Source of the DNA: Mycolicibacterium diernhoferi
GTDB lineage: Bacteria > Actinomycetota > Actinomycetes > Mycobacteriales > Mycobacteriaceae
Direction: 5' to 3'
DNA length: 64,000 bases
Assembly (NCBI RefSeq): GCF_019456655.1
Contig: NZ_CP080332.1
Location: forward strand, 5,766,001-5,830,000
Both the position numbers and the translations under genes were made by a program. The notes below the pieces were generated by a model, which saw nothing but the letters and a program-made list of their open reading frames with translations, was not told where the DNA came from and did no database searches. Each line of letters begins with the position of its first letter. The stretch's first letter is position 1. Below are positions 1-64,000 of the stretch, one piece after another.

Positions 1-70
1 GACCGTGGGCTGGATCTGTGCCGCGTTCGCCATGCGCCAGTACCGGGCACGGGTGCCGTACTGGGTGTGA
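1..70 (+). CDS. C-terminal end of a probable ABC-2 type transporter permease (partial)
   Basis: Only the last 22 codons lie in the window. The frame starts at base 2 and ends with TGA at 68-70. The tail ends in RARVPYWV, a charged arginine-rich end followed by an aromatic stretch. I associate this ending with the last helix and C-terminus of actinobacterial ABC-2 (daunorubicin-resistance type) permeases. The fragment is too short for a firm family call. The next gene begins only 9 bases later, so the two could be co-transcribed. Confidence 0.4.
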   Translation, partial: TVGWICAAFAMRQYRARVPYWV

Positions 71-79
71 TCGCCTAAC

Positions 80-874
80 GTGCTGTCGGTGGGCATCTCG
101 CTGACTGCACCGGACGGCACCGAACTCGTCGCCGAAGTCACCGGGTCGGGTCCGCCGGTCGTCTTCGTGCACGGCTCCAACGGCGGGCTGGACTCGTGGG
201 CCGACATCGGCGACCGGCTGACCGGTCATCAGGTGGTGCGATACGCCCGCCGCAACCATCCGCCCAGCGGGACCGGGCCGGCGCCGAACAGTTTCGCCGT
301 CGAGGCCGGCGATCTGCAGTCGGTGCTCGACACCGTCGGACGTGCGCACGTGGTGGGCGGCTCCTACGGGGCCACCGTCGCGCTGCACGCCGCGCTGGCC
401 GATGCCGGTCGCATCGCGTCGCTGGCGTTGTTCGAGCCGCCATTGCTGCAGTCGGGTCCGCGGCTGGCGCCGATCATCGAGCAGTACCAGCGGCTCTACG
501 TCACCGTCCGCTACGCCGACGCGCTCGAACTGTTCCTGCGGGACGCTGCGCGGATGCCGGCCGAGCTCATCGCCCAGGGTGCACCGATCCCGGACGATCC
601 GGTGGCGGCCATGTCCGCGCTGGCCGATCTGGAGGCGATGGCCGGCGACACCGACGATGTCGGCCGGTGGGGCGGCATCGACGTCCCGGTCCTGCTGATG
701 CAGGGCGGGCTCAGTTGGCCGCCGCTGCCGGAGGGGATGGATCTGCTGGCCGCGGCGCTGCCGCGTGCCCAGCGGGTGATCTGGCCCGATCAGTCGCATT
801 TCGCGACCGCCACCGCCCCGGAGCTGGTGGCCGCGGCGCTGCAGACATTCCTCGATTCACTTGTCGGGTCCTAG
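80..874 (+). CDS. Alpha/beta-fold hydrolase
   Basis: A 264-residue cytoplasmic alpha/beta hydrolase with no signal peptide. The oxyanion-hole strand reads VVFVHGSNGG near residue 30. The nucleophile elbow is GGSYGA near residue 95, giving a serine nucleophile. The C-terminal histidine lies in DQSHFA near residue 240. The length is typical of small esterase or lactonase-like members, and the substrate cannot be read from sequence. The start is a GTG at 80, just after the preceding permease stop; another GTG at 89 is possible. No clear Shine-Dalgarno is seen, which fits translation coupled to the upstream gene. Confidence 0.8.
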   Translation: MLSVGISLTAPDGTELVAEVTGSGPPVVFVHGSNGGLDSWADIGDRLTGHQVVRYARRNHPPSGTGPAPNSFAVEAGDLQSVLDTVGRAHVVGGSYGATVALHAALADAGRIASLALFEPPLLQSGPRLAPIIEQYQRLYVTVRYADALELFLRDAARMPAELIAQGAPIPDDPVAAMSALADLEAMAGDTDDVGRWGGIDVPVLLMQGGLSWPPLPEGMDLLAAALPRAQRVIWPDQSHFATATAPELVAAALQTFLDSLVGS

Positions 875-918
875 ACATACAAATCGACTTGTCACCCCCG
901 GATGGCATAATCGAAAGC

Positions 919-2316
919 ATGTTCGATAGCGGGAGTGTGGCAGTCAAACACCTCGATGCCGCGCGGGATCAGTTGCGCGCCGAACGTCGGGCCGTGGCCG
1001 CGAAGATCTTGGAGGCGGGCAATTTCGCGTTGACGCGGATGACCGAACTGGGTCACGCGTTCGAGGATCTCATCGTCGATGACTGGGAACTGGTCGCCGC
1101 CGAACTCGGCGTCGAACTCGGGATCAGCCGGGGTCGGGCTTGCACGCTGATCACCCAGGGCCGCAACCTCATCAAAGACCTTCCGGCCTTTGCCGAGGTC
1201 TTCGCCACCGGCGCGGTCGATCTGCGGGTCCTGCGGATTATCCTGCACCGCACGGCGCTGATCACCGACCCGGACATCATGGCGGTCATCGACGCCCAAC
1301 TCGCCAAAGCGGCTCCCTCGTGGAATGCCTTGTCCGACGATCGGATCGCCGAGTTGGTCGACTGGATGATCATCGATGTCGACCCCGAGGCGGTGCGCCG
1401 TGCCCGCCAAGCCCGCCAGTCCCGCAGCATCCATGTTGAGCCCGTCGGGGACGGGATGGTCGAGATCTACGGCCGCGTTGATGCGGCCAAGGGCGCGGTG
1501 TTCGATCAGGGTTTGGATGCGTTGGCGCGCACCGTGTGCCCCGATGACCCGCGCACCCTGGATGAGCGTCGCGCCGATGCCGTCGAGCCCCTGTCGCTGG
1601 GCGCCACCGCTCTGAGCTGTCTGTGCGGCAACGACAGCTGTGTTGCGGCCGGCAACGAGGTACCCAGGGGGCACCTCGTCATCCACGCACTCGCCGAGCA
1701 GGGGACCCTCAGCGGGGAGTCCGAGCGCCCGGCGTTGCTGCCCGGATACGGCACGATCCCGGCCGAGCAGGTCCGCGAGATGGTACCGCGCGCGCAGCTC
1801 CGCCCCGTGCCCGAAGCGGCCGATCTGGGCGGTGAACGCGGCTACCAGCCCTCCCGCAAGCTGACCGATTTCGTGCGCTGCCGGGATCTGACGTGTCGGT
1901 GGCCCGGTTGCAACGTCGCGGTCGAGCGCTGCGATATCGACCACACCGTGCCGTGGCCGTACGGGAGCACCCACCCGTCGAACACCAAGTTGTACTGCCG
2001 GATCCATCATCTGATCAAGACATTTCACTGCGGCCCCGGTGGTTGGACCGATCAGCAGCACGCCGACGGCACCATCACCTTCACCGCACCCAACGGGCGC
2101 ACCTACACCACCACACCCGGCGGGCAATTGTTCTTCCCGAAGCTGGCCACCCCGACCGCGACGCTGGTGCTGCCACCGGATCCTCCGTCGAGTCCGCACC
2201 GTGAACTGGCCGCACCCAAACGGGCACGCACACGCACACAGAACCGGGCGTATCGAATAGCGCATGAACGCGCACTCAATCGCGCCCACTACGACGCGAA
2301 CCCACCGCCGTTCTAG
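919..2316 (+). CDS. 13E12-repeat family protein with DUF222 and HNH endonuclease domains
   Basis: A 465-residue protein. The N-terminal two thirds is a DUF222-type helical region and the C-terminus is an HNH nuclease motif. The HNH part contains CRWPGC, then CDIDHTVPWP, then a CRIHH segment, giving the paired cysteines and histidines of a zinc-stabilised HNH fold (about residues 320-365). The same frame is open far upstream to 196, but the family similarity starts at ATG 919. This family is multi-copy in mycobacteria (13E12 REP proteins). Its role is unknown and the nuclease activity is inferred. Its stop overlaps by 4 bases the stop of the convergent membrane-protein gene. Confidence 0.85.
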   Translation: MFDSGSVAVKHLDAARDQLRAERRAVAAKILEAGNFALTRMTELGHAFEDLIVDDWELVAAELGVELGISRGRACTLITQGRNLIKDLPAFAEVFATGAVDLRVLRIILHRTALITDPDIMAVIDAQLAKAAPSWNALSDDRIAELVDWMIIDVDPEAVRRARQARQSRSIHVEPVGDGMVEIYGRVDAAKGAVFDQGLDALARTVCPDDPRTLDERRADAVEPLSLGATALSCLCGNDSCVAAGNEVPRGHLVIHALAEQGTLSGESERPALLPGYGTIPAEQVREMVPRAQLRPVPEAADLGGERGYQPSRKLTDFVRCRDLTCRWPGCNVAVERCDIDHTVPWPYGSTHPSNTKLYCRIHHLIKTFHCGPGGWTDQQHADGTITFTAPNGRTYTTTPGGQLFFPKLATPTATLVLPPDPPSSPHRELAAPKRARTRTQNRAYRIAHERALNRAHYDANPPPF

Positions 2317-2690
2317 CTGGGTTGGGTCTCCCGCTGGGCAAAGATCCAGCAGGCCAACCAGATTGACCCGACGGTGACGAGGAGCGCACCGGGGATATGG
2401 ATGGCGAGCGTGTAACCCTTGCCCAGGTATGCCTGGACGAACGAGAACGCGAACAGGACCGAGGCCAGTCCCGCCACCCACCACCCGGACCCGCGCAGCC
2501 GGGCCAGGCCCAACAGGGTGATCGCCAGCGCTCCCGAAACGACATGCAGCGCAATGGCGGCCACGCCGTGCACATTCTCCAGTTGGTGCGACTGCACCAG
2601 CTGCCCCGCGGTGACGAACAGGACCGCCACCACGGCCACGGTGAGCACCGCCAGACCTCGCGACGCCCGCAGCCAGACCACCGGGCTCAT
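2313..2690 (-). CDS. Small four-helix membrane protein, function unknown
   Basis: A 125-residue protein with about four hydrophobic helices: residues 12-32, 43-63, 72-90 and 95-115. It is rich in Leu, Val and Ala, with a short polar C-terminus. I do not recognise a catalytic motif. Its ATG overlaps the TGA of the upstream UPF0016 gene (ATGA overlap at 2687-2690), so the two are almost certainly co-transcribed and translationally coupled. It would then also fall under the manganese riboswitch. A role connected with metal export is inference from this arrangement only. Confidence 0.75.
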   Translation of the reverse strand: MSPVVWLRASRGLAVLTVAVVAVLFVTAGQLVQSHQLENVHGVAAIALHVVSGALAITLLGLARLRGSGWWVAGLASVLFAFSFVQAYLGKGYTLAIHIPGALLVTVGSIWLACWIFAQRETQPS

Positions 2691-3403
2691 GCCTGGGTCA
2701 CCGCGGGATCGGCGGGAGCCGGGACCGGCCTGAGCACGGCCGGGCGGAACCGCTCGGGCAGGGCGCGCAGTCCGCCCGCGACAAGTCCGAGGATCGCCGC
2801 GGTGGCCAGCGCGATGACCCAGAACGGCGCGGTGGCGAACACGTTGTCCAGCAGCATGAACACACCGAACAGCAAGAACAGCGCCGCCGCGGCGATTTGG
2901 ATGAATCGCTCGGGCAGATGCTTACCGGCCACGGCGCCCACCACGATGGCGAGACCGTCGGCCACCACCATGCCGAGGGTGGATCCGATCCACACCCCCA
3001 GCCAGTCGTTGTCGGCGGCCAGCGTGATGGTCGCCAGCATCGTCTTGTCGCCGAGCTCGGCCAGGAAGAAGGCCGAGGTCACCACGAAGAACGCGATGCC
3101 GGACGCGCGCTCCACCCGGCTCTTCTCGTCATCGCTGAGGCTGTCCCCGCGCAGCGTCCACATCCCGAAGAAGACGAACATGGCGCCGGCCAGGATGCCC
3201 AGCAGATGCCCGGGCAGGGCGGCGCCCAGGTAGTGCCCGATGGCGACCGAGAGCACATGCACCAGAGTGGTCGCCGCGGTGATCGCGCCGAGCACGACCC
3301 ACCACTTGTAGCGCAGCGCGAACGTCATCGCCACCAGCTGTGTCTTGTCGCCGAGCTCGGCGACGAAGATGACGGCGAAGCTCAGCAGAAGCGCGGAGAC
3401 CAC
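2687..3403 (-). CDS. UPF0016/GDT1-family transporter, probable manganese exporter
   Basis: A 238-residue membrane protein with two homologous halves, each carrying the family signature: VAELGDKTQLVAM near the N-terminus and LAELGDKTMLATI in the second half. The acidic E-x-G-D residues are the proposed cation site in the GDT1/TMEM165/MneA family, which exports Mn2+ (or Ca2+). The start is set at GTG 3403 because a GAGGAG ribosome-binding site lies 7 bases upstream and the family's first helix begins there. The frame stays open to a GTG at 3496, but that codon lies inside the riboswitch aptamer and should not be used. Expression is predicted to rise with Mn2+ through the riboswitch at 3480-3585. 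Confidence 0.88.
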   Translation of the reverse strand: MVSALLLSFAVIFVAELGDKTQLVAMTFALRYKWWVVLGAITAATTLVHVLSVAIGHYLGAALPGHLLGILAGAMFVFFGMWTLRGDSLSDDEKSRVERASGIAFFVVTSAFFLAELGDKTMLATITLAADNDWLGVWIGSTLGMVVADGLAIVVGAVAGKHLPERFIQIAAAALFLLFGVFMLLDNVFATAPFWVIALATAAILGLVAGGLRALPERFRPAVLRPVPAPADPAVTQA

Positions 3404-3479
3404 GGGCAACTCCTCGATCGGTGGCTCCCGGCGAGGATCAACAGATACCTCCGGCCGGCAACCGTTACGGTTCGTGCGG

Positions 3480-3585
3480 CCGAAGGTCTCGCCCACCGGC
3501 AGATGCCGGTTCGGTGACCGGGCTTCGCGACGTGCGCTCAGCCAGTATGTCGATCAACCGATTTGGGGGCTACTCCCCTTCGCTT
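3480..3585 (-). ncRNA. yybP-ykoY manganese riboswitch
   Basis: On the minus strand the leader has the conserved parts of the yybP-ykoY aptamer in order. AAGGGGAGTAG (3580-3570) is followed by ACATACTGG in the second conserved loop (about 3550-3542), then GGGCGAGACC near the 3' end (3494-3485). A terminal helix forms between CGAAGG at 3583-3578 and CCTTCG at 3486-3481. These RNAs bind Mn2+ and switch on manganese exporters; one lies directly upstream of the UPF0016 gene here. The aptamer ends about 77 bases before the GTG start, leaving room for an expression platform that could affect translation. Confidence 0.88.
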
Positions 3586-3603
3586 TTCCCAGATTGGCAC
3601 ACA

Positions 3604-3826
3604 AAGGCCGATAGCGCAATCGCTGGACGCTGAAAGAGCTTACGTATCAATAGTTTTCAGTAGCCTTCTGGAAATGTTCGTAGGCACGAACATTTTCTCA
3701 ACGGTGCCCCGAGTCGCCCGTTCACCACCGGGTATTGTGCGGACTCGACCGCGAACAAAGAATCCTCACAGCAAGCTGTCCATACTGTGAGCTCGACGGT
3801 CACACGACAGACGAAGGTGGCAATAG
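3604..3826. other. Intergenic region between the riboswitch leader and the iron transporter
   Basis: No gene is supported here. The stretch is clearly less GC-rich than its surroundings and must contain the two divergent promoters, for the Mn-exporter leader and for the ferric-iron transporter. It contains the 24-base palindrome annotated separately. No tRNA or small ORF with a ribosome-binding site is evident. Confidence 0.7.
3672..3695. promoter_or_regulatory. Perfect palindrome, candidate operator of the iron ABC transporter
   Basis: AAATGTTCGT and its exact reverse complement ACGAACATTT flank the 4-base spacer AGGC. It lies 132 bases before the ATG of the iron-binding lipoprotein gene. 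Ten-base perfect arms are unlikely by chance in this GC-rich genome. It does not match the IdeR box, nor the LexA box, in which GAAC precedes GTTC. No T-run follows, so it is better read as a dimeric repressor site than as a terminator. The protein that binds it is unknown. Confidence 0.5.
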
Positions 3827-4876
3827 ATGGCAAAGGCGCGATGGATCGCCGGGCTGGGAGCGTGCGCCGCGGCGCTGGCGCTCACCTCCTGTAGCTCCGG
3901 CTCCGATTCCGCATCCGAGGCGACATCGGCCGGCGCCGAGGGCGAACAGAAGGTGCTGGTCTACTCGGGACGCAGCGAGGATCTCGTGGCGCCGCTGCTC
4001 GAGCAGTTCACCACCGACACCGGAATCCAGGTCGAGGTCCGCTACGCCGGCTCGGGCGAGCTCGCCGCACAGATCCTCACCGAAGGTGACGGCTCCCCCG
4101 CCGACGTGTTCCTGTCCCAGGACGCCGGCGCGTTGGGCGCCGTCTCGAAGGCCGGGCTGTTCGCCCCGATCGACGACACGACACTGCAGGCCGTCCCGGC
4201 GGCCTACTCCGCAGAGGACGGCACCTGGGTCGGCGTGTCCGGCCGGGCCCGCACCATCGTCTACAACCCCGAGCTGGTCCCGACGCCGCCGGACACCATC
4301 GACGCGCTGCTCGACCCGCAGTGGCAGGGCCAGATCGCCTACGCCCCGAGCAACGCCTCCTGGCAGGCCTTCGTCACCGGGCTGCGGGTCCTTCGCGGCG
4401 ACGAGGGCGCCGAACAGTGGCTGCGTGGTTTCAAGGCGCAGAACCCTCGGGCCTACGAGAACAACGTCCAGATCCGCGATGCGGTCGACGCCGGTGAGAT
4501 CCCGATGGGCCTGACGAACCACTACTACATGTACGAGCTGATCAACAGCAAGGGCGCCGAAAACGTCTCCGCCCGACTGCAATTCATGGCCCCGGGCGAT
4601 GCCGGCGGGCTGATCAACGTGGCGGGCGTCGGTGTCCTGAAGACAGCGCCCGATCCGGCCGCCGCCCAGGAGTTCGCGGCCTACCTCGTCGGCCGGTCCG
4701 CACAGCAGTACTTCGCGGCCGAGACCGCCGAGTTCCCGCTGATCGACGGCATCGCCGTGGTCGGCGATGTCCCGCCGCTCGCCGACCTGCAGCCGCCCGC
4801 GGTCGATCTGTCCCAGCTCGACGACATCGAGGCGACCCAGCAGATGCTGGTGGACACCGGCCTGCTCACCGGCTGA
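3827..4876 (+). CDS. Ferric-iron ABC transporter substrate-binding lipoprotein
   Basis: A 349-residue secreted lipoprotein. The N-terminus has a signal peptide ending in a lipobox (ALTSC, Cys about 22) and a Ser-rich linker, so the protein is tethered outside the cytoplasmic membrane. The mature part begins LVYSGRSEDL, typical of class II Fe3+-binding proteins (FbpA/FutA type). NHYYMYE near residue 230 supplies the adjacent tyrosines that bind ferric iron in this family. It is the first gene of a three-gene transporter; the permease GTG follows its stop by 4 bases. A ribosome-binding GAAGGTGG precedes the ATG. The relation to fbpABC of Gram-negative bacteria is at family level. The symbol is withheld because fbpA-D in mycobacteria denotes antigen 85. 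Confidence 0.87.
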   Translation: MAKARWIAGLGACAAALALTSCSSGSDSASEATSAGAEGEQKVLVYSGRSEDLVAPLLEQFTTDTGIQVEVRYAGSGELAAQILTEGDGSPADVFLSQDAGALGAVSKAGLFAPIDDTTLQAVPAAYSAEDGTWVGVSGRARTIVYNPELVPTPPDTIDALLDPQWQGQIAYAPSNASWQAFVTGLRVLRGDEGAEQWLRGFKAQNPRAYENNVQIRDAVDAGEIPMGLTNHYYMYELINSKGAENVSARLQFMAPGDAGGLINVAGVGVLKTAPDPAAAQEFAAYLVGRSAQQYFAAETAEFPLIDGIAVVGDVPPLADLQPPAVDLSQLDDIEATQQMLVDTGLLTG

Positions 4877-4880
4877 CCGG

Positions 4881-6416
4881 GTGAGTTCCAAGCGCCGGCC
4901 ACCGGCGCTCCTGCTGCTCGCCGCGACTGCAGTGGTCACGGTGTTGCTGGTACCACTGGTCTACCTGGCCGACCGGTCACTGGCGCGTGGCGGCTCGTTC
5001 GTCGCCGACGAGCTGCTGCGCTGGTCCACCGCGATGCTGATCGGCCGGTCGCTGCTGCTCGTCGGCGTGGTGACCGCCGCATGTGTGACGCTCGGCGTCG
5101 GGTTCGCAGTGCTGCTGTCACGCACCGACCTTCCGGGCCGGCGCTGGTGGGCCGTTGCGTTGACGCTTCCGCTGGCGATGCCGAGCTATCTGCTGGCCTT
5201 CCTGTGGGTGTCCGCGATCCCGTCGATGAACGGCTTCTGGGGCGCCGCGCTGGTCCTCACCCTGGTCAGCTACCCGTTCGTGATGCTGACGACGACGGCC
5301 GCGCTGGCCCGGGTCGATCCCGCGCAGGAGGAGGTGGCGCGCTCGCTCGGGTTGGGCAGCGTGGCGGTGCTGTTCCGGGTGACACTGCGCCAGGCACGAG
5401 CCGCCATCGCCGCCGGCGCCCTGCTGGTGGCGCTCTACGTGCTCAGCGACTTCGGTGCGGTGGCCGCGATGCGGTACGAGGTGTTCACCTGGGTCATCTA
5501 CGGCGCCTACCGGTCGGGGTTCAATCCGGCCCGGGCCGCGGTACTGTCGCTGGTCCTGATGCTGTTCGCGGTGGTCCTGGTGGTGGGCGAACGATGGGCC
5601 CGCGGGTTGGCCGCCTCCCGGGTCGGAACGGGTGTGCCCCGACCGGCTCCGCGCGCCCGGCTCGGCAGGTGGCGGTACCCGGCCACCGTGCCGGCGGCCG
5701 CGGTGCTCGTCCTGGCGGTGCTGGTTCCCGGCGTGGCCCTGTCGAATTGGTTGATCGCCGGTGGACTGCGCTGGGATCTCGACCGGTGGTTGGACGCGCT
5801 GACGTCGACCCTGTGGCTGTCCGCGGTGGCGGCCGTGGTGTGCACCGCGGCCGCGCTGCCGCTGGGTCTGCTCGCCGCGCGGTACCGGTCGCCGGCCACC
5901 CGGATGCTGGAGAGCGCCGGCTATATCGCGCACGGACTGCCGTCCATCGTGGTGGCCATCTCCATGGTGTCGGTCGGGATCCTGCTGCTGCGCCCCATCT
6001 ATCAACGCGAGCCGCTGCTCATCCTGGGCTACCTGGTGTTGTTCGTGCCGCTGGCGGTGGGGTCGGTGCGATCCGCCATCGAGTCCTCACCTCCGCGCCT
6101 CGATGAAGTCGCGCAGTCACTGGGCCGCAGCCCCGCGCACGTGTTCGTATCGGTGACCGCTCGCGCGGCGGCACCCGGAATCGCCGCTGCGGCAGCCCTT
6201 GTACTGCTGACCTGCATGAAGGAACTCCCGGTCACCCTGTTGCTGCACCCGACGGGTGTCGATACCCTCGCCACGCGACTGTGGGGATACAGCACGGTCA
6301 GCAACTACGCTGCGGCCGCCCCGTATGCCGCGGCACTGCTGGTCTTCGCCGCCATCCCGACGGCACTGCTCGGCTTCTGGACGACACGGTCCACCGAAAG
6401 GAGAATCGATGCCTGA
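4881..6416 (+). CDS. Ferric-iron ABC transporter permease, two fused permease domains
   Basis: A 511-residue protein with about 12 membrane helices and an internal duplication, as in FbpB/SfuB. Each half carries the cytoplasmic EAA loop that contacts the ATPase: EEVARSLGLGS near residue 150 and DEVAQSLGRSP near residue 410. The two domains form the whole membrane channel from one chain. The GTG start follows the binding-protein stop by 4 bases. The 3' end overlaps the ATPase ATG by 8 bases, so the three proteins are probably made in a coupled way. Confidence 0.87.
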   Translation: MSSKRRPPALLLLAATAVVTVLLVPLVYLADRSLARGGSFVADELLRWSTAMLIGRSLLLVGVVTAACVTLGVGFAVLLSRTDLPGRRWWAVALTLPLAMPSYLLAFLWVSAIPSMNGFWGAALVLTLVSYPFVMLTTTAALARVDPAQEEVARSLGLGSVAVLFRVTLRQARAAIAAGALLVALYVLSDFGAVAAMRYEVFTWVIYGAYRSGFNPARAAVLSLVLMLFAVVLVVGERWARGLAASRVGTGVPRPAPRARLGRWRYPATVPAAAVLVLAVLVPGVALSNWLIAGGLRWDLDRWLDALTSTLWLSAVAAVVCTAAALPLGLLAARYRSPATRMLESAGYIAHGLPSIVVAISMVSVGILLLRPIYQREPLLILGYLVLFVPLAVGSVRSAIESSPPRLDEVAQSLGRSPAHVFVSVTARAAAPGIAAAAALVLLTCMKELPVTLLLHPTGVDTLATRLWGYSTVSNYAAAAPYAAALLVFAAIPTALLGFWTTRSTERRIDA

Positions 6417-7452
6417 CCCGGTCGGCGTCCAGATCGTCGATGTGACGAAGTCCTTCGGTGACACAACGGTTCTCGCCGGAATCACGCTCGACATCGCGGC
6501 CGGATCGGTCACCGCGATCCTCGGTCCGTCCGGCTGCGGGAAGTCGACACTGCTGCGCATTCTGGCCGGGTTCGAAGATCCCGACGCCGGAACCGTGCGC
6601 ATCGCCGGAAGCACCGTCGCCGATCGGACCGGCACGGTGCCGGCCCACCGACGGCGGGTGGGCCTGATGCCGCAGGAAGGCGCGCTGTTCCCGCACCAGG
6701 ATGTCGCCGGGAACATCTCCTTCGGGCTCGGCAGGATGGCGCCGGCGCAGCGGGCGGCCGAGGTCGCCCACTGGCTGGACGTCGTGGGCCTGCAGGGGTT
6801 CGCCGACGCCCGCCCCCATCAACTCTCCGGCGGGCAGCAACAACGGGTCGCACTGGCCCGTGCGCTGGCGGCCCGGCCACGGGTGCTGCTGCTCGACGAA
6901 CCGTTCGCCTCCCTGGACACCGGCCTGCGAGTCCGGGTCCGGGAGGACATCACCGCCATCCTGCGGAAGTCGGGAACCACCGCGATCCTGGTGACCCACG
7001 ACCAGGCCGAGGCGCTGTCGCTGGCCGATCAGGTGGCCGTCCTCCTCGACGGGAGGATCGCCCAGTACGGCGCCCCCGTCGACCTGTACCGCCGGCCCGC
7101 ATCCCTCGGGGTGGCCCGATTCGTCGGCAGCACAATCGAGATCGACGGTCAGGCCGAAGGCGGTGTGGTCACCTCGCCGGTGGGAACCCACCCGGCGGCC
7201 GGTGCGGTCCCCGACGGCCCGGTGACGGTGGTGATCCGGCCGGAGCAGGCCACCTGCGGACCGGGCGCCGGCGATGCGGCGAACGCGGTGGTCATCGGTC
7301 ACCGCTTCTACGGCCCGCAGACAGTGGTACGGGTCAGGCTCGTCGACGGCACCGCGATGGAATTGCAGGAGGCCGGCCACAGCACCACCGCGGTCGGCGA
7401 ATCGGTGCGCGTCCAGCTCCACGGGAAGGTGCTGGCCTTCCCGCAGACCTGA
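6409..7452 (+). CDS. Ferric-iron ABC transporter ATPase
   Basis: A 347-residue cytoplasmic ATPase. It has Walker A GPSGCGKST (about residues 40-48), signature LSGGQQQR (about 140), Walker B LLLLDEP and the switch histidine in VTHDQAE. The C-terminal 100 residues form a TOBE-type domain with VVIRPEQ, as in iron and spermidine importers. The ATG at 6409 has a strong AAGGAG site just upstream and lies inside the end of the permease gene. It powers the transporter formed with the two preceding products. Confidence 0.88.
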   Translation: MPDPVGVQIVDVTKSFGDTTVLAGITLDIAAGSVTAILGPSGCGKSTLLRILAGFEDPDAGTVRIAGSTVADRTGTVPAHRRRVGLMPQEGALFPHQDVAGNISFGLGRMAPAQRAAEVAHWLDVVGLQGFADARPHQLSGGQQQRVALARALAARPRVLLLDEPFASLDTGLRVRVREDITAILRKSGTTAILVTHDQAEALSLADQVAVLLDGRIAQYGAPVDLYRRPASLGVARFVGSTIEIDGQAEGGVVTSPVGTHPAAGAVPDGPVTVVIRPEQATCGPGAGDAANAVVIGHRFYGPQTVVRVRLVDGTAMELQEAGHSTTAVGESVRVQLHGKVLAFPQT

Positions 7453-7460
7453 CGGCGCCC

Positions 7461-7931
7461 TCACCGCCGTGGTGCCGGCATCCGGGTGGCGACGTTGAAC
7501 CGGTTCCAGGCATTGATGGTGACGGCCATCGCGATCACCTGCGCGAGTTCACGCTCGTCGAACACCGCGGCGGCCTTGGCGTAGACCTCGTCGGACACGT
7601 GACCGTGGTGCAGTTCGGTGATGGCCTCGGTGAGTTCCAGGGCGGCCCGCTCCCGCTCGGAGAACAGGTCCCCGGCCTCTTCCCAGGCCGCGAGGAGCGC
7701 CAGGCGCTGCTCGGTCTCGCCGTTCTTGCGCGCGTCGGCGACGTGCATGTCCAGGCAGAACGCGCAGTGGTTGAGCTGCGAGGCGCGAATCTTGATGAGC
7801 TCGCCGAGGGTCGGGTCGATGTCCTTGGCCGAGGCCGTGGACAGCTTCATCATCGCGTCGTACAACTCGGGCGACACCTTGTAGATGTTCAGGCGGTCGA
7901 TGGCGGTCGGGTGTTGCAGTGTCTGCGTCAT
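7461..7931 (-). CDS. AhpD/carboxymuconolactone-decarboxylase family protein
   Basis: A 156-residue protein of the alkylhydroperoxidase AhpD-like fold. The diagnostic segment is HCAFCLDMH around residues 56-64, with the redox C-x-x-C pair and following histidine of peroxidase-active members. The C-terminus has NAWNRFNVATR. Predicted to act as a small cytoplasmic thiol peroxidase or oxidoreductase; the reductant is not evident here. It is divergent from a MocR-type regulator, with only 28 bases between the two annotated starts, so that regulator is the natural candidate for controlling it. Confidence 0.85.
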   Translation of the reverse strand: MTQTLQHPTAIDRLNIYKVSPELYDAMMKLSTASAKDIDPTLGELIKIRASQLNHCAFCLDMHVADARKNGETEQRLALLAAWEEAGDLFSERERAALELTEAITELHHGHVSDEVYAKAAAVFDERELAQVIAMAVTINAWNRFNVATRMPAPRR

Positions 7932-7953
7932 GGCATCACGCTAGGACCGTAAA

Positions 7954-8002
7954 GAACCAATGACATGGTTCAATTCTGCAGTGACTTCATGGGCCAATTC
8001 TG
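7954..8002. promoter_or_regulatory. Candidate MocR operator: direct repeat plus inverted repeat
   Basis: TGGTTCAATTCTG at 7966-7978 recurs as TGGGCCAATTCTG at 7990-8002, with 11 of 13 bases identical and 24 bases between repeat starts. The first copy also forms an inverted repeat with GAACCA at 7954-7959 (spacer 6). MocR-family proteins typically bind direct repeats two or more helical turns apart. The site overlaps the annotated start of the regulator, consistent with autoregulation. Confidence 0.45.
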
Positions 8003-9387
8003 GGTCGCGGGATCTGCACCTCGACCTGGGTGAAGTCATCACCCCCGGTCTGCGCGGGGCCAGGAACACCCTGGTCGACGCCCTACGTGCGGCCATCCGG
8101 TCCGGCCGGTTGGCACCCGGGGCGATGCTGCCACCGTCCCGCGGCCTGGCTGCCGACCTGGGATTGGCCCGCAACACCGTGGCCGAGGCCTACGCCGAAC
8201 TCGTCGCCGAGGGATGGCTGGCCTCCCGGCAGGGCGCGGGCACCTGGGTGGTCAACGTCCGGACCGCCCCGCTGCCGGCCCGCCCGCGCGGGAGCCCCGG
8301 CGTCCCGCCGCACAATCTGATGCCCGGTTCCCCGGACGTCTCGCAGTTCCCTCGCGCCGCCTGGCTGGCCTCGACCAAGCGGGCCCTGGCAAGCGCTCCC
8401 ACCGAGGCATTGCGCATGGGGGATCCGTTGGGCCGCATCGAATTACGCGAAGCGCTCACCGAGTATCTGGGCCGGGTCCGCGGAGTGCGCACCCGCCCCG
8501 ACGAGATCGTCATCTGCGCGGGCACCCGCCACGGTGTGGAGATCCTGGGCAGGGCGCTGGGCGGCCCGATCGCGGTGGAGGCCTATGGGCTGTTCCTGTT
8601 TCGGGAGGCCCTGCAGTCCGTCGGCGTGGCCACCACCCCCATCAGCGTCGACGAGGACGGTGCGGTGATCGCCGAGCTGGACGCCACCGAGGCGCGGGCG
8701 GCGTTGCTCACCCCCGCCCACCACTTCCCGCACGGTGTACCGCTGCATCCGAGCCGGCGTACCGCGGTCCTGGACTGGGCGCAGCGCACCGACGGCTACC
8801 TGCTGGAGGACGACTACGACGGCGAGTTCCGGTACGACCGCCAGCCGGTCGGCTCGGTGCAGGGCCTGGATCCCGACCGGGTCGCCTATCTCGGCTCGGC
8901 CAGCAAGAGCCTGTCACCGGTGCTGCGGCTGGGCTGGATGGTGCTGCCGGCGGCGCTGATCGACCGGGCCGTGGCCGCGCTGGGCGGTCAGCAGTACTAC
9001 GTCAACGCCCTGACCCAGCTCACCATGGCCGACTTCATCGCAAATGGCAGCTACGACAAGCATATTCGGCGCATGCGGGTGCGCTACCGGCGCCGCCGGG
9101 ATGCGCTCGTCCGGGCACTGGAACCGTTCGACGTCGGCATCCGCGGCCTGTCGGCGGGTCTGCACCTGCAGCTGACGCTGCCCGAGGGTACCGAGGCCGA
9201 GGTGTTGCGTCGCGCCGGGGAGGCCGGCATCGCGTTGTCCGGGCTGCAGATCCTGCGCCACCCCGACGCCGGCCCCGACATCCCGAGCCCCGACGGGGTG
9301 GTGGTCAGCTTCGGCACCCCGGCCGAGCACGCCTTCGGCGCGGCCGTCGACGCGCTGTGCCGCGTGCTCGAGGGCCTCAGCCGTTGA
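7960..9387 (+). CDS. MocR/GabR-type transcriptional regulator (GntR winged helix fused to aminotransferase fold)
   Basis: A 475-residue fusion. The N-terminal GntR winged helix (about residues 25-95) contains GRLAPGAMLPPSRGLAADLG followed by ARNTVAEAY. A class I aminotransferase-like domain follows. The PLP-binding lysine is in GSASKSLSP near residue 315, and EDDYDGEFRY precedes it, as in GabR and PdxR. Such proteins sense PLP-bound amines or amino acids. The annotated ATG at 7960 lies inside a cluster of repeats that looks like an operator, so the GTG at 7981 is an alternative start. The likely target is the divergent AhpD-like gene. Confidence 0.88.
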   Translation: MTWFNSAVTSWANSGSRDLHLDLGEVITPGLRGARNTLVDALRAAIRSGRLAPGAMLPPSRGLAADLGLARNTVAEAYAELVAEGWLASRQGAGTWVVNVRTAPLPARPRGSPGVPPHNLMPGSPDVSQFPRAAWLASTKRALASAPTEALRMGDPLGRIELREALTEYLGRVRGVRTRPDEIVICAGTRHGVEILGRALGGPIAVEAYGLFLFREALQSVGVATTPISVDEDGAVIAELDATEARAALLTPAHHFPHGVPLHPSRRTAVLDWAQRTDGYLLEDDYDGEFRYDRQPVGSVQGLDPDRVAYLGSASKSLSPVLRLGWMVLPAALIDRAVAALGGQQYYVNALTQLTMADFIANGSYDKHIRRMRVRYRRRRDALVRALEPFDVGIRGLSAGLHLQLTLPEGTEAEVLRRAGEAGIALSGLQILRHPDAGPDIPSPDGVVVSFGTPAEHAFGAAVDALCRVLEGLSR

Positions 9388-10000
9388 GGGTGCGCAACTC
9401 GGCCGTCAGGTTCTCCCGAGCGGCGCTCTCCCACAGCCGTTGCCCCTGCGCCGTGCGGTAGAGCGCCGGTGCGGCCAGCAACGCGGCGATGACGCGGGCC
9501 CGGCCGGCGCGGAAGTCCTCATCTGACACATGGCCGTACTCGGCACGGACTCGCTCGGTATTTCGGCGGTATTGCTCGGGAGCCACCGCCAGCTCCGCCA
9601 GATCCGCATCCGAGAGCACCTGGCCGTTGCGGTCGGCCGGACCGGGATCGTGCTCGACGGTCAGCCGGACCAGCCGGGCGACCTCGTCCACCAGCGCCGC
9701 CGGCACCTGCAGCGAGCGCAGGTCGGCTTCGGCGAGCAGCGCGCTGTTCTCCTCGTCGTCGGGAGCGCCCGCGTACACCGCGTCGTGGTACCAGGCGGCC
9801 ATCCGTACCGCGTCCGGGTCATCCGCGTGTTCGGCGAGCGCGTCGACGGCATCCAGTACGCCCTGCAGATGCGCCGTGTCGTGGTAGCGGCGGTGCGGTT
9901 CGGACCAGCGCGCCAGCATCGCGGCGCCCACGGCACCGGCATCCGGTGACGCGGTGTGGCGCGCAAGCAGCACCAGCCACTCCTGGAGCAGATCGGTCAC
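9377..10000 (-). CDS. HD-domain metal-dependent phosphohydrolase-like protein
   Basis: A 207-residue protein. RRYHDTAHLQGVL near residue 35 supplies the first histidines and AAWYHDAVY near residue 70 supplies the HD pair, the pattern of predicted HD phosphohydrolases of the YpgQ type. No signal peptide or membrane segment. The GTG at 10000 is chosen because the family begins there; the same frame is open much further upstream, but only as antisense to dprE1. It overlaps by 11 bases the 3' end of the convergent MocR-type gene. Substrate unknown. Confidence 0.75.
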   Translation of the reverse strand: MTDLLQEWLVLLARHTASPDAGAVGAAMLARWSEPHRRYHDTAHLQGVLDAVDALAEHADDPDAVRMAAWYHDAVYAGAPDDEENSALLAEADLRSLQVPAALVDEVARLVRLTVEHDPGPADRNGQVLSDADLAELAVAPEQYRRNTERVRAEYGHVSDEDFRAGRARVIAALLAAPALYRTAQGQRLWESAARENLTAELRTLNG

Positions 10001-10030
10001 GCGCCCATTCTGGCCCCGTAAGCTGCCCGC

Positions 10031-10441
10031 GTGGCCGACACCCCGGATTACGCTCCCCTGAGCCTGCGCACCCAGGCGGCGCGGTTCATCATCACCGGCG
10101 GGCTGTCGGCGGTCGTCGACTTCGGGTTGTACGTGCTGCTGCTCGCGCTCGGCCTGCACGTCAACCTCGCCAAGACGCTCAGTTTCATCGCCGGCACCAC
10201 CACGGCGTATCTGATCAACCGGCGATGGACCTTCCAGGCGCCGCCCAGCCGGGCCCGGTTCGTCGCGGTGATGGTGCTCTACGCACTCACCTACGCCGTG
10301 CAGGTCGGCATCAATTACCTGTTCTACCTGGAGTTCGCCGGGCAGCCCTGGCAGGTCCCGGTCGCCTTCGTGATCGCCCAGGGCACCGCCACGGTCATCA
10401 ACTTCGTGGTGCAGCGAGCGGTGATATTCCGGTTGAAGTGA
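10031..10441 (+). CDS. GtrA-family small membrane protein (Rv3789 orthologue)
   Basis: A 136-residue protein with four predicted helices (about residues 18-36, 45-62, 72-92 and 105-125), typical of the GtrA family. It lies directly before dprE1, as Rv3789 does in M. tuberculosis. For Rv3789 two roles have been proposed: moving decaprenyl-phospho-arabinose across the membrane, or anchoring AftA. The sequence does not settle which. The start is GTG 10031, and dprE1 follows 27 bases after the stop, consistent with one operon through the emb genes. Confidence 0.85.
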   Translation: MADTPDYAPLSLRTQAARFIITGGLSAVVDFGLYVLLLALGLHVNLAKTLSFIAGTTTAYLINRRWTFQAPPSRARFVAVMVLYALTYAVQVGINYLFYLEFAGQPWQVPVAFVIAQGTATVINFVVQRAVIFRLK

Positions 10442-10468
10442 CCGCGAACGGTACCCTTCATCACTGAT

Positions 10469-11881
10469 ATGTCTACCGAAACTGGCACCACCCTGCCGCT
10501 GACCGCGCGCACCCTGACCGGCTTCGGCCGTACCGCGCCGAGCGTGGCCCAGGTGCTGTCGACACCCGATGTCGAGGTCATCGCCGACGCCGTCAAGCGT
10601 GTCGCCGACGCCTCCAAGAGTGATCCCGCATACCTCAGACGCGGCATCATCGCCCGCGGCCTCGGCCGTTCCTACGGCGACCATGCCTGCAACGGCGGCG
10701 GCATCGTCGTCGACATGACGCCGTTGAACCACATCCACTCGATCTCGGGTGACACCGCGGTCGCCGACGTGGACGCCGGGGTGAGCCTGGACCAGCTGAT
10801 GAAGGCCGCCCTGCCGTTCGGGCTGTGGGTGCCGGTGCTGCCGGGCACCCGCCAGGTCACCGTGGGCGGAGCCATCGGCTCGGACATCCACGGCAAGAAC
10901 CACCACAGCGCCGGCAGCTTCGGCAACCATGTGCTGTCGCTGGACCTGCTGATGGCCGACGGACAGGTGCGTACCCTCACCCCCGACGGCGACACCAGCG
11001 AGCTCTTCTGGGCCACCATCGGCGGCAACGGCCTGACCGGCATCGTGATCCGCGCCCGGATCGCGATGACCCGCACCGAGACCGCGTACTTCATCGCCGA
11101 CGGCGTGGCCACCGCCGACCTGGACGAGACCATCGCCGTGCACACCGACGGCAGCGAGGACGCCTACACCTACTCCAGCGCGTGGTTCGACCTGATCAGC
11201 CCGCCGCCCAAACTGGGCCGGGCCGCCGTCAGCCGGGGCAGCCTGGCCAAGCTGGATCAGCTGCCCGCCAAGCTGGCCCGCAATCCGCTGAAATTCGATG
11301 CGCCGCAACTGTTGAAGGTGCCCGACATCTTCCCGGTCAGCGCGATGAACAAGCTGTCGTTCACCGCGATCGGCGAGGTGTACTACCGCCTGGGCGGGAC
11401 GTATCAGGGCAAGATCATGAATCTGTCGCAGTTCTACCACATGCTGGATCTGGTCAGCGGGTGGAACAATGCTTATGGCCCAAAGGGTTTCGCGCAGCAC
11501 CAGTTCCTGGTCCCGCCGGACGCGCTGGACGAGTTCAAGGACATCATCCGGTGGATCCAGACCCAGGGCCAGTACTCGGCGCTCAACGTCTTCAAGCTGT
11601 TCGGCCCCGGCAACCGGGCCCCGCTGAGCTTCCCGATGGCAGGCTGGAACGTCGCGATGGACTTCCCGATCAAGTCCGGTGTCAACGAATTCCTCAACGA
11701 ACTCGACGATCGCGCCATGGAGTTCGGCGGCCGGGTGTACACCGCCAAGGACTCCCGGGTCAGCGCGGAGAAGTTCCACCGGATGTACCCGCGTATCGAT
11801 GAGTGGATCGCGGTGCGCCGCAAGGCAGACCCGCACGGCGTCTTCGCCTCCGACATGGCCCGCCGTCTCGAACTCCTATAG
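10469..11881 (+). CDS. dprE1: Decaprenylphosphoryl-beta-D-ribose 2'-oxidase
   Basis: A 470-residue FAD flavoprotein that oxidises decaprenyl-phospho-ribose to the 2'-keto intermediate, the first half of the epimerisation giving decaprenyl-phospho-arabinose. The FAD domain contains RGLGRSYGD near residue 67 and [20 protein letters not shown] near residue 130. The catalytic lysine is in YTAKDSR (about residue 427, M. tuberculosis Lys418). The residue matching Cys387 of M. tuberculosis, the covalent site of benzothiazinones, is Ala396 here (GCG at 11654-11656, in GWNVAMDFP). The protein is 9 residues longer at the N-terminus than the 461-residue M. tuberculosis enzyme. dprE2 follows after 30 bases. 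Confidence 0.96.
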
Positions 11882-11911
11882 CTTGAACCTTCAGAAAGGC
11901 CTTACCCCTAC

Positions 11912-12691
11912 ATGATTGACGCGACCGGAAACCCGCAGACGATTCTGCTGCTGGGCGGCACCTCCGAGATCGGCCTGGCCATCGTCGAGCGGTACCTGCG
12001 CGATGCCAAGGCCAGGGTGATCCTTGCCGACCTGCCGGGTGCACCGCGGCGGGACGCCGCGATCGCCCAACTGCAGGCCGCCGGCGCCAAGTCGGTGGAG
12101 TACCTGGACTTCGACGCCGTCGACACGGCGTCGCACCCCGCGGTGATCGAAGCGGCCTGGGCCGACGGCGATGTCGACGTCGCCATCGTGGCGTTCGGAA
12201 TCCTCGGCGACGCCGAGGAACTGTGGCAGAACCAGGCCAAGGCGGTGCTGACCGCTCAGGTGAACTACACCGCGGCGGTGTCGGTCGGCGTGTTGATCGG
12301 TGAGCGGATGCGCGCCCAGGGCTTCGGGCAGATCATCGCGATGTCCTCGGTGGCCGGTGAGCGGGTGCGCCGCTCCAACTTCGTGTACGGCTCCACCAAG
12401 GCCGGCCTGGACGGTTTCTACCTCGGTCTCGGAGAAGCACTGCGCGAGTTCGGCGTTCATGTCCTGGTCATCCGGCCCGGCCAGGTGCGCACCACCACCA
12501 CCCTGGAGCACTGGAAGGCGACCGGCGCCAAGGAGGCGCCCTTCACCGTCGACAAGGAGGACGTCGCCGAGCTGGCGGTCGCCTCGGCGGCCAAGGGCAA
12601 GGAACTGATCTGGGCGCCCGGGCCGGTGCGGTACCTGATGGCCGTGATGCGCCACATCCCGCGGCCGGTCTTCCGCAAGCTGCCGCTCTGA
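11912..12691 (+). CDS. dprE2: Decaprenylphosphoryl-2-keto-beta-D-erythro-pentose reductase
   Basis: A 259-residue short-chain dehydrogenase that reduces the keto product of DprE1 with NADH to give decaprenyl-phospho-arabinose. The cofactor loop reads GGTSEIG near residue 15. The catalytic serine is in [10 protein letters not shown] and the Tyr-x-x-x-Lys pair in YGSTKAG (about residues 160-164). The ATG at 11912 is preceded by an AGAAAGGC ribosome-binding site. Followed at once by aftA. Confidence 0.95.
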
Positions 12692-12696
12692 CGTGC

Positions 12697-12750
12697 GAGT
12701 GGGCTGGGGGCACCACCCGCTTGCGGGGGAGAGCGAAGCGACCCGGGGGA
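12697..12750 (+). repeat. Structured GC-rich element before aftA, possible dispersed repeat
   Basis: Between the dprE2 stop and the preferred aftA ATG lie nested hairpins. CCCGC-TT-GCGGG forms a perfect short stem-loop, and CGCTT can alternatively pair with AAGCG downstream. I suspect a dispersed intergenic element, because its translation fits no protein family; this is an impression and other copies in the genome need a search. Confidence 0.35.
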
Positions 12751-14624
12751 TGACCGAGTCGGCGGCCAGGACGGCCGGCCAGATGCTGGCCGCGGCCGCC
12801 ACCGCTGCGGTCCTCACCGTGATCGCCCTGTTGGCGATCGCCCGCGTCGAGTGGCCCGCGTACAACTCCTCGAACCAACTGCACGCGCTCACCACCGTCG
12901 GCCAGTTCGCCTGCTTGGCAGGCATTTTCACCGCCGGTGTGCTGTGGCGCACCGGACGCCGGCTGCTCGCCCGGATCGCCGCGGTGGTGTTCCTGTCGGC
13001 GTTCAGCGTGGTCACCCTCGCGATGCCGCTCGGCGCGACCCGGCTGTACCTGTTCGGCATCTCGGTGGATCAGCAGTTCCGTACCGAGTACCTGACCAGG
13101 CTGGCCGACAGTCCGGCGCTGCACGATATGACCTACAGCGGTCTGCCGCCGTTCTACCCGGCGGGCTGGTTCTGGATCGGGGGCCGGTTGGCCGATCTGA
13201 CCGGCATGCCCGCCTGGGAGATGTTCAAGCCGTGGTCGATCATCTCGATCACCGCGGCGATCGCCGTCGCGTTCGTGCTGTGGTCGGCGATGCTGCGCTT
13301 CGAGATCGCGCTCGCGGTCACCACCGCCACCGCCGCGGTGACACTGGCCTACACCTCGGCCGAACCGTATGCCGCGGTGATCACCGTGCTGCTGCCGGCG
13401 ATCTTCGTGCTGGCCTGGTCCGGGCTGAAGAGTTCGGCCGGGGGAAAGACCGGGCGGGGCTGGGGCGCGGTCGTCGGCGTCGGGTTGTTCCTGGGCGTGG
13501 CCGCCCTGTTCTACACCCTGCTGCTGGCCTACGCGGCCTTCACCGTCACCATCATGGCGCTGCTGCTGGCCGTCACCCGGCGCAGCATCGCGCCGCTGCT
13601 GCGACTGGCGGTGATGGCGGCCATCGCCGGGGTGCTGGCGCTGCTCACCTGGGCGCCCTACCTGTTGGCCGCCGCCCGCGGGGAGCGCGCCGCCAGCGGC
13701 ACCGCGCAGCACTACCTGCCGATGGACGGCGCCGAGCTGACCTTCCCGATGCTGGACTTCACCCTGCTCGGCGCGCTGTGCATGCTCGGCACCATCTGGC
13801 TGGTGGTGCACGCGCGCAGCGGGACCCGCGCGGGTGCACTGGCCGTCGCCGTGCTGGCCGTCTACGCCTGGTCGCTGCTGTCGATGCTGACCACGCTGGC
13901 CGGCACCACCCTGCTGTCGTTCCGCCTGCAACCCACGCTGTCGGTGCTGCTGGCGGCGGCGGGAACGTTCGGATTCATCTGGCTGACCCAGGCCGCCGTG
14001 GCGAGCTATCAGCACCCGGGTCGGCACATCGTGGCGGTCGCCGCGACCATCGGCGCCATCGGCGCGGTGACGTTCAGTCAGGACATCCCCGATGTGCTGC
14101 GCTCCGACATCACCGTGGCCTACACCGATACCGACGGCTACGGCGAGCGTGCCGACCGTCGCCCGCCCGGCGCCGAGCAGTACTACCGGGCGCTGGACGA
14201 ACGCATCCTCGAGGTGACCGGCCGGCCACGCACCGAGACCGTGGTGATGACCGCGGATTACAGCTTCCTGTCCTTCTACCCGTACTACGGCTTCCAGGGC
14301 CTCACCTCGCACTACGCAAATCCATTGGCGCAGTTCGAGGCCCGGTCGGCGGCCATCGAGAGCTGGGCGCTGCTGCGCACCCCGGACCAGTTCATCTCCG
14401 CGCTCGACGAGCTGCCCTGGGAGCCGCCGACGGTGTTCCTGATGCGCCGCGGCGGGCCGGACACCTACACCCTGCGACTGGCCGCCGACGTCTACCCGAA
14501 CCAGCCCAACGTCAAGCGCTACCAGGTGGAGCTCGACGCCGGGTTGTTCGAGGATCCGCGCTGGGATGTCTCCACCGACGGGCCGTTCGTGCTGGCCATC
14601 CGCAAACCGCACGCGGGCCACTGA
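12750..14624 (+). CDS. aftA: Galactan 5-O-arabinofuranosyltransferase
   Basis: A 624-residue GT-C membrane enzyme that places the first arabinofuranose residues on the galactan, using decaprenyl-phospho-arabinose. About 11 helices are followed by a periplasmic C-terminal domain from about residue 440. The strongly conserved segment [14 protein letters not shown] lies near residue 105, with [16 protein letters not shown] soon after. ATG 12750 is chosen over a GTG at 12693 because the extra 19 residues resemble translated hairpin DNA, although the longer form would be 643 residues like the M. tuberculosis protein. The stop overlaps the embC ATG by one base. Confidence 0.93.
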
Positions 14625-17600
14625 TGCCCGGACAACTAGCATCTACCTCCGTGAACGACACGCAGGCCAATCACCGCACCACCCGACTGGTCGCCGTCGT
14701 CGCCGGATTGCTCGGCACCATCCTGGCGCTGGCCACCCCGTTCCTGCCGGTCACCCAGACCACCGCGACGCTGAATTGGCCGCAGGACGGAACCCTGGAC
14801 AGCGTCGACGCACCGCTGATCGGGTATGTCGCGACCGACCTGAACATCACCATCCCGTGCAGCACCGCGGCCGGACTGACCGGCGCGCGCAGTGTGCTGC
14901 TGTCCACGGTGCCCAAGCAGGCCCCCAAGGCGGTCGATCGTGGACTGCTCATCGAACGGGTCAACAACGAACTACTGGTCATCGTGCGCAACACCCCGGT
15001 GGTCAGCGCGCCCCTGAACGAGGTGCTCAGCCCGGCCTGCCAGGAGCTGGTGTTCACCGCGCACGCCGACAAGGTGACCGCTGAATTCGTCGGTCTGACC
15101 CAGGGTCCCGACGATCAGGACCCCGGTGAGCCGCTGCGCGGCGAGCGCGGGGGCTATGACTTCCGCCCGCAGATCGTGGGAGTGTTCACCGATCTGGCCG
15201 GGCCCGCCCCGCCGGGCCTGCAGTTCTCCGCCACCATCGACACCCGCTACAGCAGCTCGCCCACGTGGGTCAAGACCGTGGTGATGGTGCTGGGCCTGCT
15301 GATGACGATCGCGTCGCTGATCGCGCTGCACCGCCTCGACATCGCCGACGGCATGCGGCACCGGCGCTTCCTGCCGCAGCGCTGGTGGTCGATCACCAAA
15401 CTCGACGCGCTGGTCGCCACGCTGTTGGTGTGGTGGCATTTCGTCGGCGCCAACACCGCCGACGACGGCTACATCCTGACCATGGCCCGGGTATCCGATC
15501 ACGCCGGTTACATGGCCAACTACTACCGCTGGTTCGGCACGCCGGAGGCCCCGTTCGGCTGGTACTACGACCTGCTCGGGCTGTGGGCCCAGGTGTCCAC
15601 CGCGAGCATCTGGGTGCGGCTGCCCACTCTGCTGATGGGTCTGGCCTGCTGGTGGATCATCAGCCGCGAGGTCATCCCCCGCCTCGGCGCCGCAGTCAAG
15701 AAGAGCCGCCCGGCGGCGTGGACCGCGGCCGCGATGTTCCTGGCGTTCTGGCTGCCGCTGAACAACGGACTGCGCCCCGAACCGATCATCGCCGTCGGCA
15801 TCCTGCTGACCTGGTGCTCGGTCGAGCGCGGCGTGGCGACCAGCCGGCTGCTGCCGGTGGCGGTGGCCATCATCATCGGTGCGCTGACCCTGTTCTCCGG
15901 GCCCACCGGTATCGCCGCCGTGGGCGCACTGCTGGTGGCGATCGGACCGCTGAGAACGATTGTGGCCGCACATGTCTCGCGGTTCGGCTATATGGCCCTA
16001 CTGGCGCCGATCGCGGCGGCCGGCACGGTCACCATCTTCCTGATCTTCCGGGACCAGACCCTGGTCAGCGAACTGCAGGCCAGCTCGTTCAAGTCCACCA
16101 TCGGCCCCAGCCTGGCCTGGTTCGACGAACACATCCGCTACTCCCGGCTGTTCACCACCAGCCCGGACGGTTCGGTGGCCCGGCGCTTCGCGGTGTTGAC
16201 CCTGCTGTTGGCACTGGCCATCTCGATCGCGATGACGTTGCGCAAGGGACGCATTCCCGGCACCGCCATCGGGCCCACCCAGCGGATGATCGGGATCACC
16301 GTCATCTCCTTCCTGTCGCTGATGTTCACCCCCACCAAGTGGACCCACCACTTCGGGGTGTTCGCCGGCCTGGCCGGCTCCATCGGCGCGCTGGCCGCCG
16401 TGGCGATCACCGCGGCGGCAATGAGTTCCAAGCGCAACCGCACGATCGTGACCGGTGCCATCCTGTTCATGACGGCGCTGTCCTTCGCAACCGTGAACGG
16501 CTGGTGGTACGTCTCGAACTTCGGCGTCCCGTGGTCGAACGACTTCCCGCGCCTGTCCATCGGTTTCACCACCATCCTGCTCGGGCTGGCGGCGCTGGCG
16601 CTGCTGGTCGCGACCTGGCTGCACTTCTCCGGTCGTGCATCCGGGAACCGGCCGTGGACGCGGTTCACCTCTGCCCCGCTGGCCGTCGTCACGTGGGCGG
16701 TGGTGCTGTTCCAGGTGATCTCGCTGACGATGGCGGTCGTGGGGCAGCACCCGGCGTGGACCGTGGGCCGATCCAATCTGGATGCGTTGCGCGGCAAGAC
16801 CTGTGGTCTGGCCACCGATGTGATGGTCGAACAGGACCCCAACGTCGGCATGCTCACCCCGATCGATGCACCGGTGTCCGAGGCGCTGGGCGCGGTCACC
16901 GCGGACAACTTCACGCCCAACGGCATTCCCGACGACATCGAGGCCGACCCGGTGATGGAACAGCCCGGGGACAGCAACTTCGCCGATTCCGCGAACAGCG
17001 ATGAGACGGGCAGCGAACCGGGCACCGAAGGCGGCGTCACCGCGGCGGCCGGGGTGAACGGTTCGGTGGCCCGACTGCCCTACAACCTGGACCCCACCCG
17101 TACCCCGGTACTCGGCAGCTGGCGGTCCGGCCCGCAGGCGCCCGCCAACCTGCGTTCGGCCTGGTACCGGCTGCCTCCGAGCGACGAACGCGGTCCGCTG
17201 CTGGTGGTCGCCGCGGCCGGTCGCTTCGACCCGGGCGAGGTCGTGGTGCAGTGGGCCACCGAGGAGCAGGCCGAGAGCGGAAAGCCCGGCGGCACCATCG
17301 GTTTCGCGGACGTCGGCGCCGTACCCGCATGGCGCAACCTGCGCGCCCCGATGGCCGCCATCCCCGCCGAGGCCACCCGGGTACGCCTGGTCGCCTCCGA
17401 CGACGACCTCGCACCACAGCACTGGATCGCGGTCACCCCGCCGCGCATCCCGGAGCTGCGCACCCTGCAGGAGGTCGTCGGGTCCACCGATCCGGTGATG
17501 CTGGACTGGCTGGTCGGCCTGGCGTTCCCGTGCCAGCGGCCGTTCTTCCACAACAACGGCGTGACCGAGGTGCCCAAGTGGCGCATCCTGCCGGATCGCT

Positions 17601-17839
17601 TCGGCGCCGAGGCCAACTCGCCGGTGATGGACTACCTGGGCGGCGGGCCGCTCGGCATCACCGAGCTGCTGTTGCGCGCCGTCCCGGTGCCCACCTACCT
17701 GAAGGACGACTGGTTCCGCGACTGGGGGTCGCTGCAGCAGCTGCGGCAGTTCTACCCCAACGCGAAGACCGCCGAACTCGAGCTCGGCACCGCCACCCGC
17801 AGCGGGCTGTGGAGCCCGGCACCACTACGTCCGAGCTAG
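14624..17839 (+). CDS. embC: Arabinosyltransferase EmbC
   Basis: A 1071-residue GT-C arabinofuranosyltransferase, the member of the Emb trio that extends the arabinan of lipoarabinomannan. The first helix is followed by a periplasmic jelly-roll domain, then multiple helices. The catalytic loop has ADDGYILTMARV with Asp280/Asp281. A C-terminal carbohydrate-binding region follows from about residue 720. ATG 14624 (TGATG overlap with aftA) is preferred to GTG 14651 because LASTSVNDTQANHR at the start aligns with the M. tuberculosis N-terminus. It is separated from embA by an inserted gene pair, unlike the contiguous embCAB of M. tuberculosis. Confidence 0.95.
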   Translation: MPGQLASTSVNDTQANHRTTRLVAVVAGLLGTILALATPFLPVTQTTATLNWPQDGTLDSVDAPLIGYVATDLNITIPCSTAAGLTGARSVLLSTVPKQAPKAVDRGLLIERVNNELLVIVRNTPVVSAPLNEVLSPACQELVFTAHADKVTAEFVGLTQGPDDQDPGEPLRGERGGYDFRPQIVGVFTDLAGPAPPGLQFSATIDTRYSSSPTWVKTVVMVLGLLMTIASLIALHRLDIADGMRHRRFLPQRWWSITKLDALVATLLVWWHFVGANTADDGYILTMARVSDHAGYMANYYRWFGTPEAPFGWYYDLLGLWAQVSTASIWVRLPTLLMGLACWWIISREVIPRLGAAVKKSRPAAWTAAAMFLAFWLPLNNGLRPEPIIAVGILLTWCSVERGVATSRLLPVAVAIIIGALTLFSGPTGIAAVGALLVAIGPLRTIVAAHVSRFGYMALLAPIAAAGTVTIFLIFRDQTLVSELQASSFKSTIGPSLAWFDEHIRYSRLFTTSPDGSVARRFAVLTLLLALAISIAMTLRKGRIPGTAIGPTQRMIGITVISFLSLMFTPTKWTHHFGVFAGLAGSIGALAAVAITAAAMSSKRNRTIVTGAILFMTALSFATVNGWWYVSNFGVPWSNDFPRLSIGFTTILLGLAALALLVATWLHFSGRASGNRPWTRFTSAPLAVVTWAVVLFQVISLTMAVVGQHPAWTVGRSNLDALRGKTCGLATDVMVEQDPNVGMLTPIDAPVSEALGAVTADNFTPNGIPDDIEADPVMEQPGDSNFADSANSDETGSEPGTEGGVTAAAGVNGSVARLPYNLDPTRTPVLGSWRSGPQAPANLRSAWYRLPPSDERGPLLVVAAAGRFDPGEVVVQWATEEQAESGKPGGTIGFADVGAVPAWRNLRAPMAAIPAEATRVRLVASDDDLAPQHWIAVTPPRIPELRTLQEVVGSTDPVMLDWLVGLAFPCQRPFFHNNGVTEVPKWRILPDRFGAEANSPVMDYLGGGPLGITELLLRAVPVPTYLKDDWFRDWGSLQQLRQFYPNAKTAELELGTATRSGLWSPAPLRPS

Positions 17840-17850
17840 CGGAGCCGGTC

Positions 17851-19467
17851 TCAGCGCCGGCCCGCCAGGATCGCTTCGATATTGCGTTCCGCCAGCGCGG
17901 TGATCGTCATGAACGGGTTACAGCCGATGTAACCGGGAATGAGCGAGGCGTCGTTGACGTACAGGTTCTGGTGGCCGTGCACGCGCCCGAACAGGTCGGT
18001 GGCCTGCCCCCGGACACACCCGCCGAGTGGGTGAACGGTGTTGGGCGCGAACGCCTTTCCCTCGAACAGGTCGTCGCGGTAGTCCACTCCGTTGGCCTGG
18101 GTCACCCGGTCGAACACCAGCTTCGCCCGTTCCACGAGGTGATCGGTGTGACTCTGCGGCCAGTCGATACTGATCGAGTCGGACTGCCGGTCATAGCCGA
18201 TCACCGCCCGGTCACCGGTGCGCACCATGGCGTAGTAGCCCAGCGCGTGCGTCTCGACCGGCAGCGGCATGGAGAACATGCTGGCGTACACCGGGTTGTC
18301 CGGGTCGGCCCGGCCGTCCAGGTTGATCATGCCCAGCAGTGACTGCTGGGTGCCCGCCGGATCCTGCGCGGACAGCATGTGCGACACCATGATGTCGCCG
18401 TTGTTGCCGTACCCGTTGCCGAGTTCGTCGTGCAGGTTGGGCAGGTCGCCGGTCTCCCGGGCACGCAGCAGAAGCTGGGCGGTGCCCAATACGCCGGCGG
18501 CCAGATACAGTTGCTCACAACCGATTTCGTCGCGCGCGACCTCGGTCCCCCACCGGTCGATCTCCCGGGTGGACACCACGTACTCACCGGAGGGTTCCTG
18601 ACGGATACCGGTCACCTCGGTGAGCGGCCGCAGGGTTACGTGCCCGGTCTGCAGCGCCTCGGCGACGTAGGTCTGGTCCACGCTGCCGAACCGGCCGTGG
18701 TTGTTGCCGTACTGCTGTTCCCAGTCCAGCGCCGAGAGCGGCACCTCACCTGCCGCCTCGCGCATCATGTAGTCGAACGAGTAGGCGCTGCCGTTGTAGT
18801 CCACCCCGTAGCCGGCCGCGGCGGCGTACTTGCGCCCCACCCGCGCGTACTGGAAATACGGGGTCTGCTCGAACCAGTTCATATCGCGGTAGCTGATCCG
18901 CAGCGCGGTCTTGGCCCGCTCGACGTAGGTGCCCAGGAATTCCGCCGGGTCGATGTCGGGGAACGCCGCGTGCACCTGTTCGGGGGTGGGCACCGCCGCG
19001 ATGGCGGCATTGACCATCGAGCCTCCGCCGACGGCGATCCCGCGGAACACGTCGTGGGCGCCGTAGGTGACCTTGTCGCAGATCCCGGCCTGCACCGGCT
19101 GGGGCGACGGATTCTGCTCGGCCACCGCGTTCACCGATATACCCATGAAGGAGGGCACCAGGCTCGGTGGCACCTCCTTGAACCAGCCCGCCCGGGTATC
19201 GGCCGGCAACATCTTCGAGAACCGCTTGCCGTCCTCGTCCGGGGTGTCCCACAGCCGGCCGCGCTCCAGGATCAGCGTGTCCACCCCGGCCTGGCCCAGG
19301 CGCAACGCGCTTACTCCCCCGCCGTACCCGCTGCCCACCACGATGGCCCGGTGGAACGGGCGTGATGGGGGCCGGTCGGAGGGTGCGGACTGGCATGCCG
19401 CGGTCACCCCGGCGGTGCCTGTGACGAGGCCGGTCGCAGCAACCAGGAACCGCCGTCTCGTCAGCAT
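17851..19467 (-). CDS. Secreted GMC-family flavin oxidase, cholesterol-oxidase-like
   Basis: A 538-residue protein from ATG 19467 (another ATG at 19476). The N-terminus TRRRFLVAATG is a twin-arginine signal, and TAACQS around residue 25 is a candidate lipobox, so a folded FAD-loaded protein is probably exported and possibly lipid-anchored. The FAD fold starts IVVGSGYGGG near residue 45 with GGGSMVNA about 110 residues later. The active site has the histidine of HPLGGC near residue 480 and the asparagine of GCNPFMT near residue 520, as in class I cholesterol oxidases. Substrate is likely a sterol or other bulky alcohol, by family only. It converges on embC with 11 bases between stops. Confidence 0.88.
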   Translation of the reverse strand: MLTRRRFLVAATGLVTGTAGVTAACQSAPSDRPPSRPFHRAIVVGSGYGGGVSALRLGQAGVDTLILERGRLWDTPDEDGKRFSKMLPADTRAGWFKEVPPSLVPSFMGISVNAVAEQNPSPQPVQAGICDKVTYGAHDVFRGIAVGGGSMVNAAIAAVPTPEQVHAAFPDIDPAEFLGTYVERAKTALRISYRDMNWFEQTPYFQYARVGRKYAAAAGYGVDYNGSAYSFDYMMREAAGEVPLSALDWEQQYGNNHGRFGSVDQTYVAEALQTGHVTLRPLTEVTGIRQEPSGEYVVSTREIDRWGTEVARDEIGCEQLYLAAGVLGTAQLLLRARETGDLPNLHDELGNGYGNNGDIMVSHMLSAQDPAGTQQSLLGMINLDGRADPDNPVYASMFSMPLPVETHALGYYAMVRTGDRAVIGYDRQSDSISIDWPQSHTDHLVERAKLVFDRVTQANGVDYRDDLFEGKAFAPNTVHPLGGCVRGQATDLFGRVHGHQNLYVNDASLIPGYIGCNPFMTITALAERNIEAILAGRR

Positions 19468-19599
19468 GACCTGCAACTACACTCCACATATTTCGTAGCA
19501 AACGTCAATTTGACACGCTTCCATGTTTGCACGACAGCAATAACACGGTTAAATAGGCGTCCGTACCCAATACGACTATTAGACCGGCAAGGATACGAA
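19468..19599. promoter_or_regulatory. Divergent promoter region between the GMC oxidase and alkB-like genes
   Basis: This 132-base stretch is strikingly AT-rich compared with the surrounding DNA and must hold the promoters of both inserted genes. GTCAA-T-TTGAC at 19504-19514 is an exact inverted repeat and a possible regulator site. No regulator gene lies next to it. Confidence 0.45.
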
Positions 19600-20784
19600 G
19601 TGGCAGACCCCCAGTCCGGCAGATCGCCCAGAAAGCTGGGTGCGAAGCGGTATCTGTGGTTGCTCAGCGCGGTTGTGCCCGGTTTGATCGTATTGGCATG
19701 GATCTTGGTCCAATTGACCGGACTGTCGGTGTTCTGGTGGACCGGCCCGATCATGGCGTTCATCCTAGTTCCCCTCGTGGACCAGATTGTCGATCTGCGA
19801 GCGGATATGTCCGGATTCGATTCGCCACATCCGCTCGAGGACGACAAGTTTTACCGCTGTGTCACCTACCTATATCTGCCGGGCCAGTATCTTTCATTGA
19901 TCTTTGTTTGCTGGTTGTGGAGCGGCGGCGGTTGGCTGACGATGAGCACCGTCGACAAAGTCGGGTTGATGGCCACCACCGGCATCGTCGGCGGCATCGC
20001 CATCAACGCCGCGCACGAATTGGGCCACCGGCGCGCAAGGGCTGAGAAACGTCTCAGCAAGATTGCGCTTGCGCAAACTGGATATGGACATTTTTTCGTC
20101 GAGCACAACCAGGGCCACCACCTGCGGGTGGCAACGGCCGAGGATCCAGCCAGCGCACGCCTCGGCGAGAGCGTCTACCGATTCATCCCGCGGTCGGTGC
20201 TCGGCGGGCTGCGTTCGGCCTGGCAACTGGAGACCGCGCGGCTGGCCCGGGCCGGCAAGCCGTGGTGGTCGCCGGCCAACGACATCCTCAACGCCTGGCT
20301 GCTGACCGCAACCCTGTTCGCGGGACTGGTCGCCTGGTTCGGCCCCGTCGTCATCCCGTGGCTGCTCGGGCAGGCCGTCATCGGCGTCTGCCTGCTGGAG
20401 ACGGTGAACTACCTGGAGCATTACGGTCTGCGCCGCCAGCGCCTCGACGACGGGGTCTACGAGCCCGTCGGGCAGCGGCACAGCTGGAACAGCGACACCC
20501 TGATCGCCAATGTGTTCCTCTACCACCTGCAGCGACACTCCGACCACCATGCGAACCCGCACAAGCCGTACCAGACCCTGCAGCACTGCGACCAGGCCCC
20601 ACAGCTGCCCGCCGGCTACGGCAACATGCTGGTGCTGGCGTGGTGCCCGCCGTTGTGGCGCCGGGTGATGGATCCCCGGGTGTTGGCCCATTACGGCGGC
20701 GACATCCGGCTGGCCGCGCTCAAACCGACCGACGTGCCACGCGGGTCGTCCGATGATGCCGGGGGTCGCGTCGCTTACCCTTGA
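19600..20784 (+). CDS. alkB: AlkB-type membrane alkane/fatty-acyl hydroxylase
   Basis: A 394-residue membrane diiron monooxygenase. All the histidine boxes of the family are present: [19 protein letters not shown] with [15 protein letters not shown] and [11 protein letters not shown]. About six helices surround them. GTG 19600 is chosen because AAGGA lies 6 bases upstream and the segment before it is unlike the family. It hydroxylates terminal methyl groups of alkanes or related chains using electrons from rubredoxin; no rubredoxin gene is adjacent, unlike many alkB loci. The stop overlaps the region of the embA start, so the two genes may share a transcript. The first third uses many A/T-ending codons, unlike its neighbours. 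Confidence 0.88.
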
Positions 20785-20789
20785 GCCTC

Positions 20790-23700
20790 GTGCCCGATAG
20801 GACAGTCCGCCTCGTCGCCATCATCACTGGTCTTGTCGGCTTCCTGCTCTGCGTGCTCGTCCCGCTGTTGCCGGTCAAGCAGTCGACCGCCGCGATCCAA
20901 TGGCCGCAATCCGCCGACGCCGACGGCTTCGCCGAGGATGTCACCGCTCCGCTGGTCTCCGGGGCGCCCAAGTCGCTGAATGTGACCATCCCGTGCCAGG
21001 CCGTCGCCAGCCTGCCCGCCGAGGGCGGGCTGGTGTTCTCCACGATCCCGCCGGGCGGCATCGACGCCGGCCGCAACGGTCTGTTCGTCAACGCCAACGC
21101 CGATGTCGTGTACGTCGCGTTCCGGGACACCGTGGCGACGGTCGCGCCGCGCGAGGCGGTGGACCGCGGTGACTGCGGTGAGCTGCGGATCTGGGCGGAT
21201 GTGCGCACGGTCGGCGCCGAGTTCGTCGGCATCTCCGAGGCGCCCGGCACGCTGAGCGTGGACAAGCGTCCCCAGGTGGCCGGTCTGTTCACCGAGCTGC
21301 GGGTGGCCCCCGATGCCGGGCTGTCCGCGCACATCGACATCGACACCCGGTTCATCACCACCCCGACCACGCTGAAGACGGCCGTCATGGTGCTCGGGGT
21401 CGCCGCGGTGCTGGCATCCATCGTGGCGCTGGCGGTGCTGGACCGAAGCGCCGGGCGCCGCGCGCCCCCGGCGCCGCGCCGCCGCAGCCTGACGGTGTGG
21501 CTGGCCGACGCCGGTGTCATCGGTGCCCTGCTGATCTGGCACATCGTCGGGCCGCCGACGTCGGACGACGGCTACAACCTGACGATGGCGCGCGTCTCGG
21601 GCGAGGCCGGCTACATCACCAACTACTTCCGGTACTTCGGCGCCTCGGAGGCCCCGTTCGACTGGTATCAGAGCGTGCTCGCCCAGCTGGCCTCGATCAG
21701 CACCGCCGGGGTCTGGATGCGGCTGCCCGCCACCGCGGCCGCGATCGGTACCTGGCTGCTGATCAGCCGCTTCGTACTGCCGCGACTGGGCCGCAGACTG
21801 GTCCGCAACCGGGCCGCGGTGTGGACCGCCGGGGCCGTGTTCCTGGCCGCCTGGCTGCCCTTCAACACCGGCCTGCGACCGGAGCCGCTGATCGCCTTCG
21901 GCGTGGTGCTGATCTGGGTGCTGGTGGAGATCACGGTGGGTACCCGCCGGCTGTGGCCGACCGCGGCCGCCGTCGTCGTCGCCGCCTTCTCCGTGACCCT
22001 GGCCCCGCAGGGTCTGATCGCGCTGGCGCCACTGCTGGTCGGCGCCCGGGCCATCACCCGGCTGATCGCCGAACGCCGCGCCGTCCAGGGCGTGCTGGCG
22101 CCGCTGGCCGCGCTGCTGGCCGCCGCCTCGCTGATCTTCGTGATCGTGTTCCGGGACCAGACCCTGGCCACCGTCGCCGAGTCGGCCCGGATCAAGTACG
22201 TGGTGGGCCCGACCATCCCCTGGTACCAGGAGTTCCTGCGGTACTACTTCCTGACCGTCGAGGACAGCGTGGACGGATCGCTGACCCGCCGGTTCGCGGT
22301 CCTGATCCTGCTGCTGTGTCTGTTCGGGCTGCTGATGGTGCTGTTGCGCCGCGGCACCGTGCCGGGGGCGATGAACGGACCGGTGTGGCGGCTGATCGGC
22401 AGCACCGGGATCGGGCTGCTGCTGCTGACCCTGACCCCGACCAAGTGGGCGATCCAGTTCGGCGCGTTCGCCGGTCTGGCCGGCGCGCTGGGCGGGGTGA
22501 CCGCGTTCGCCCTGGCCCGGGTCGGCCTGCACAGCCGACGCAACCTCGCCCTCTACGTGACGGCCCTGCTGTTCGTGCTGGCCTGGGCGACCTCGGGCAT
22601 CAACGGCTGGTTCTACACCGGCAACTACGGGGTGCCGTGGTTCGACAAGCAACCCGTCATCGTCGGCTACCCGGTGACCACCATCTTCCTGGTGCTGGCC
22701 ATCGCCGGTGGCCTGCTGACCGCGTGGCTGCACTTCCGCATCGACTACGCCGGGCACACCCAGGTCGCCGACACCGGTCGCAACCGGGCACTGGCATCCA
22801 CGCCGCTGCTGGTGGTCGCCGTGATCATGGTGGTGCTCGAACTCGGCTCGATGGTCAAGGCCACCGTGGGCCGCTACCCGGTCTACACCACCGGCTCGGC
22901 CAGCCTGTCGGCGTTACGGTCGGGTCTGTCCGGAGACAGTTGCGCGATGGCCGACGCCGTTCTGGTCGAGGCCGACACCAATGCCGGCCTGCTGCAACCC
23001 GTTCCGGGGCAGCGATTCGGCCCGTACGGTCCGCTGGGCGGCGAGAAGCCGATCGGCTTCACCCCCAACGGTGTCAGTGACACCCTCGAACCCCCCGAGC
23101 CCGTGGCCGGCAATCCGGGCACGCCGAACTCCGACGGGCCGGTCGACAAGCCCAACGTCGGTGTCGGCTATGCGGCCGGTACCGGCGGTGGCTACGGCCC
23201 CGAAGGCGTGAACGGATCCCGGGTGTTCCTGCCGTTCGGACTGGATCCGGAGCGCACCCCGGTGATGGGCAGCTTCGACGAGAACACCCTCGCCGCCAAG
23301 GCCACCTCGGCCTGGTACCAACTGCCGCCCCGCACCCCGGACCGGCCGCTGGTGACCGTCGCCGCGGCGGGCGCCATCTGGTTCTACGAGGAGGACGGGT
23401 CGTTCAACTACGGCCAGTCGCTGAAACTTCAGTGGGGTGTGCACCGCCCCGACGGCAGCTACCAGGCACTGTCGGAGGTCCAGCCGATCGACACGTTCTA
23501 TCAGAAGGCGTGGCGCAACCTGCGGTTCCCGCTGACCTCGGCCCCGCCGGAGGCCAATGTGGCCCGCATCGTCGCTGATGACCCGAACCTGTCCGAGGAC
23601 CAGTGGTTCGCGTTCACCCCGCCGCGGGTGCCGGTGCTGCAGACCGCACAGGAATTTCTCGGCACCCAGACCCCGGTGCTGATGGACATCGCGACGGCGG

Positions 23701-24032
23701 CGAACTTCCCGTGCCAGCGGCCGTTCGCCGAGCGGCTCGGGGTGGCCGAGCTGCCCGAGTACCGGATCCTGCCGAACTTCAAACAGATGGTGGCCTCGTC
23801 GAACCAGTGGCAGTCCGCCGACGACGGCGGACCGTTCCTGTTCATCCAGGCGCTGTTGCGCACCGCCACGATCCCCACCTACCTGCGGGATGACTGGTAC
23901 CGCGACTGGGGTTCCATCGAGCGCTACATCCGGGTGGTGCCGAGCGACGAGGCGCCCGACGCCGTCATCGAGGAAGGGACGACCAACGTGTTCGGCTGGA
24001 GTCGCGGCGGACCGATCAGGGCCCTGCCGTGA
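20790..24032 (+). CDS. embA: Arabinosyltransferase EmbA
   Basis: A 1080-residue GT-C protein of the Emb family, partner of EmbB in building the terminal arabinan of arabinogalactan. The catalytic-loop aspartates are at about residues 259-260 ([12 protein letters not shown]), then membrane helices and a large C-terminal carbohydrate-binding region ending GPIRALP, as in M. tuberculosis EmbA. GTG 20790 is preferred; a TTG at 20781 overlaps the alkB stop. The embB GTG at 24029 overlaps its stop. Because alkB ends only 5 bases before, expression may depend on read-through from the inserted gene or on an internal promoter. Confidence 0.95.
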
Positions 24033-27000
24033 ACGACGTGAAGATCGCCCGCTGGGTCGCCACCATCGCCGGCCTCCTGGGCTTCCTGATGGCGGTGGCT
24101 GTGCCGTTGCTGCCGGTCACCCAGACCACCGCCACGTTGAATTGGCCTCAGGGCGGCCAGCTCTCGAACGTGACCGCGCCGCTGATCTCGCAGGCGCCGG
24201 TGAGCCTGACCGCCACCGTGCCGTGCTCGGTGATCCGCGATATGCCCGCCGACGGCGGGCTGGTGATGGGCACCGCGCCGGCACAGGGCCGCGACGCCGC
24301 GCTGAACGCGATGCTGGTGACGGTCAGCCCGGAGGCGGCGGATGAGCCGGCTCGGGTCGATGTCATCGTCCGAAATGTGGTGGTGGCCAGCGTCGAACGT
24401 GACAAGGTCACCGGTACGGCGGCGGCCCCCGGGTGTTCGGAGATCCGGATCACCTCCGACCATGACGGCACCTACGCCGACTTCGTCGGGTTGACCAAGG
24501 ACGACGGCTCCGCCCAGCGGACCGGCTACCCGGACCCGAACCTGCGCCCGGCGATCGTGGGCGTGTTCACCGACCTGACCGGTGCTGCACCGCAAGGGTT
24601 GTCACTGTCGGCCGATATCGACACCCGGTTCACCACGCACCCGACCGTACTGAAGCTCATCGCGATCGTGCTGGCCATCATCTCGACCGTCATCGCGGTG
24701 CTGGCGCTGTGGCGCCTCGACCGTCTGGACGGCCGTCGGATGCGCCGCCTGATCCCCACCCGGTGGCGGACCCTGACCGCCGTCGACGGTGTCGTGGTGG
24801 GCGGCTTCGCGATCTGGTACGTCATCGGCACCAACTCGTCTGACGACGGCTATATCCTGCAGATGGCCCGCGTCGCCGAGCACGCCGGCTACATGTCGAA
24901 CTACTTCCGCTGGTTCGGCAGCCCGGAGGATCCGTTCGGCTGGTACTACAACGTGCTCGCGCTGATGTCCCAGGTGAGCACCGCGAGCATCTGGATGCGG
25001 TTGCCCGACCTGATCTGCGCGGTGATCTGCTGGCTGCTGCTGTCCCGCGAGGTGCTGCCCCGACTGGGGCCCGCGGTGGTCGCCAGCCGTCCGGCGCTGT
25101 GGGCGGCCGGTCTGGTGCTGCTGGGCGCCTGGATGCCGTTCAACAACGGCCTGCGCCCCGAGGGCCAGATCGCCACCGGCGCACTGATCACCTACGTGCT
25201 CATCGAGCGGGCCATCAGCTCGGGCCGGCTGACACCCGCTGCGCTGGCGATCATCTCGGCGGCCTTCACCCTCGGGATCCAGCCCACCGGCCTGATCGCG
25301 GTGGCCGCCCTGGTGGCCGGCGGCCGGCCCATCCTGCGCATCCTGATGCGCAGGCGCGCGCTGGTCGGCACGCTGCCACTGCTGGCTCCGCTGCTCGCGG
25401 CGGGCACCGTGATCCTGGCGGTGGTGTTCGCGGATCAGACGCTGGCGACGGTGCTGGAGGCCACCCGGGTGCGCACCGCGATCGGGCCCAGCCAGGAGTG
25501 GTACACCGAGAACCTGCGCTACTACTACCTGATCCTGCCCACCGTGGACGGTGCGATCTCGCGTCGCTTCGCCTTCCTGTTCACCGCGATGTGCATGTTC
25601 CCGGCGCTGTTCATGATGTTGCGCCGCAAGCGGATCGCCGGGATCGCCCGCGGACCGGCCTGGCGGCTGATGGGCATCATCTTCGCCACCATCTTCTTCC
25701 TGATGTTCACCCCCACCAAGTGGATCCACCACTTCGGCCTGTTCGCCGCGGTGGCGGGCGCGATGGCCGCACTGACCACGGTGATGGTGTCCCGGACGGT
25801 GCTGCGTTCGGCACGCAACCGGGTGGCCTTCCTGGCGCTGGTGTTCTTCGTGCTGGCGCTGTGCTTCGCCTCGGTCAACGGGTGGTGGTACGTCTCCAAC
25901 TTCGGTGCCCCGTTCAATACCGCGGTGCCCGCCATCGGTGGGGTGTCCGTCAGCTCGATGTTCTTCGCGCTGTTCGCGATCACCGCACTGTGGGCGTTCT
26001 GGCTACACGTGTCCGGCAAGACCGAATCGCGGCTGGCCGACCGGCTCACCGCCGCGCCGATCCCGATCGCCGCCGGGTTCATGGTGGTGGTGTTCGTGGC
26101 GTCGATGGCCATCGGCGTGGTGCGCCAGTACCCGACGTACTCCAACGGCTGGGCCAATATCCGGGCCTTCGCCGGCGGCTGCGGGATGGCCGACGACGTG
26201 CTCGTCGAACCCGACTCCAATGACGGCTTCCTGCAGGCGCTGCCGGGCGACTACGGCCCGTTGGGCCCGCTGGGCGGGGCCGGCGCACCCGGCTTCAGCC
26301 CGAACGGTGTCCCGGACCGGATCATCGCCGAGGCGATCCGGCTGAACAACCCGCAACCCGGTACCGACTACGACTGGAACCGCCCGATCCGGCTGCCCCG
26401 GCCCGGGATCAACGGATCCCGGGTACCGCTGCCCTACGGGCTGGACCCCGCGCGGGTTCCGGTCGCGGGCACGTATTCCACCGAGGCACAACAGGAGAGC
26501 CGACTCACCTCGGCCTGGTACGAGCTGCCCCCGGCCGATGACGCGCATCCGCTGGTCACCATCACCGCGGCCGGCACGATCGCCGGTTCCAGTGTCGCCA
26601 AGGGCGAGACCTCCGGCCAGACAGTGGAACTGGAGTACGCGGTGGCCGGTCCGGACGGCGCCCCGGTGCCGGCGGGCCGGGTCAGTCCGTACGACGTCGG
26701 CCCGACGCCGTCCTGGCGTAACCTGCGCTACCCGCGCGAGCAGATCCCGGCCGACGCGGTCGCGGTCCGGGTGGTCGCCGAGGATCTGTCACTGGGCCAA
26801 GGCGATTGGGTCGCGGTGACACCGCCCCGGGTCCCCGAGGTCCGCTCGGTGCAGGAGTACATCGGTTCCGATCAGCCCGTGCTGCTGGACTGGGCGGTGG
26901 GCCTGGCCTTCCCCTGCCAGCAGCCGATGCTGCACGCCAACGGCGTCACCGAGATTCCGAAGTTCCGCATCTCCCCGGACTACTTCGCCAAGCTGCAGAG

Positions 27001-27226
27001 CACCGACACCTGGCAGAACGGCCTGGAGGGCGGCCTGCTCGGGATCACCGATCTGTTGCTGCGCGCCTCGGTGATGTCGACCTACCTGTCGCACGACTGG
27101 GGCCAGGACTGGGGTTCGCTGCGGCGCTTCGACACCATCGTCGACGCGCAACCGGCGGAGCTCGACCTGGGTCACACCACCCATTCCGGGCTGTACTCGC
27201 CCGGTGAGATCCGCATCGGCCCCTAG
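24029..27226 (+). CDS. embB: Arabinosyltransferase EmbB, ethambutol target
   Basis: A 1065-residue GT-C arabinosyltransferase acting with EmbA on arabinogalactan. The catalytic loop reads [12 protein letters not shown] with Asp272 and Asp273. Met279 corresponds to M. tuberculosis Met306, the main ethambutol-resistance position, and is the wild-type residue. The periplasmic domain, helices and C-terminal carbohydrate-binding module are intact. The start GTG at 24029 overlaps the embA stop (GTGA), indicating coupled translation of the heterodimer. The product is about 33 residues shorter than the 1098-residue M. tuberculosis protein, mainly at the N-terminus. Confidence 0.96.
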
Positions 27227-27247
27227 CCGTTCGGTTACCGTGCACAC

Positions 27248-27451
27248 ATGTCCGACCGTGTGCGCCTCGGGAAGTCGGTCCTCACCCGCGTGGCGGAGAC
27301 CTCCTTCGAGCCGAGCATCGACATGTTCGGCTCGACCCCGGAGGAGGCCTGGGCCGGTAACGCGGACCTGCTGGTACCCGATTTCGTGAACCTCGCGGCC
27401 CGCGGCGACGCGTTCATGGTGGACGACTGGCTGGAACTGGACGCGATCTAG
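27248..27451 (+). CDS. Orphan N-terminal fragment of an MBL-fold hydrolase (67 aa)
   Basis: A 67-residue reading frame from ATG 27248, 21 bases after embB. VLTRVAETSFEPS followed by GSTPEEAWAGN and LLVPDFVN resembles the N-terminal strand segment of a group of metallo-beta-lactamase-fold hydrolases, in which a Leu-x-Pro-Asp-Phe element precedes the metal-binding domain. Here the frame stops before any H-x-H-x-D-H motif and runs into a convergent gene. It is either a decayed gene remnant or a small protein that keeps only this part. The family link is my recognition from memory and uncertain. Confidence 0.5.
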   Translation: MSDRVRLGKSVLTRVAETSFEPSIDMFGSTPEEAWAGNADLLVPDFVNLAARGDAFMVDDWLELDAI

Positions 27452-27885
27452 GGCTTCACGTAGACGACACGACTACCGAACACGATGTCCTGCAATGACC
27501 TTCGCCGGACATCCACCGCCGCCCAGAGCAGGCCGACGGGGAACAGCACGCATGCGGCGGCACGGAGCACCGCGATCACCGGGGCAACCCGCCCGCCGCG
27601 GCGACCGGTCACCCGCAAACCCATCACCGCCGCACCCGCGGTGCACCCCGACACCGCCCAGCAGCCCGTCAGATAGAACACCGCGACGGCGAACATCGCC
27701 GCGGTGGAGAACACCGCGTTCAGCGTCGGGAAGCTGAACGTCGAAGGATTGAACATCAGCCGGAGCAGGATGAGGCCGACGTAGAGGGCGCCCAGCGCGA
27801 AACCCACGACGGTGAGGTCGATGACGGCGGCGACACCGCGGCTGACGATGCCGGCCTGCCGGAGCCGTGTGGGCACGCCGCTCAC
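27448..27885 (-). CDS. RDD-family membrane protein
   Basis: A 145-residue protein with three to four helices. It opens with VSRGVAAVIDLTVVG, where the Arg and Asp of the RDD signature sit in the first helix. A later GAAVMGLRVTGRRGG and a C-terminal RRSLQDIVFGSRVVY match the family's end motif. Function unknown; RDD proteins are often linked to transport or stress responses. The ATG overlaps the stop of the upstream gene (ATGA), and its stop overlaps the 67-residue convergent frame by 4 bases. Confidence 0.8.
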   Translation of the reverse strand: MSGVPTRLRQAGIVSRGVAAVIDLTVVGFALGALYVGLILLRLMFNPSTFSFPTLNAVFSTAAMFAVAVFYLTGCWAVSGCTAGAAVMGLRVTGRRGGRVAPVIAVLRAAACVLFPVGLLWAAVDVRRRSLQDIVFGSRVVYVKP

Positions 27886-28292
27886 AGCTGCTCCCGTTCC
27901 CGGCGTAACAGCCGGTCGACCAACCCGGCCACCAGATCGTCGGCACGCTCGCCCTGGCTGCGCACATCGGTCATCACCTCGGCGGTGACCGAATCGGTGG
28001 ACTGCTTGATGATGGCCGGCAGATCGATCCCGTCGACCACCTCGTCGGCCAGCCCGATCAGGTCGATCCGTTGGCGCGCCAACGCGTTCAGGTCGAGCTG
28101 GTCGAGAACCATCTCGATGCCGGAGCCCAGCACCTGTTCACCGCGGGCCTGCAGGGCACGGCGACTGCGGTGCAGCCAGCCGCCGACCACCGGCAGTTGC
28201 TCGGCACCGCGACAGACCAGCGCGACGCCGTCACCGGCGGCCGCGACCAGTCCCAGGGCGACGGCCACCGCCGGCGGCACGGGTTCGGTCAC
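27882..28292 (-). CDS. Hypothetical protein with alternating helical segments
   Basis: A 136-residue protein I do not recognise. The first 25 residues are hydrophobic (VAVALGLVAAAGDGVAL) and could form a membrane-associated helix. The remainder is predicted helical, with repeated ID/DL pairs (DLNALARQRIDLIGL, then EVVDGIDLPAII) and a basic C-terminus LLRREREQL. It overlaps the RDD gene by ATGA and lies 21 bases after accD4, so it may be the penultimate gene of the fadD32-pks13-accD4 transcript. Its role there is unknown. Confidence 0.7.
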   Translation of the reverse strand: MTEPVPPAVAVALGLVAAAGDGVALVCRGAEQLPVVGGWLHRSRRALQARGEQVLGSGIEMVLDQLDLNALARQRIDLIGLADEVVDGIDLPAIIKQSTDSVTAEVMTDVRSQGERADDLVAGLVDRLLRREREQL

Positions 28293-28313
28293 CGTTGCAT
28301 CGTAGAGTGCCGA

Positions 28314-29888
28314 CTAGATCGGCGTCAGGCCATGCTTGCGCTGCACCCGCTGAATCTGCTTGTCGCGCAGCAGCCGCATCGACTTGCGCAGCAACAGACG
28401 GGTCTCGTGCGGCTCGATCACCCCGTCGATGTAGCCGCGCTCGGCGGCGATCCAGGGCACGGCCATACCGGCGTTGTAACCCTCGATGAACTCCTTGCGG
28501 ATCTTCTGTACCTCGGGCGCGGTGGGATCCGGGAAGCGCTTCACCAGCAGCTGGGCCGCACCTTCGGCGCCGATCACCGCGATACGCGCGGTCGGCCAGG
28601 CGAAGTTGAGGTCCGCGGTGAGCTGCTTGGAACCCATCACCGCGTAGGCGCCACCGTAGGACTTGCGCACCGTGATGGTGACCTTCGGGATGGTGGCCTC
28701 CACGACGGCGTTGAGGAACCGGCCGCCGCGCTTGATGATTCCGCCCTTCTCCTGCTCGACACCGGGCATGAAGCCGGGGGTGTCCACCACGAAGACCAGC
28801 GGGGTGTTGAACGAATCGCAGAACCGCACGAAACGGGCGGCCTTGTCGGAGGCCTCGTTGTCGATCGCGCCGGACATGTAGGACGGCTGGTTGGCGATGA
28901 CACCGACCGGCCGGCCGTCGACCCGGGCGAAGGCGGTGATGATGGACGGGCCTGCCTGCTCGGCGACCTGGAACACGTCGCCGTCGTCGAAGATCCGCAG
29001 CAGGATCTCCATCATGTCGTAGGCCTGGTTGTCCGAGTCCGGCACGATCGCGTCGAGTTCCAGGTCGTGCGGGGTGATCTCGGGCTCCAGGCCCGGGTTG
29101 ATGATCGGCGGATCGTCGAAGGTGTTGCTGGGCAGGAAGCTCAGATAATCCCGGACGTACTGGAACGCCGCGGCCTCGGACTCCACCACCTGGTGGATGT
29201 TGCCGTAGCGGGCCTGCGCGTCCGCGCCGCCGAGCTCGTCGAGGGTGACCTCTTCACCGGTGACGTCCTTGATGACGTCCGGGCCGGTGACGAACATGTA
29301 GCCCTGGTCGCGGACCGCGACGATGAGGTCGGTCTGGATCGGCGAGTACACCGCGCCACCCGCACACTTGCCGAAGATCAGCGAGATCTCCGGGACCTGC
29401 CCGCGCAGCAGTTCGTGCCGGCGGCCGAGTTCGGCGTACCAGGCCAGCGAGGTCGCGGTGTCCTGGATACGGGCGCCCGCGGAGTCGTTGATGCCGATGA
29501 TCGGGCAGCCGACCATGGCCACCCATTCCATCAGCTTGGCGACCTTGCGGCCGAACATCTCACCGACCGAACCCTGGAACACCGTCTGGTCGTGGCTGAA
29601 CACGCCGACCGGACGGCCGTCGATGGTGCCGTGACCGGTGACCACACCGTCGCCGTAGAAGGCGTTCGGGTCGCCGGGGGTGCGGGCCAGGGCACCGATC
29701 TCCAGGAAGCTACCCGGGTCGAGCAGCGAGTGGATGCGGGCGCGCGCACTCGGGATACCGCGCTTGTCCCGCTTGGCCCTGGCCTTCTCGTCGCCGGGAT
29801 CCTTTGCCAGTTCCAGCTTCTCCCGAAGCTCGGCCAGTTTTTCCGCGGTGGTCGCCAGCTTCGGCTGGGCGGCAGGGTTTTCCGTCAC
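28314..29888 (-). CDS. accD4: Acyl-CoA carboxylase beta subunit AccD4
   Basis: A 524-residue carboxyltransferase that, with an AccA3-type alpha subunit and AccD5/AccE encoded elsewhere, carboxylates long-chain acyl-CoA to make the alpha-branch substrate of Pks13. Both crotonase-like halves are present: the N-terminal half with GDGVVTGHG and SAGARIQ, the C-terminal half with [15 protein letters not shown] and [10 protein letters not shown]. The ATG overlaps the pks13 stop by 4 bases, so the two are co-translated. Gene order fadD32-pks13-accD4 is as in other mycobacteria. Confidence 0.95.
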
Positions 29889-32800
29889 TGTGCTTCCTTT
29901 TTCGGCAGGTCCTGCTGCCGCGATTCGATGCGGTTGATGGCCTCGCTCATGTGAGCGCCGACCTTGGCGATGATCGGCTCGTCGATGGCCTGGATGTGCT
30001 CGCCGCCGATGTGCACGACCTCCAGGTCGGCGACGGCCTCGCCCCAGCCGCCGTCGGGCTGGCGGGTGGCGTACGCCGGTTCGAAGACGATGGCGTCATC
30101 GTGGTAGCGGTCGGCCATGTAGAGCGTGACATGTCCGTCGTAGGGCTGGATGTCGATGGTGTCCAGGGCCCGGTTGTCCAGGTACGAGGTGCGCTGGTGC
30201 TCGATGATCCCGCCCGGGATCTGCACGCCGCTCTGTGCGACGAGGTCGAGCACGTAGCGCACCTGGCCCTCGTCGTCGAGCTTCTCCAGCTCCTCGTACG
30301 GGATCTCGGGGATCTCGACGTTGAAGGTGCGCTCGGCGAACCGCGCGTAGCGATCCCACCTTGCCCGCATGCCGGCCTGGGTCTTGTCGATCGGCACGCC
30401 GGGGCGCACGCAGTCGATGAGCCCGACGAACTGCACGTCGGCGCCGGACTGCTTGAGCCCGATGGCGCAGGCATACGCCAGTGCGCCCCCCAGGGACCAT
30501 CCCGCCAGCACGAACGGGCCCTTGTGCAGTTCGAGCAGTTTGGGCACGTACTCGGCGGCACGTTCCTCGATGGACCCCTCGACCCGTTCGATGCCGTACA
30601 CCGGGATATCGGCCGGCAGTCGCTTGAGCAGCGGCTCGTACACCACGGTGGAGCCACCGGCGGGGTGGAAGACGAACAGCGGCACCGCGTTCGAACCCTC
30701 GACCGGCGGGCGCAGGGTGCGCACGAACCCGTCGACCACACCGTCCTCCAGCTGGTTGCGGACGTGGGTGGCCAACTCCTCGATGGTCTTGGCCGTGCTG
30801 ACCTGCTCGACGGTGATGATGCCTTCGGCGCGCTCGGACAGCCGCTCGGCCATCTTCGTCGCGGCCGCCTCATCCAGGGCCGGCAGCTCGTTGAAGATGC
30901 CGCCGGGCGACTTTCCGGTGACGATCGCCCAGGTGGCGAAGGTGACCCGTTCGGCTGCGTCACGCGGGGGCACATCGGCGCCGAGCGCCTCGGTGACCGC
31001 CTCCTGGGTGAGCACCTTGGCCGCGGCGGCGGCAGCCGTCGCATTCGAGGGGCCCTGGGCCGGCCCGCTCGGGTCGGTGGGCGGAGCGGGGATGCCGGCG
31101 ACATCGGTAGGCGGCGGCGGGATCTCGATGCCCACCTCGGCCAGCGACTCGGCGGTGCTGTCGGTGTTGCCGGCGACCGTCGCCGTGTTCGCCGCTTCGG
31201 CCAGCTTGGCTTCCAGCTCGGCGACGGTGGTCGCCCCGCCCATCAGCTCGGCCTGCGCGGCCGCGATCTCCTCGGCCGTCTGGCCCTTCTGCGCCTCGGC
31301 GAGCTCGCCGACCTCGTCGCGGTGCTCGATCGCGTACTGGATCAGCTTCTCCACCGCGTACAGGTTGGCGTCGCGCACCGCGGTCAGCTGGATGGGCGGC
31401 AGGTCGAAGTCGTATTCGACCCGGTTCTTGATCCGCACCGCCATCAGGGAATCCAGGCCCAGCTCGATCAGCGGCACCTCCCAGGGCAGATCCTCGGGTT
31501 CGTAGCCCATGGCGCTGCCGACGATGGTGCCCAGCCGATCCGCGACCGTCTCACCGGAATCCGGCGACCACTTCGCGAAGCTCGAACCGAGATTCGCACC
31601 GGCGGTCAGGTTGTCGGCCTCGAACGCCGCGACATCGGACCCCGTCTCGGGCTCCTCCGCCGCGGGTGCGGCGGCGCTCTCGGCGACCGTGCCCGCACCG
31701 ACCGCAGTCGGCAGCACGGTCTGCGCGCCGCCACGGGTGACGATGGCGTCGTAGACCAGGGTGAAGGATTCGTCGATGCGCGCATGCACCTGCACCGACG
31801 CCCCGCCCGGATGGCGGGTCACCGTGGTGACCAGCCGCGAGCCCGCCGCGGGCACCGCACGCTGCTCGGACGCGGTCAGCGTCGCATCCGGAAGCACCTG
31901 CGCGGCAGCTGCTTTCACCAGTGCTGCCAGATCCGTCTCACCGTCGGGTGCGAATTCGAAGACGTGCCGGCCGTCCGGGGTGGCCACGTGGGTGCCGGGC
32001 ATGAGCACCGAACTGTCCCCGGTGAACCGGGCGTCCAGCCAGTGCTGCTTGCGCTTGAACCGGGTCTGCGGGATGTCGGCGTAGTCCAGTGCGCCGGCCA
32101 GGCCGCGGGCGGTGCGCGGGAACAGCGTGCGCGGGTCCAGATCGTGGCCGTGCACGAACAGGGTGGCCATCGCCACCGTCATCGAGTCGACCTCGTCCTG
32201 CTTGCGGGCCAGCGTCCCGATCAGCTGGGCATCATGGAGGCCGGCCGCAGCGGTCGTCAGCCCGACCTGCATGAGCGCCACCGGATTCGGCGCCAGTTCC
32301 AGGAAGGTGGTGTGCCCGTTGTCGACCGCGTTGCGGATGCCGTGGGTGAAGTAGACGCTGTGCCGCAGCCCCTTCTTCCAGTAGTCCACATCGTGGATCG
32401 GGTCGGCGCCGGCACGGATGAACGTGCCCTCGTGCACCGTGGAGTAGTAGCCCGTCTTGAGCGGAAGCGCCTCGATGCCCTGCAGTTCGGCGGCCAGTTC
32501 ACCGAGCAGCGGATCCATCTGCTGGGTGTGGCTGGCGCCCTTGGTCTGCAGCTTGCGGGCGAACTTGCCCTCGGCTTCCGCGCGTTCGACGATCGCGTCG
32601 ATCTGTTCCGGCGGGCCACCGATGACGGTCTGGGTCGGTGCGGCGTAGACGCACACCTCCAGCCCGGGGAAATCGGAGAAGACGGTCTTGATCTCCTCGG
32701 CCGAGTACTCGACGAGCGCCATCAACCGGATGTACTCACCGAACAGCATGGCCTCGCCCTCACCCATCAGGTGGGCACGCGAGCAGATGGTCCGGGTGGC

Positions 32801-35335
32801 GTCGGCCAGCGACAGACCCCCGGAGAAGTAGGCCGCGGCGGCCTCGCCGAGCGACTGCCCGATCACCGCACCGGGGGTGGCGCCGTGGTGGCGCAGCAGT
32901 TCACCGAGCGCGATCTGCAGCGCGAAGATCACCGTCTGGACGACCTCGATCGGGTATTCGCAGGTCTCGTTGGTGTAGTCGATCGAGTCGTCGAGGATCA
33001 GTTCGACCACCGAGTAGCCGCGCTCGTCCTGGATCAGGGCGTCGACCTTGTTGATCCACTCGGCGAACACGTCGTTGCGCAGGTAGAGGCTCTTGCCCAT
33101 CTTGCGGTGCTGGGCACCGAATCCGGCGAACACCCAGACCGGCCCGCTGGTGACCGGGCCGTCGGCGGCCAGCACCAGCGGGCTGGGCTTGCCGTCGGCG
33201 AGGGCACGCAGACCCTTGATCGCCTCGTCGTGATCGTGGGCCAGCACCACCGCGCGGGAGCGGCCGTGGTTGCGCCGCGACAGCGACCGGCCGATCGACT
33301 CCAGCGAGGAGGCCCGGCCCGCCTCGCTGTCGATCCAGTCCGCCAACTCGGCGGCCGCGGTCCGCTTACGGGAGGTCAGGAAGCCGGAGATGAACAGCGG
33401 GACAACCGGATTCGGCTGCTCGCCGCTCTCCAGTTCCTCCCGGGAGACCTCGATGAGCCGCTTGGCCTCGTCGGTCAGGCCGGGCAGCTCGTAGCTGTCC
33501 TCGCCGTAGGTCGGGACGCCGTCGCCGGCGCTGTCATCGTCGTCCTCGATGAACTCGCCGTACTCGTCCATCCGGACCCCGCCGACGTAGACCGCGTCGG
33601 CGTCGGCGGCCGGCTTGTCCTCGACCGCAGGAGTTTCGGGCTCGGGTTCGACGAGGTCGGATGCCAGCACCTCACGCAGCACCAGGTGCGCGTTGGCGCC
33701 ACCGAACCCGAAGCCGGAGACACCGGCGACGGCACGACCGCTGTAGCGCGGCCAGTCGCTGACGGTGTCGTTGACCTTCAGGTGTTCCTTGTCGAAGTCG
33801 ATGTACGGGTTGGGCCCGGCGTAATTGATCGACGGCGGCAGTTTGTCCCGCTGCAGCGACAGCGCCGTCTTGGCCAGGCTGGCCACACCGGCGGCCGATT
33901 CCAGGTGTCCCAGATTGGATTTCACCGCGCCCAGCAGGGCGGGCTTGTCGTCGGCACGGCCCAGCCCGACGACCCGGCCCAGCGCGTCGGCCTCGATCGG
34001 GTCGCCCAGGATGGTGCCGGTGCCGTGCGCCTCGATGTAGTCGACGTCGCGCGGGTTGATCCCGGCGTCCTTGTAGGCCTTGCGCAGCACGGCCGCCTGC
34101 GCGTCCGGGTTGGGTGCCAGCATGCCGTTGGAGCGGCCGTCGTGGTTGACCGCGCTGCCGGCGATGACGGCGATGATCTCGTCACCGTCGCGGCGCGCGT
34201 CGGAGACCCGCTTGAGGACCAGCATGCCGCCACCCTCGGAGCGGGCGTAGCCGTTGGCGTCCGAGGAGAAGGACTTGCACCGGCCGTCCGGGGCGAGCAC
34301 TCCGCCGACCTCGTCGAAACCGATGGTGACGATCGGGGTCACCATGGCGTTCACCCCGCCGACGATGGCCATGTCGATCTCGCCGGAACGCAGTGCGCGC
34401 ACACCCTGGTGGGCGGCGACCAGTGAGCTGGAGCAGGCGGTGTCGATGGACTCGGACGGGCCGCGGAAGTCGTAGAAGTAGGACACCCGGTTGGCGATGA
34501 TGGAGCTCGCGGTGCCGGTGATGGCGTACGGGTGCGCGGTGGTCGGGTCGGCGACCGCCAGGAACATGTAGTCGTTGTTCGAGCTGCCCACGTACACACC
34601 GACATCGGTACCGCGCAGGCTGGAGGCCGGGATGCGGGCCTGCTCGAGGGCTTCCCAGGTCAGTTCCAGGGCCATCCGCTGCTGCGGGTCGATGTTATCG
34701 GCTTCCATCTTCGACAGCGCGAAGAACTCGGAGTCGAAGCCCTTGATGTCGGACAGGTAGCCACCACGGGTGTGCGCCCTGGCAACCCGCTCGGCGATGC
34801 GTGGCTCACCGAGGAATTCCGACCACCGGCCTTCGGGCAGATCCGAACTGGCGTCGCGACCCTCCATCAGGGCGGCCCACATCTCGTCGGCGCTGTTCAT
34901 ATCGCCGGGGAAGCGGGTCGCGATGCCGACGATGGCGATGTCCTCGACACCGGGCTCGCGGCTCCAGTCCTCGTCGGCATCGACGACCGTTTCGGGTTCA
35001 CCCTCGATGATGACGGTGGCCAGTGCCTCGATGGTCGGGTTACGGAACACCACGGTGGCGGTCAGCGTGACCCCGGTCAGGTCCTCGATGTCGCTGGCCA
35101 TGGCCACCGCGTCGCGCGAGGACAGGCCCAGCTCCACCACCGGAGCGGACTCGTTGATGGAGTCCGGCGACTGCCCGGTCGCGTTGGCCACCCAGTTGCG
35201 CAGCCATTCACGCATCTCGGCGACGGTCATGTCACCGCGGGCGGGGACGACGGCGTCCGAGGCGGATCCGGAAACGGCCGGAAGTCCGGCTACCTCTGGC
35301 TGGAGTGAATTATCTTGTGGTTCAGTCATTTTCAC
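29885..35335 (-). CDS. pks13: Polyketide synthase Pks13, mycolic acid condensing enzyme
   Basis: A 1816-residue type I polyketide synthase that joins the meromycolate chain and the carboxylated C24-26 chain into the alpha-alkyl beta-keto mycolate precursor. Domains in order with intact active residues: N-terminal acyl carrier (Ser73 in LGLSSRD), ketosynthase (Cys301 in DTACSSS), acyltransferase (Ser828 in GQSLGEA), C-terminal acyl carrier (Ser1296 in LGLDSLM) and thioesterase (Ser1614 in GWSLGG). It is about 80 residues longer than the 1733-residue M. tuberculosis protein; much of the excess is an Ala/Pro/Glu-rich linker around residues 1350-1440. The ATG is followed within two codons by a second in-frame ATG. 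Confidence 0.96.
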
Positions 35336-35389
35336 TATTCACTTTCGCCGCCGTGCGGCCTTGGTTGCGCGGCCGGAACTCAGTCGGTC

Positions 35390-37279
35390 TCAGTCGGTCT
35401 CATCGGGGAAGTCGTTGGCGATCTTGCCGCTGCGCAGGCTGCCGTCCAGGTAGCCGGCCCGGCAGGCGCGCCGGCCGATCTTGCCGCTGGAGGTACGCGG
35501 GATCGCACCCGCCGGTGTCAGCAGCACGTCGCGCACGGTGACACCGTGGCGCACCGCGATCGCGGCACGGATGTCGTCGATGACCGGGCCCAGCTCGAGC
35601 TTGTGCGATCCGGGCGCCCGCTCGGCGACGATCACCAGCTGCTCGGAGGTGTCCTCAGGGTCGAACTTCAACCCGGTGTGTGCGTCGTCGAACACCTCGG
35701 CGGGCAGCTGGTTGGCCGGCACCGAGAACGCCGCGGCGAACCCGGTGCGCACGGCCTTGCTGGCCTCCTGCGCCGAGTACTCCAGGTCTTGGGGGTAGTG
35801 GTTGCGGCCGTCGATGATGACGAGGTCCTTGACGCGGCCGGTGATGTAGAGGTCACCGTCGTAGAAGGCGCCGTAGTCACCGGTGCGCACCCAGGTGGCG
35901 TCGTCGGCGGCGCCCTCGGCGTGCGACGGGGTGGTGCGCGACTTGAGGATGTTCTGGAAGGTGTTGACCGTCTCGTCGGGCTTGCCCCAGTAGCCGGTGC
36001 CCATGTTGTTGCCGCTGATCCAGATCTCACCGATCTGACCGTCGGGCAGCTCGGTGGCCGACTCGGCGTCCACGATCGCGGCCCACTCCGAGATACCGAC
36101 CTTGCCGGCGGAGGCCTGCGCGACGGCCGTCGGCGAATCGGCGTCCACCTCGACGATCCGGTTGTTGTTCAGCGCGTCGCGGTCGACGTAGAGAATCTTG
36201 GGCTCTTCGGACGCCGGGGTGGTCGACACGAACAGGGTGGCCTCGGCCAGCCCGTAAGAGGGCTTGATGGCCTTGGGCGAGAATCCGTACGGGCCGAAGG
36301 CCTCGTTGAACCGGCGCACGGTGGCCGCCGAGATCGGCTCGCTGCCGTTGAGGACCGCCTTGACGTTGGAGAGGTCCAGCGGCGGCTCGCCCTCCTTGGG
36401 CAGCCCGCGCGCGGCGGCGTGGTCGAAGGCGAAGTTCGGGGCCACCGAGATGACACCACCGGTGTCCTCGGGCTTGCGGGCCATCTCGCGGATCCAGCGA
36501 CCGGGACGACGCACGAAGGCGGCCGGGGTCATGAAGGTGAAGTTGTGGCCGATCATCGGCGCCAGCAGCGCGGTGATCAGGCCCATGTCGTGGAAGAACG
36601 GCAGCCAGGACAGACCGCGGTCGCCCTCTTCTCCCTCCAGCGCCTCGATGATCTGCACGATGTTGGTGGCCAGGTTCTGATGGGTGATCTGCACACCGGT
36701 CGGGATGCGCGTCGAACCCGAGGTGTACTGCAGGTAGGCGACGGTGTCGATCGTCACATCGACCGGCTCCCAGGTGCCGGCGACCTCGTCGGGCACCGCG
36801 TCGACGGCGATCACGCGGGGACGCTGGTTGGCCGGGCGGCTGCGGAAGAACTTGCGCACACCCTCGGCGGCATCGGTGGTGGTCAGCACCGCGGCGGGCT
36901 CGCAGTCGTCGAGTACGGCATGCAGTCGGCCGACGTGCCCGGGCTCGGAGGGGTCGAACAGCGGCACCGCGATGCGGCCGGCGTAGATGGCGCCGTACAT
37001 GGCCACCAGGTAGTTGAGGTTCTGCGGGCTCAGGATGGCGACCCGGTCGCCTTCCTGGGTGACCTGCTGCAGGCGGGCGGCGACGGCCCGGTTGCGGGCG
37101 CTGAACTGTGCCCAGGTCAGATCGCGCGCGACCCCGTCACGCTCGACCGAGTAGTCCAGGAAGCGGTAGGCGAGCTTGTCGCCGCGGACCTTGGCCCAGC
37201 GCTCGACGTGCTGCACGATGCTGCCGTTGTCGGGGAGCTTGATCTGTCCGTTCTTGATGAACGGGTTATGGAACGGCAT
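35390..37279 (-). CDS. fadD32: Long-chain fatty-acyl-AMP ligase FadD32
   Basis: A 629-residue adenylating enzyme that activates meromycolic acid as the acyl-AMP and loads it on the N-terminal carrier domain of Pks13. The ATP loop is [11 protein letters not shown] near residue 180, followed by the family segments [11 protein letters not shown] and [25 protein letters not shown] and [14 protein letters not shown] mark the hinge. The C-terminal [14 protein letters not shown] holds the adenylation lysine. Two ATGs are adjacent (37282 and 37279). It lies 54 bases before pks13 and heads the fadD32-pks13-accD4 operon. Confidence 0.95.
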
Positions 37280-37458
37280 CAAAGACTCCTGTCACAGCAC
37301 ACTTAAATCTCGCACGATCGCAAAGACCTCCGGAATCGTACCGGGGCGGCGGATTTCCACCTCCGGACGACCATGGGCCGACCGCGACCGCTCTTAGTTT
37401 TCTCTTAATGTTAGGTGACCGATTCACGCAGGCCAAATCTGGTTACCGGCGAGTCGGG

Positions 37459-37483
37459 CCCCGGTTCGAGCGAAGCGCCGGGG
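37459..37483 (-). terminator. Candidate hairpin terminator after the Rv3802c-like gene
   Basis: CCCCGG at 37459-37464 pairs with CCGGGG at 37478-37483, with an inner TTCG/CGAA pairing. It starts 12 bases after the stop of the lipase gene at 37495 on the minus strand. No U-tract follows, which is common for mycobacterial terminators. Confidence 0.45.
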
Positions 37484-37494
37484 AATGGGTTCGC

Positions 37495-38505
37495 TCAACC
37501 GTGCTTGGGATGCGGCGCGTTCTCGATCAGATTGCGCACCCAATCCAGCGTCCACTGGGTGGTGGTCTTTCCATCCAGTGTCCAGAACTGCGGCGTGTTG
37601 TACAGCGCGTGCACCGGTCCCGCGGCACTGCCCAGCAGGGTACTCAGGGTGGCCGGCAGATTGCCCACCGAGAACGCCGATTCCGGGGCCGCGCAGATCA
37701 GATCGCCCGCACCGCAGATCTGGTAGGTGCGGTCGTCGAGTGCGCCGAACCCACCCTCGCGGGGCCCGGTCATCGACAAGCCCATGGCGGACAGCATGGG
37801 CAATTCGTGCAGGGTGATCTCGGCACCCTGCCCCGGTGGGTTGGGGCTGAGGTTCTGGCCCACGCCGTCCTGGCGGCGGCCGTCGGCGATCAGCATCACT
37901 CCGAGCACCAGATCCTGGTCCACCGGGCCACGGCCGTTACCGATATCACTGGCGATGTCCCCGGCGATCACCGCGCCCTGGGAGAAGCCCACCAGCACGT
38001 AGCTGGTCAGCGGGCACCGGTTGTTCATATCCGTCATCGCCCGCACCGTGGCGCTGAGCCCCTCGGCCCGGCTGTCGTTGTAGGACATCTGGCCGTCGGC
38101 GGAGAACGGATTGTGGAACTCCGCGGTGTAGGGGACGGTGTAGATCTCCACCCGGTCGGTGCCGAACTCGGCGCGCAGCGGATTGGTGACGTTGAGCAAC
38201 AACGCGATCGGGAACTGCACCGGGTTGAACGGGTCGAGGTGCGGGGAGGACTCCCAGGTTCCCGGAATCGAGACCAGCTGGACGTCCGGGCAGCTGGCGT
38301 CCTGGAACTCCGGGCGCGGCTTACCCGTCGGCGGCACGGCGCCGGGCACGTCGGGCGCGCCCGGGGGCGTGGCGACGGGCGGGGTGTCGGGCTGACGCAA
38401 GAACACCACCACACCGGCGACGAGCACCGCCACCAGCACCGCGATCGCCCCGGCCGCAGCCAGCGCGAGTATGCGGTGCCGCCTACGTCGGCTCTTTTTC
38501 GCCAT
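37495..38505 (-). CDS. Membrane-anchored cutinase-like lipase (Rv3802c family)
   Basis: A 336-residue protein with a basic N-terminus (KKSRRRRHR), one membrane helix at about residues 12-35 and a Pro-rich linker, then a cutinase-like alpha/beta domain outside the membrane. The nucleophile serine is in [14 protein letters not shown] near residue 175. The M. tuberculosis orthologue Rv3802c is also 336 residues and is an essential phospholipase/thioesterase linked to mycolic-acid metabolism. ATG 38505 is chosen for this length match; an ATG at 38523 is in frame. It lies between the FadD32/Pks13 genes and the antigen-85 genes. Confidence 0.88.
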
Positions 38506-38574
38506 GGTGTCTTGACTCCTCACATGCGCCGACTCTGCGGCGGGGCGGGTGGTGTGTGGTGCTGCTGCTGATGG

Positions 38575-39087
38575 TCAGCAGAGCCGTTCGGTAGCGATGC
38601 GAATGTAGTCAGCCGTGGCGGCGTCGACCTCATCGATGTCCGGGGCGACCGAGCCCGCGTGGGCGTCGTCGACGTCGTCGCGGACCAGCGGCACCACGAA
38701 ATCCCAGACCGCGTGCTCGGACTGTCCGGCGGCGCGGGCCTGGCAGACGTAGGCGCCGATGCTCAGGGCCATCAGATCGTCGGAGGGCTGCACCCCGGCA
38801 TCGACCAACGCGTCGAGGTAGGCCCGCTGATCGGCGGTCACCGCGAAGTGCTTCTCGGGATGTCCGCCGGCCCGCAACGCGCCCTGCAAACCGCGCACCT
38901 GCTCCTCGGTGGACGCCGCGGCGGGTTGGCCGATGGTGGTCAGCGTCCGGTCGCCGAGCGAACAGCCGGTGGACAACGTGGTCACCGAGGCCAGCATCAT
39001 CGGGGCCACCACGATCAACGTCGGGGAGACCACCGGCCACTTTGCCAGGGTGTTCACCCACCGTCGGTTGCGCGCCACGATTTCCAC
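38575..39087 (-). CDS. DUF732-like exported protein
   Basis: About 170 residues from GTG 39087 (start uncertain; GTG 39078 is also possible). A hydrophobic segment TLIVVAPMMLASVTTL near residues 24-40 precedes a cysteine (STGCSLGD), so it may be secreted or membrane-anchored. The C-terminal region YLDALVDAGVQPSDDLMALSIGAYVCQAR and a final cysteine form the two-cysteine helical pattern I associate with DUF732 proteins of mycobacteria. Function unknown. M. tuberculosis has no gene at this place between Rv3802c and fbpD. Confidence 0.65.
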   Translation of the reverse strand: MEIVARNRRWVNTLAKWPVVSPTLIVVAPMMLASVTTLSTGCSLGDRTLTTIGQPAAASTEEQVRGLQGALRAGGHPEKHFAVTADQRAYLDALVDAGVQPSDDLMALSIGAYVCQARAAGQSEHAVWDFVVPLVRDDVDDAHAGSVAPDIDEVDAATADYIRIATERLC

Positions 39088-39165
39088 GGTACCGGCTGCC
39101 GAGGGCCGTTTCCGGTCCGCGGCTGTGACCGTTATCGCACCGCGATCACCGATCACAGCTCGCGC

Positions 39166-40053
39166 TCAGGCGATGGCTGCCACCAGGTCACCACGCAGTG
39201 CCGCCAACTGTGCCGACCAATTGCCCCAGTCGTGCTGACCGCCGGTCGGGAAGTCGAAGTGCCCGTTGCGGCCGCCGATCGAGCGGTAGTGCGAGTAGAA
39301 GGTGCGGTTGCTGCCCTGGGCCTGTGCACAGTCGTTGATCATCGCCACCGGGTCACTGCAGGTGGTGGTCTGCGGGCTGAAGATCCACAGCCGGGTGTTG
39401 TTGTCGACCAGCAGCTGCGAGTGCACGTCCGGGTCATGCCACTTCCACCGGCCGAACTGCACCGGACCCCACATGTCGTGGGTGTTGACGCCGCCGTACT
39501 GCGCCATGCCGGCGGTGATCGCACCGTTCTCGAACGTGCGCGACGGGGTCAGGAATCCCGACATCGACCCCGCGTAGCGGAACCGGTCGGGGTGGAAGGT
39601 GGCCAGCATCAGAGCACCGGTACCGCCCTGTGAGGCGCCGACCACGCCGTGCCCGCTCGGCGCCAGGCCCTTGTTCGCGGCCAGCCAGTTCGGCAGCTCG
39701 GTGGCCAGGAAGGTCTCCCACTGCTTGCTGCCGTCCTGCTCCCAGTTGGTGTACAGGCTCCATGCGCCACCGGCCGGCGCCGCCACCGAGACGCCCGAAC
39801 CGGCGAAGGTGCTCATCGCGTTGCCCGCGGTCACCCAGTTGCTCACGTCGGGGGCGGCGTTGAAGGCGTCGAGGAGGTAGACCGCGTGCGGACCGCCGGC
39901 CTGGAAGGCGACCGGGATGTCGCGGCCCATCGCCGCCGAGGGCACCATCAGGTACTCGACGGCATCGGCGTGGGCCGGGGTGTCCGAAGTAGCCGACACC
40001 GTCCACAGGCCCATCGCCAACAGAACCGCGCCGAATATCGCGCGCAGCCTCAT
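39166..40053 (-). CDS. fbpD: Antigen-85-family protein MPT51/FbpD with serine and histidine retained
   Basis: A 295-residue secreted alpha/beta hydrolase-fold protein with a signal peptide (about 1-28). PHAVYLLDAFNAAPDVSNW and the GGAWSLYTNWEQDGSKQW segment identify the MPT51 branch. In M. tuberculosis MPT51 the nucleophile position is alanine and the catalytic histidine is lost. Here the elbow reads GASQGG (Ser141) and the C-terminal segment is GGQHDW (His274), so a Ser-His pair is present; an acidic partner may be in MINDCAQ. ATG 40053 has GAGG 6 bases upstream; ATG 40065 is the alternative. It follows fbpA with a hairpin between them. Confidence 0.9.
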   Translation of the reverse strand: MRLRAIFGAVLLAMGLWTVSATSDTPAHADAVEYLMVPSAAMGRDIPVAFQAGGPHAVYLLDAFNAAPDVSNWVTAGNAMSTFAGSGVSVAAPAGGAWSLYTNWEQDGSKQWETFLATELPNWLAANKGLAPSGHGVVGASQGGTGALMLATFHPDRFRYAGSMSGFLTPSRTFENGAITAGMAQYGGVNTHDMWGPVQFGRWKWHDPDVHSQLLVDNNTRLWIFSPQTTTCSDPVAMINDCAQAQGSNRTFYSHYRSIGGRNGHFDFPTGGQHDWGNWSAQLAALRGDLVAAIA

Positions 40054-40137
40054 ATCCCACCTCATTCTTTGGTCAGCAATCTCCCCGCCACCGCGTTGTA
40101 GTGAACCACATCACCGCGAAGACGTGAGTTGGAAACG

Positions 40138-40173
40138 GCCGACGGCGGCACCCGCAGGGGTACCGCCGTCGGC
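40138..40173 (-). terminator. Hairpin terminator between fbpA and fbpD
   Basis: GCCGACGGCGG at 40138-40148 pairs with CCGCCGTCGGC at 40163-40173, a perfect 11-base GC-rich stem with a 14-base loop that can extend by a further ACC/GGT pairing. It starts 26 bases after the fbpA stop. No strong U-tract follows. It suggests fbpA and fbpD are separate or attenuated transcripts. Confidence 0.6.
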
Positions 40174-40198
40174 TGTGAGTTGTCTGGTGCCGTGACCG

Positions 40199-41224
<1,026 letters not shown>

Positions 41225-41296
41225 TCAAGTGCTCGTGTAGTCAACCACACCTCGCTGTGAGTTCTCTCTCCGGCGAAGTCACACCTGATAGATATC

Positions 41297-42307
<1,011 letters not shown>

Positions 42308-42480
42308 TCACAGGCGACGCGATATGCGCATCACCAGGGGTGAACGCCGCTCCAAGCGGCTGCGGGCGTGTTCAGGGCCACGCTCGCTCATTCCCCGAGT
42401 CCGCCGAGCTCGTGCCCACCGGTCTATCGCCACAACATAACCGCGCCGTTACCGCAGCCGCAAAACCGCAGTAACCCAGA

Positions 42481-44448
42481 TCACGGTCCGGTGGCGGGCA
42501 GCCCGGTGTACTCCGGAGTCTTGGGCGGCGGGATGTCCAGACCGCATCGGCGCAGTTCATAGAGCGGAACCCGGTCGATCCGGTAGGAACCGAAGTCGAG
42601 CGCGTGCACGATGTTGGACAGGAACCGGCGCGGCCCCATCGGGGAACGCACCGCGTTCAGCTTCGAGACGGTGTCCGGGCATTCCAGCGCGGCCCCGGCC
42701 TGGATGATCCAGTCCTCGTCCAGGTACACCGGGATATAGGGGCGTTCCTTGAGGAACGGGCCCTCTGCCACCGCCCAGTCCGCGAACAGGTTCTTGTCGT
42801 GGCCGATGCGGGCATCCTCCAGTCGCGCCGTGTGCGCGGCCAGCGGGTTGGTCAGCCCGATCTGGTCGATCACCCGAACATCCAGGCCCACGTTCATGCC
42901 GAGCATGCCCATGTTGGTGAAAAACACCGTGTGCGGACCGTTCTCGCCAGGAGGGAGCGGCCGGTCCGGCGGCGGCGGGATGGCCGGCACGACATCCCAC
43001 ACGTCGTAGTTGCCCGACGGCAGCAGCAGCGCGCCGTCCGGGGTGTTGCGCAAGGCCACCATGACGGCGCGCATCCGCGGATAGTCCAGGTAATCGGCCG
43101 CCGTCAACGGATGCGCGTGACCGGTCGCCTGTGCGTAGAAGCGTCGTTCGTCGACGATCCCGGAATAGGTGACCCGCGTCGCGTCGGCGCCCATACCGGG
43201 CGAATTCGCCGCCCACAGGGACCAGCCCGCGGTCGCCACCCACAGCACTCCGGTGGCGCCGGCGAGCAGGTAACCCGTTCGCCTGCTGAACTTCTCCGTG
43301 GACGGGACCGCGATGGGGATGACCGCCACCGGTGCCAGCATCAGGAACACCGCCGTCAGCAGCACCCGGCCGTGCATGAAGTCGCCACCCTGGCGGACCC
43401 AGTACACCGCCTGCAGCGCACCGCTGGCGACGATGAAGATGACCACGGCGGTGGGGCTTTGCAGTGCGCGACGCCAGCCTCGCGCACCCCGCGCGGCCGG
43501 CTGGATCCGGGACACCGAGAGCAGGATGCCGATCAGTATCACCAGCACCAGCGGGATCCACAGCAGATAGGGGGCGTTGAAGTTGCCCAGATAGGTAAGG
43601 CCCTGCGCCCATTTCGCGCCCGAGGCGTCCTTGGCGATCGCGGTCTGCGGCACCAGCAGGCCGTAGTAGCCCATCCGGAAGATCTGGTAGGCCACCGGAA
43701 GTGCACCACCGGCCGCCACGATCAGCAGCCACTGCCGCCAGCCCGCGGCGGCCAGCACCATCATCACCAGCACCCCGCCGCCGACCAGTGCCAGCTCGGG
43801 GCGGACCAGCACGCTCAGCCCGGCCACGAATGCCAGGCCCGCGGTCAGAAGGTGCCCGGGCCGGGCCCGCTCGATGGCCGGGGCCTGCGACCAACACACC
43901 AACAGCCACCACAGCAGCCCGACATAGGCCAGCACCAAGCCGTTCTCCAGGCCGGAGGAGGCGAAGTCCCGGGCCGGGGGGATGGCGATGTAGATCAGCG
44001 CGCCGGCCGGCAGCAGCAGTGCCCGTCGGCCCTGTAGTCGCGGCGCATACAGGCGTGCGGCGCCGAGCATGACGAACACCACCCCGGCCACACTCAGCCC
44101 GAGGGTCAGCGCCAGCGTCACGTATTCCAGGCGCAGCGGCCCGGCCAGCCAGCTCGCCCCGGTGATCAGGTAGGTCCACAGTGTGGAGGTGTTCGACTCG
44201 ACGCGTTCCCCCGCGTTGAACACCGGGCCGTTGCCGGCCAACAGGTTGCGCACCGTGCGCAGCACGATCAGGCCGTCGTCGGCCATCCAGCGACGCTGCC
44301 AGGCACCCCAGCCGAACAGTCCGGCGACCACCAGGACCGACACCCACAGGCTCAGCCGCACCGACAGGCTGTAGCGGTAGGCCGGCCAGTTGCTCAGGCG
44401 CGCAGCGACCGCGGCGCCCAGGCGATCAACTGAGGATTGCAGCCGCAC
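42481..44448 (-). CDS. aftB: Terminal beta-(1->2) arabinofuranosyltransferase AftB
   Basis: A 655-residue GT-C membrane enzyme that adds the terminal beta-1,2-arabinofuranose residues to which mycolates are attached. The extracellular loop RRWMADDGLIVLRTVRN near residue 50 holds the DD metal/donor motif. About ten helices are followed by a soluble C-terminal domain, with FTNMGMLGMNVGLDVRVIDQIGL strongly conserved. The GTG at 44448 overlaps the end of the upstream phosphoribosyltransferase gene by 23 bases. The N-terminal 28 residues before SVRLSLWVS are poorly conserved, so a later start cannot be excluded. Confidence 0.92.
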   Translation of the reverse strand: MRLQSSVDRLGAAVAARLSNWPAYRYSLSVRLSLWVSVLVVAGLFGWGAWQRRWMADDGLIVLRTVRNLLAGNGPVFNAGERVESNTSTLWTYLITGASWLAGPLRLEYVTLALTLGLSVAGVVFVMLGAARLYAPRLQGRRALLLPAGALIYIAIPPARDFASSGLENGLVLAYVGLLWWLLVCWSQAPAIERARPGHLLTAGLAFVAGLSVLVRPELALVGGGVLVMMVLAAAGWRQWLLIVAAGGALPVAYQIFRMGYYGLLVPQTAIAKDASGAKWAQGLTYLGNFNAPYLLWIPLVLVILIGILLSVSRIQPAARGARGWRRALQSPTAVVIFIVASGALQAVYWVRQGGDFMHGRVLLTAVFLMLAPVAVIPIAVPSTEKFSRRTGYLLAGATGVLWVATAGWSLWAANSPGMGADATRVTYSGIVDERRFYAQATGHAHPLTAADYLDYPRMRAVMVALRNTPDGALLLPSGNYDVWDVVPAIPPPPDRPLPPGENGPHTVFFTNMGMLGMNVGLDVRVIDQIGLTNPLAAHTARLEDARIGHDKNLFADWAVAEGPFLKERPYIPVYLDEDWIIQAGAALECPDTVSKLNAVRSPMGPRRFLSNIVHALDFGSYRIDRVPLYELRRCGLDIPPPKTPEYTGLPATGP

Positions 44449-45343
44449 AGACGGTTCCGATCCACGCCACCGCGAGCAGCTGCAGCACGCGGTCCCCCAG
44501 TGCTATCTCCTCGGGCTCTCCGGCATGTCCGCCGTCGACGTCGACGGCGTACCGCAGGATCGCGACCGTGAAGGGAATCATCGAGATGGCGAACCAGGAG
44601 CCTTCGCTGCCGTCGCGTTCGAACGCCCAGAGTCCGTAGCAGAGCACTAGCGCGGTGGCCGACAGCGTCCACACGAAACGCAGGTACGAACTGGTGTAGC
44701 TCTCCAACGATTTGCGGATCTTGGCGCCGGTGCGTTCGGCGAGCTGCAGTTCGGCGTAGCGCTTGCCGGCCGCCATGAACAGCGAGCCGAAGGCCATTGT
44801 CAGCAGGAACCATTGCGACAGCGGCACACCGGCCGCCACGCCGCCGGCGATGGCCCGGATGAGGAAGCCCGAGGACACGATGCAGATGTCGATCACCGGC
44901 TGGTGCTTGAGCCCGAAGCAGTACGCCAGCTGGATGGCGATGTAGACGCCGATCACCACGGCCAGGTTCGGCGACACCAGCCAGGAGATGACCAGCGAGG
45001 AGACCCCGAGCACCACGGCGAGGATGTAGGCCAACGACTCCGGCACCACACCCGCGGCGATCGGCCGGAACCGCTTGGTGGGGTGCGCCCGGTCGGCCTC
45101 GACATCCCGGGCGTCGTTGACCAGATACACCGACGATGCCGCGAGGCTGAACACCACGAACGCCAGCAGCACCTTGACCAGGACTTCGCGGTAGTCGTAG
45201 ACATACCGGTCGTCGCCGAGCGCGGCCACCGGCGCGGCGAAGACCAGGACGTTCTTCACCCACTGCCGCGGCCGTAGCGCCTTGACGATTCCGCCGGCCA
45301 GCGTCTTCGGCGGGCCAGCGGTCGGAGGGGGCTCTTCGCTCAC
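44426..45343 (-). CDS. ubiA: Decaprenyl-phosphate phosphoribosyltransferase (UbiA superfamily, Rv3806c orthologue)
   Basis: A 305-residue UbiA-superfamily membrane protein that transfers 5-phosphoribose from PRPP to decaprenyl phosphate, supplying the substrate that DprE1/DprE2 convert to the arabinose donor. The first aspartate motif is NDARDVEADRAHPTKRFRP near residue 70, and about nine helices follow. The GTG start overlaps the TGA of the PAP2 gene (GTGA). GTG 45343 is chosen because the family starts with the PRQWVKNVLV helix soon after; the frame is open far upstream but only opposite to the PAP2 gene. Confidence 0.93.
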   Translation of the reverse strand: MSEEPPPTAGPPKTLAGGIVKALRPRQWVKNVLVFAAPVAALGDDRYVYDYREVLVKVLLAFVVFSLAASSVYLVNDARDVEADRAHPTKRFRPIAAGVVPESLAYILAVVLGVSSLVISWLVSPNLAVVIGVYIAIQLAYCFGLKHQPVIDICIVSSGFLIRAIAGGVAAGVPLSQWFLLTMAFGSLFMAAGKRYAELQLAERTGAKIRKSLESYTSSYLRFVWTLSATALVLCYGLWAFERDGSEGSWFAISMIPFTVAILRYAVDVDGGHAGEPEEIALGDRVLQLLAVAWIGTVCAAAILS

Positions 45344-45870
45344 AGGGTTTTCTCCTTCGAAGGCGGGCCCGTGACGGCACCGACGGTCCGGGCGACCGTG
45401 CTGCCGACCGCGATTCCGGTCAGCACATCGGTCGGATAGTGCACCCCCAGCACCAGGCGTGACAGCGCCATCGTCGGAACCAGCAGCAGCGGCAACCGGG
45501 TTCCGGTGACCCGCGCCAGCAGGATCGCGGCCGCGGTGGTCGACGTCGCGTGCGCGGACGGGAAGCTCAGCTTGCTCGGCGTGCCCACATTGATGGCGAT
45601 GGCCGGGTGATGCGGGCGCGGGCGCTTGACGACCCGCTTGATCAGAACGGCGGCCGCATGGGCGCCGAACGCGCCGACACCGACGGCCAGCCACTCCCGG
45701 CGCCGCCGGGGCGACAGCACGGCGCCGAGCGCCGAGACACCGACCCAGCCGGCGCTGTGCTCACCGAAGTGCGACAGCGCGCGGGCGGTGGCCAGCACCC
45801 CGGGCCGCCCGGCCAAGGCGGCCTGAACCGCTACCAGCGCCGTCTCTTCGGGCGCCAGATCGCCTGCCAC
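45340..45870 (-). CDS. PAP2-family phosphatase, probable decaprenylphosphoryl-phosphoribose phosphatase (Rv3807c orthologue)
   Basis: A 176-residue PAP2 membrane phosphatase. The three active motifs are present: KRVVKRPRP (about residue 78), PSAHATS (about 104) and SRLVLGVHYPTD (about 137-148). By position and family it should remove the 5-phosphate from decaprenyl-phosphoryl-5-phosphoribose, the step between the adjacent phosphoribosyltransferase and DprE1. The GTG at 45870 is one base from the glfT2 stop. Its stop overlaps the next start. Confidence 0.88.
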   Translation of the reverse strand: MAGDLAPEETALVAVQAALAGRPGVLATARALSHFGEHSAGWVGVSALGAVLSPRRRREWLAVGVGAFGAHAAAVLIKRVVKRPRPHHPAIAINVGTPSKLSFPSAHATSTTAAAILLARVTGTRLPLLLVPTMALSRLVLGVHYPTDVLTGIAVGSTVARTVGAVTGPPSKEKTL

Positions 45871-45871
45871 G

Positions 45872-47827
45872 TCAGGCCTTTTCCAGAGCCGGGGACGCCG
45901 GTTCGGTCGCCAGGAGCACAGCTTCCCACCGCTCGGTGCTGGTCAGTTCGGGCCGCGCCTTGCGGTAGACCTTGCGCATCTTGTTGAACTTGCGGCCCAG
46001 CTTGATCTGCCGGCTCACCGATTCCCGCAGCAGTTCGAACATCCTGGCACGGTCCCGCTGGCGGTACACCACACCACACCCGTCGGCGGTGGTGACGGTC
46101 ACACCGTCGACCTTGCACAGCGAGAACCAGCGGGCATCCTGGGTTGCGACGTTGATCTGCGGCCGTACGTGATGCTCCGGATTGTGCACCGAAAGTTGGT
46201 GCAGCACACCCTGAGTCAGGCGGATCAGGATCGACAGCGGATTGGTGGGGATGCTGACCTTGCGGCGCCACCTCTTGTCCGACGGGGCGGGCAGCACGGT
46301 CGCGCTCTCCAGCACCACGGCGTCCGGGAACTGTTCACGCAGCTTGCGCACATCCGGCAGCGCGGACTCCAGGATGGAGAAGATGTGATCCGGGCCGGCC
46401 AGGAAGTCGTCCATCGCCTTGTTCTGAATGGCGACGGTCGAATACTCAAGGCAGAGAAGGTGTTTGAGGGTTGCCTTGAGATGGCTCAGCAACAGACCGC
46501 TGATCTTGCCGTCCCAGTGCAGGGCCGCGACGACCAGCCGGTTGCGCAGGTGGAAGTAGGCCTGCCAGTCGATGGCGTCGTCCTTGTCGCTCCACGCCAT
46601 GTGCCAGATCGCCGCGCCGGGCAGGGTGACGGTGGGATACCCGTGCTCGGCGGCACGCAGTCCGTACTCGGCGTCGTCCCACTTGATGAACAGCGGCAAC
46701 GGCTGGCCCAGTTCCTGGGCCACCTGCCGCGGGATCATGCACATCCACCAGCCGTTGTAGTCGACGTCGATACGCCGGTGCAGCAGCTTGCTGCGCTCCT
46801 GCTCCTCGTCGTTGAGCGGGTACTTGGCGAAGTTGTGGTCGTACTCGGTGTTGACCGCGCCGGTCCACATGAAGTTCGCCGAGTCGACCATCTCGCCCAT
46901 CACGTGCAGGTGCGAGGGTTCCTGCAGATTGAGCATCTGGCCGCCGACCAGGGTGGGTGTCTTGGCGAACCGGTTGAGCGCCAGCGCCCGCAGGATGGAA
47001 TCCGGCTCGACCCGGATGTCGTCGTCCATGAACAGGATCTGTTCGCAGTCGGTGTTCTTCAGCGCCTCGTACATGACCCGGCTGTAGCCTCCGGAGCCGC
47101 CGAGGTTGGGCTGGTAGCGCACCGACAACCGGTCCCCGAGCGCGGCGGCGGCGGCCGCGAAACCGGGATGGTCCTTGGCCTGCCTGGTGCCCTGGTCGGA
47201 CACGATGACCGCGCTGATCACCTCGTCGACCAACGGATCCGACGTGAGTGCGGCCAGCGCGTTGACGCAGTCCGCAGGCCGGTTGAAGGTCGGGATGCCG
47301 ATGGCGATGTCGGCCCGTCCGGGCGCCGCCATCGGCGCGTACCAGCCGGCGTGCGAGACGGTCACGTTGGTGTTGGTGGTGATGTCGAACCAGATCCAGC
47401 CGCCGTCCTCGAACGGGGCGAGGTCGACCTCGAACTCCACCACGGCCGGCGTGCCGTCCTCGGCGCCGCTCGCCTCGGTGCCACCGACGGTGATCCGGGC
47501 ACCGTTGGCCTTGGACCGGTAGACGTCGACGCGCGCTCTGCCGGTGAGTTCGACGCGCAGCACCACCGAGCCCAGCACCGACCAGCGGCGCCAGTAGCTG
47601 GCCGGGAAGGCATTGAAGTAGGTGGCGAAGGAGACCTCGGACTCGGCGCCGATCTCCAGCGTGGTGCGGGTCGGGGCGTGTGCGCGGCGCGCGTTGGTCG
47701 AGGACTCCTCGATGTAGAGCTTGCGCACGTCGAGCGGCTCACCGGGACGCGGAAGGATCACCCGCGCCAGCAGGCTCACTGCGCGTGACTCCGTGGAGTC
47801 GAGTGCACCGGAAGGGATCCCGCTCAT
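45872..47827 (-). CDS. glfT2: Galactofuranosyltransferase GlfT2
   Basis: A 651-residue processive GT2-family enzyme that polymerises galactofuranose from UDP-Galf onto the linker. The N-terminal beta-sandwich (about residues 20-165) is followed by the GT-A domain with GIPTFNRPADC, the DDD donor motif in LFMDDDIRVEPD near residue 265, the catalytic WDDAEYG near residue 380, and WHMAW. A helical C-terminus follows. ATG 47827, with GAGG 7 bases upstream, is preferred; the frame is open to 47917, inside glf. glf lies 61 bases upstream and makes its UDP-Galf substrate. Confidence 0.95.
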   Translation of the reverse strand: MSGIPSGALDSTESRAVSLLARVILPRPGEPLDVRKLYIEESSTNARRAHAPTRTTLEIGAESEVSFATYFNAFPASYWRRWSVLGSVVLRVELTGRARVDVYRSKANGARITVGGTEASGAEDGTPAVVEFEVDLAPFEDGGWIWFDITTNTNVTVSHAGWYAPMAAPGRADIAIGIPTFNRPADCVNALAALTSDPLVDEVISAVIVSDQGTRQAKDHPGFAAAAAALGDRLSVRYQPNLGGSGGYSRVMYEALKNTDCEQILFMDDDIRVEPDSILRALALNRFAKTPTLVGGQMLNLQEPSHLHVMGEMVDSANFMWTGAVNTEYDHNFAKYPLNDEEQERSKLLHRRIDVDYNGWWMCMIPRQVAQELGQPLPLFIKWDDAEYGLRAAEHGYPTVTLPGAAIWHMAWSDKDDAIDWQAYFHLRNRLVVAALHWDGKISGLLLSHLKATLKHLLCLEYSTVAIQNKAMDDFLAGPDHIFSILESALPDVRKLREQFPDAVVLESATVLPAPSDKRWRRKVSIPTNPLSILIRLTQGVLHQLSVHNPEHHVRPQINVATQDARWFSLCKVDGVTVTTADGCGVVYRQRDRARMFELLRESVSRQIKLGRKFNKMRKVYRKARPELTSTERWEAVLLATEPASPALEKA

Positions 47828-47888
47828 GCCGCCACCTCGCAGGCTCGGTCGCGCCATTCTCGGTCGATGATTCGCTCGCAAGCGTCGT

Positions 47889-49367
<1,479 letters not shown>

Positions 49368-50339
49368 GTGCCGAACCGACGTCGACGCAAGCTCTCGACA
49401 GCCATGAGCGCAGTCGCCGCCCTGGCCGTCGCAAGTCCAGTCGCTATTGCCGCCGTTTCCGAATTGTCCGAAGCGCAGGATGCCCCGCAGCAGCGCGAGT
49501 TCGTGCACGCCGCGATGATCACCGATCTGCCCGGTGAACTGCTCTCGGCCCTGTCCCAGGGGCTGTCCCAGTTCGGCGTCAACATGCCGCCGATGCCGAC
49601 CGGCCTGCTCACCGGCTCGCCGGCCGCGAGCCCGACCCTGGTCTCGCCGGGGCTCACCTCGCCGGGCCTGACCTCGCCGGGCCTGACCTCGCCGGGGCTC
49701 ACCTCCCCGGGCCTGACCACGCCGGGTCTGACCTCCCCCGACCTGACCATGCCGGGCCTGACCACGCCCGGTCTCACCACCCCCGGCCTCACCACGCCCG
49801 GCCTGACGACGCCCGGCCTCACCACCCCGGGACTGAGCACCCCGGAGCTGACCACGCCCGGTCTGAGCATCCCGCCGGTCGGCGCTGCCGGCCCGTCGCT
49901 GTCCCCGGGAACACTGTCGCCGACGTCACTGACCGATCCCGGGCTGACCAGCCCGATCGGCCTGACCGATCCGGCCTTCACCGGACTGGGTCTGCCCGGT
50001 GAGGTCCCGATCGCGGCACCCATCGGCCTGGACCCGATGGCGGGCACGTATCCGATCATCGGCATGGACCCGACGCTCGCGGCGATGCCGGCGTCGACCG
50101 GAGGTGGCGGCATACTCGGCACCATCAACCAGGCCGCCGAACAGCTCGGCGCCGGCCAGGCCATCGACCTGCTCAAGGGCATGGTGATGCCGGCGATCAT
50201 GTCCGCGGTCAAGAGTGCCGCGCCCGCTGCGGCACCCGCGGCCGCAGCAGCTCCGGCAGCGGCGGCCGAAGCCGCCGTCGGTGCGGCCGAGGCCGCCACC
50301 GGCACCGCCGCGGCAGTCGCCTCGGCAGCCGGGGCCTGA
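49368..50339 (+). CDS. erp: Exported repetitive protein Erp
   Basis: A 323-residue surface protein with a signal peptide (about residues 1-29: RRRRK then hydrophobic Ala/Val). The central region has 15 consecutive five-residue repeats of (S/T)PGLT, residues 93-167. The C-terminal domain has a Gly-rich stretch and a final Ala-rich hydrophobic tail ([12 protein letters not shown]) that may anchor the protein. In M. tuberculosis the orthologue Rv3810 (pirG) is a virulence factor and also varies in repeat number between species. The GTG start has GAGGAG 6 bases before it. Divergent from glf. Confidence 0.93.
   Translation: MPNRRRRKLSTAMSAVAALAVASPVAIAAVSELSEAQDAPQQREFVHAAMITDLPGELLSALSQGLSQFGVNMPPMPTGLLTGSPAASPTLVSPGLTSPGLTSPGLTSPGLTSPGLTTPGLTSPDLTMPGLTTPGLTTPGLTTPGLTTPGLTTPGLSTPELTTPGLSIPPVGAAGPSLSPGTLSPTSLTDPGLTSPIGLTDPAFTGLGLPGEVPIAAPIGLDPMAGTYPIIGMDPTLAAMPASTGGGGILGTINQAAEQLGAGQAIDLLKGMVMPAIMSAVKSAAPAAAPAAAAAPAAAAEAAVGAAEAATGTAAAVASAAGA
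49643..49867 (+). repeat. Fifteen tandem 15-base repeats in erp
   Basis: Fifteen in-frame 15-base units encode five SPGLT, then variants TPGLT, SPDLT and MPGLT, four TPGLT, and TPGLS, TPELT, TPGLS. Third-codon bases vary among units although the amino acids are kept, so the array is under protein-level selection and not freshly expanded, except perhaps the near-identical second and third units. Confidence 0.9.
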
Positions 50340-50357
50340 CACCAGTACCTGTCACCT

Positions 50358-50397
50358 AACGGCACCGCAGAAGCCACCCCGGCTCTGCGGTGCCGTT
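50358..50397 (+). terminator. Strong hairpin terminator after erp
   Basis: AACGGCACCGCAGA (50358-50371) pairs perfectly with TCTGCGGTGCCGTT (50384-50397), a 14-base stem with a 12-base loop, starting 19 bases after the erp stop. It ends with TTGTGTG and no long U-run. It should separate erp from the following amidase-like gene. Confidence 0.75.
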
Positions 50398-50486
50398 GTG
50401 TGCGGTCACCCGGATTGACGAAACTTCCGCCTCATACGACCGTGTCGTAACACTGGCAACAGTGGGCACATACGTAACATCAGCTC

Positions 50487-52079
50487 GTGTTGCGTCGTCG
50501 TCCTGCGCCATCTCTGCTGCTCTCCGCAGTGTTGGGCACGGTTGCCATCCTGCCGTGGGCCATCAGCGGACTCCCCGAAGATTCGGCCACCGAGAACTGG
50601 GCGACCTCGATCAGTCAGCAGCCCCTCGCCGAACTCGGCGGCGGGGAGACCATCCGCGAGATCCACCAGGACGACCCGTTCTCGTTGGTCGCGCTGACCG
50701 CCGACAGCCTCGACGGGACGAGCGCGCGGATCCGCGCCAAACGCGAAGACGGCAGCTGGGGCCCCTGGTATGAGGCCGAAGCACTCGTCGGGGTCGGCCC
50801 CGAGCAGCGCGACACCCACGGCACCGAACCGGTGTTCGTCGGGCGCACCAACACCGTGCAGATCGCGGTCACCCGCACCGACCCGGCCCCGCAGCCGGCG
50901 GCCAAACCGGCCACCAACCTCGGCTACATCCCCGCCAACGTGGAGCAGCCGCTCCCGCAGAACGTCAACGCGGTGCTCATCAGCCCGCCGGAAGCGCCGA
51001 TGGACGTGCAGCCCCCGCCCATCGCGGCCACCGTCCCCGGCCAGGCACCGCACATCATCACCCGCGCCCAGTGGGGCGCCAACGAGTCGATGAAATGCGG
51101 AAACCCCATCTACGACACCGGAATCCGGGCAGGCGTCGTACACCACACGGCCGGCAGCAATGACTACGCGCCGCAGGATTCGGCGGCCATCGTGCGATCC
51201 ATCTACGAGTACCACGCACGCACGCTGGGCTGGTGCGACATCGCCTACAACGCGATGGTCGACAAGTACGGCCAGGTCTTCGAAGGTCGCGCCGGCGGCA
51301 TGAGCCGGGCCGTGCAGGGCGCGCATACCGGCGGTTTCAACACCGATACCTGGGGTGTGGCCATGCTCGGCGACTTCAACGCCGAACCACCCACCCCGAT
51401 CCAGTTGCGCACCACCGGAAGACTGCTGGGATGGCGACTCGGCCTGGACCGCGTCGACCCGCGCGGCACCGCGGCGCTGACCTCCGCGGGCGGGAGCTTC
51501 ACCACGTTCGCCGGGGGTACCACCCCCACCCTGCCGAGCATCTTCACCCACCGCGACGTCGGCAACACCGATTGCCCCGGCGACGCCGCGTACGCGCAGA
51601 TGGACATGATCCGCGACATCGCGGCCCGGTTCAATCAGCCGTCGGGGCCGCAGGATCTCCTCGACTCGTTGCGCGGCGGCGCCATCTTCACCAAGTGGCT
51701 GGCCATGCGCAGCGAGGCCGGACCGCTGGGCATGCCGACCTCACCGGAGGCCTCCGGCCTCGGGGACACCCGGTATGTCACCTTCGACCGGGGTGCCATG
51801 TACTGGTCTCCGGTCACCGGCGCGCAGCCTGTCACCGGCGCCATCTACGAGGCCTGGGGCACACTGGGATTCGAGCGTGGCGCGCTCGGCCTGCCGACCA
51901 GTGGCGAGATCCAGGAACCGCTGTGGATCAAGCAGAACTTCCAGCACGGCACCCTGAACTTCGACCGCGAGACGGGTGCGGTCACCCGCGTCATCGACGG
52001 TGTGCCGTTGGAACTTCCGCGCCCCGACCAGTCCCCCGTGCAGCTGGAGCGATTCACCCCGATCAGCAATCAGGCCTGA
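50487..52079 (+). CDS. Secreted peptidoglycan-recognition/amidase-2 family protein with LGFP repeats (Rv3811-like)
   Basis: A 530-residue exported protein. A signal peptide lies at residues 1-28. A beta-rich N-terminal region is followed by a PGRP/amidase_2 domain (about residues 190-370) with GVVHHTAGSN, WCDIAYNAMVDKYGQVFEGRAGG, the histidine of FTHRDVGNTDCPGD and its paired cysteine, giving the zinc ligands of an N-acetylmuramoyl-L-alanine amidase. The C-terminus carries LGFP-type repeats (GPLGMPTS, GALGLPTS) that bind cell-wall polysaccharide. The GTG start at 50487 fits the signal peptide. CGTAACA occurs twice upstream (near 50451 and 50477), a possible regulator site. Confidence 0.88.
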   Translation: MLRRRPAPSLLLSAVLGTVAILPWAISGLPEDSATENWATSISQQPLAELGGGETIREIHQDDPFSLVALTADSLDGTSARIRAKREDGSWGPWYEAEALVGVGPEQRDTHGTEPVFVGRTNTVQIAVTRTDPAPQPAAKPATNLGYIPANVEQPLPQNVNAVLISPPEAPMDVQPPPIAATVPGQAPHIITRAQWGANESMKCGNPIYDTGIRAGVVHHTAGSNDYAPQDSAAIVRSIYEYHARTLGWCDIAYNAMVDKYGQVFEGRAGGMSRAVQGAHTGGFNTDTWGVAMLGDFNAEPPTPIQLRTTGRLLGWRLGLDRVDPRGTAALTSAGGSFTTFAGGTTPTLPSIFTHRDVGNTDCPGDAAYAQMDMIRDIAARFNQPSGPQDLLDSLRGGAIFTKWLAMRSEAGPLGMPTSPEASGLGDTRYVTFDRGAMYWSPVTGAQPVTGAIYEAWGTLGFERGALGLPTSGEIQEPLWIKQNFQHGTLNFDRETGAVTRVIDGVPLELPRPDQSPVQLERFTPISNQA

Positions 52080-52128
52080 CTCCCGGACAGGCGCAACCGG
52101 CGGCTCCTCGACGCGGCTGGTTCCCGGC

Positions 52129-52944
52129 CTAAAGCCACCAGCGTTCGAGCACCCGGGCCAGTCCCTCATCACTGTTGGTTGCGGTGACCTCATCGGCGGC
52201 GGCCAGCGCTTCGGGGTGGGCATTGCCCATCGCAACCCCGAGCCCGGCCCAGCGCAGCATCGGGATGTCGTTGGGCATGTCGCCGAACGCCACGATCTCG
52301 GAGGCGTCGATGCCCAGCGGGCCGGCGATCTCGGCGATACCGGTCGCCTTGCTCAGACCGCGGGGCAGCACCTCGATCAACCCGTTGTTGGTCGAGTAGG
52401 TCAGATCCGCTTCGGCGCCGATGTGCGGAGCGAGGGCGGCGGCCATATCCCCGCTGCGCGCACCGGCTTTGCGGATCAGCAGCTTGACCGCGGGGGCACT
52501 CAGCAGATCCTCCAGCGACACCTCGGTGTTGTCCGGGTTCAGCCAGGCGTGCTCGTATCCGGGTGAGCTGACGAACTGCGGGGTCGCCGCGTCGTGTGCG
52601 CTGCGGCCCACCCGTTCGACGGCCAGCCCCGACCCCGGGATGACCCGCGCCGTGATCTCGGCCAGCGAGGCCAACTGCTGCACCGACAGCGTGCGCGCCG
52701 AGATGATGCGGTCGGTTTCCGGGTCGTAGATCACCGCCCCGTTGGCGCACACCGACATCGGCGCGAAACCGAGCTCCTCGACGATCGGCGGCACCCAGCG
52801 CGGCGGTCGTCCGGTGGCCAGCACGAAACTGGTGCCCGCATCCACCGCGGCCCGGATCACCGCCGCGGTGCGTGGTGTCACCCGCTCCTCGTTGTCCAGC
52901 AGCGTGCCGTCCACGTCGGTGGCGATCAGTGCGGGCAGCATCAT
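52129..52944 (-). CDS. Cof-type HAD hydrolase (Rv3813c-like)
   Basis: A 271-residue HAD phosphatase of the Cof/YidA subclass. Motif I DVDGTLLD lies at about residues 10-17, LATGRPPR near 42 is motif II, and VAFGDMPNDIPML near 225 is motif IV with its aspartates. The cap domain lies between. Likely a cytoplasmic sugar- or flavin-phosphate phosphatase; the exact substrate cannot be inferred. ATG 52944 is adjacent to a second ATG at 52941. Confidence 0.87.
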   Translation of the reverse strand: MMLPALIATDVDGTLLDNEERVTPRTAAVIRAAVDAGTSFVLATGRPPRWVPPIVEELGFAPMSVCANGAVIYDPETDRIISARTLSVQQLASLAEITARVIPGSGLAVERVGRSAHDAATPQFVSSPGYEHAWLNPDNTEVSLEDLLSAPAVKLLIRKAGARSGDMAAALAPHIGAEADLTYSTNNGLIEVLPRGLSKATGIAEIAGPLGIDASEIVAFGDMPNDIPMLRWAGLGVAMGNAHPEALAAADEVTATNSDEGLARVLERWWL

Positions 52945-53190
52945 CGCCGCCCGGACCGGTCGCGCCGGCGACCCGCCTGCGCCTCATGCGGCAGTGATTG
53001 CATCGCCGTCCTCAACTCCCTCATCGTGTGGTCCGGATCGCAGGCAGGAAGTCGGTGTGATCGATCGCCGGCACGGCGGCACCGGTGCGCCGAATGTGTT
53101 CCATGCCAAGGTGGGTGATCCGGGCAGCCGGGGCGCGAAGCACTCCCTGCCCGCGATCTCCAGGGCTGGAAAAGACCGGTTCCATGCACG

Positions 53191-53964
53191 CTACTCCGGC
53201 GCCTCACCCGAAGAGTCGGCCGCACGTCTGGCCGCCTTCTCGGCGGCCTCCTCCATGTCCATCCGGTTCGCCTCGGCCAGCGTCGGCGCACCGCCACCCA
53301 ACCGGTGCGGAACCCAGAACTCGCCCTCCGGGTGCGGCCCGTAGGAGTCCTGCACCTGTTGCAGCAGATGCTGCATCCGGTGGTGCAGCAGCGCGGTCAG
53401 CTCGGCCGGCGGCAGGGTCGGGTAGATGGGTTCACCCACGGCGATCGAGATGGGCACCTTGGGCCGACGCATGTTGCGCGGTTGTCCCTTGGTCCAGATC
53501 CGCTGGGCGCCCCAGATGATGTGCGGGACGATCGGCACATCGGCCTCGATCGCCATTCGGGCCGCACCGGACTTGAAGTCCTTGATCTCGAAGCTGCGGC
53601 TGATGGTCGCCTCGGGGTACACCCCGACCAGCTCGCCGGCCCGCAGGGCCGCGACCGCCGCGGCGAACGAGTCGGCGCCGCTGGCACGATCCACCTCGAT
53701 GTGGCGCAGCTTGCGCATGATGGGGCCACCGATCTTGTGATCGAAGACCTCCTTCTTCGCCATGAAGCGGACCTTGCGCCCGCGCCCCTGCCGGTAGGCG
53801 GGCAGGCCGGCGAAGGTGAAGTCGAAGTAGCTGGTGTGATTGACGGCGATGACCGCCCCACCGGTCACCGGCAGGTTCTCCACCCCGGTCACGGTGAACT
53901 TCAATCCCTGCAGCCGCCACACCAGCCGGGCGGCTTGAATGACAGTCCCGTATACCGGCTCCAC
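53191..53964 (-). CDS. PlsC-type 1-acyl-glycerol-3-phosphate acyltransferase (Rv3816c-like)
   Basis: A 257-residue membrane-associated acyltransferase. The catalytic NHTSYFDF (H-x4-D) lies near residue 38 and the substrate-binding GVYPEATISR near residue 115, followed by VPIVPHIIWGAQRI. The GTG at 53964 opens VEPVYGTVI, aligning with the M. tuberculosis start. M. tuberculosis has three related genes in a row (Rv3814c-Rv3816c) at this place; here there is one. The 246 bases between this gene and the HAD gene hold nothing I recognise. Confidence 0.87.
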   Translation of the reverse strand: MEPVYGTVIQAARLVWRLQGLKFTVTGVENLPVTGGAVIAVNHTSYFDFTFAGLPAYRQGRGRKVRFMAKKEVFDHKIGGPIMRKLRHIEVDRASGADSFAAAVAALRAGELVGVYPEATISRSFEIKDFKSGAARMAIEADVPIVPHIIWGAQRIWTKGQPRNMRRPKVPISIAVGEPIYPTLPPAELTALLHHRMQHLLQQVQDSYGPHPEGEFWVPHRLGGGAPTLAEANRMDMEEAAEKAARRAADSSGEAPE

Positions 53965-54061
53965 ACGCCCCAGCCTAGTTCCACCGGCCCGCCTGAACGG
54001 AACGCAGCGCGCGCAGCGGCTAAACTCGTACCCGGACAACACCCCCTCAGGAAGGCTATTC

Positions 54062-55621
54062 GTGCAGGTCACAAGCGTCGGACACGCCGGTTTCCGGATT
54101 GATACGGAAGCCGGCAGCATCCTGTGCGACCCGTGGGTCAACCCGGCGTACTTCGCGTCCTGGTTCCCCTTCCCGGACAACAGCGAATTGGACTGGGCAG
54201 CGCTGGGCGACGTGGACTACCTCTACGTCAGCCACCTGCACAAGGACCACTTCGATCCGGCCCTGCTGCGCGCGCACGTCAACAAGGACGCCGTGGTGCT
54301 GCTGCCCGACTACCCGGTGCCGGACCTGCGCCGCGAGCTCGAGGCGCTGGGCTTCCACACCTTCGTGGAGACCACCGACTCGGTGAAGCAGCGGGTCTCC
54401 GGCCCCAAGGGCGACCTGGACGTGATGATCGTCGCACTGCGGGCCCCCGCCGACGGGCCCATCGGGGACTCCGGGCTGGTGGTGTCCGACGGCGTCACCA
54501 CCGCCTTCAACATGAACGACGCCCGGCCGATCGACCTGGACATGCTGGCAGCAGAGTTCGGTCACATCGACGTGCACATGCTGCAGTACTCGGGGGCCAT
54601 CTGGTACCCGATGGTCTACGACATGCCGGCGCGGGCCAAGGAGGCGTTCGGCGTCCAGAAACGCCAGCGCCAGATGGACCGCTGTCGCCAGTACATCGCC
54701 CAGGTCGGCGCCACCTGGGTGGTGCCCTCGGCCGGTCCGCCGTGCTTCCTGGACCCCGAACTGCGGGGGCTCAACGACGATCAGGGGGACCCGGCGAACA
54801 TCTTCCCCGACCAGATCGTCTTCCTCGAACAGATGCGCCGGCACGGCCACGACGGCGGCCTGCTGATGATCCCCGGGTCCACCGCAGATTTCACCGGTTC
54901 GGAACTCAACTCGCTGACGCACCCGGTGGCGGACCCGGAGGTCATCTTCACCACCGGCAAGGCCGACTACATCGAGGCGTACGCCCGGCGTCAGGCGCCG
55001 GTGCTGGCCGCCGAGAAGGCCGGCTGGGCGCCGGCCGAGGGGGAGCCCCAGCTGGAGTCCCTGCGCGCACTGTTCGAACCGATCATGCTGGCGTCCGACC
55101 AGATCTGCGACGGCATCGGCTACCCGGTCGAGCTGCGGTTGCGGGCCGGCGAGACTGTCGAGACCGTCGTCATCGATTTCCCGAAACGAGCTGTGCGCGA
55201 ACCTGTCCCCGACGAGAAGTTCCGCTATGGCTTCGAGATCCCTGCCGAGTTGGTGCGCACCGTCGTGCGTGACCGGGAACCCGACTGGGTGAACACCATC
55301 TTCCTGTCCACCCGGTTCAAGGCCTGGCGGGTGGGCGGTTACAACGAGTACCTCTACACCTTCTTCAAGTGCCTCACCGACGAACGGATCGCCTACGCCG
55401 ACGGCTGGTTCGCCGAGGCGCATGACGACAGCGCGTCGACGACGCTGGACGGCTGGGAGATCCAGCGCCGCTGCCCACACCTGAAGGCCGATCTGTCCAA
55501 GTTCGGCGTGGTGGAAGGCTCCACGCTGACCTGCAACCTGCACGGCTGGCAGTGGAACCTGGAGAACGGTCGTTGCCTGACCGCCAAGGGGCATCAGCTC
55601 AGGAGCACGAGGACGTCATGA
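54062..55621 (+). CDS. MBL-fold and Rieske [2Fe-2S] fusion protein (Rv3818-like)
   Basis: A 519-residue two-part protein. The N-terminal metallo-beta-lactamase-like domain has SHLHKDHFD near residue 60, giving the H-x-H-x-D-H metal site. The C-terminal 60 residues form a Rieske iron-sulfur domain with CPHLKADL and CNLHGWQW (C-x-H and C-x2-H). The combination recalls CMP-N-acetylneuraminate hydroxylases, where the Rieske part is N-terminal instead. No signal peptide. GTG 54062 has AGGAAGG 5 bases upstream and matches the M. tuberculosis start. Substrate unknown. The stop overlaps the next ATG. Confidence 0.9.
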   Translation: MQVTSVGHAGFRIDTEAGSILCDPWVNPAYFASWFPFPDNSELDWAALGDVDYLYVSHLHKDHFDPALLRAHVNKDAVVLLPDYPVPDLRRELEALGFHTFVETTDSVKQRVSGPKGDLDVMIVALRAPADGPIGDSGLVVSDGVTTAFNMNDARPIDLDMLAAEFGHIDVHMLQYSGAIWYPMVYDMPARAKEAFGVQKRQRQMDRCRQYIAQVGATWVVPSAGPPCFLDPELRGLNDDQGDPANIFPDQIVFLEQMRRHGHDGGLLMIPGSTADFTGSELNSLTHPVADPEVIFTTGKADYIEAYARRQAPVLAAEKAGWAPAEGEPQLESLRALFEPIMLASDQICDGIGYPVELRLRAGETVETVVIDFPKRAVREPVPDEKFRYGFEIPAELVRTVVRDREPDWVNTIFLSTRFKAWRVGGYNEYLYTFFKCLTDERIAYADGWFAEAHDDSASTTLDGWEIQRRCPHLKADLSKFGVVEGSTLTCNLHGWQWNLENGRCLTAKGHQLRSTRTS

Positions 55622-55953
55622 CCACGGCGGTGACGTACGACGACGGGCTGATCCAGCTGGATCGCCAAGCCCTGACGTTGCGCCGTTACCACTTCCCGTC
55701 GGGAACCTCGAAAATCATTCCGCTGCAGACCATCCGGGGCTATCGCGCCGAGACCATGGGGCTGGGGTTCGACCGCTTCCGGATCTGGGGACCCTCGGAT
55801 GACCCGCGCCGCTGGCTGCCACTCGATGTGTGGCGGCCGATCAAGTCCACACTGGTGGTGCTCGACGTCCCGGGCACCCGGCCCAGCCCGGCCTTCACCC
55901 CGCTGCGGGTCAAGGAATTCCTCGGCATCCTGGACACACTGCTCACCGACTAG
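55618..55953 (+). CDS. Conserved hypothetical protein (Rv3819-like)
   Basis: A 111-residue soluble protein with a beta-rich pattern, for example TLRRYHFPSGTSKIIPL and RFRIWGPSDDPRRWLPLD. I see no catalytic motif. The ATG overlaps the TGA of the MBL-Rieske gene (ATGA), so it is translationally coupled and probably assists that protein. Its stop overlaps the convergent MOSC gene by 4 bases. Confidence 0.8.
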   Translation: MTTAVTYDDGLIQLDRQALTLRRYHFPSGTSKIIPLQTIRGYRAETMGLGFDRFRIWGPSDDPRRWLPLDVWRPIKSTLVVLDVPGTRPSPAFTPLRVKEFLGILDTLLTD

Positions 55954-56939
55954 CGCGGGCGCAGTACCGTCGCCTCCAGCAGCGCCTGCGCGCCGCGGAT
56001 CGCGGACTTGCTCAGCGCTGTCGCGGTGCGCTGGAACACGTTGGGCGGCTTACACACCCGAACCTGCACCGGGTCGCCGACGCTGAGCACACCCGGGGTC
56101 GACACATCGGCGTAGACGCCCAGGAAACGGTCGGTGCGCTCGGCCAGCACCCTGGTCAGACCCTTGTCCAGCTCGATGCCGGGCTGCGGGCGGGTCGGCA
56201 CGACGCAGCGGATGGTCGGGATGGCGACCTTCAACCGGGCCGAACCGATACTCAATTCATTTCCCACCCAGTCGGTTTCGGGGAATTCCCGGCCACCCTC
56301 GGGAACGTCCACCAACACGTTCGGGCGGAACCTGCGCACATCGTAGGGAACCCCGTCGACGGACAGCTGGCGCAGGCTGGCGGTGCTCAGCAGGTGGACC
56401 GGGCTGAGGTCGGCGAAAGTGCCCGGCGGCGTGGAGAACCGGGCCAGCGTGATGATGTCCCTGGTCGAGAACACCGACGTGTCGGGCAGGTCTTCGGCCG
56501 CACCGAGCCCGAAATCCGAACGAATCTGGGCGGCCCGGTAATTGGAGAGCGCTTCGGAAACCGACATCCTGTGCTGGCTGGTGTCGGCCTGCGGGGGCAG
56601 CGCCACCAGCCGCATCTCCCGGCCCACCAGCTCGGACAGGGCCGTGTGCACGGCCGGGTCGTCACTGGTCAGTTCGCGGCCGTCCGGGAAGGTCACCGCC
56701 ACCGGTGGGACGTTGCCCGGGCCGGCCTGCGCAGCGGGTTCGGTGAGATAACGCGCCGAACACCCCAACAGCACCGGCACCCGACGGGCCGAGGCCGTCA
56801 CGCCCTTTTCCACGTCCCGGACCGCCCACAGCCGGTCCGCGTGTACCCCGCGGCGATCGATGCGCACCTGATCCACCCGGCCGCCACCCATCGACTTGAC
56901 CGGGAACCGCCAGAGTTCGCCCACCGTCGGCGTGGTCAC
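55950..56939 (-). CDS. MOSC-domain protein
   Basis: A 329-residue protein with an N-terminal beta-barrel MOSC_N region (VGELWRFPVKSMGG) and a C-terminal MOSC domain containing the conserved cysteine in IPTIRCVVPTRPQ near residue 245. MOSC proteins bind molybdenum cofactor and carry its terminal sulfur; the C-terminus of eukaryotic Moco sulfurase and YcbX are relatives. The specific partner is unknown. No membrane segments. Confidence 0.87.
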   Translation of the reverse strand: MTTPTVGELWRFPVKSMGGGRVDQVRIDRRGVHADRLWAVRDVEKGVTASARRVPVLLGCSARYLTEPAAQAGPGNVPPVAVTFPDGRELTSDDPAVHTALSELVGREMRLVALPPQADTSQHRMSVSEALSNYRAAQIRSDFGLGAAEDLPDTSVFSTRDIITLARFSTPPGTFADLSPVHLLSTASLRQLSVDGVPYDVRRFRPNVLVDVPEGGREFPETDWVGNELSIGSARLKVAIPTIRCVVPTRPQPGIELDKGLTRVLAERTDRFLGVYADVSTPGVLSVGDPVQVRVCKPPNVFQRTATALSKSAIRGAQALLEATVLRPR

Positions 56940-56947
56940 CCGAGGCC

Positions 56948-57751
56948 CTAACCCGAAACCGTCTGCCGCAGTTCCGAAATCGCATCCGATGCGGTGTCGT
57001 ACACCCGCACGACCGCCTCGTCACCGGGAGACAGGTAGGTGGATTCACCCAGTGCGGTGTAGCGGGTGGCGCCGATACCGATCAGGACCCGTTCCGGATG
57101 ACCGGCAGCGACCATCAGTGCGCCGACGTCCTCCAGCGGTGTGTCCGGCGATCCCTTCTGGTTGTCCAGCCGCTCGGTGATCCAGTCCAGCAGCACCTCG
57201 CCGTAGTAGGAGTAACCGAGCAGCGGGCTGTCCACCCCGTACTCGCGCTGCTGCCCATCGGCACCGTGCAGGTAGCAGACCAGCCGCAGGGTGGCCGTCG
57301 GACCGTCCGGCGTCAGATCGCTGGCTTCGAAGAACTGCCGCGCAACACCTTTGGAGGCCGGGCCCCAGTTCTTCTTGTAGCTGATCTTCGGCGCTCCCGG
57401 ACGCCGGATCGAGCAGTCATTGAACGCGCCGAGCGCGAACGGTTGCAGCGAGACGACCGTGTCGCCCTGCCACTTCACCTCACAGGCCAGCCCGACCTCG
57501 GGCTCGATCTGCAGATTCAGCGGAGTGTCGCTGGCCGGCAGCGTGATCGTGTCCTGGGAGAGCGGGAATTCGCCGAGGAAGGTGTCATTGCCCGGGGCAT
57601 ACCAGGGGAAGATGCCCTTGGGGGCCGATCCCTGGGAGGTGACATTCACGAAATCGTCTGCCTCCCCGGCCTGTTCGAGGTGACCTGCGAAGTTGCCCGC
57701 CACCCCGAAACCGAACCAGGAGCGGAGTTCGTCGAGCTCGATGTCGATCAT
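56948..57751 (-). CDS. Conserved protein, DUF5718-like
   Basis: A 267-residue soluble protein starting with FGFGVAGNFAGHLEQAGEA. APKGIFPWYAPG and EPEVGLACEVKW are suggestive of a fumarylacetoacetate-hydrolase-like fold, with acidic residues where that fold binds metal. I associate the N-terminus with DUF5718 from memory. Enzymatic role unknown. It lies 8 bases upstream of the MOSC gene in the same direction and 14 bases after the large regulator. Confidence 0.65.
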   Translation of the reverse strand: MIDIELDELRSWFGFGVAGNFAGHLEQAGEADDFVNVTSQGSAPKGIFPWYAPGNDTFLGEFPLSQDTITLPASDTPLNLQIEPEVGLACEVKWQGDTVVSLQPFALGAFNDCSIRRPGAPKISYKKNWGPASKGVARQFFEASDLTPDGPTATLRLVCYLHGADGQQREYGVDSPLLGYSYYGEVLLDWITERLDNQKGSPDTPLEDVGALMVAAGHPERVLIGIGATRYTALGESTYLSPGDEAVVRVYDTASDAISELRQTVSG

Positions 57752-57765
57752 GCTGCAACCCTACG

Positions 57766-60700
57766 TCAGTCGATGAACGCCAGGGCCTCATTGGCCAGCC
57801 GCTCGCGCAGCACCGCCGCGGCCGCCCGGTACTCGCGCGCCTCATCCGGGCGGCCCAGCGCGTCGGCGGCCACCGCCAGCGCCTCGTCGACGGGACCGAG
57901 CATCAGCCCGTCCACCCCGAGCCCCGCGATCTGACCGGAGTACTTGACGAGTTCGGCGGCCCGTGCCGCGGTCTCCTCGACATCACCCAGCGCCGCCGCG
58001 GCGTTCACCCGCAACACCGTGTAGGGCACCCAGAAGTACGACCGCTCGATCGGGCGGCGCTCGCGCCACAGCTGTTCGGCCTCGGCGCCGCGACCGCGGG
58101 CGATCAGCGCCAGTACCGCGGCGTCCAGCGCCGCGACGGACACCTCCCGGTAGAAGTACAGCAACTCGTCGGCCAACTGCCCCAGGTCACCCAGGCAGAA
58201 CTCGCCGGTCACCCGCCCGACCATGGCCAGCTTGGCGCCGTTGGCGGCGCCGTTCTCCACCATCCGTGCGGCCAGATCGGTGTAGGCGTGCACCGCTTCG
58301 TCCAACCGGCCTGCCAGCAGATACATCCGGGCCCGGAACAGTCCGAGCATGCCCAGCAGATGTACCAGCTGGCCGGTGCCGGCCCGGGCCACCGCGAGAT
58401 CGGCGTGCCGCTTGGCCGTGGCCAGATCGCTGCGCTGTCCGGCCGCCAACGACAGCAGCCAGTGCCCGACGGCCTGATAGTCGGCCTGCTCGGTGGACTC
58501 CGCGGCGCTCAACAGTTCCGCGGCCAGCGATTCGCGCTCGAAGTCGAGATCGGGGCCCAGCGCGCAGTAGGCCCGGACGTTGAGCGCGGTGCACAGCAAC
58601 CGGCCGGTGGATTCCGGCCGTTCGGCGTGCGCCTGACGCGCCAGCTCCAGCAGTTCGGTACTGGCCGCCAGCGCGCCCTCCGGATCGGCGCCCTCCAACT
58701 CCACGAACAGGGCCTTGAGCAACCGGATCCGGTCGGCCACGGTGATTCCGGTCGCCGCACCGTCGGCCAGTACCCGGCGCAGCAGCGTGATCATCTGGTT
58801 GTCGGACTCGTCGTACTCGCGGTCGCGCCACACCAGCGGGGTGTCCCATGCGGTGAGCACCCGCACCGTCAGGTCGTCGCGCGACTTGCCGGTCAACAGC
58901 TGCAGGGCGCCCTTGCACTCCAGCCGCGCCGCGACCGCGTCACCCGACTGGGCGAGCGCCGCGATCAGCCCGCAGCGCGCCTCGATCTCGCGGTCCAGCG
59001 CGTCCGAGCCGCCCGCCAGTTCCAGCATCTGCAGCACCGCGCGCCACTGCCGGACGGCCTCGGCGTGCGCGCCGACCGCACCCGCCTCCTGTGCCGCGAC
59101 GGTGGCGAAAAGAGCTGCGCCAGAGGCGGTCTCCTCGGTGGCGGCGGCGACGGCGTGATAGGCCAGGGTGGCTGCGTCGACGGACCTGCCCGGGGCACGC
59201 AACAGGTCGAGCACCTCGCCGTGCCACCGCGACCGGCGCAGTTTGGAGATGTCCTCGTACAGCGTGTCGCGGACCAGACCGTGGGCAAACCGCAGCCGGC
59301 GCGGTTCGGGTTCGTCGAGCAGGCCCAGCAGGACGGCCGGTTCCAGCGCGTCGAGCAGCTCGTCGGGATCGCTGCGCGCCAGTTCGGCGAGCAGGTCGAC
59401 GTCGATGTCGTGACCCAGCACGGCCGCCCGGCGCAGGGCGGTGACGGTCTGGTCCGGCAGCCGGGCCAGGCGCCGGCGCATCACGTCGCGCACCCCGACC
59501 GGCACCGAGGCACGCACCGCGGCCGGTCCCTCCGCGGCGATGAGGCGGGCCAGCTCCCGGACGAACAGCGGGTTGCCGCCGGTGCGTTCGCGCAGCAGCC
59601 GCAGCACCTCGCCACTGGCCGAGGTGAGCCCACAGTCGGCGGCCAGCGCCGCGGTGGCCGCACTGTCCAGGCCGTCGAGTTCCAGGTGCGCCGCGGTGCG
59701 CACGGTCAGCGCCGCCCGGGCCACCTCCAGTTCACCGCGGTCCTCGGACGGGCGGTAGGTCCCGATGACCAGGACCCGGCAGTCGCCGATGCGGTCGGCC
59801 ACCAGGCGCAGCAGCTCCAGGGTGAGGCCGTCGGTGCGGTGCAGATCGTCGAGGACCACGGCCAGCGGCCGGCGGCGGGCCACCGCGGTCAGCACATCGG
59901 TCACCGCCTGGCCCAGCCAGAACGTGCCGGGCCCGGCGGCTCCACCCTCGTGCAGCAGCGGGGCCAGCGCCTGGCGGTCGGTCACCTCGGCGGCGTGGTG
60001 GTCGGAGGCGATGAGATCACGCAGCACCTCGGTCCAGGCCCAGCCCGCCGGGGCGCCGTCGACCTCCGGGCAGCGGCCCGCCACGATGCGCCAGCCCGAG
60101 GCGCGCAGCCGGTCCGCCGCGACGCCGGCCAGGGTGGTCTTACCCGAGCCCGCCTCGCCGCCGATCCACACCACCGTGGCGCCGTCGGGGGTGTCGCTGC
60201 GCGCCGCGGCCTCGATGGCCGCGAGTTCCCCGGCACGGCCGTAGGCCGTGTGGTCCGGCCCGGTGCGCACCGCCTCCGGCACTGCCTGCTGCGGAACCGG
60301 TTGCGCCCGAGCAGGTTCCAGATGTTCGGCGTGGTGCAGGATATCGCTTTCCAGATCACGCAGGGCCCGTCCGGGTTCCAGCCCCAGCTCACCGATGAGG
60401 TGTTCCCTGATGCGCCGCAACACATCCAGCGCATCGGATTGGCGGCCCGACCGGTACAGCGCGGTGGCCAGCAGTGCGGCGGCGGACTCCCGCTCGGGGC
60501 ACCCGCGCATGTGCCGCTCCAGTGCGGCCACCGCGGAGCCGTACCGGCCCAGTTCCACGAGCGCGGCGGCGCGGTACTCCACCGCCGCGAGCCGCAGTTC
60601 GGTCAGCCGGGCCACCTCCGGGGCGGCCCACAGCGCGTCACCGAACTCCGCGAACGGTTCACCCGACCACTCGGCCAGCGCCTCGTCCAGCAGAGCCAGT

Positions 60701-61086
60701 CGCCGTTTTGGGTCGGGATCATCATAGGCTGCAACAACTTTGGATTCGAAACGCCACGAGTCCACAGCCTCGAGTGGAAGTTTCAGGCAGTACCCGGGGG
60801 CCACGCTGACCAGGATGCGCGCCGGTGTGCCGCGGTGGCGCCCCGGCTCCAGTCCGCGGCGCAGATGCGAGACGTAGACCTGCAACGCTGCCAACGCCTT
60901 CGGGGGCGGCTCACCCTGCCACAGGTCGTCGATCAACCGGTCCACCGACACCGTGTGGCCGTGCTCCACGACCAGCCGGGCCAGCAGCGCACGCTGCAGC
61001 CGGGATCCCAGATCCACCTGCCCGGTGCCGGAGAATGCCTGCACGGCCCCCAGCACCGTCACCCGCACCGCAGCATCCCTCGACAT
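57766..61086 (-). CDS. Large BTAD/AAA transcriptional regulator (SARP/AfsR type)
   Basis: A 1106-residue regulator. The N-terminal OmpR-like winged helix (about residues 8-85; TVLGAVQAF, LIDDLWQGEPPPKALAALQVYVSHLR) is followed by a BTAD helical domain (about 95-240). An AAA/NB-ARC-like ATPase module follows, with Walker A GGEAGSGKTT near residue 310 and a Walker B-like LAVVLDDLHR near 395. The remaining 600 residues are helical repeats of TPR type. Such proteins bind direct repeats and activate secondary-metabolite or wall genes when bound to ATP. No biosynthetic cluster lies beside it; targets are unknown. ATG 61086 precedes the first conserved strand. Confidence 0.85.
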   Translation of the reverse strand: MSRDAAVRVTVLGAVQAFSGTGQVDLGSRLQRALLARLVVEHGHTVSVDRLIDDLWQGEPPPKALAALQVYVSHLRRGLEPGRHRGTPARILVSVAPGYCLKLPLEAVDSWRFESKVVAAYDDPDPKRRLALLDEALAEWSGEPFAEFGDALWAAPEVARLTELRLAAVEYRAAALVELGRYGSAVAALERHMRGCPERESAAALLATALYRSGRQSDALDVLRRIREHLIGELGLEPGRALRDLESDILHHAEHLEPARAQPVPQQAVPEAVRTGPDHTAYGRAGELAAIEAAARSDTPDGATVVWIGGEAGSGKTTLAGVAADRLRASGWRIVAGRCPEVDGAPAGWAWTEVLRDLIASDHHAAEVTDRQALAPLLHEGGAAGPGTFWLGQAVTDVLTAVARRRPLAVVLDDLHRTDGLTLELLRLVADRIGDCRVLVIGTYRPSEDRGELEVARAALTVRTAAHLELDGLDSAATAALAADCGLTSASGEVLRLLRERTGGNPLFVRELARLIAAEGPAAVRASVPVGVRDVMRRRLARLPDQTVTALRRAAVLGHDIDVDLLAELARSDPDELLDALEPAVLLGLLDEPEPRRLRFAHGLVRDTLYEDISKLRRSRWHGEVLDLLRAPGRSVDAATLAYHAVAAATEETASGAALFATVAAQEAGAVGAHAEAVRQWRAVLQMLELAGGSDALDREIEARCGLIAALAQSGDAVAARLECKGALQLLTGKSRDDLTVRVLTAWDTPLVWRDREYDESDNQMITLLRRVLADGAATGITVADRIRLLKALFVELEGADPEGALAASTELLELARQAHAERPESTGRLLCTALNVRAYCALGPDLDFERESLAAELLSAAESTEQADYQAVGHWLLSLAAGQRSDLATAKRHADLAVARAGTGQLVHLLGMLGLFRARMYLLAGRLDEAVHAYTDLAARMVENGAANGAKLAMVGRVTGEFCLGDLGQLADELLYFYREVSVAALDAAVLALIARGRGAEAEQLWRERRPIERSYFWVPYTVLRVNAAAALGDVEETAARAAELVKYSGQIAGLGVDGLMLGPVDEALAVAADALGRPDEAREYRAAAAVLRERLANEALAFID

Positions 61087-61105
61087 GTGCCCGCCGCGGT
61101 GCTGG

Positions 61106-62365
61106 TTAGTTTCCGGGCTCCAGCACCGAGGCGCCGACGAACGGCACCAGGGCATCGGGTACCCGCACGCTGCCGTCGGGCTGCTGATGGTTCTCCAGGA
61201 TCGCCACCAGCCAGCGGGTGGTGGCCAAGGTCCCGTTCAGCGTCGCGGCGATCTGTGGCTTGCCGTTCTCATCGCGGTAGCGGGTGGACAGCCGGCGGGC
61301 CTGGAACGTCGAGCAGTTCGAGGTCGACGTCAACTCCCGATAGGTGCCCTGGGTGGGCACCCAGGCCTCGCAGTCGAACTTGCGCGCCGCCGAGGAGCCC
61401 AGGTCTCCGGCGGCGACGTCGATCACCCGGTAGGGCACCTCGATGGCGGCCAACATCTCGCGCTGCCACCCGAGCAGGCGCTGATGTTCGTCCTCGGCGT
61501 CTTCGGGCTTGCAGTAGACGAAGGCCTCGACCTTGTCGAACTGGTGCACCCGGATGATGCCGCGGGTGTCCTTGCCGTAGCTGCCGGCCTCCCGGCGGAA
61601 GCAGGAGGACCAGCCCGCGTAGCGCTTCGGTCCCGCCGACAGATCGAGGATCTCGTCGCTGTGATAGCCGGCCAACGGCACCTCCGAGGTGCCGACCAGA
61701 TAGAGGTCGTCATCATCGAGGTGATAGATCTCGTCGGCGTGCGAGCCCAGGAATCCGGTGCCCGCCATGACTTCCGGACGTACCAGCACCGGCGGGATCA
61801 TCAGCGTGAAGCCGTTCGCGGTGGCCTTCTGCACCGCCAACTGCAGCAGTCCGAGCTGCAGCAGCGCGCCCTGTCCGGTCAGGAAGTAGAAGCGTGACCC
61901 GGAGACCTTGGCGCCGCGTTCCATGTCGATCAGGCCGAGCGCCTCGCCCAGCTCGAGGTGGTCGCGCGGATTCTCCATGGCCCGCGGCTCACCGACGGTG
62001 TCCAGCAGGGTGAAGTCCTGTTCACCGCCGGCGGGCACCCCGTCGACGATGACGTTGGAGACCGCCATGTGCGCCGCGGTGAACGCGGCCTCGGCCTCGG
62101 CCTGCTCGACTTCGGCCGCCTTGACCTCGTCGGCGAGTTCCTTGGCGCGGGCCAACAGCCCGGGACGCTCGTCCGGGGAGGCCTTGCCGACGAGCTTGCT
62201 GGCCGCCTTCTGTTCGGCCCGCAGGGTGTCGGCGGCCGAGATGGCCGCTCGGCGGGCGGCGTCGGCGTCCAGCAGAGCGTCCACCCGGCCCGGGTCCTCG
62301 CCGCGGGCGCGCTGGGAGGCGCGCACCAGATCGGGGTCGTCACGCAGCAGCTTCAGGTCGATCAC
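61106..62365 (-). CDS. serS: Seryl-tRNA synthetase
   Basis: A 419-residue class II aminoacyl-tRNA synthetase, the same length as the M. tuberculosis enzyme. The N-terminal coiled-coil arm (about residues 28-105, rich in Ala/Glu/Arg) reaches the long variable arm of tRNA-Ser. Motif 2 is [15 protein letters not shown] near residue 260, and motif 3 is [15 protein letters not shown] near residue 385. The GTG at 62365 begins with the usual [12 protein letters not shown]. Divergent from the septum-type gene. Confidence 0.95.
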
Positions 62366-62427
62366 GGCGGTAACCCTACTTGCGTTGCGGTCGACCAGCC
62401 TGCGCGGGCCACAACCGCATAACGTTA

Positions 62428-62468
62428 CAAGTGCATCACTTGTCACACATCGTGACACGCCTGTCACA
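62428..62468. promoter_or_regulatory. Cluster of inverted repeats between serS and the septum-type gene
   Basis: CAAGTG-CAT-CACTTG (62428-62442) is an exact palindrome with a 3-base spacer. It is joined directly to TGTCAC-ACATC-GTGACA (62441-62457) and a third TGTCACA at 62462-62468. The cluster ends 10 bases before the ATG at 62479, so it would overlap promoter or leader. A candidate binding site for an unknown regulator. Confidence 0.4.
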
Positions 62469-62478
62469 ATGGGAGGCG

Positions 62479-63927
62479 ATGTCGGACACACCAGATAGCC
62501 ACGAACCGTTTCTGCACGAGGCCGGGACCTCGCAGAAACCGGTATCTCGTTGGCGCCGGGCACTGTCCTTGAGCCACCCGCTGAGCCCCACCCGCCGCGC
62601 GCTGTTGCTGACCGCGCTGGGCGGGCTGATGATCGCCGGTGTCATCACGGTGCTGCCCGACACCGCCGTCGGCGGTCGGCTGGCCGGGCTGAACTCCGGA
62701 ACGAGCGCGCTGGGCGTGCGCACCAACAGCACCTTCGACAAGGCCAAGAGCGGCGACTGCCTGAACTGGCCGGATCGCACCCCCGACGCCGCCCAGATCG
62801 TCGACTGCACCACCGAGCACCGCTTCGAGGTCGCCGAATCCATCGACATGCGGACGTTCCCGGGGACCGAGTACGGCCCCGACGCCGCCCCGCCGTCGCC
62901 GGCGCGGATCCAGCAGATCAGCCAGGAGCAGTGCCAGAGCGCGGTGCAGCGCTACCTGGGCGACCGCTATGACCCCAACGGCCGGTTCAGCGTCAGTCTG
63001 CTGTGGTCCGGGGAGAAGACCTGGCGCCAAGCCGGGGAACGCCGGATGCTGTGCGGTCTGCAACTGCCGGGCGCCAACAATCAGCAGCAGGCGTTCCAGG
63101 GCAAGGTCGCCGATATCGACCAGTCCAAGGTCTGGCCGGCCGGCACCTGTCTGGGCATCGACCCGGCCACCAACCAGCCCACCGATATCCCGGTGGACTG
63201 CGCGGGCCCGCACTCCCTCGAGGTCACCGGCTCGGTCAACCTCGCGGAGAGGTTCCCGCAGGGCCTCCCCTCGGAGGCCGAGCAGGACACCTTCGTGAAG
63301 GAGAACTGCTCGCGGGTCACCGACGCCTACCTGGCTCCGCTGGAGCTTCGGACCACCACGCTCACCCTGGTGTACAGCACGATCGCCTTGCCGAGCTGGT
63401 CGGCGGGCAGCCACCAGGTGTCCTGCAGCATCGGCGCCACCCTCGGCAACGGCGGCTGGTCGACCCTACTGAACAGCGCCAAGGGACCGTTGATGATCAA
63501 CGGGCGCCCGCCGGTGCCCCCGCCGGACATCCCCGATGAGCGGCTGAACATCCCGGCCATCCCACTGCCGCCGGTCGACACCTCGTCGCAGATCACCTAC
63601 GGCCAGTCCGACAGCGGCTCCGGCAGCAGCAACAGTGGCGGCGGCGCCGGCAGCAGCAGCGGCAGCCAGCAGAGCTCGTCCAATGAGCACCTGCCCGGGC
63701 AGACCGGCCAGGCCCCGGCGTCGCAGACCCCGGCCGCCGAGGAGCCCACCGGCGGCAACACCTTCCTGAACGGTCCGCCCCCTCCCCCGCCGCCACCGCC
63801 GGCCGGCGCGCCCATGGAGGGTGTGCCCCCGGGTGTCCCGCCGCCGCCGGGCGTCGCCCCGCCGCTCGATCCTGCGGTGCCGCCCGGGCCCGCACCGGTC
63901 GAGCCCGTACCGCCGCCGCTCCCGTAG
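62479..63927 (+). CDS. Septum-formation family membrane protein (Rv3835-like)
   Basis: A 482-residue protein with a short cytoplasmic N-terminus, one membrane helix (about residues 35-58) and a large outside region. Two repeated cysteine-containing domains follow: [11 protein letters not shown] with CTTEHRFEV, and GTCLGIDP with [10 protein letters not shown], each the conserved start of a septum-formation-type domain. The last 100 residues are low complexity, rich in Ser/Gly/Gln and then polyproline ([11 protein letters not shown]), suited to spanning the wall. ATG 62479 has GGGAGG 4 bases upstream. Role in division is by family name only. Confidence 0.82.
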
Positions 63928-63931
63928 TCGC

Positions 63932-64000
63932 GTGCCGGTTTCGCTGAGTGCGCAGCGGTTCGACGAACTCGTCTCCGACGCGCTAGATCTGATCCCGCCC
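63932..64000 (+). CDS. Start of a metallopeptidase-family gene (Rv3836-like, partial)
   Basis: Twenty-three codons from GTG 63932 to the window end. The segment FDELVSDALDLIPP matches the N-terminal helix of the small zincin-like metallopeptidase family that follows Rv3835 in M. tuberculosis. The metal site lies beyond the window. It follows the septum-type gene by 4 bases. Confidence 0.6.
   Translation, partial: MPVSLSAQRFDELVSDALDLIPP

Follow-up and report, generated by a model that had tools for sequence, protein, structure and literature searches.

In the window, by which we mean the whole 64,000-nucleotide stretch of Mycolicibacterium diernhoferi DNA analysed here, a GMC oxidase gene (- strand) and an alkB gene (+ strand), transcribed divergently, are present between embC and embA. 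On balance, we favour the interpretation that these genes constitute a two-gene lipid-oxidation module which is conserved in many mycobacteria and was relocated to the embC-embA gap, where the embAB promoter has been retained. The module, found at varied genomic places, would consist of a Tat-exported cholesterol-oxidase-type flavoenzyme and a membrane AlkB hydroxylase. It would have entered the embC-embA gap in the common ancestor of two sister groups, one of them the M. neoaurum / M. aurum-like / M. frederiksbergense lineage. A second, distantly related genome (G057) would have acquired it at the emb locus as well, either through an insertion of its own or through transfer.

The left boundary of the insertion is formed by embC (14651..17839, + strand; assigned by PF04602 with E 5.3e-203 and by alignment, its start codon being uncertain). 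It is followed by the oxidase gene (17851..19467, - strand; 1617 bp, 538 aa), a divergent promoter region of 132 bp (19468..19599), the gene of an AlkB-type membrane non-haem di-iron monooxygenase (19600..20784, + strand; 394 aa), embA (20790..24032, + strand), which forms the right boundary, and embB (24029..27226, + strand). The start of embA is most likely the GTG at 20790. Coordinates and families agree with the preliminary description, which had placed a GMC (-)/AlkB (+) pair at 17851..20784 with the end of alkB 5 bases before embA. It had also described embC and embA as contiguous in M. tuberculosis and the shared divergent promoter as AT-rich. Of the 69 named non-carrier loci whose embC-embA gap could be measured, 50 have a gap of at most 250 bp, so the separation seen here is real, and the region 19468-19599 is AT-rich for this genome since its GC content is 45.5% as compared to 68.6% for the whole window. 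The embC-embA-embB order and the embA -10 box are shared with M. tuberculosis embCAB, as described in PMC2885622, whereas the insertion of 2.9 kb between embC and the embA promoter distinguishes the present locus from it.

Orthologues of the oxidase were identified in 86 of the 396 genomes drawn from the genus, at 87 places, of which 81 enter the main count. The earlier proposal that the oxidase and alkB form a unit is supported by the finding that 74 of these 81 loci also hold alkB, on which grounds we reject the idea that the two are chance neighbours. The genes are divergent in 63 of the 74 loci (16 at emb and 47 elsewhere), in tandem with alkB first in ten, one of them with called frames overlapping by 4 bases, and in one locus the oxidase precedes alkB at 2.3 kb. 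Seven of the 81 loci contain no alkB, and in three of these the oxidase starts within ~0.5 kb of a contig end; among the six places outside the main count alkB is present in five and absent in G219, where a contig end is near. Across the 396 genomes, both the oxidase and this alkB subtype (threshold at least 454 bits) occur in 80, the oxidase only in 6, the alkB subtype only in 34 and neither in 276 (Fisher p 1.7e-48, with genomes treated as independent and relatedness ignored). The flanking genes are mostly different among the seven pair loci examined, and scanning of 16 flanking proteins from these loci revealed one gene shared beyond the pair, an FMO-like one common to L185 and L204. A search of the open-access literature returned no paper on the oxidase-alkB pair or its emb position.

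The oxidase matches the GMC families PF22500/PF05199 of Pfam and is a homologue of the class I cholesterol oxidases. Its residues 40-534 align with the Streptomyces cholesterol oxidase (ChOx) 1b4v (E 1.7e-130), it also matches 1coy (E 5.3e-113), and a vvgsgygggv stretch representing the N-terminal FAD motif is aligned with that of ChOx, the homology being near full-length. Its score against the NCBIfam equivalog CholsOxChoxAB is 89.9 bits, for a cut-off of 850. The N-terminus contains MLTRRRFLVAATG, which reads as a twin-arginine (Tat) signal.

His447 and Asn485 of Streptomyces ChOx are represented by His479 and Asn517, each kept in 81 of 81 rows. The oxidase differs from the Streptomyces enzyme in having an AlkB neighbour in most orthologues and in the residue at the position of Glu361, with which Ser396 is aligned by HMMER. 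We located this column as the one position shown with E in the wild-type chain and Q in the chain of 1b8s, a Glu361 mutant. The position is occupied by S in 72 and T in 9 of the 81 rows of the main set, and by T, S or (once) G in eight further mycobacterial copies. Glu is therefore found in 0 of the 89 mycobacterial oxidases examined, as against 25 of the 25 stronger non-mycobacterial homologues read. AlkB is absent from the fetched loci of these 25, which mostly cover 1.5 kb of flank on each side. At the level of sequence, the catalytic glutamate has been lost from the mycobacterial enzymes. Glu361 of ChOx is described as the catalytic base in PMC5722936, and a paper cited there reports, by its title, that E361Q suppresses isomerisation and not oxidation.

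The oxidase is probably the orthologue of ChoM2 of M. neoaurum. The only full-length match to it in the genome of M. neoaurum ATCC 25795 (G368) is a protein of 538 aa, 83% identical, whose gene sits between embC and embA; the assignment is made from gene length and this sole match. In PMC7532642, ChoM2 of strain HGMS2 is described as the product of a 1617-bp gene which oxidises beta-sitosterol (68.4 U/mg, with formation of H2O2) and is more active on it than a Streptomyces control enzyme, and the paper contains no word beginning with 'emb'. In M. neoaurum NRRL B-3805, phytosterol is reported to increase the transcription of choM2 (PMC10834601). Since ChoM2, if it is the same gene, still oxidises beta-sitosterol, the simplest reading would be an oxidase in which the isomerase function has been altered or lost. 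By way of these assays and the probable ChoM2 identity, the substrate of the oxidase in the window may be taken to be a sterol. If ChoM2 is indeed this gene, an industrially used sterol oxidase gains a regular AlkB partner and is predicted to be without the canonical catalytic/isomerase glutamate.

AlkB shows near full-length homology to the solved alkane monooxygenases 8f6t (E 1.8e-110) and 8sbb (E 1.5e-95). Its histidine boxes are aligned with those of solved AlkB, with each box histidine conserved in between 70 and 74 of the 74 orthologue rows. No NCBIfam family was matched by AlkB, even at E 10. In contrast to 8f6t and 8sbb, it has no fused rubredoxin and none is encoded between embC and embA, and its partner is a cholesterol-oxidase-type enzyme. 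The genome contains two tandem rubredoxins, both located beside another alkB. The substrate of AlkB might be an alkane or a sterol side chain.

We infer a joint oxidase-AlkB pathway, in which the exported oxidase would act on the 3-beta-hydroxyl of a sterol outside the membrane with release of H2O2. AlkB would hydroxylate a terminal methyl, either on that lipid or on another one occurring with it, using electrons from rubredoxins encoded elsewhere in the genome. The catalytic face of AlkB and a Tat-exported enzyme would lie on opposite sides of the membrane. These opposite-facing active sites, the seven of 81 oxidase loci without alkB and the 34 genomes with the alkB subtype only are points against a lipid module. 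A more far-reaching version, which we put forward tentatively, is that of a 'two-ended' module. Glu would have been lost on partnering with AlkB, the ring hydroxyl and the side-chain terminal methyl of sterols would both be oxidised as an alternative to the P450 route, and the genes would relocate as a unit drawn repeatedly to the same spot, in the same orientation, before the embA promoter.

The alkane pathway of Pseudomonas combines an AlkB hydroxylase with AlkJ, a GMC oxidoreductase. By analogy, the mycobacterial oxidase might no longer be a sterol oxidase and might instead oxidise the alcohols made by AlkB, giving a two-step alkane route. This would account for the regularity with which the genes are paired and for the disappearance of Glu361. 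Besides the shared GMC family, such a route is favoured by the coincidence that the mycobacterial enzymes have no Glu at this position whereas the homologues with Glu have no AlkB in the fetched flanks, and by the ten tandem loci with alkB first, including the one with overlapping frames. However, the present GMC enzyme is exported and of the cholesterol-oxidase type, and Tat export would separate it from the catalytic face of AlkB across the membrane. The higher activity on beta-sitosterol than the Streptomyces control, if ChoM2 is this gene, also argues against such a change of substrate (PMC7532642). Altogether we consider the alkane route unlikely and retain the sterol-acting module as the preferred reading.

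Comparison of embC-embA regions bore out the view that the arrangement is not genus-wide. The pair lies between embC and embA in 16 of the 396 genomes (G000, G332, G137, G203, G112, G050, G404, G194, G368, G214, G302, G249, G393, G270, G389 and G057), 15 of them from one lineage, which rules out its presence at emb across the whole genus; the genome set is a sample of the genus in which some assemblies are fragmented. For G393 and G270, the fetched contig does not include embC, and the placement is based on embA lying next to the pair. The other 71 oxidase places have no emb gene in the fetched stretch. Among the best 80 of 493 named loci, the pair is present in 6 of the 75 with a measurable embC-embA gap; of the remaining five, L082 and L094 gave a gap by a looser measure. 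Carriers with names include M. aurum isolate liquid (G332), M. frederiksbergense (G112), Mycolicibacterium sp. J2 (G302) and M. canariasense (G393).

The 15 main carriers form one insertion clade, with G057 as the single outlier. In the rpoB tree (56 rows), 13 of the 15 together with G400 form one clade with support 100/99; the tree does not include the carriers G270, in which rpoB gave no hit, and G368. G434 was omitted as it shares its rpoB place with G393, and rpoB hits were obtained in 28 of 30 named genomes. G400 comes from an assembly that is 6% contaminated, and its pair has no emb genes next to it. The 15 main emb copies group together in the oxidase tree (81 rows), with G400 nested among them (SH-aLRT 98), and in the AlkB tree they again form one group with G400 (support 99).

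The contig of G057 shows the order aftA, embC, oxidase, alkB, embA and the start of embB, with the same orientation as in the main carriers and an alkB-embA distance of ~66 bp. Its assembly (locus L203) is 89% complete and 5% contaminated, and contains only a fragment of rpoB, so it is off the rpoB tree. For EmbC, AftA and EmbA of G057, a placement among the other carriers is rejected (AU p 3e-67, 5e-6 and 2e-61, in this order), and its AftA and EmbC are nearest by distance to those of L139, whose embC-embA gap is an empty 128 bp. The oxidase of G057 falls beside that of G370 (support 93), where the pair lies elsewhere. Because the host locus of G057 belongs to a different lineage, either there was more than one arrival at the emb site or the pair moved by transfer, and one insertion with vertical descent alone does not fit G057. 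A single clade of all emb-located pairs is, however, not rejected for either the oxidase (AU p 0.19) or AlkB (AU p 0.77, the constrained tree being the better one), so independent insertion is only one possibility. The history of G057 may have involved two insertions, a transfer, or an older insertion followed by losses. No repeats pairing the two edges of the insertion were seen.

The emb locus itself is a mosaic. The AftA and EmbC trees unite the two main carrier groups in one clade (support 99 each), in agreement with rpoB and the oxidase, whereas EmbA and EmbB reject such a clade (AU p 4.2e-8 and 6.4e-7) in tests on hand-chosen rows covering 9 of the 14 carriers with EmbC and 24 others. 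It follows that embAB has been exchanged in at least one carrier group, with a change of ancestry somewhere near the alkB-embA junction. In a larger EmbC tree, group 2 is not one side of a branch, since L076 and L077, whose gap is unreadable, fall inside it.

A -10 box of embA, TACCCT, is present at 20776..20781 (+ strand), inside the end of alkB just before its stop codon and 8 nt before the embA GTG, and every one of the 16 carriers has such a box at exactly this spacing. The pair has thus landed on the 5' side of the embA promoter without disturbing the box. In a survey of 96 regions 5' of embA, a loose pattern (TA-N3-T, 8 bases, start codon) was found in all 81 non-carriers and all 15 main carriers, where shuffling predicts 1.7, and a strict pattern in 76 non-carriers and 15 carriers (91 of 96, with 0.02 expected). 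Among the five strict misses the box is visible by eye in four and doubtful in L047, where embA is cut by the contig start, giving a box in at least 80 of the 81 non-carrier regions. The survey is without L073 (same genome as L056), without L203 (that of G057, read separately, with the box present) and without embA hits scoring low or starting late. The mRNA of embA would, by this spacing, be leaderless. In M. tuberculosis, as described in PMC2885622, the embA promoter is directly 5' of embA, is independent of embC and is constant over growth and stress, and changing its TACCAT box abolished reporter activity. Most likely, embAB still fires from its own promoter in the carriers, so the position at emb seems to be tolerated and a regulatory role of it is unproven.

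The divergent region contains an inverted element GCAAA-N23-TTTGC (19498..19530) and, 5' of alkB, a promoter-like element TTTGCA-N17-TTAAAT (19526..19554, + strand) which is recognised by consensus only. All 15 pairs of the main emb lineage have the general form GCAAA-N20-28-TTTGC, against 1 of 46 divergent pairs elsewhere, and TTTGC-N15-19-TTAAAT is present 5' of alkB in 13 of the 15 and 0 of the 46; both are absent in G057. A simple scan for sigma-70 consensus promoters and a scan for terminators found nothing. The full KstR-type motif, TnnAACnnGTTnnA, was found in 0 of 62 oxidase-alkB intergenic regions, and the short form AACnnGTT in 7 of 62, the window genome not being among them, so that we reject a KstR operator in the divergent promoter. 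The divergent promoter might be under sterol control.

It had been proposed earlier that embAB expression is tied to the alkB promoter. In such a case alkB, embA and embB would form an operon, and induction by sterols or alkanes would raise arabinan synthesis. In favour of this, alkB and embA run in the same direction, with a spacing of 5-89 bp among the 15 main carriers and a similar one in G057, two lineages have the identical pair, site and orientation, the element 5' of alkB is conserved within the main lineage, and choM2 of M. neoaurum is sterol-induced (PMC10834601). We nevertheless regard coupling as quite improbable and find the proposal unsupported, since the native -10 box with its exact spacing is retained in every carrier and the M. 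tuberculosis box drives embA independently of embC and at a constant level (PMC2885622). The absence of the alkB-upstream element from G057, the negative sigma-70 scan and the unrelated cargoes that occupy the same gap in other species also count against it. Some read-through from alkB into embA is possible, and so is a functional link of the pair to embAB, as hinted by the same site and orientation in two lineages and by the main-lineage element 5' of alkB.

The embC-embA gap is an insertion hotspot, exceeding 250 bp in 19 of the 69 named non-carriers. That the oxidase and alkB are unrelated genes co-travelling as neutral cargo at this insertion-prone site, as the unrelated contents of the gaps examined might suggest, is largely refuted and very improbable, given that alkB is still present in 58 of the 65 oxidase loci outside emb, in two main orientations. 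The embA -10 box survives insertions at this hotspot beside cell-wall genes, and embAB is exchanged between lineages. We scanned 18 gap proteins, coming from a minority of the gaps, of which six match no family or only one below the cut-off. The Pfam matches include EmbR-like BTAD-FHA regulators, a GlfT2-like glycosyltransferase, a PPE protein, a protein kinase, an isoamylase-like protein and an AraC-type one, and an MmpL-like gene was named by eye.

The gap between embC and embA is an insertion hotspot. Among the named loci that lack the oxidase-alkB pair at emb and have a measurable gap (loci being the best 80 of 493), this gap is longer than 250 bp in 19 of 69, and the cargoes examined in the gaps of non-carriers have no relation to the pair. 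The loci concerned lie in the ranges L035-L043 and L093-L147. Among other cargoes, the gap holds EmbR-like BTAD-FHA regulators in L135, L141 and L147, while L103 has a GlfT2-like gene there, L132 a PPE gene and L142 an isoamylase-like gene.

In the main carriers, the tree of embA and embB (window 20790-27226 and relatives) differs from that of aftA, embC and rpoB, which indicates that embAB has been exchanged between lineages.

The emb locus of G057, a genome of a distant second lineage, also holds the pair, at the same site and in the same orientation as in the main lineage (L203, 1-12997). Its divergent region between the oxidase and alkB is 464 bp, longer than that of the main lineage, and the promoter-like element TTTGCA-N17-TTAAAT of the main lineage is absent from it. 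In the genome G400 (L063; assembly contamination 6%) the pair lies away from the emb genes with an oxidase-alkB spacing of 1.1 kb, yet its rpoB is placed among the main carriers.

Some carriers have an additional gene between embC and the oxidase, namely a DUF7159 gene (L056, 5932-7757) or a short-chain dehydrogenase gene (L053, 6166-7650). The emb-located alkB of the genome G214 is matched in two overlapping frames (L061, 9283-10463) and therefore looks frameshifted, unless the sequencing was in error here. In this locus the matches to the oxidase and to the emb genes extend over the length of each gene. The window genome carries a second alkB, 49% identical to the emb-located one, which adjoins two tandem rubredoxin genes (L300, 4632-6162; G000:C1, about 1.6746-1.6762 Mb).
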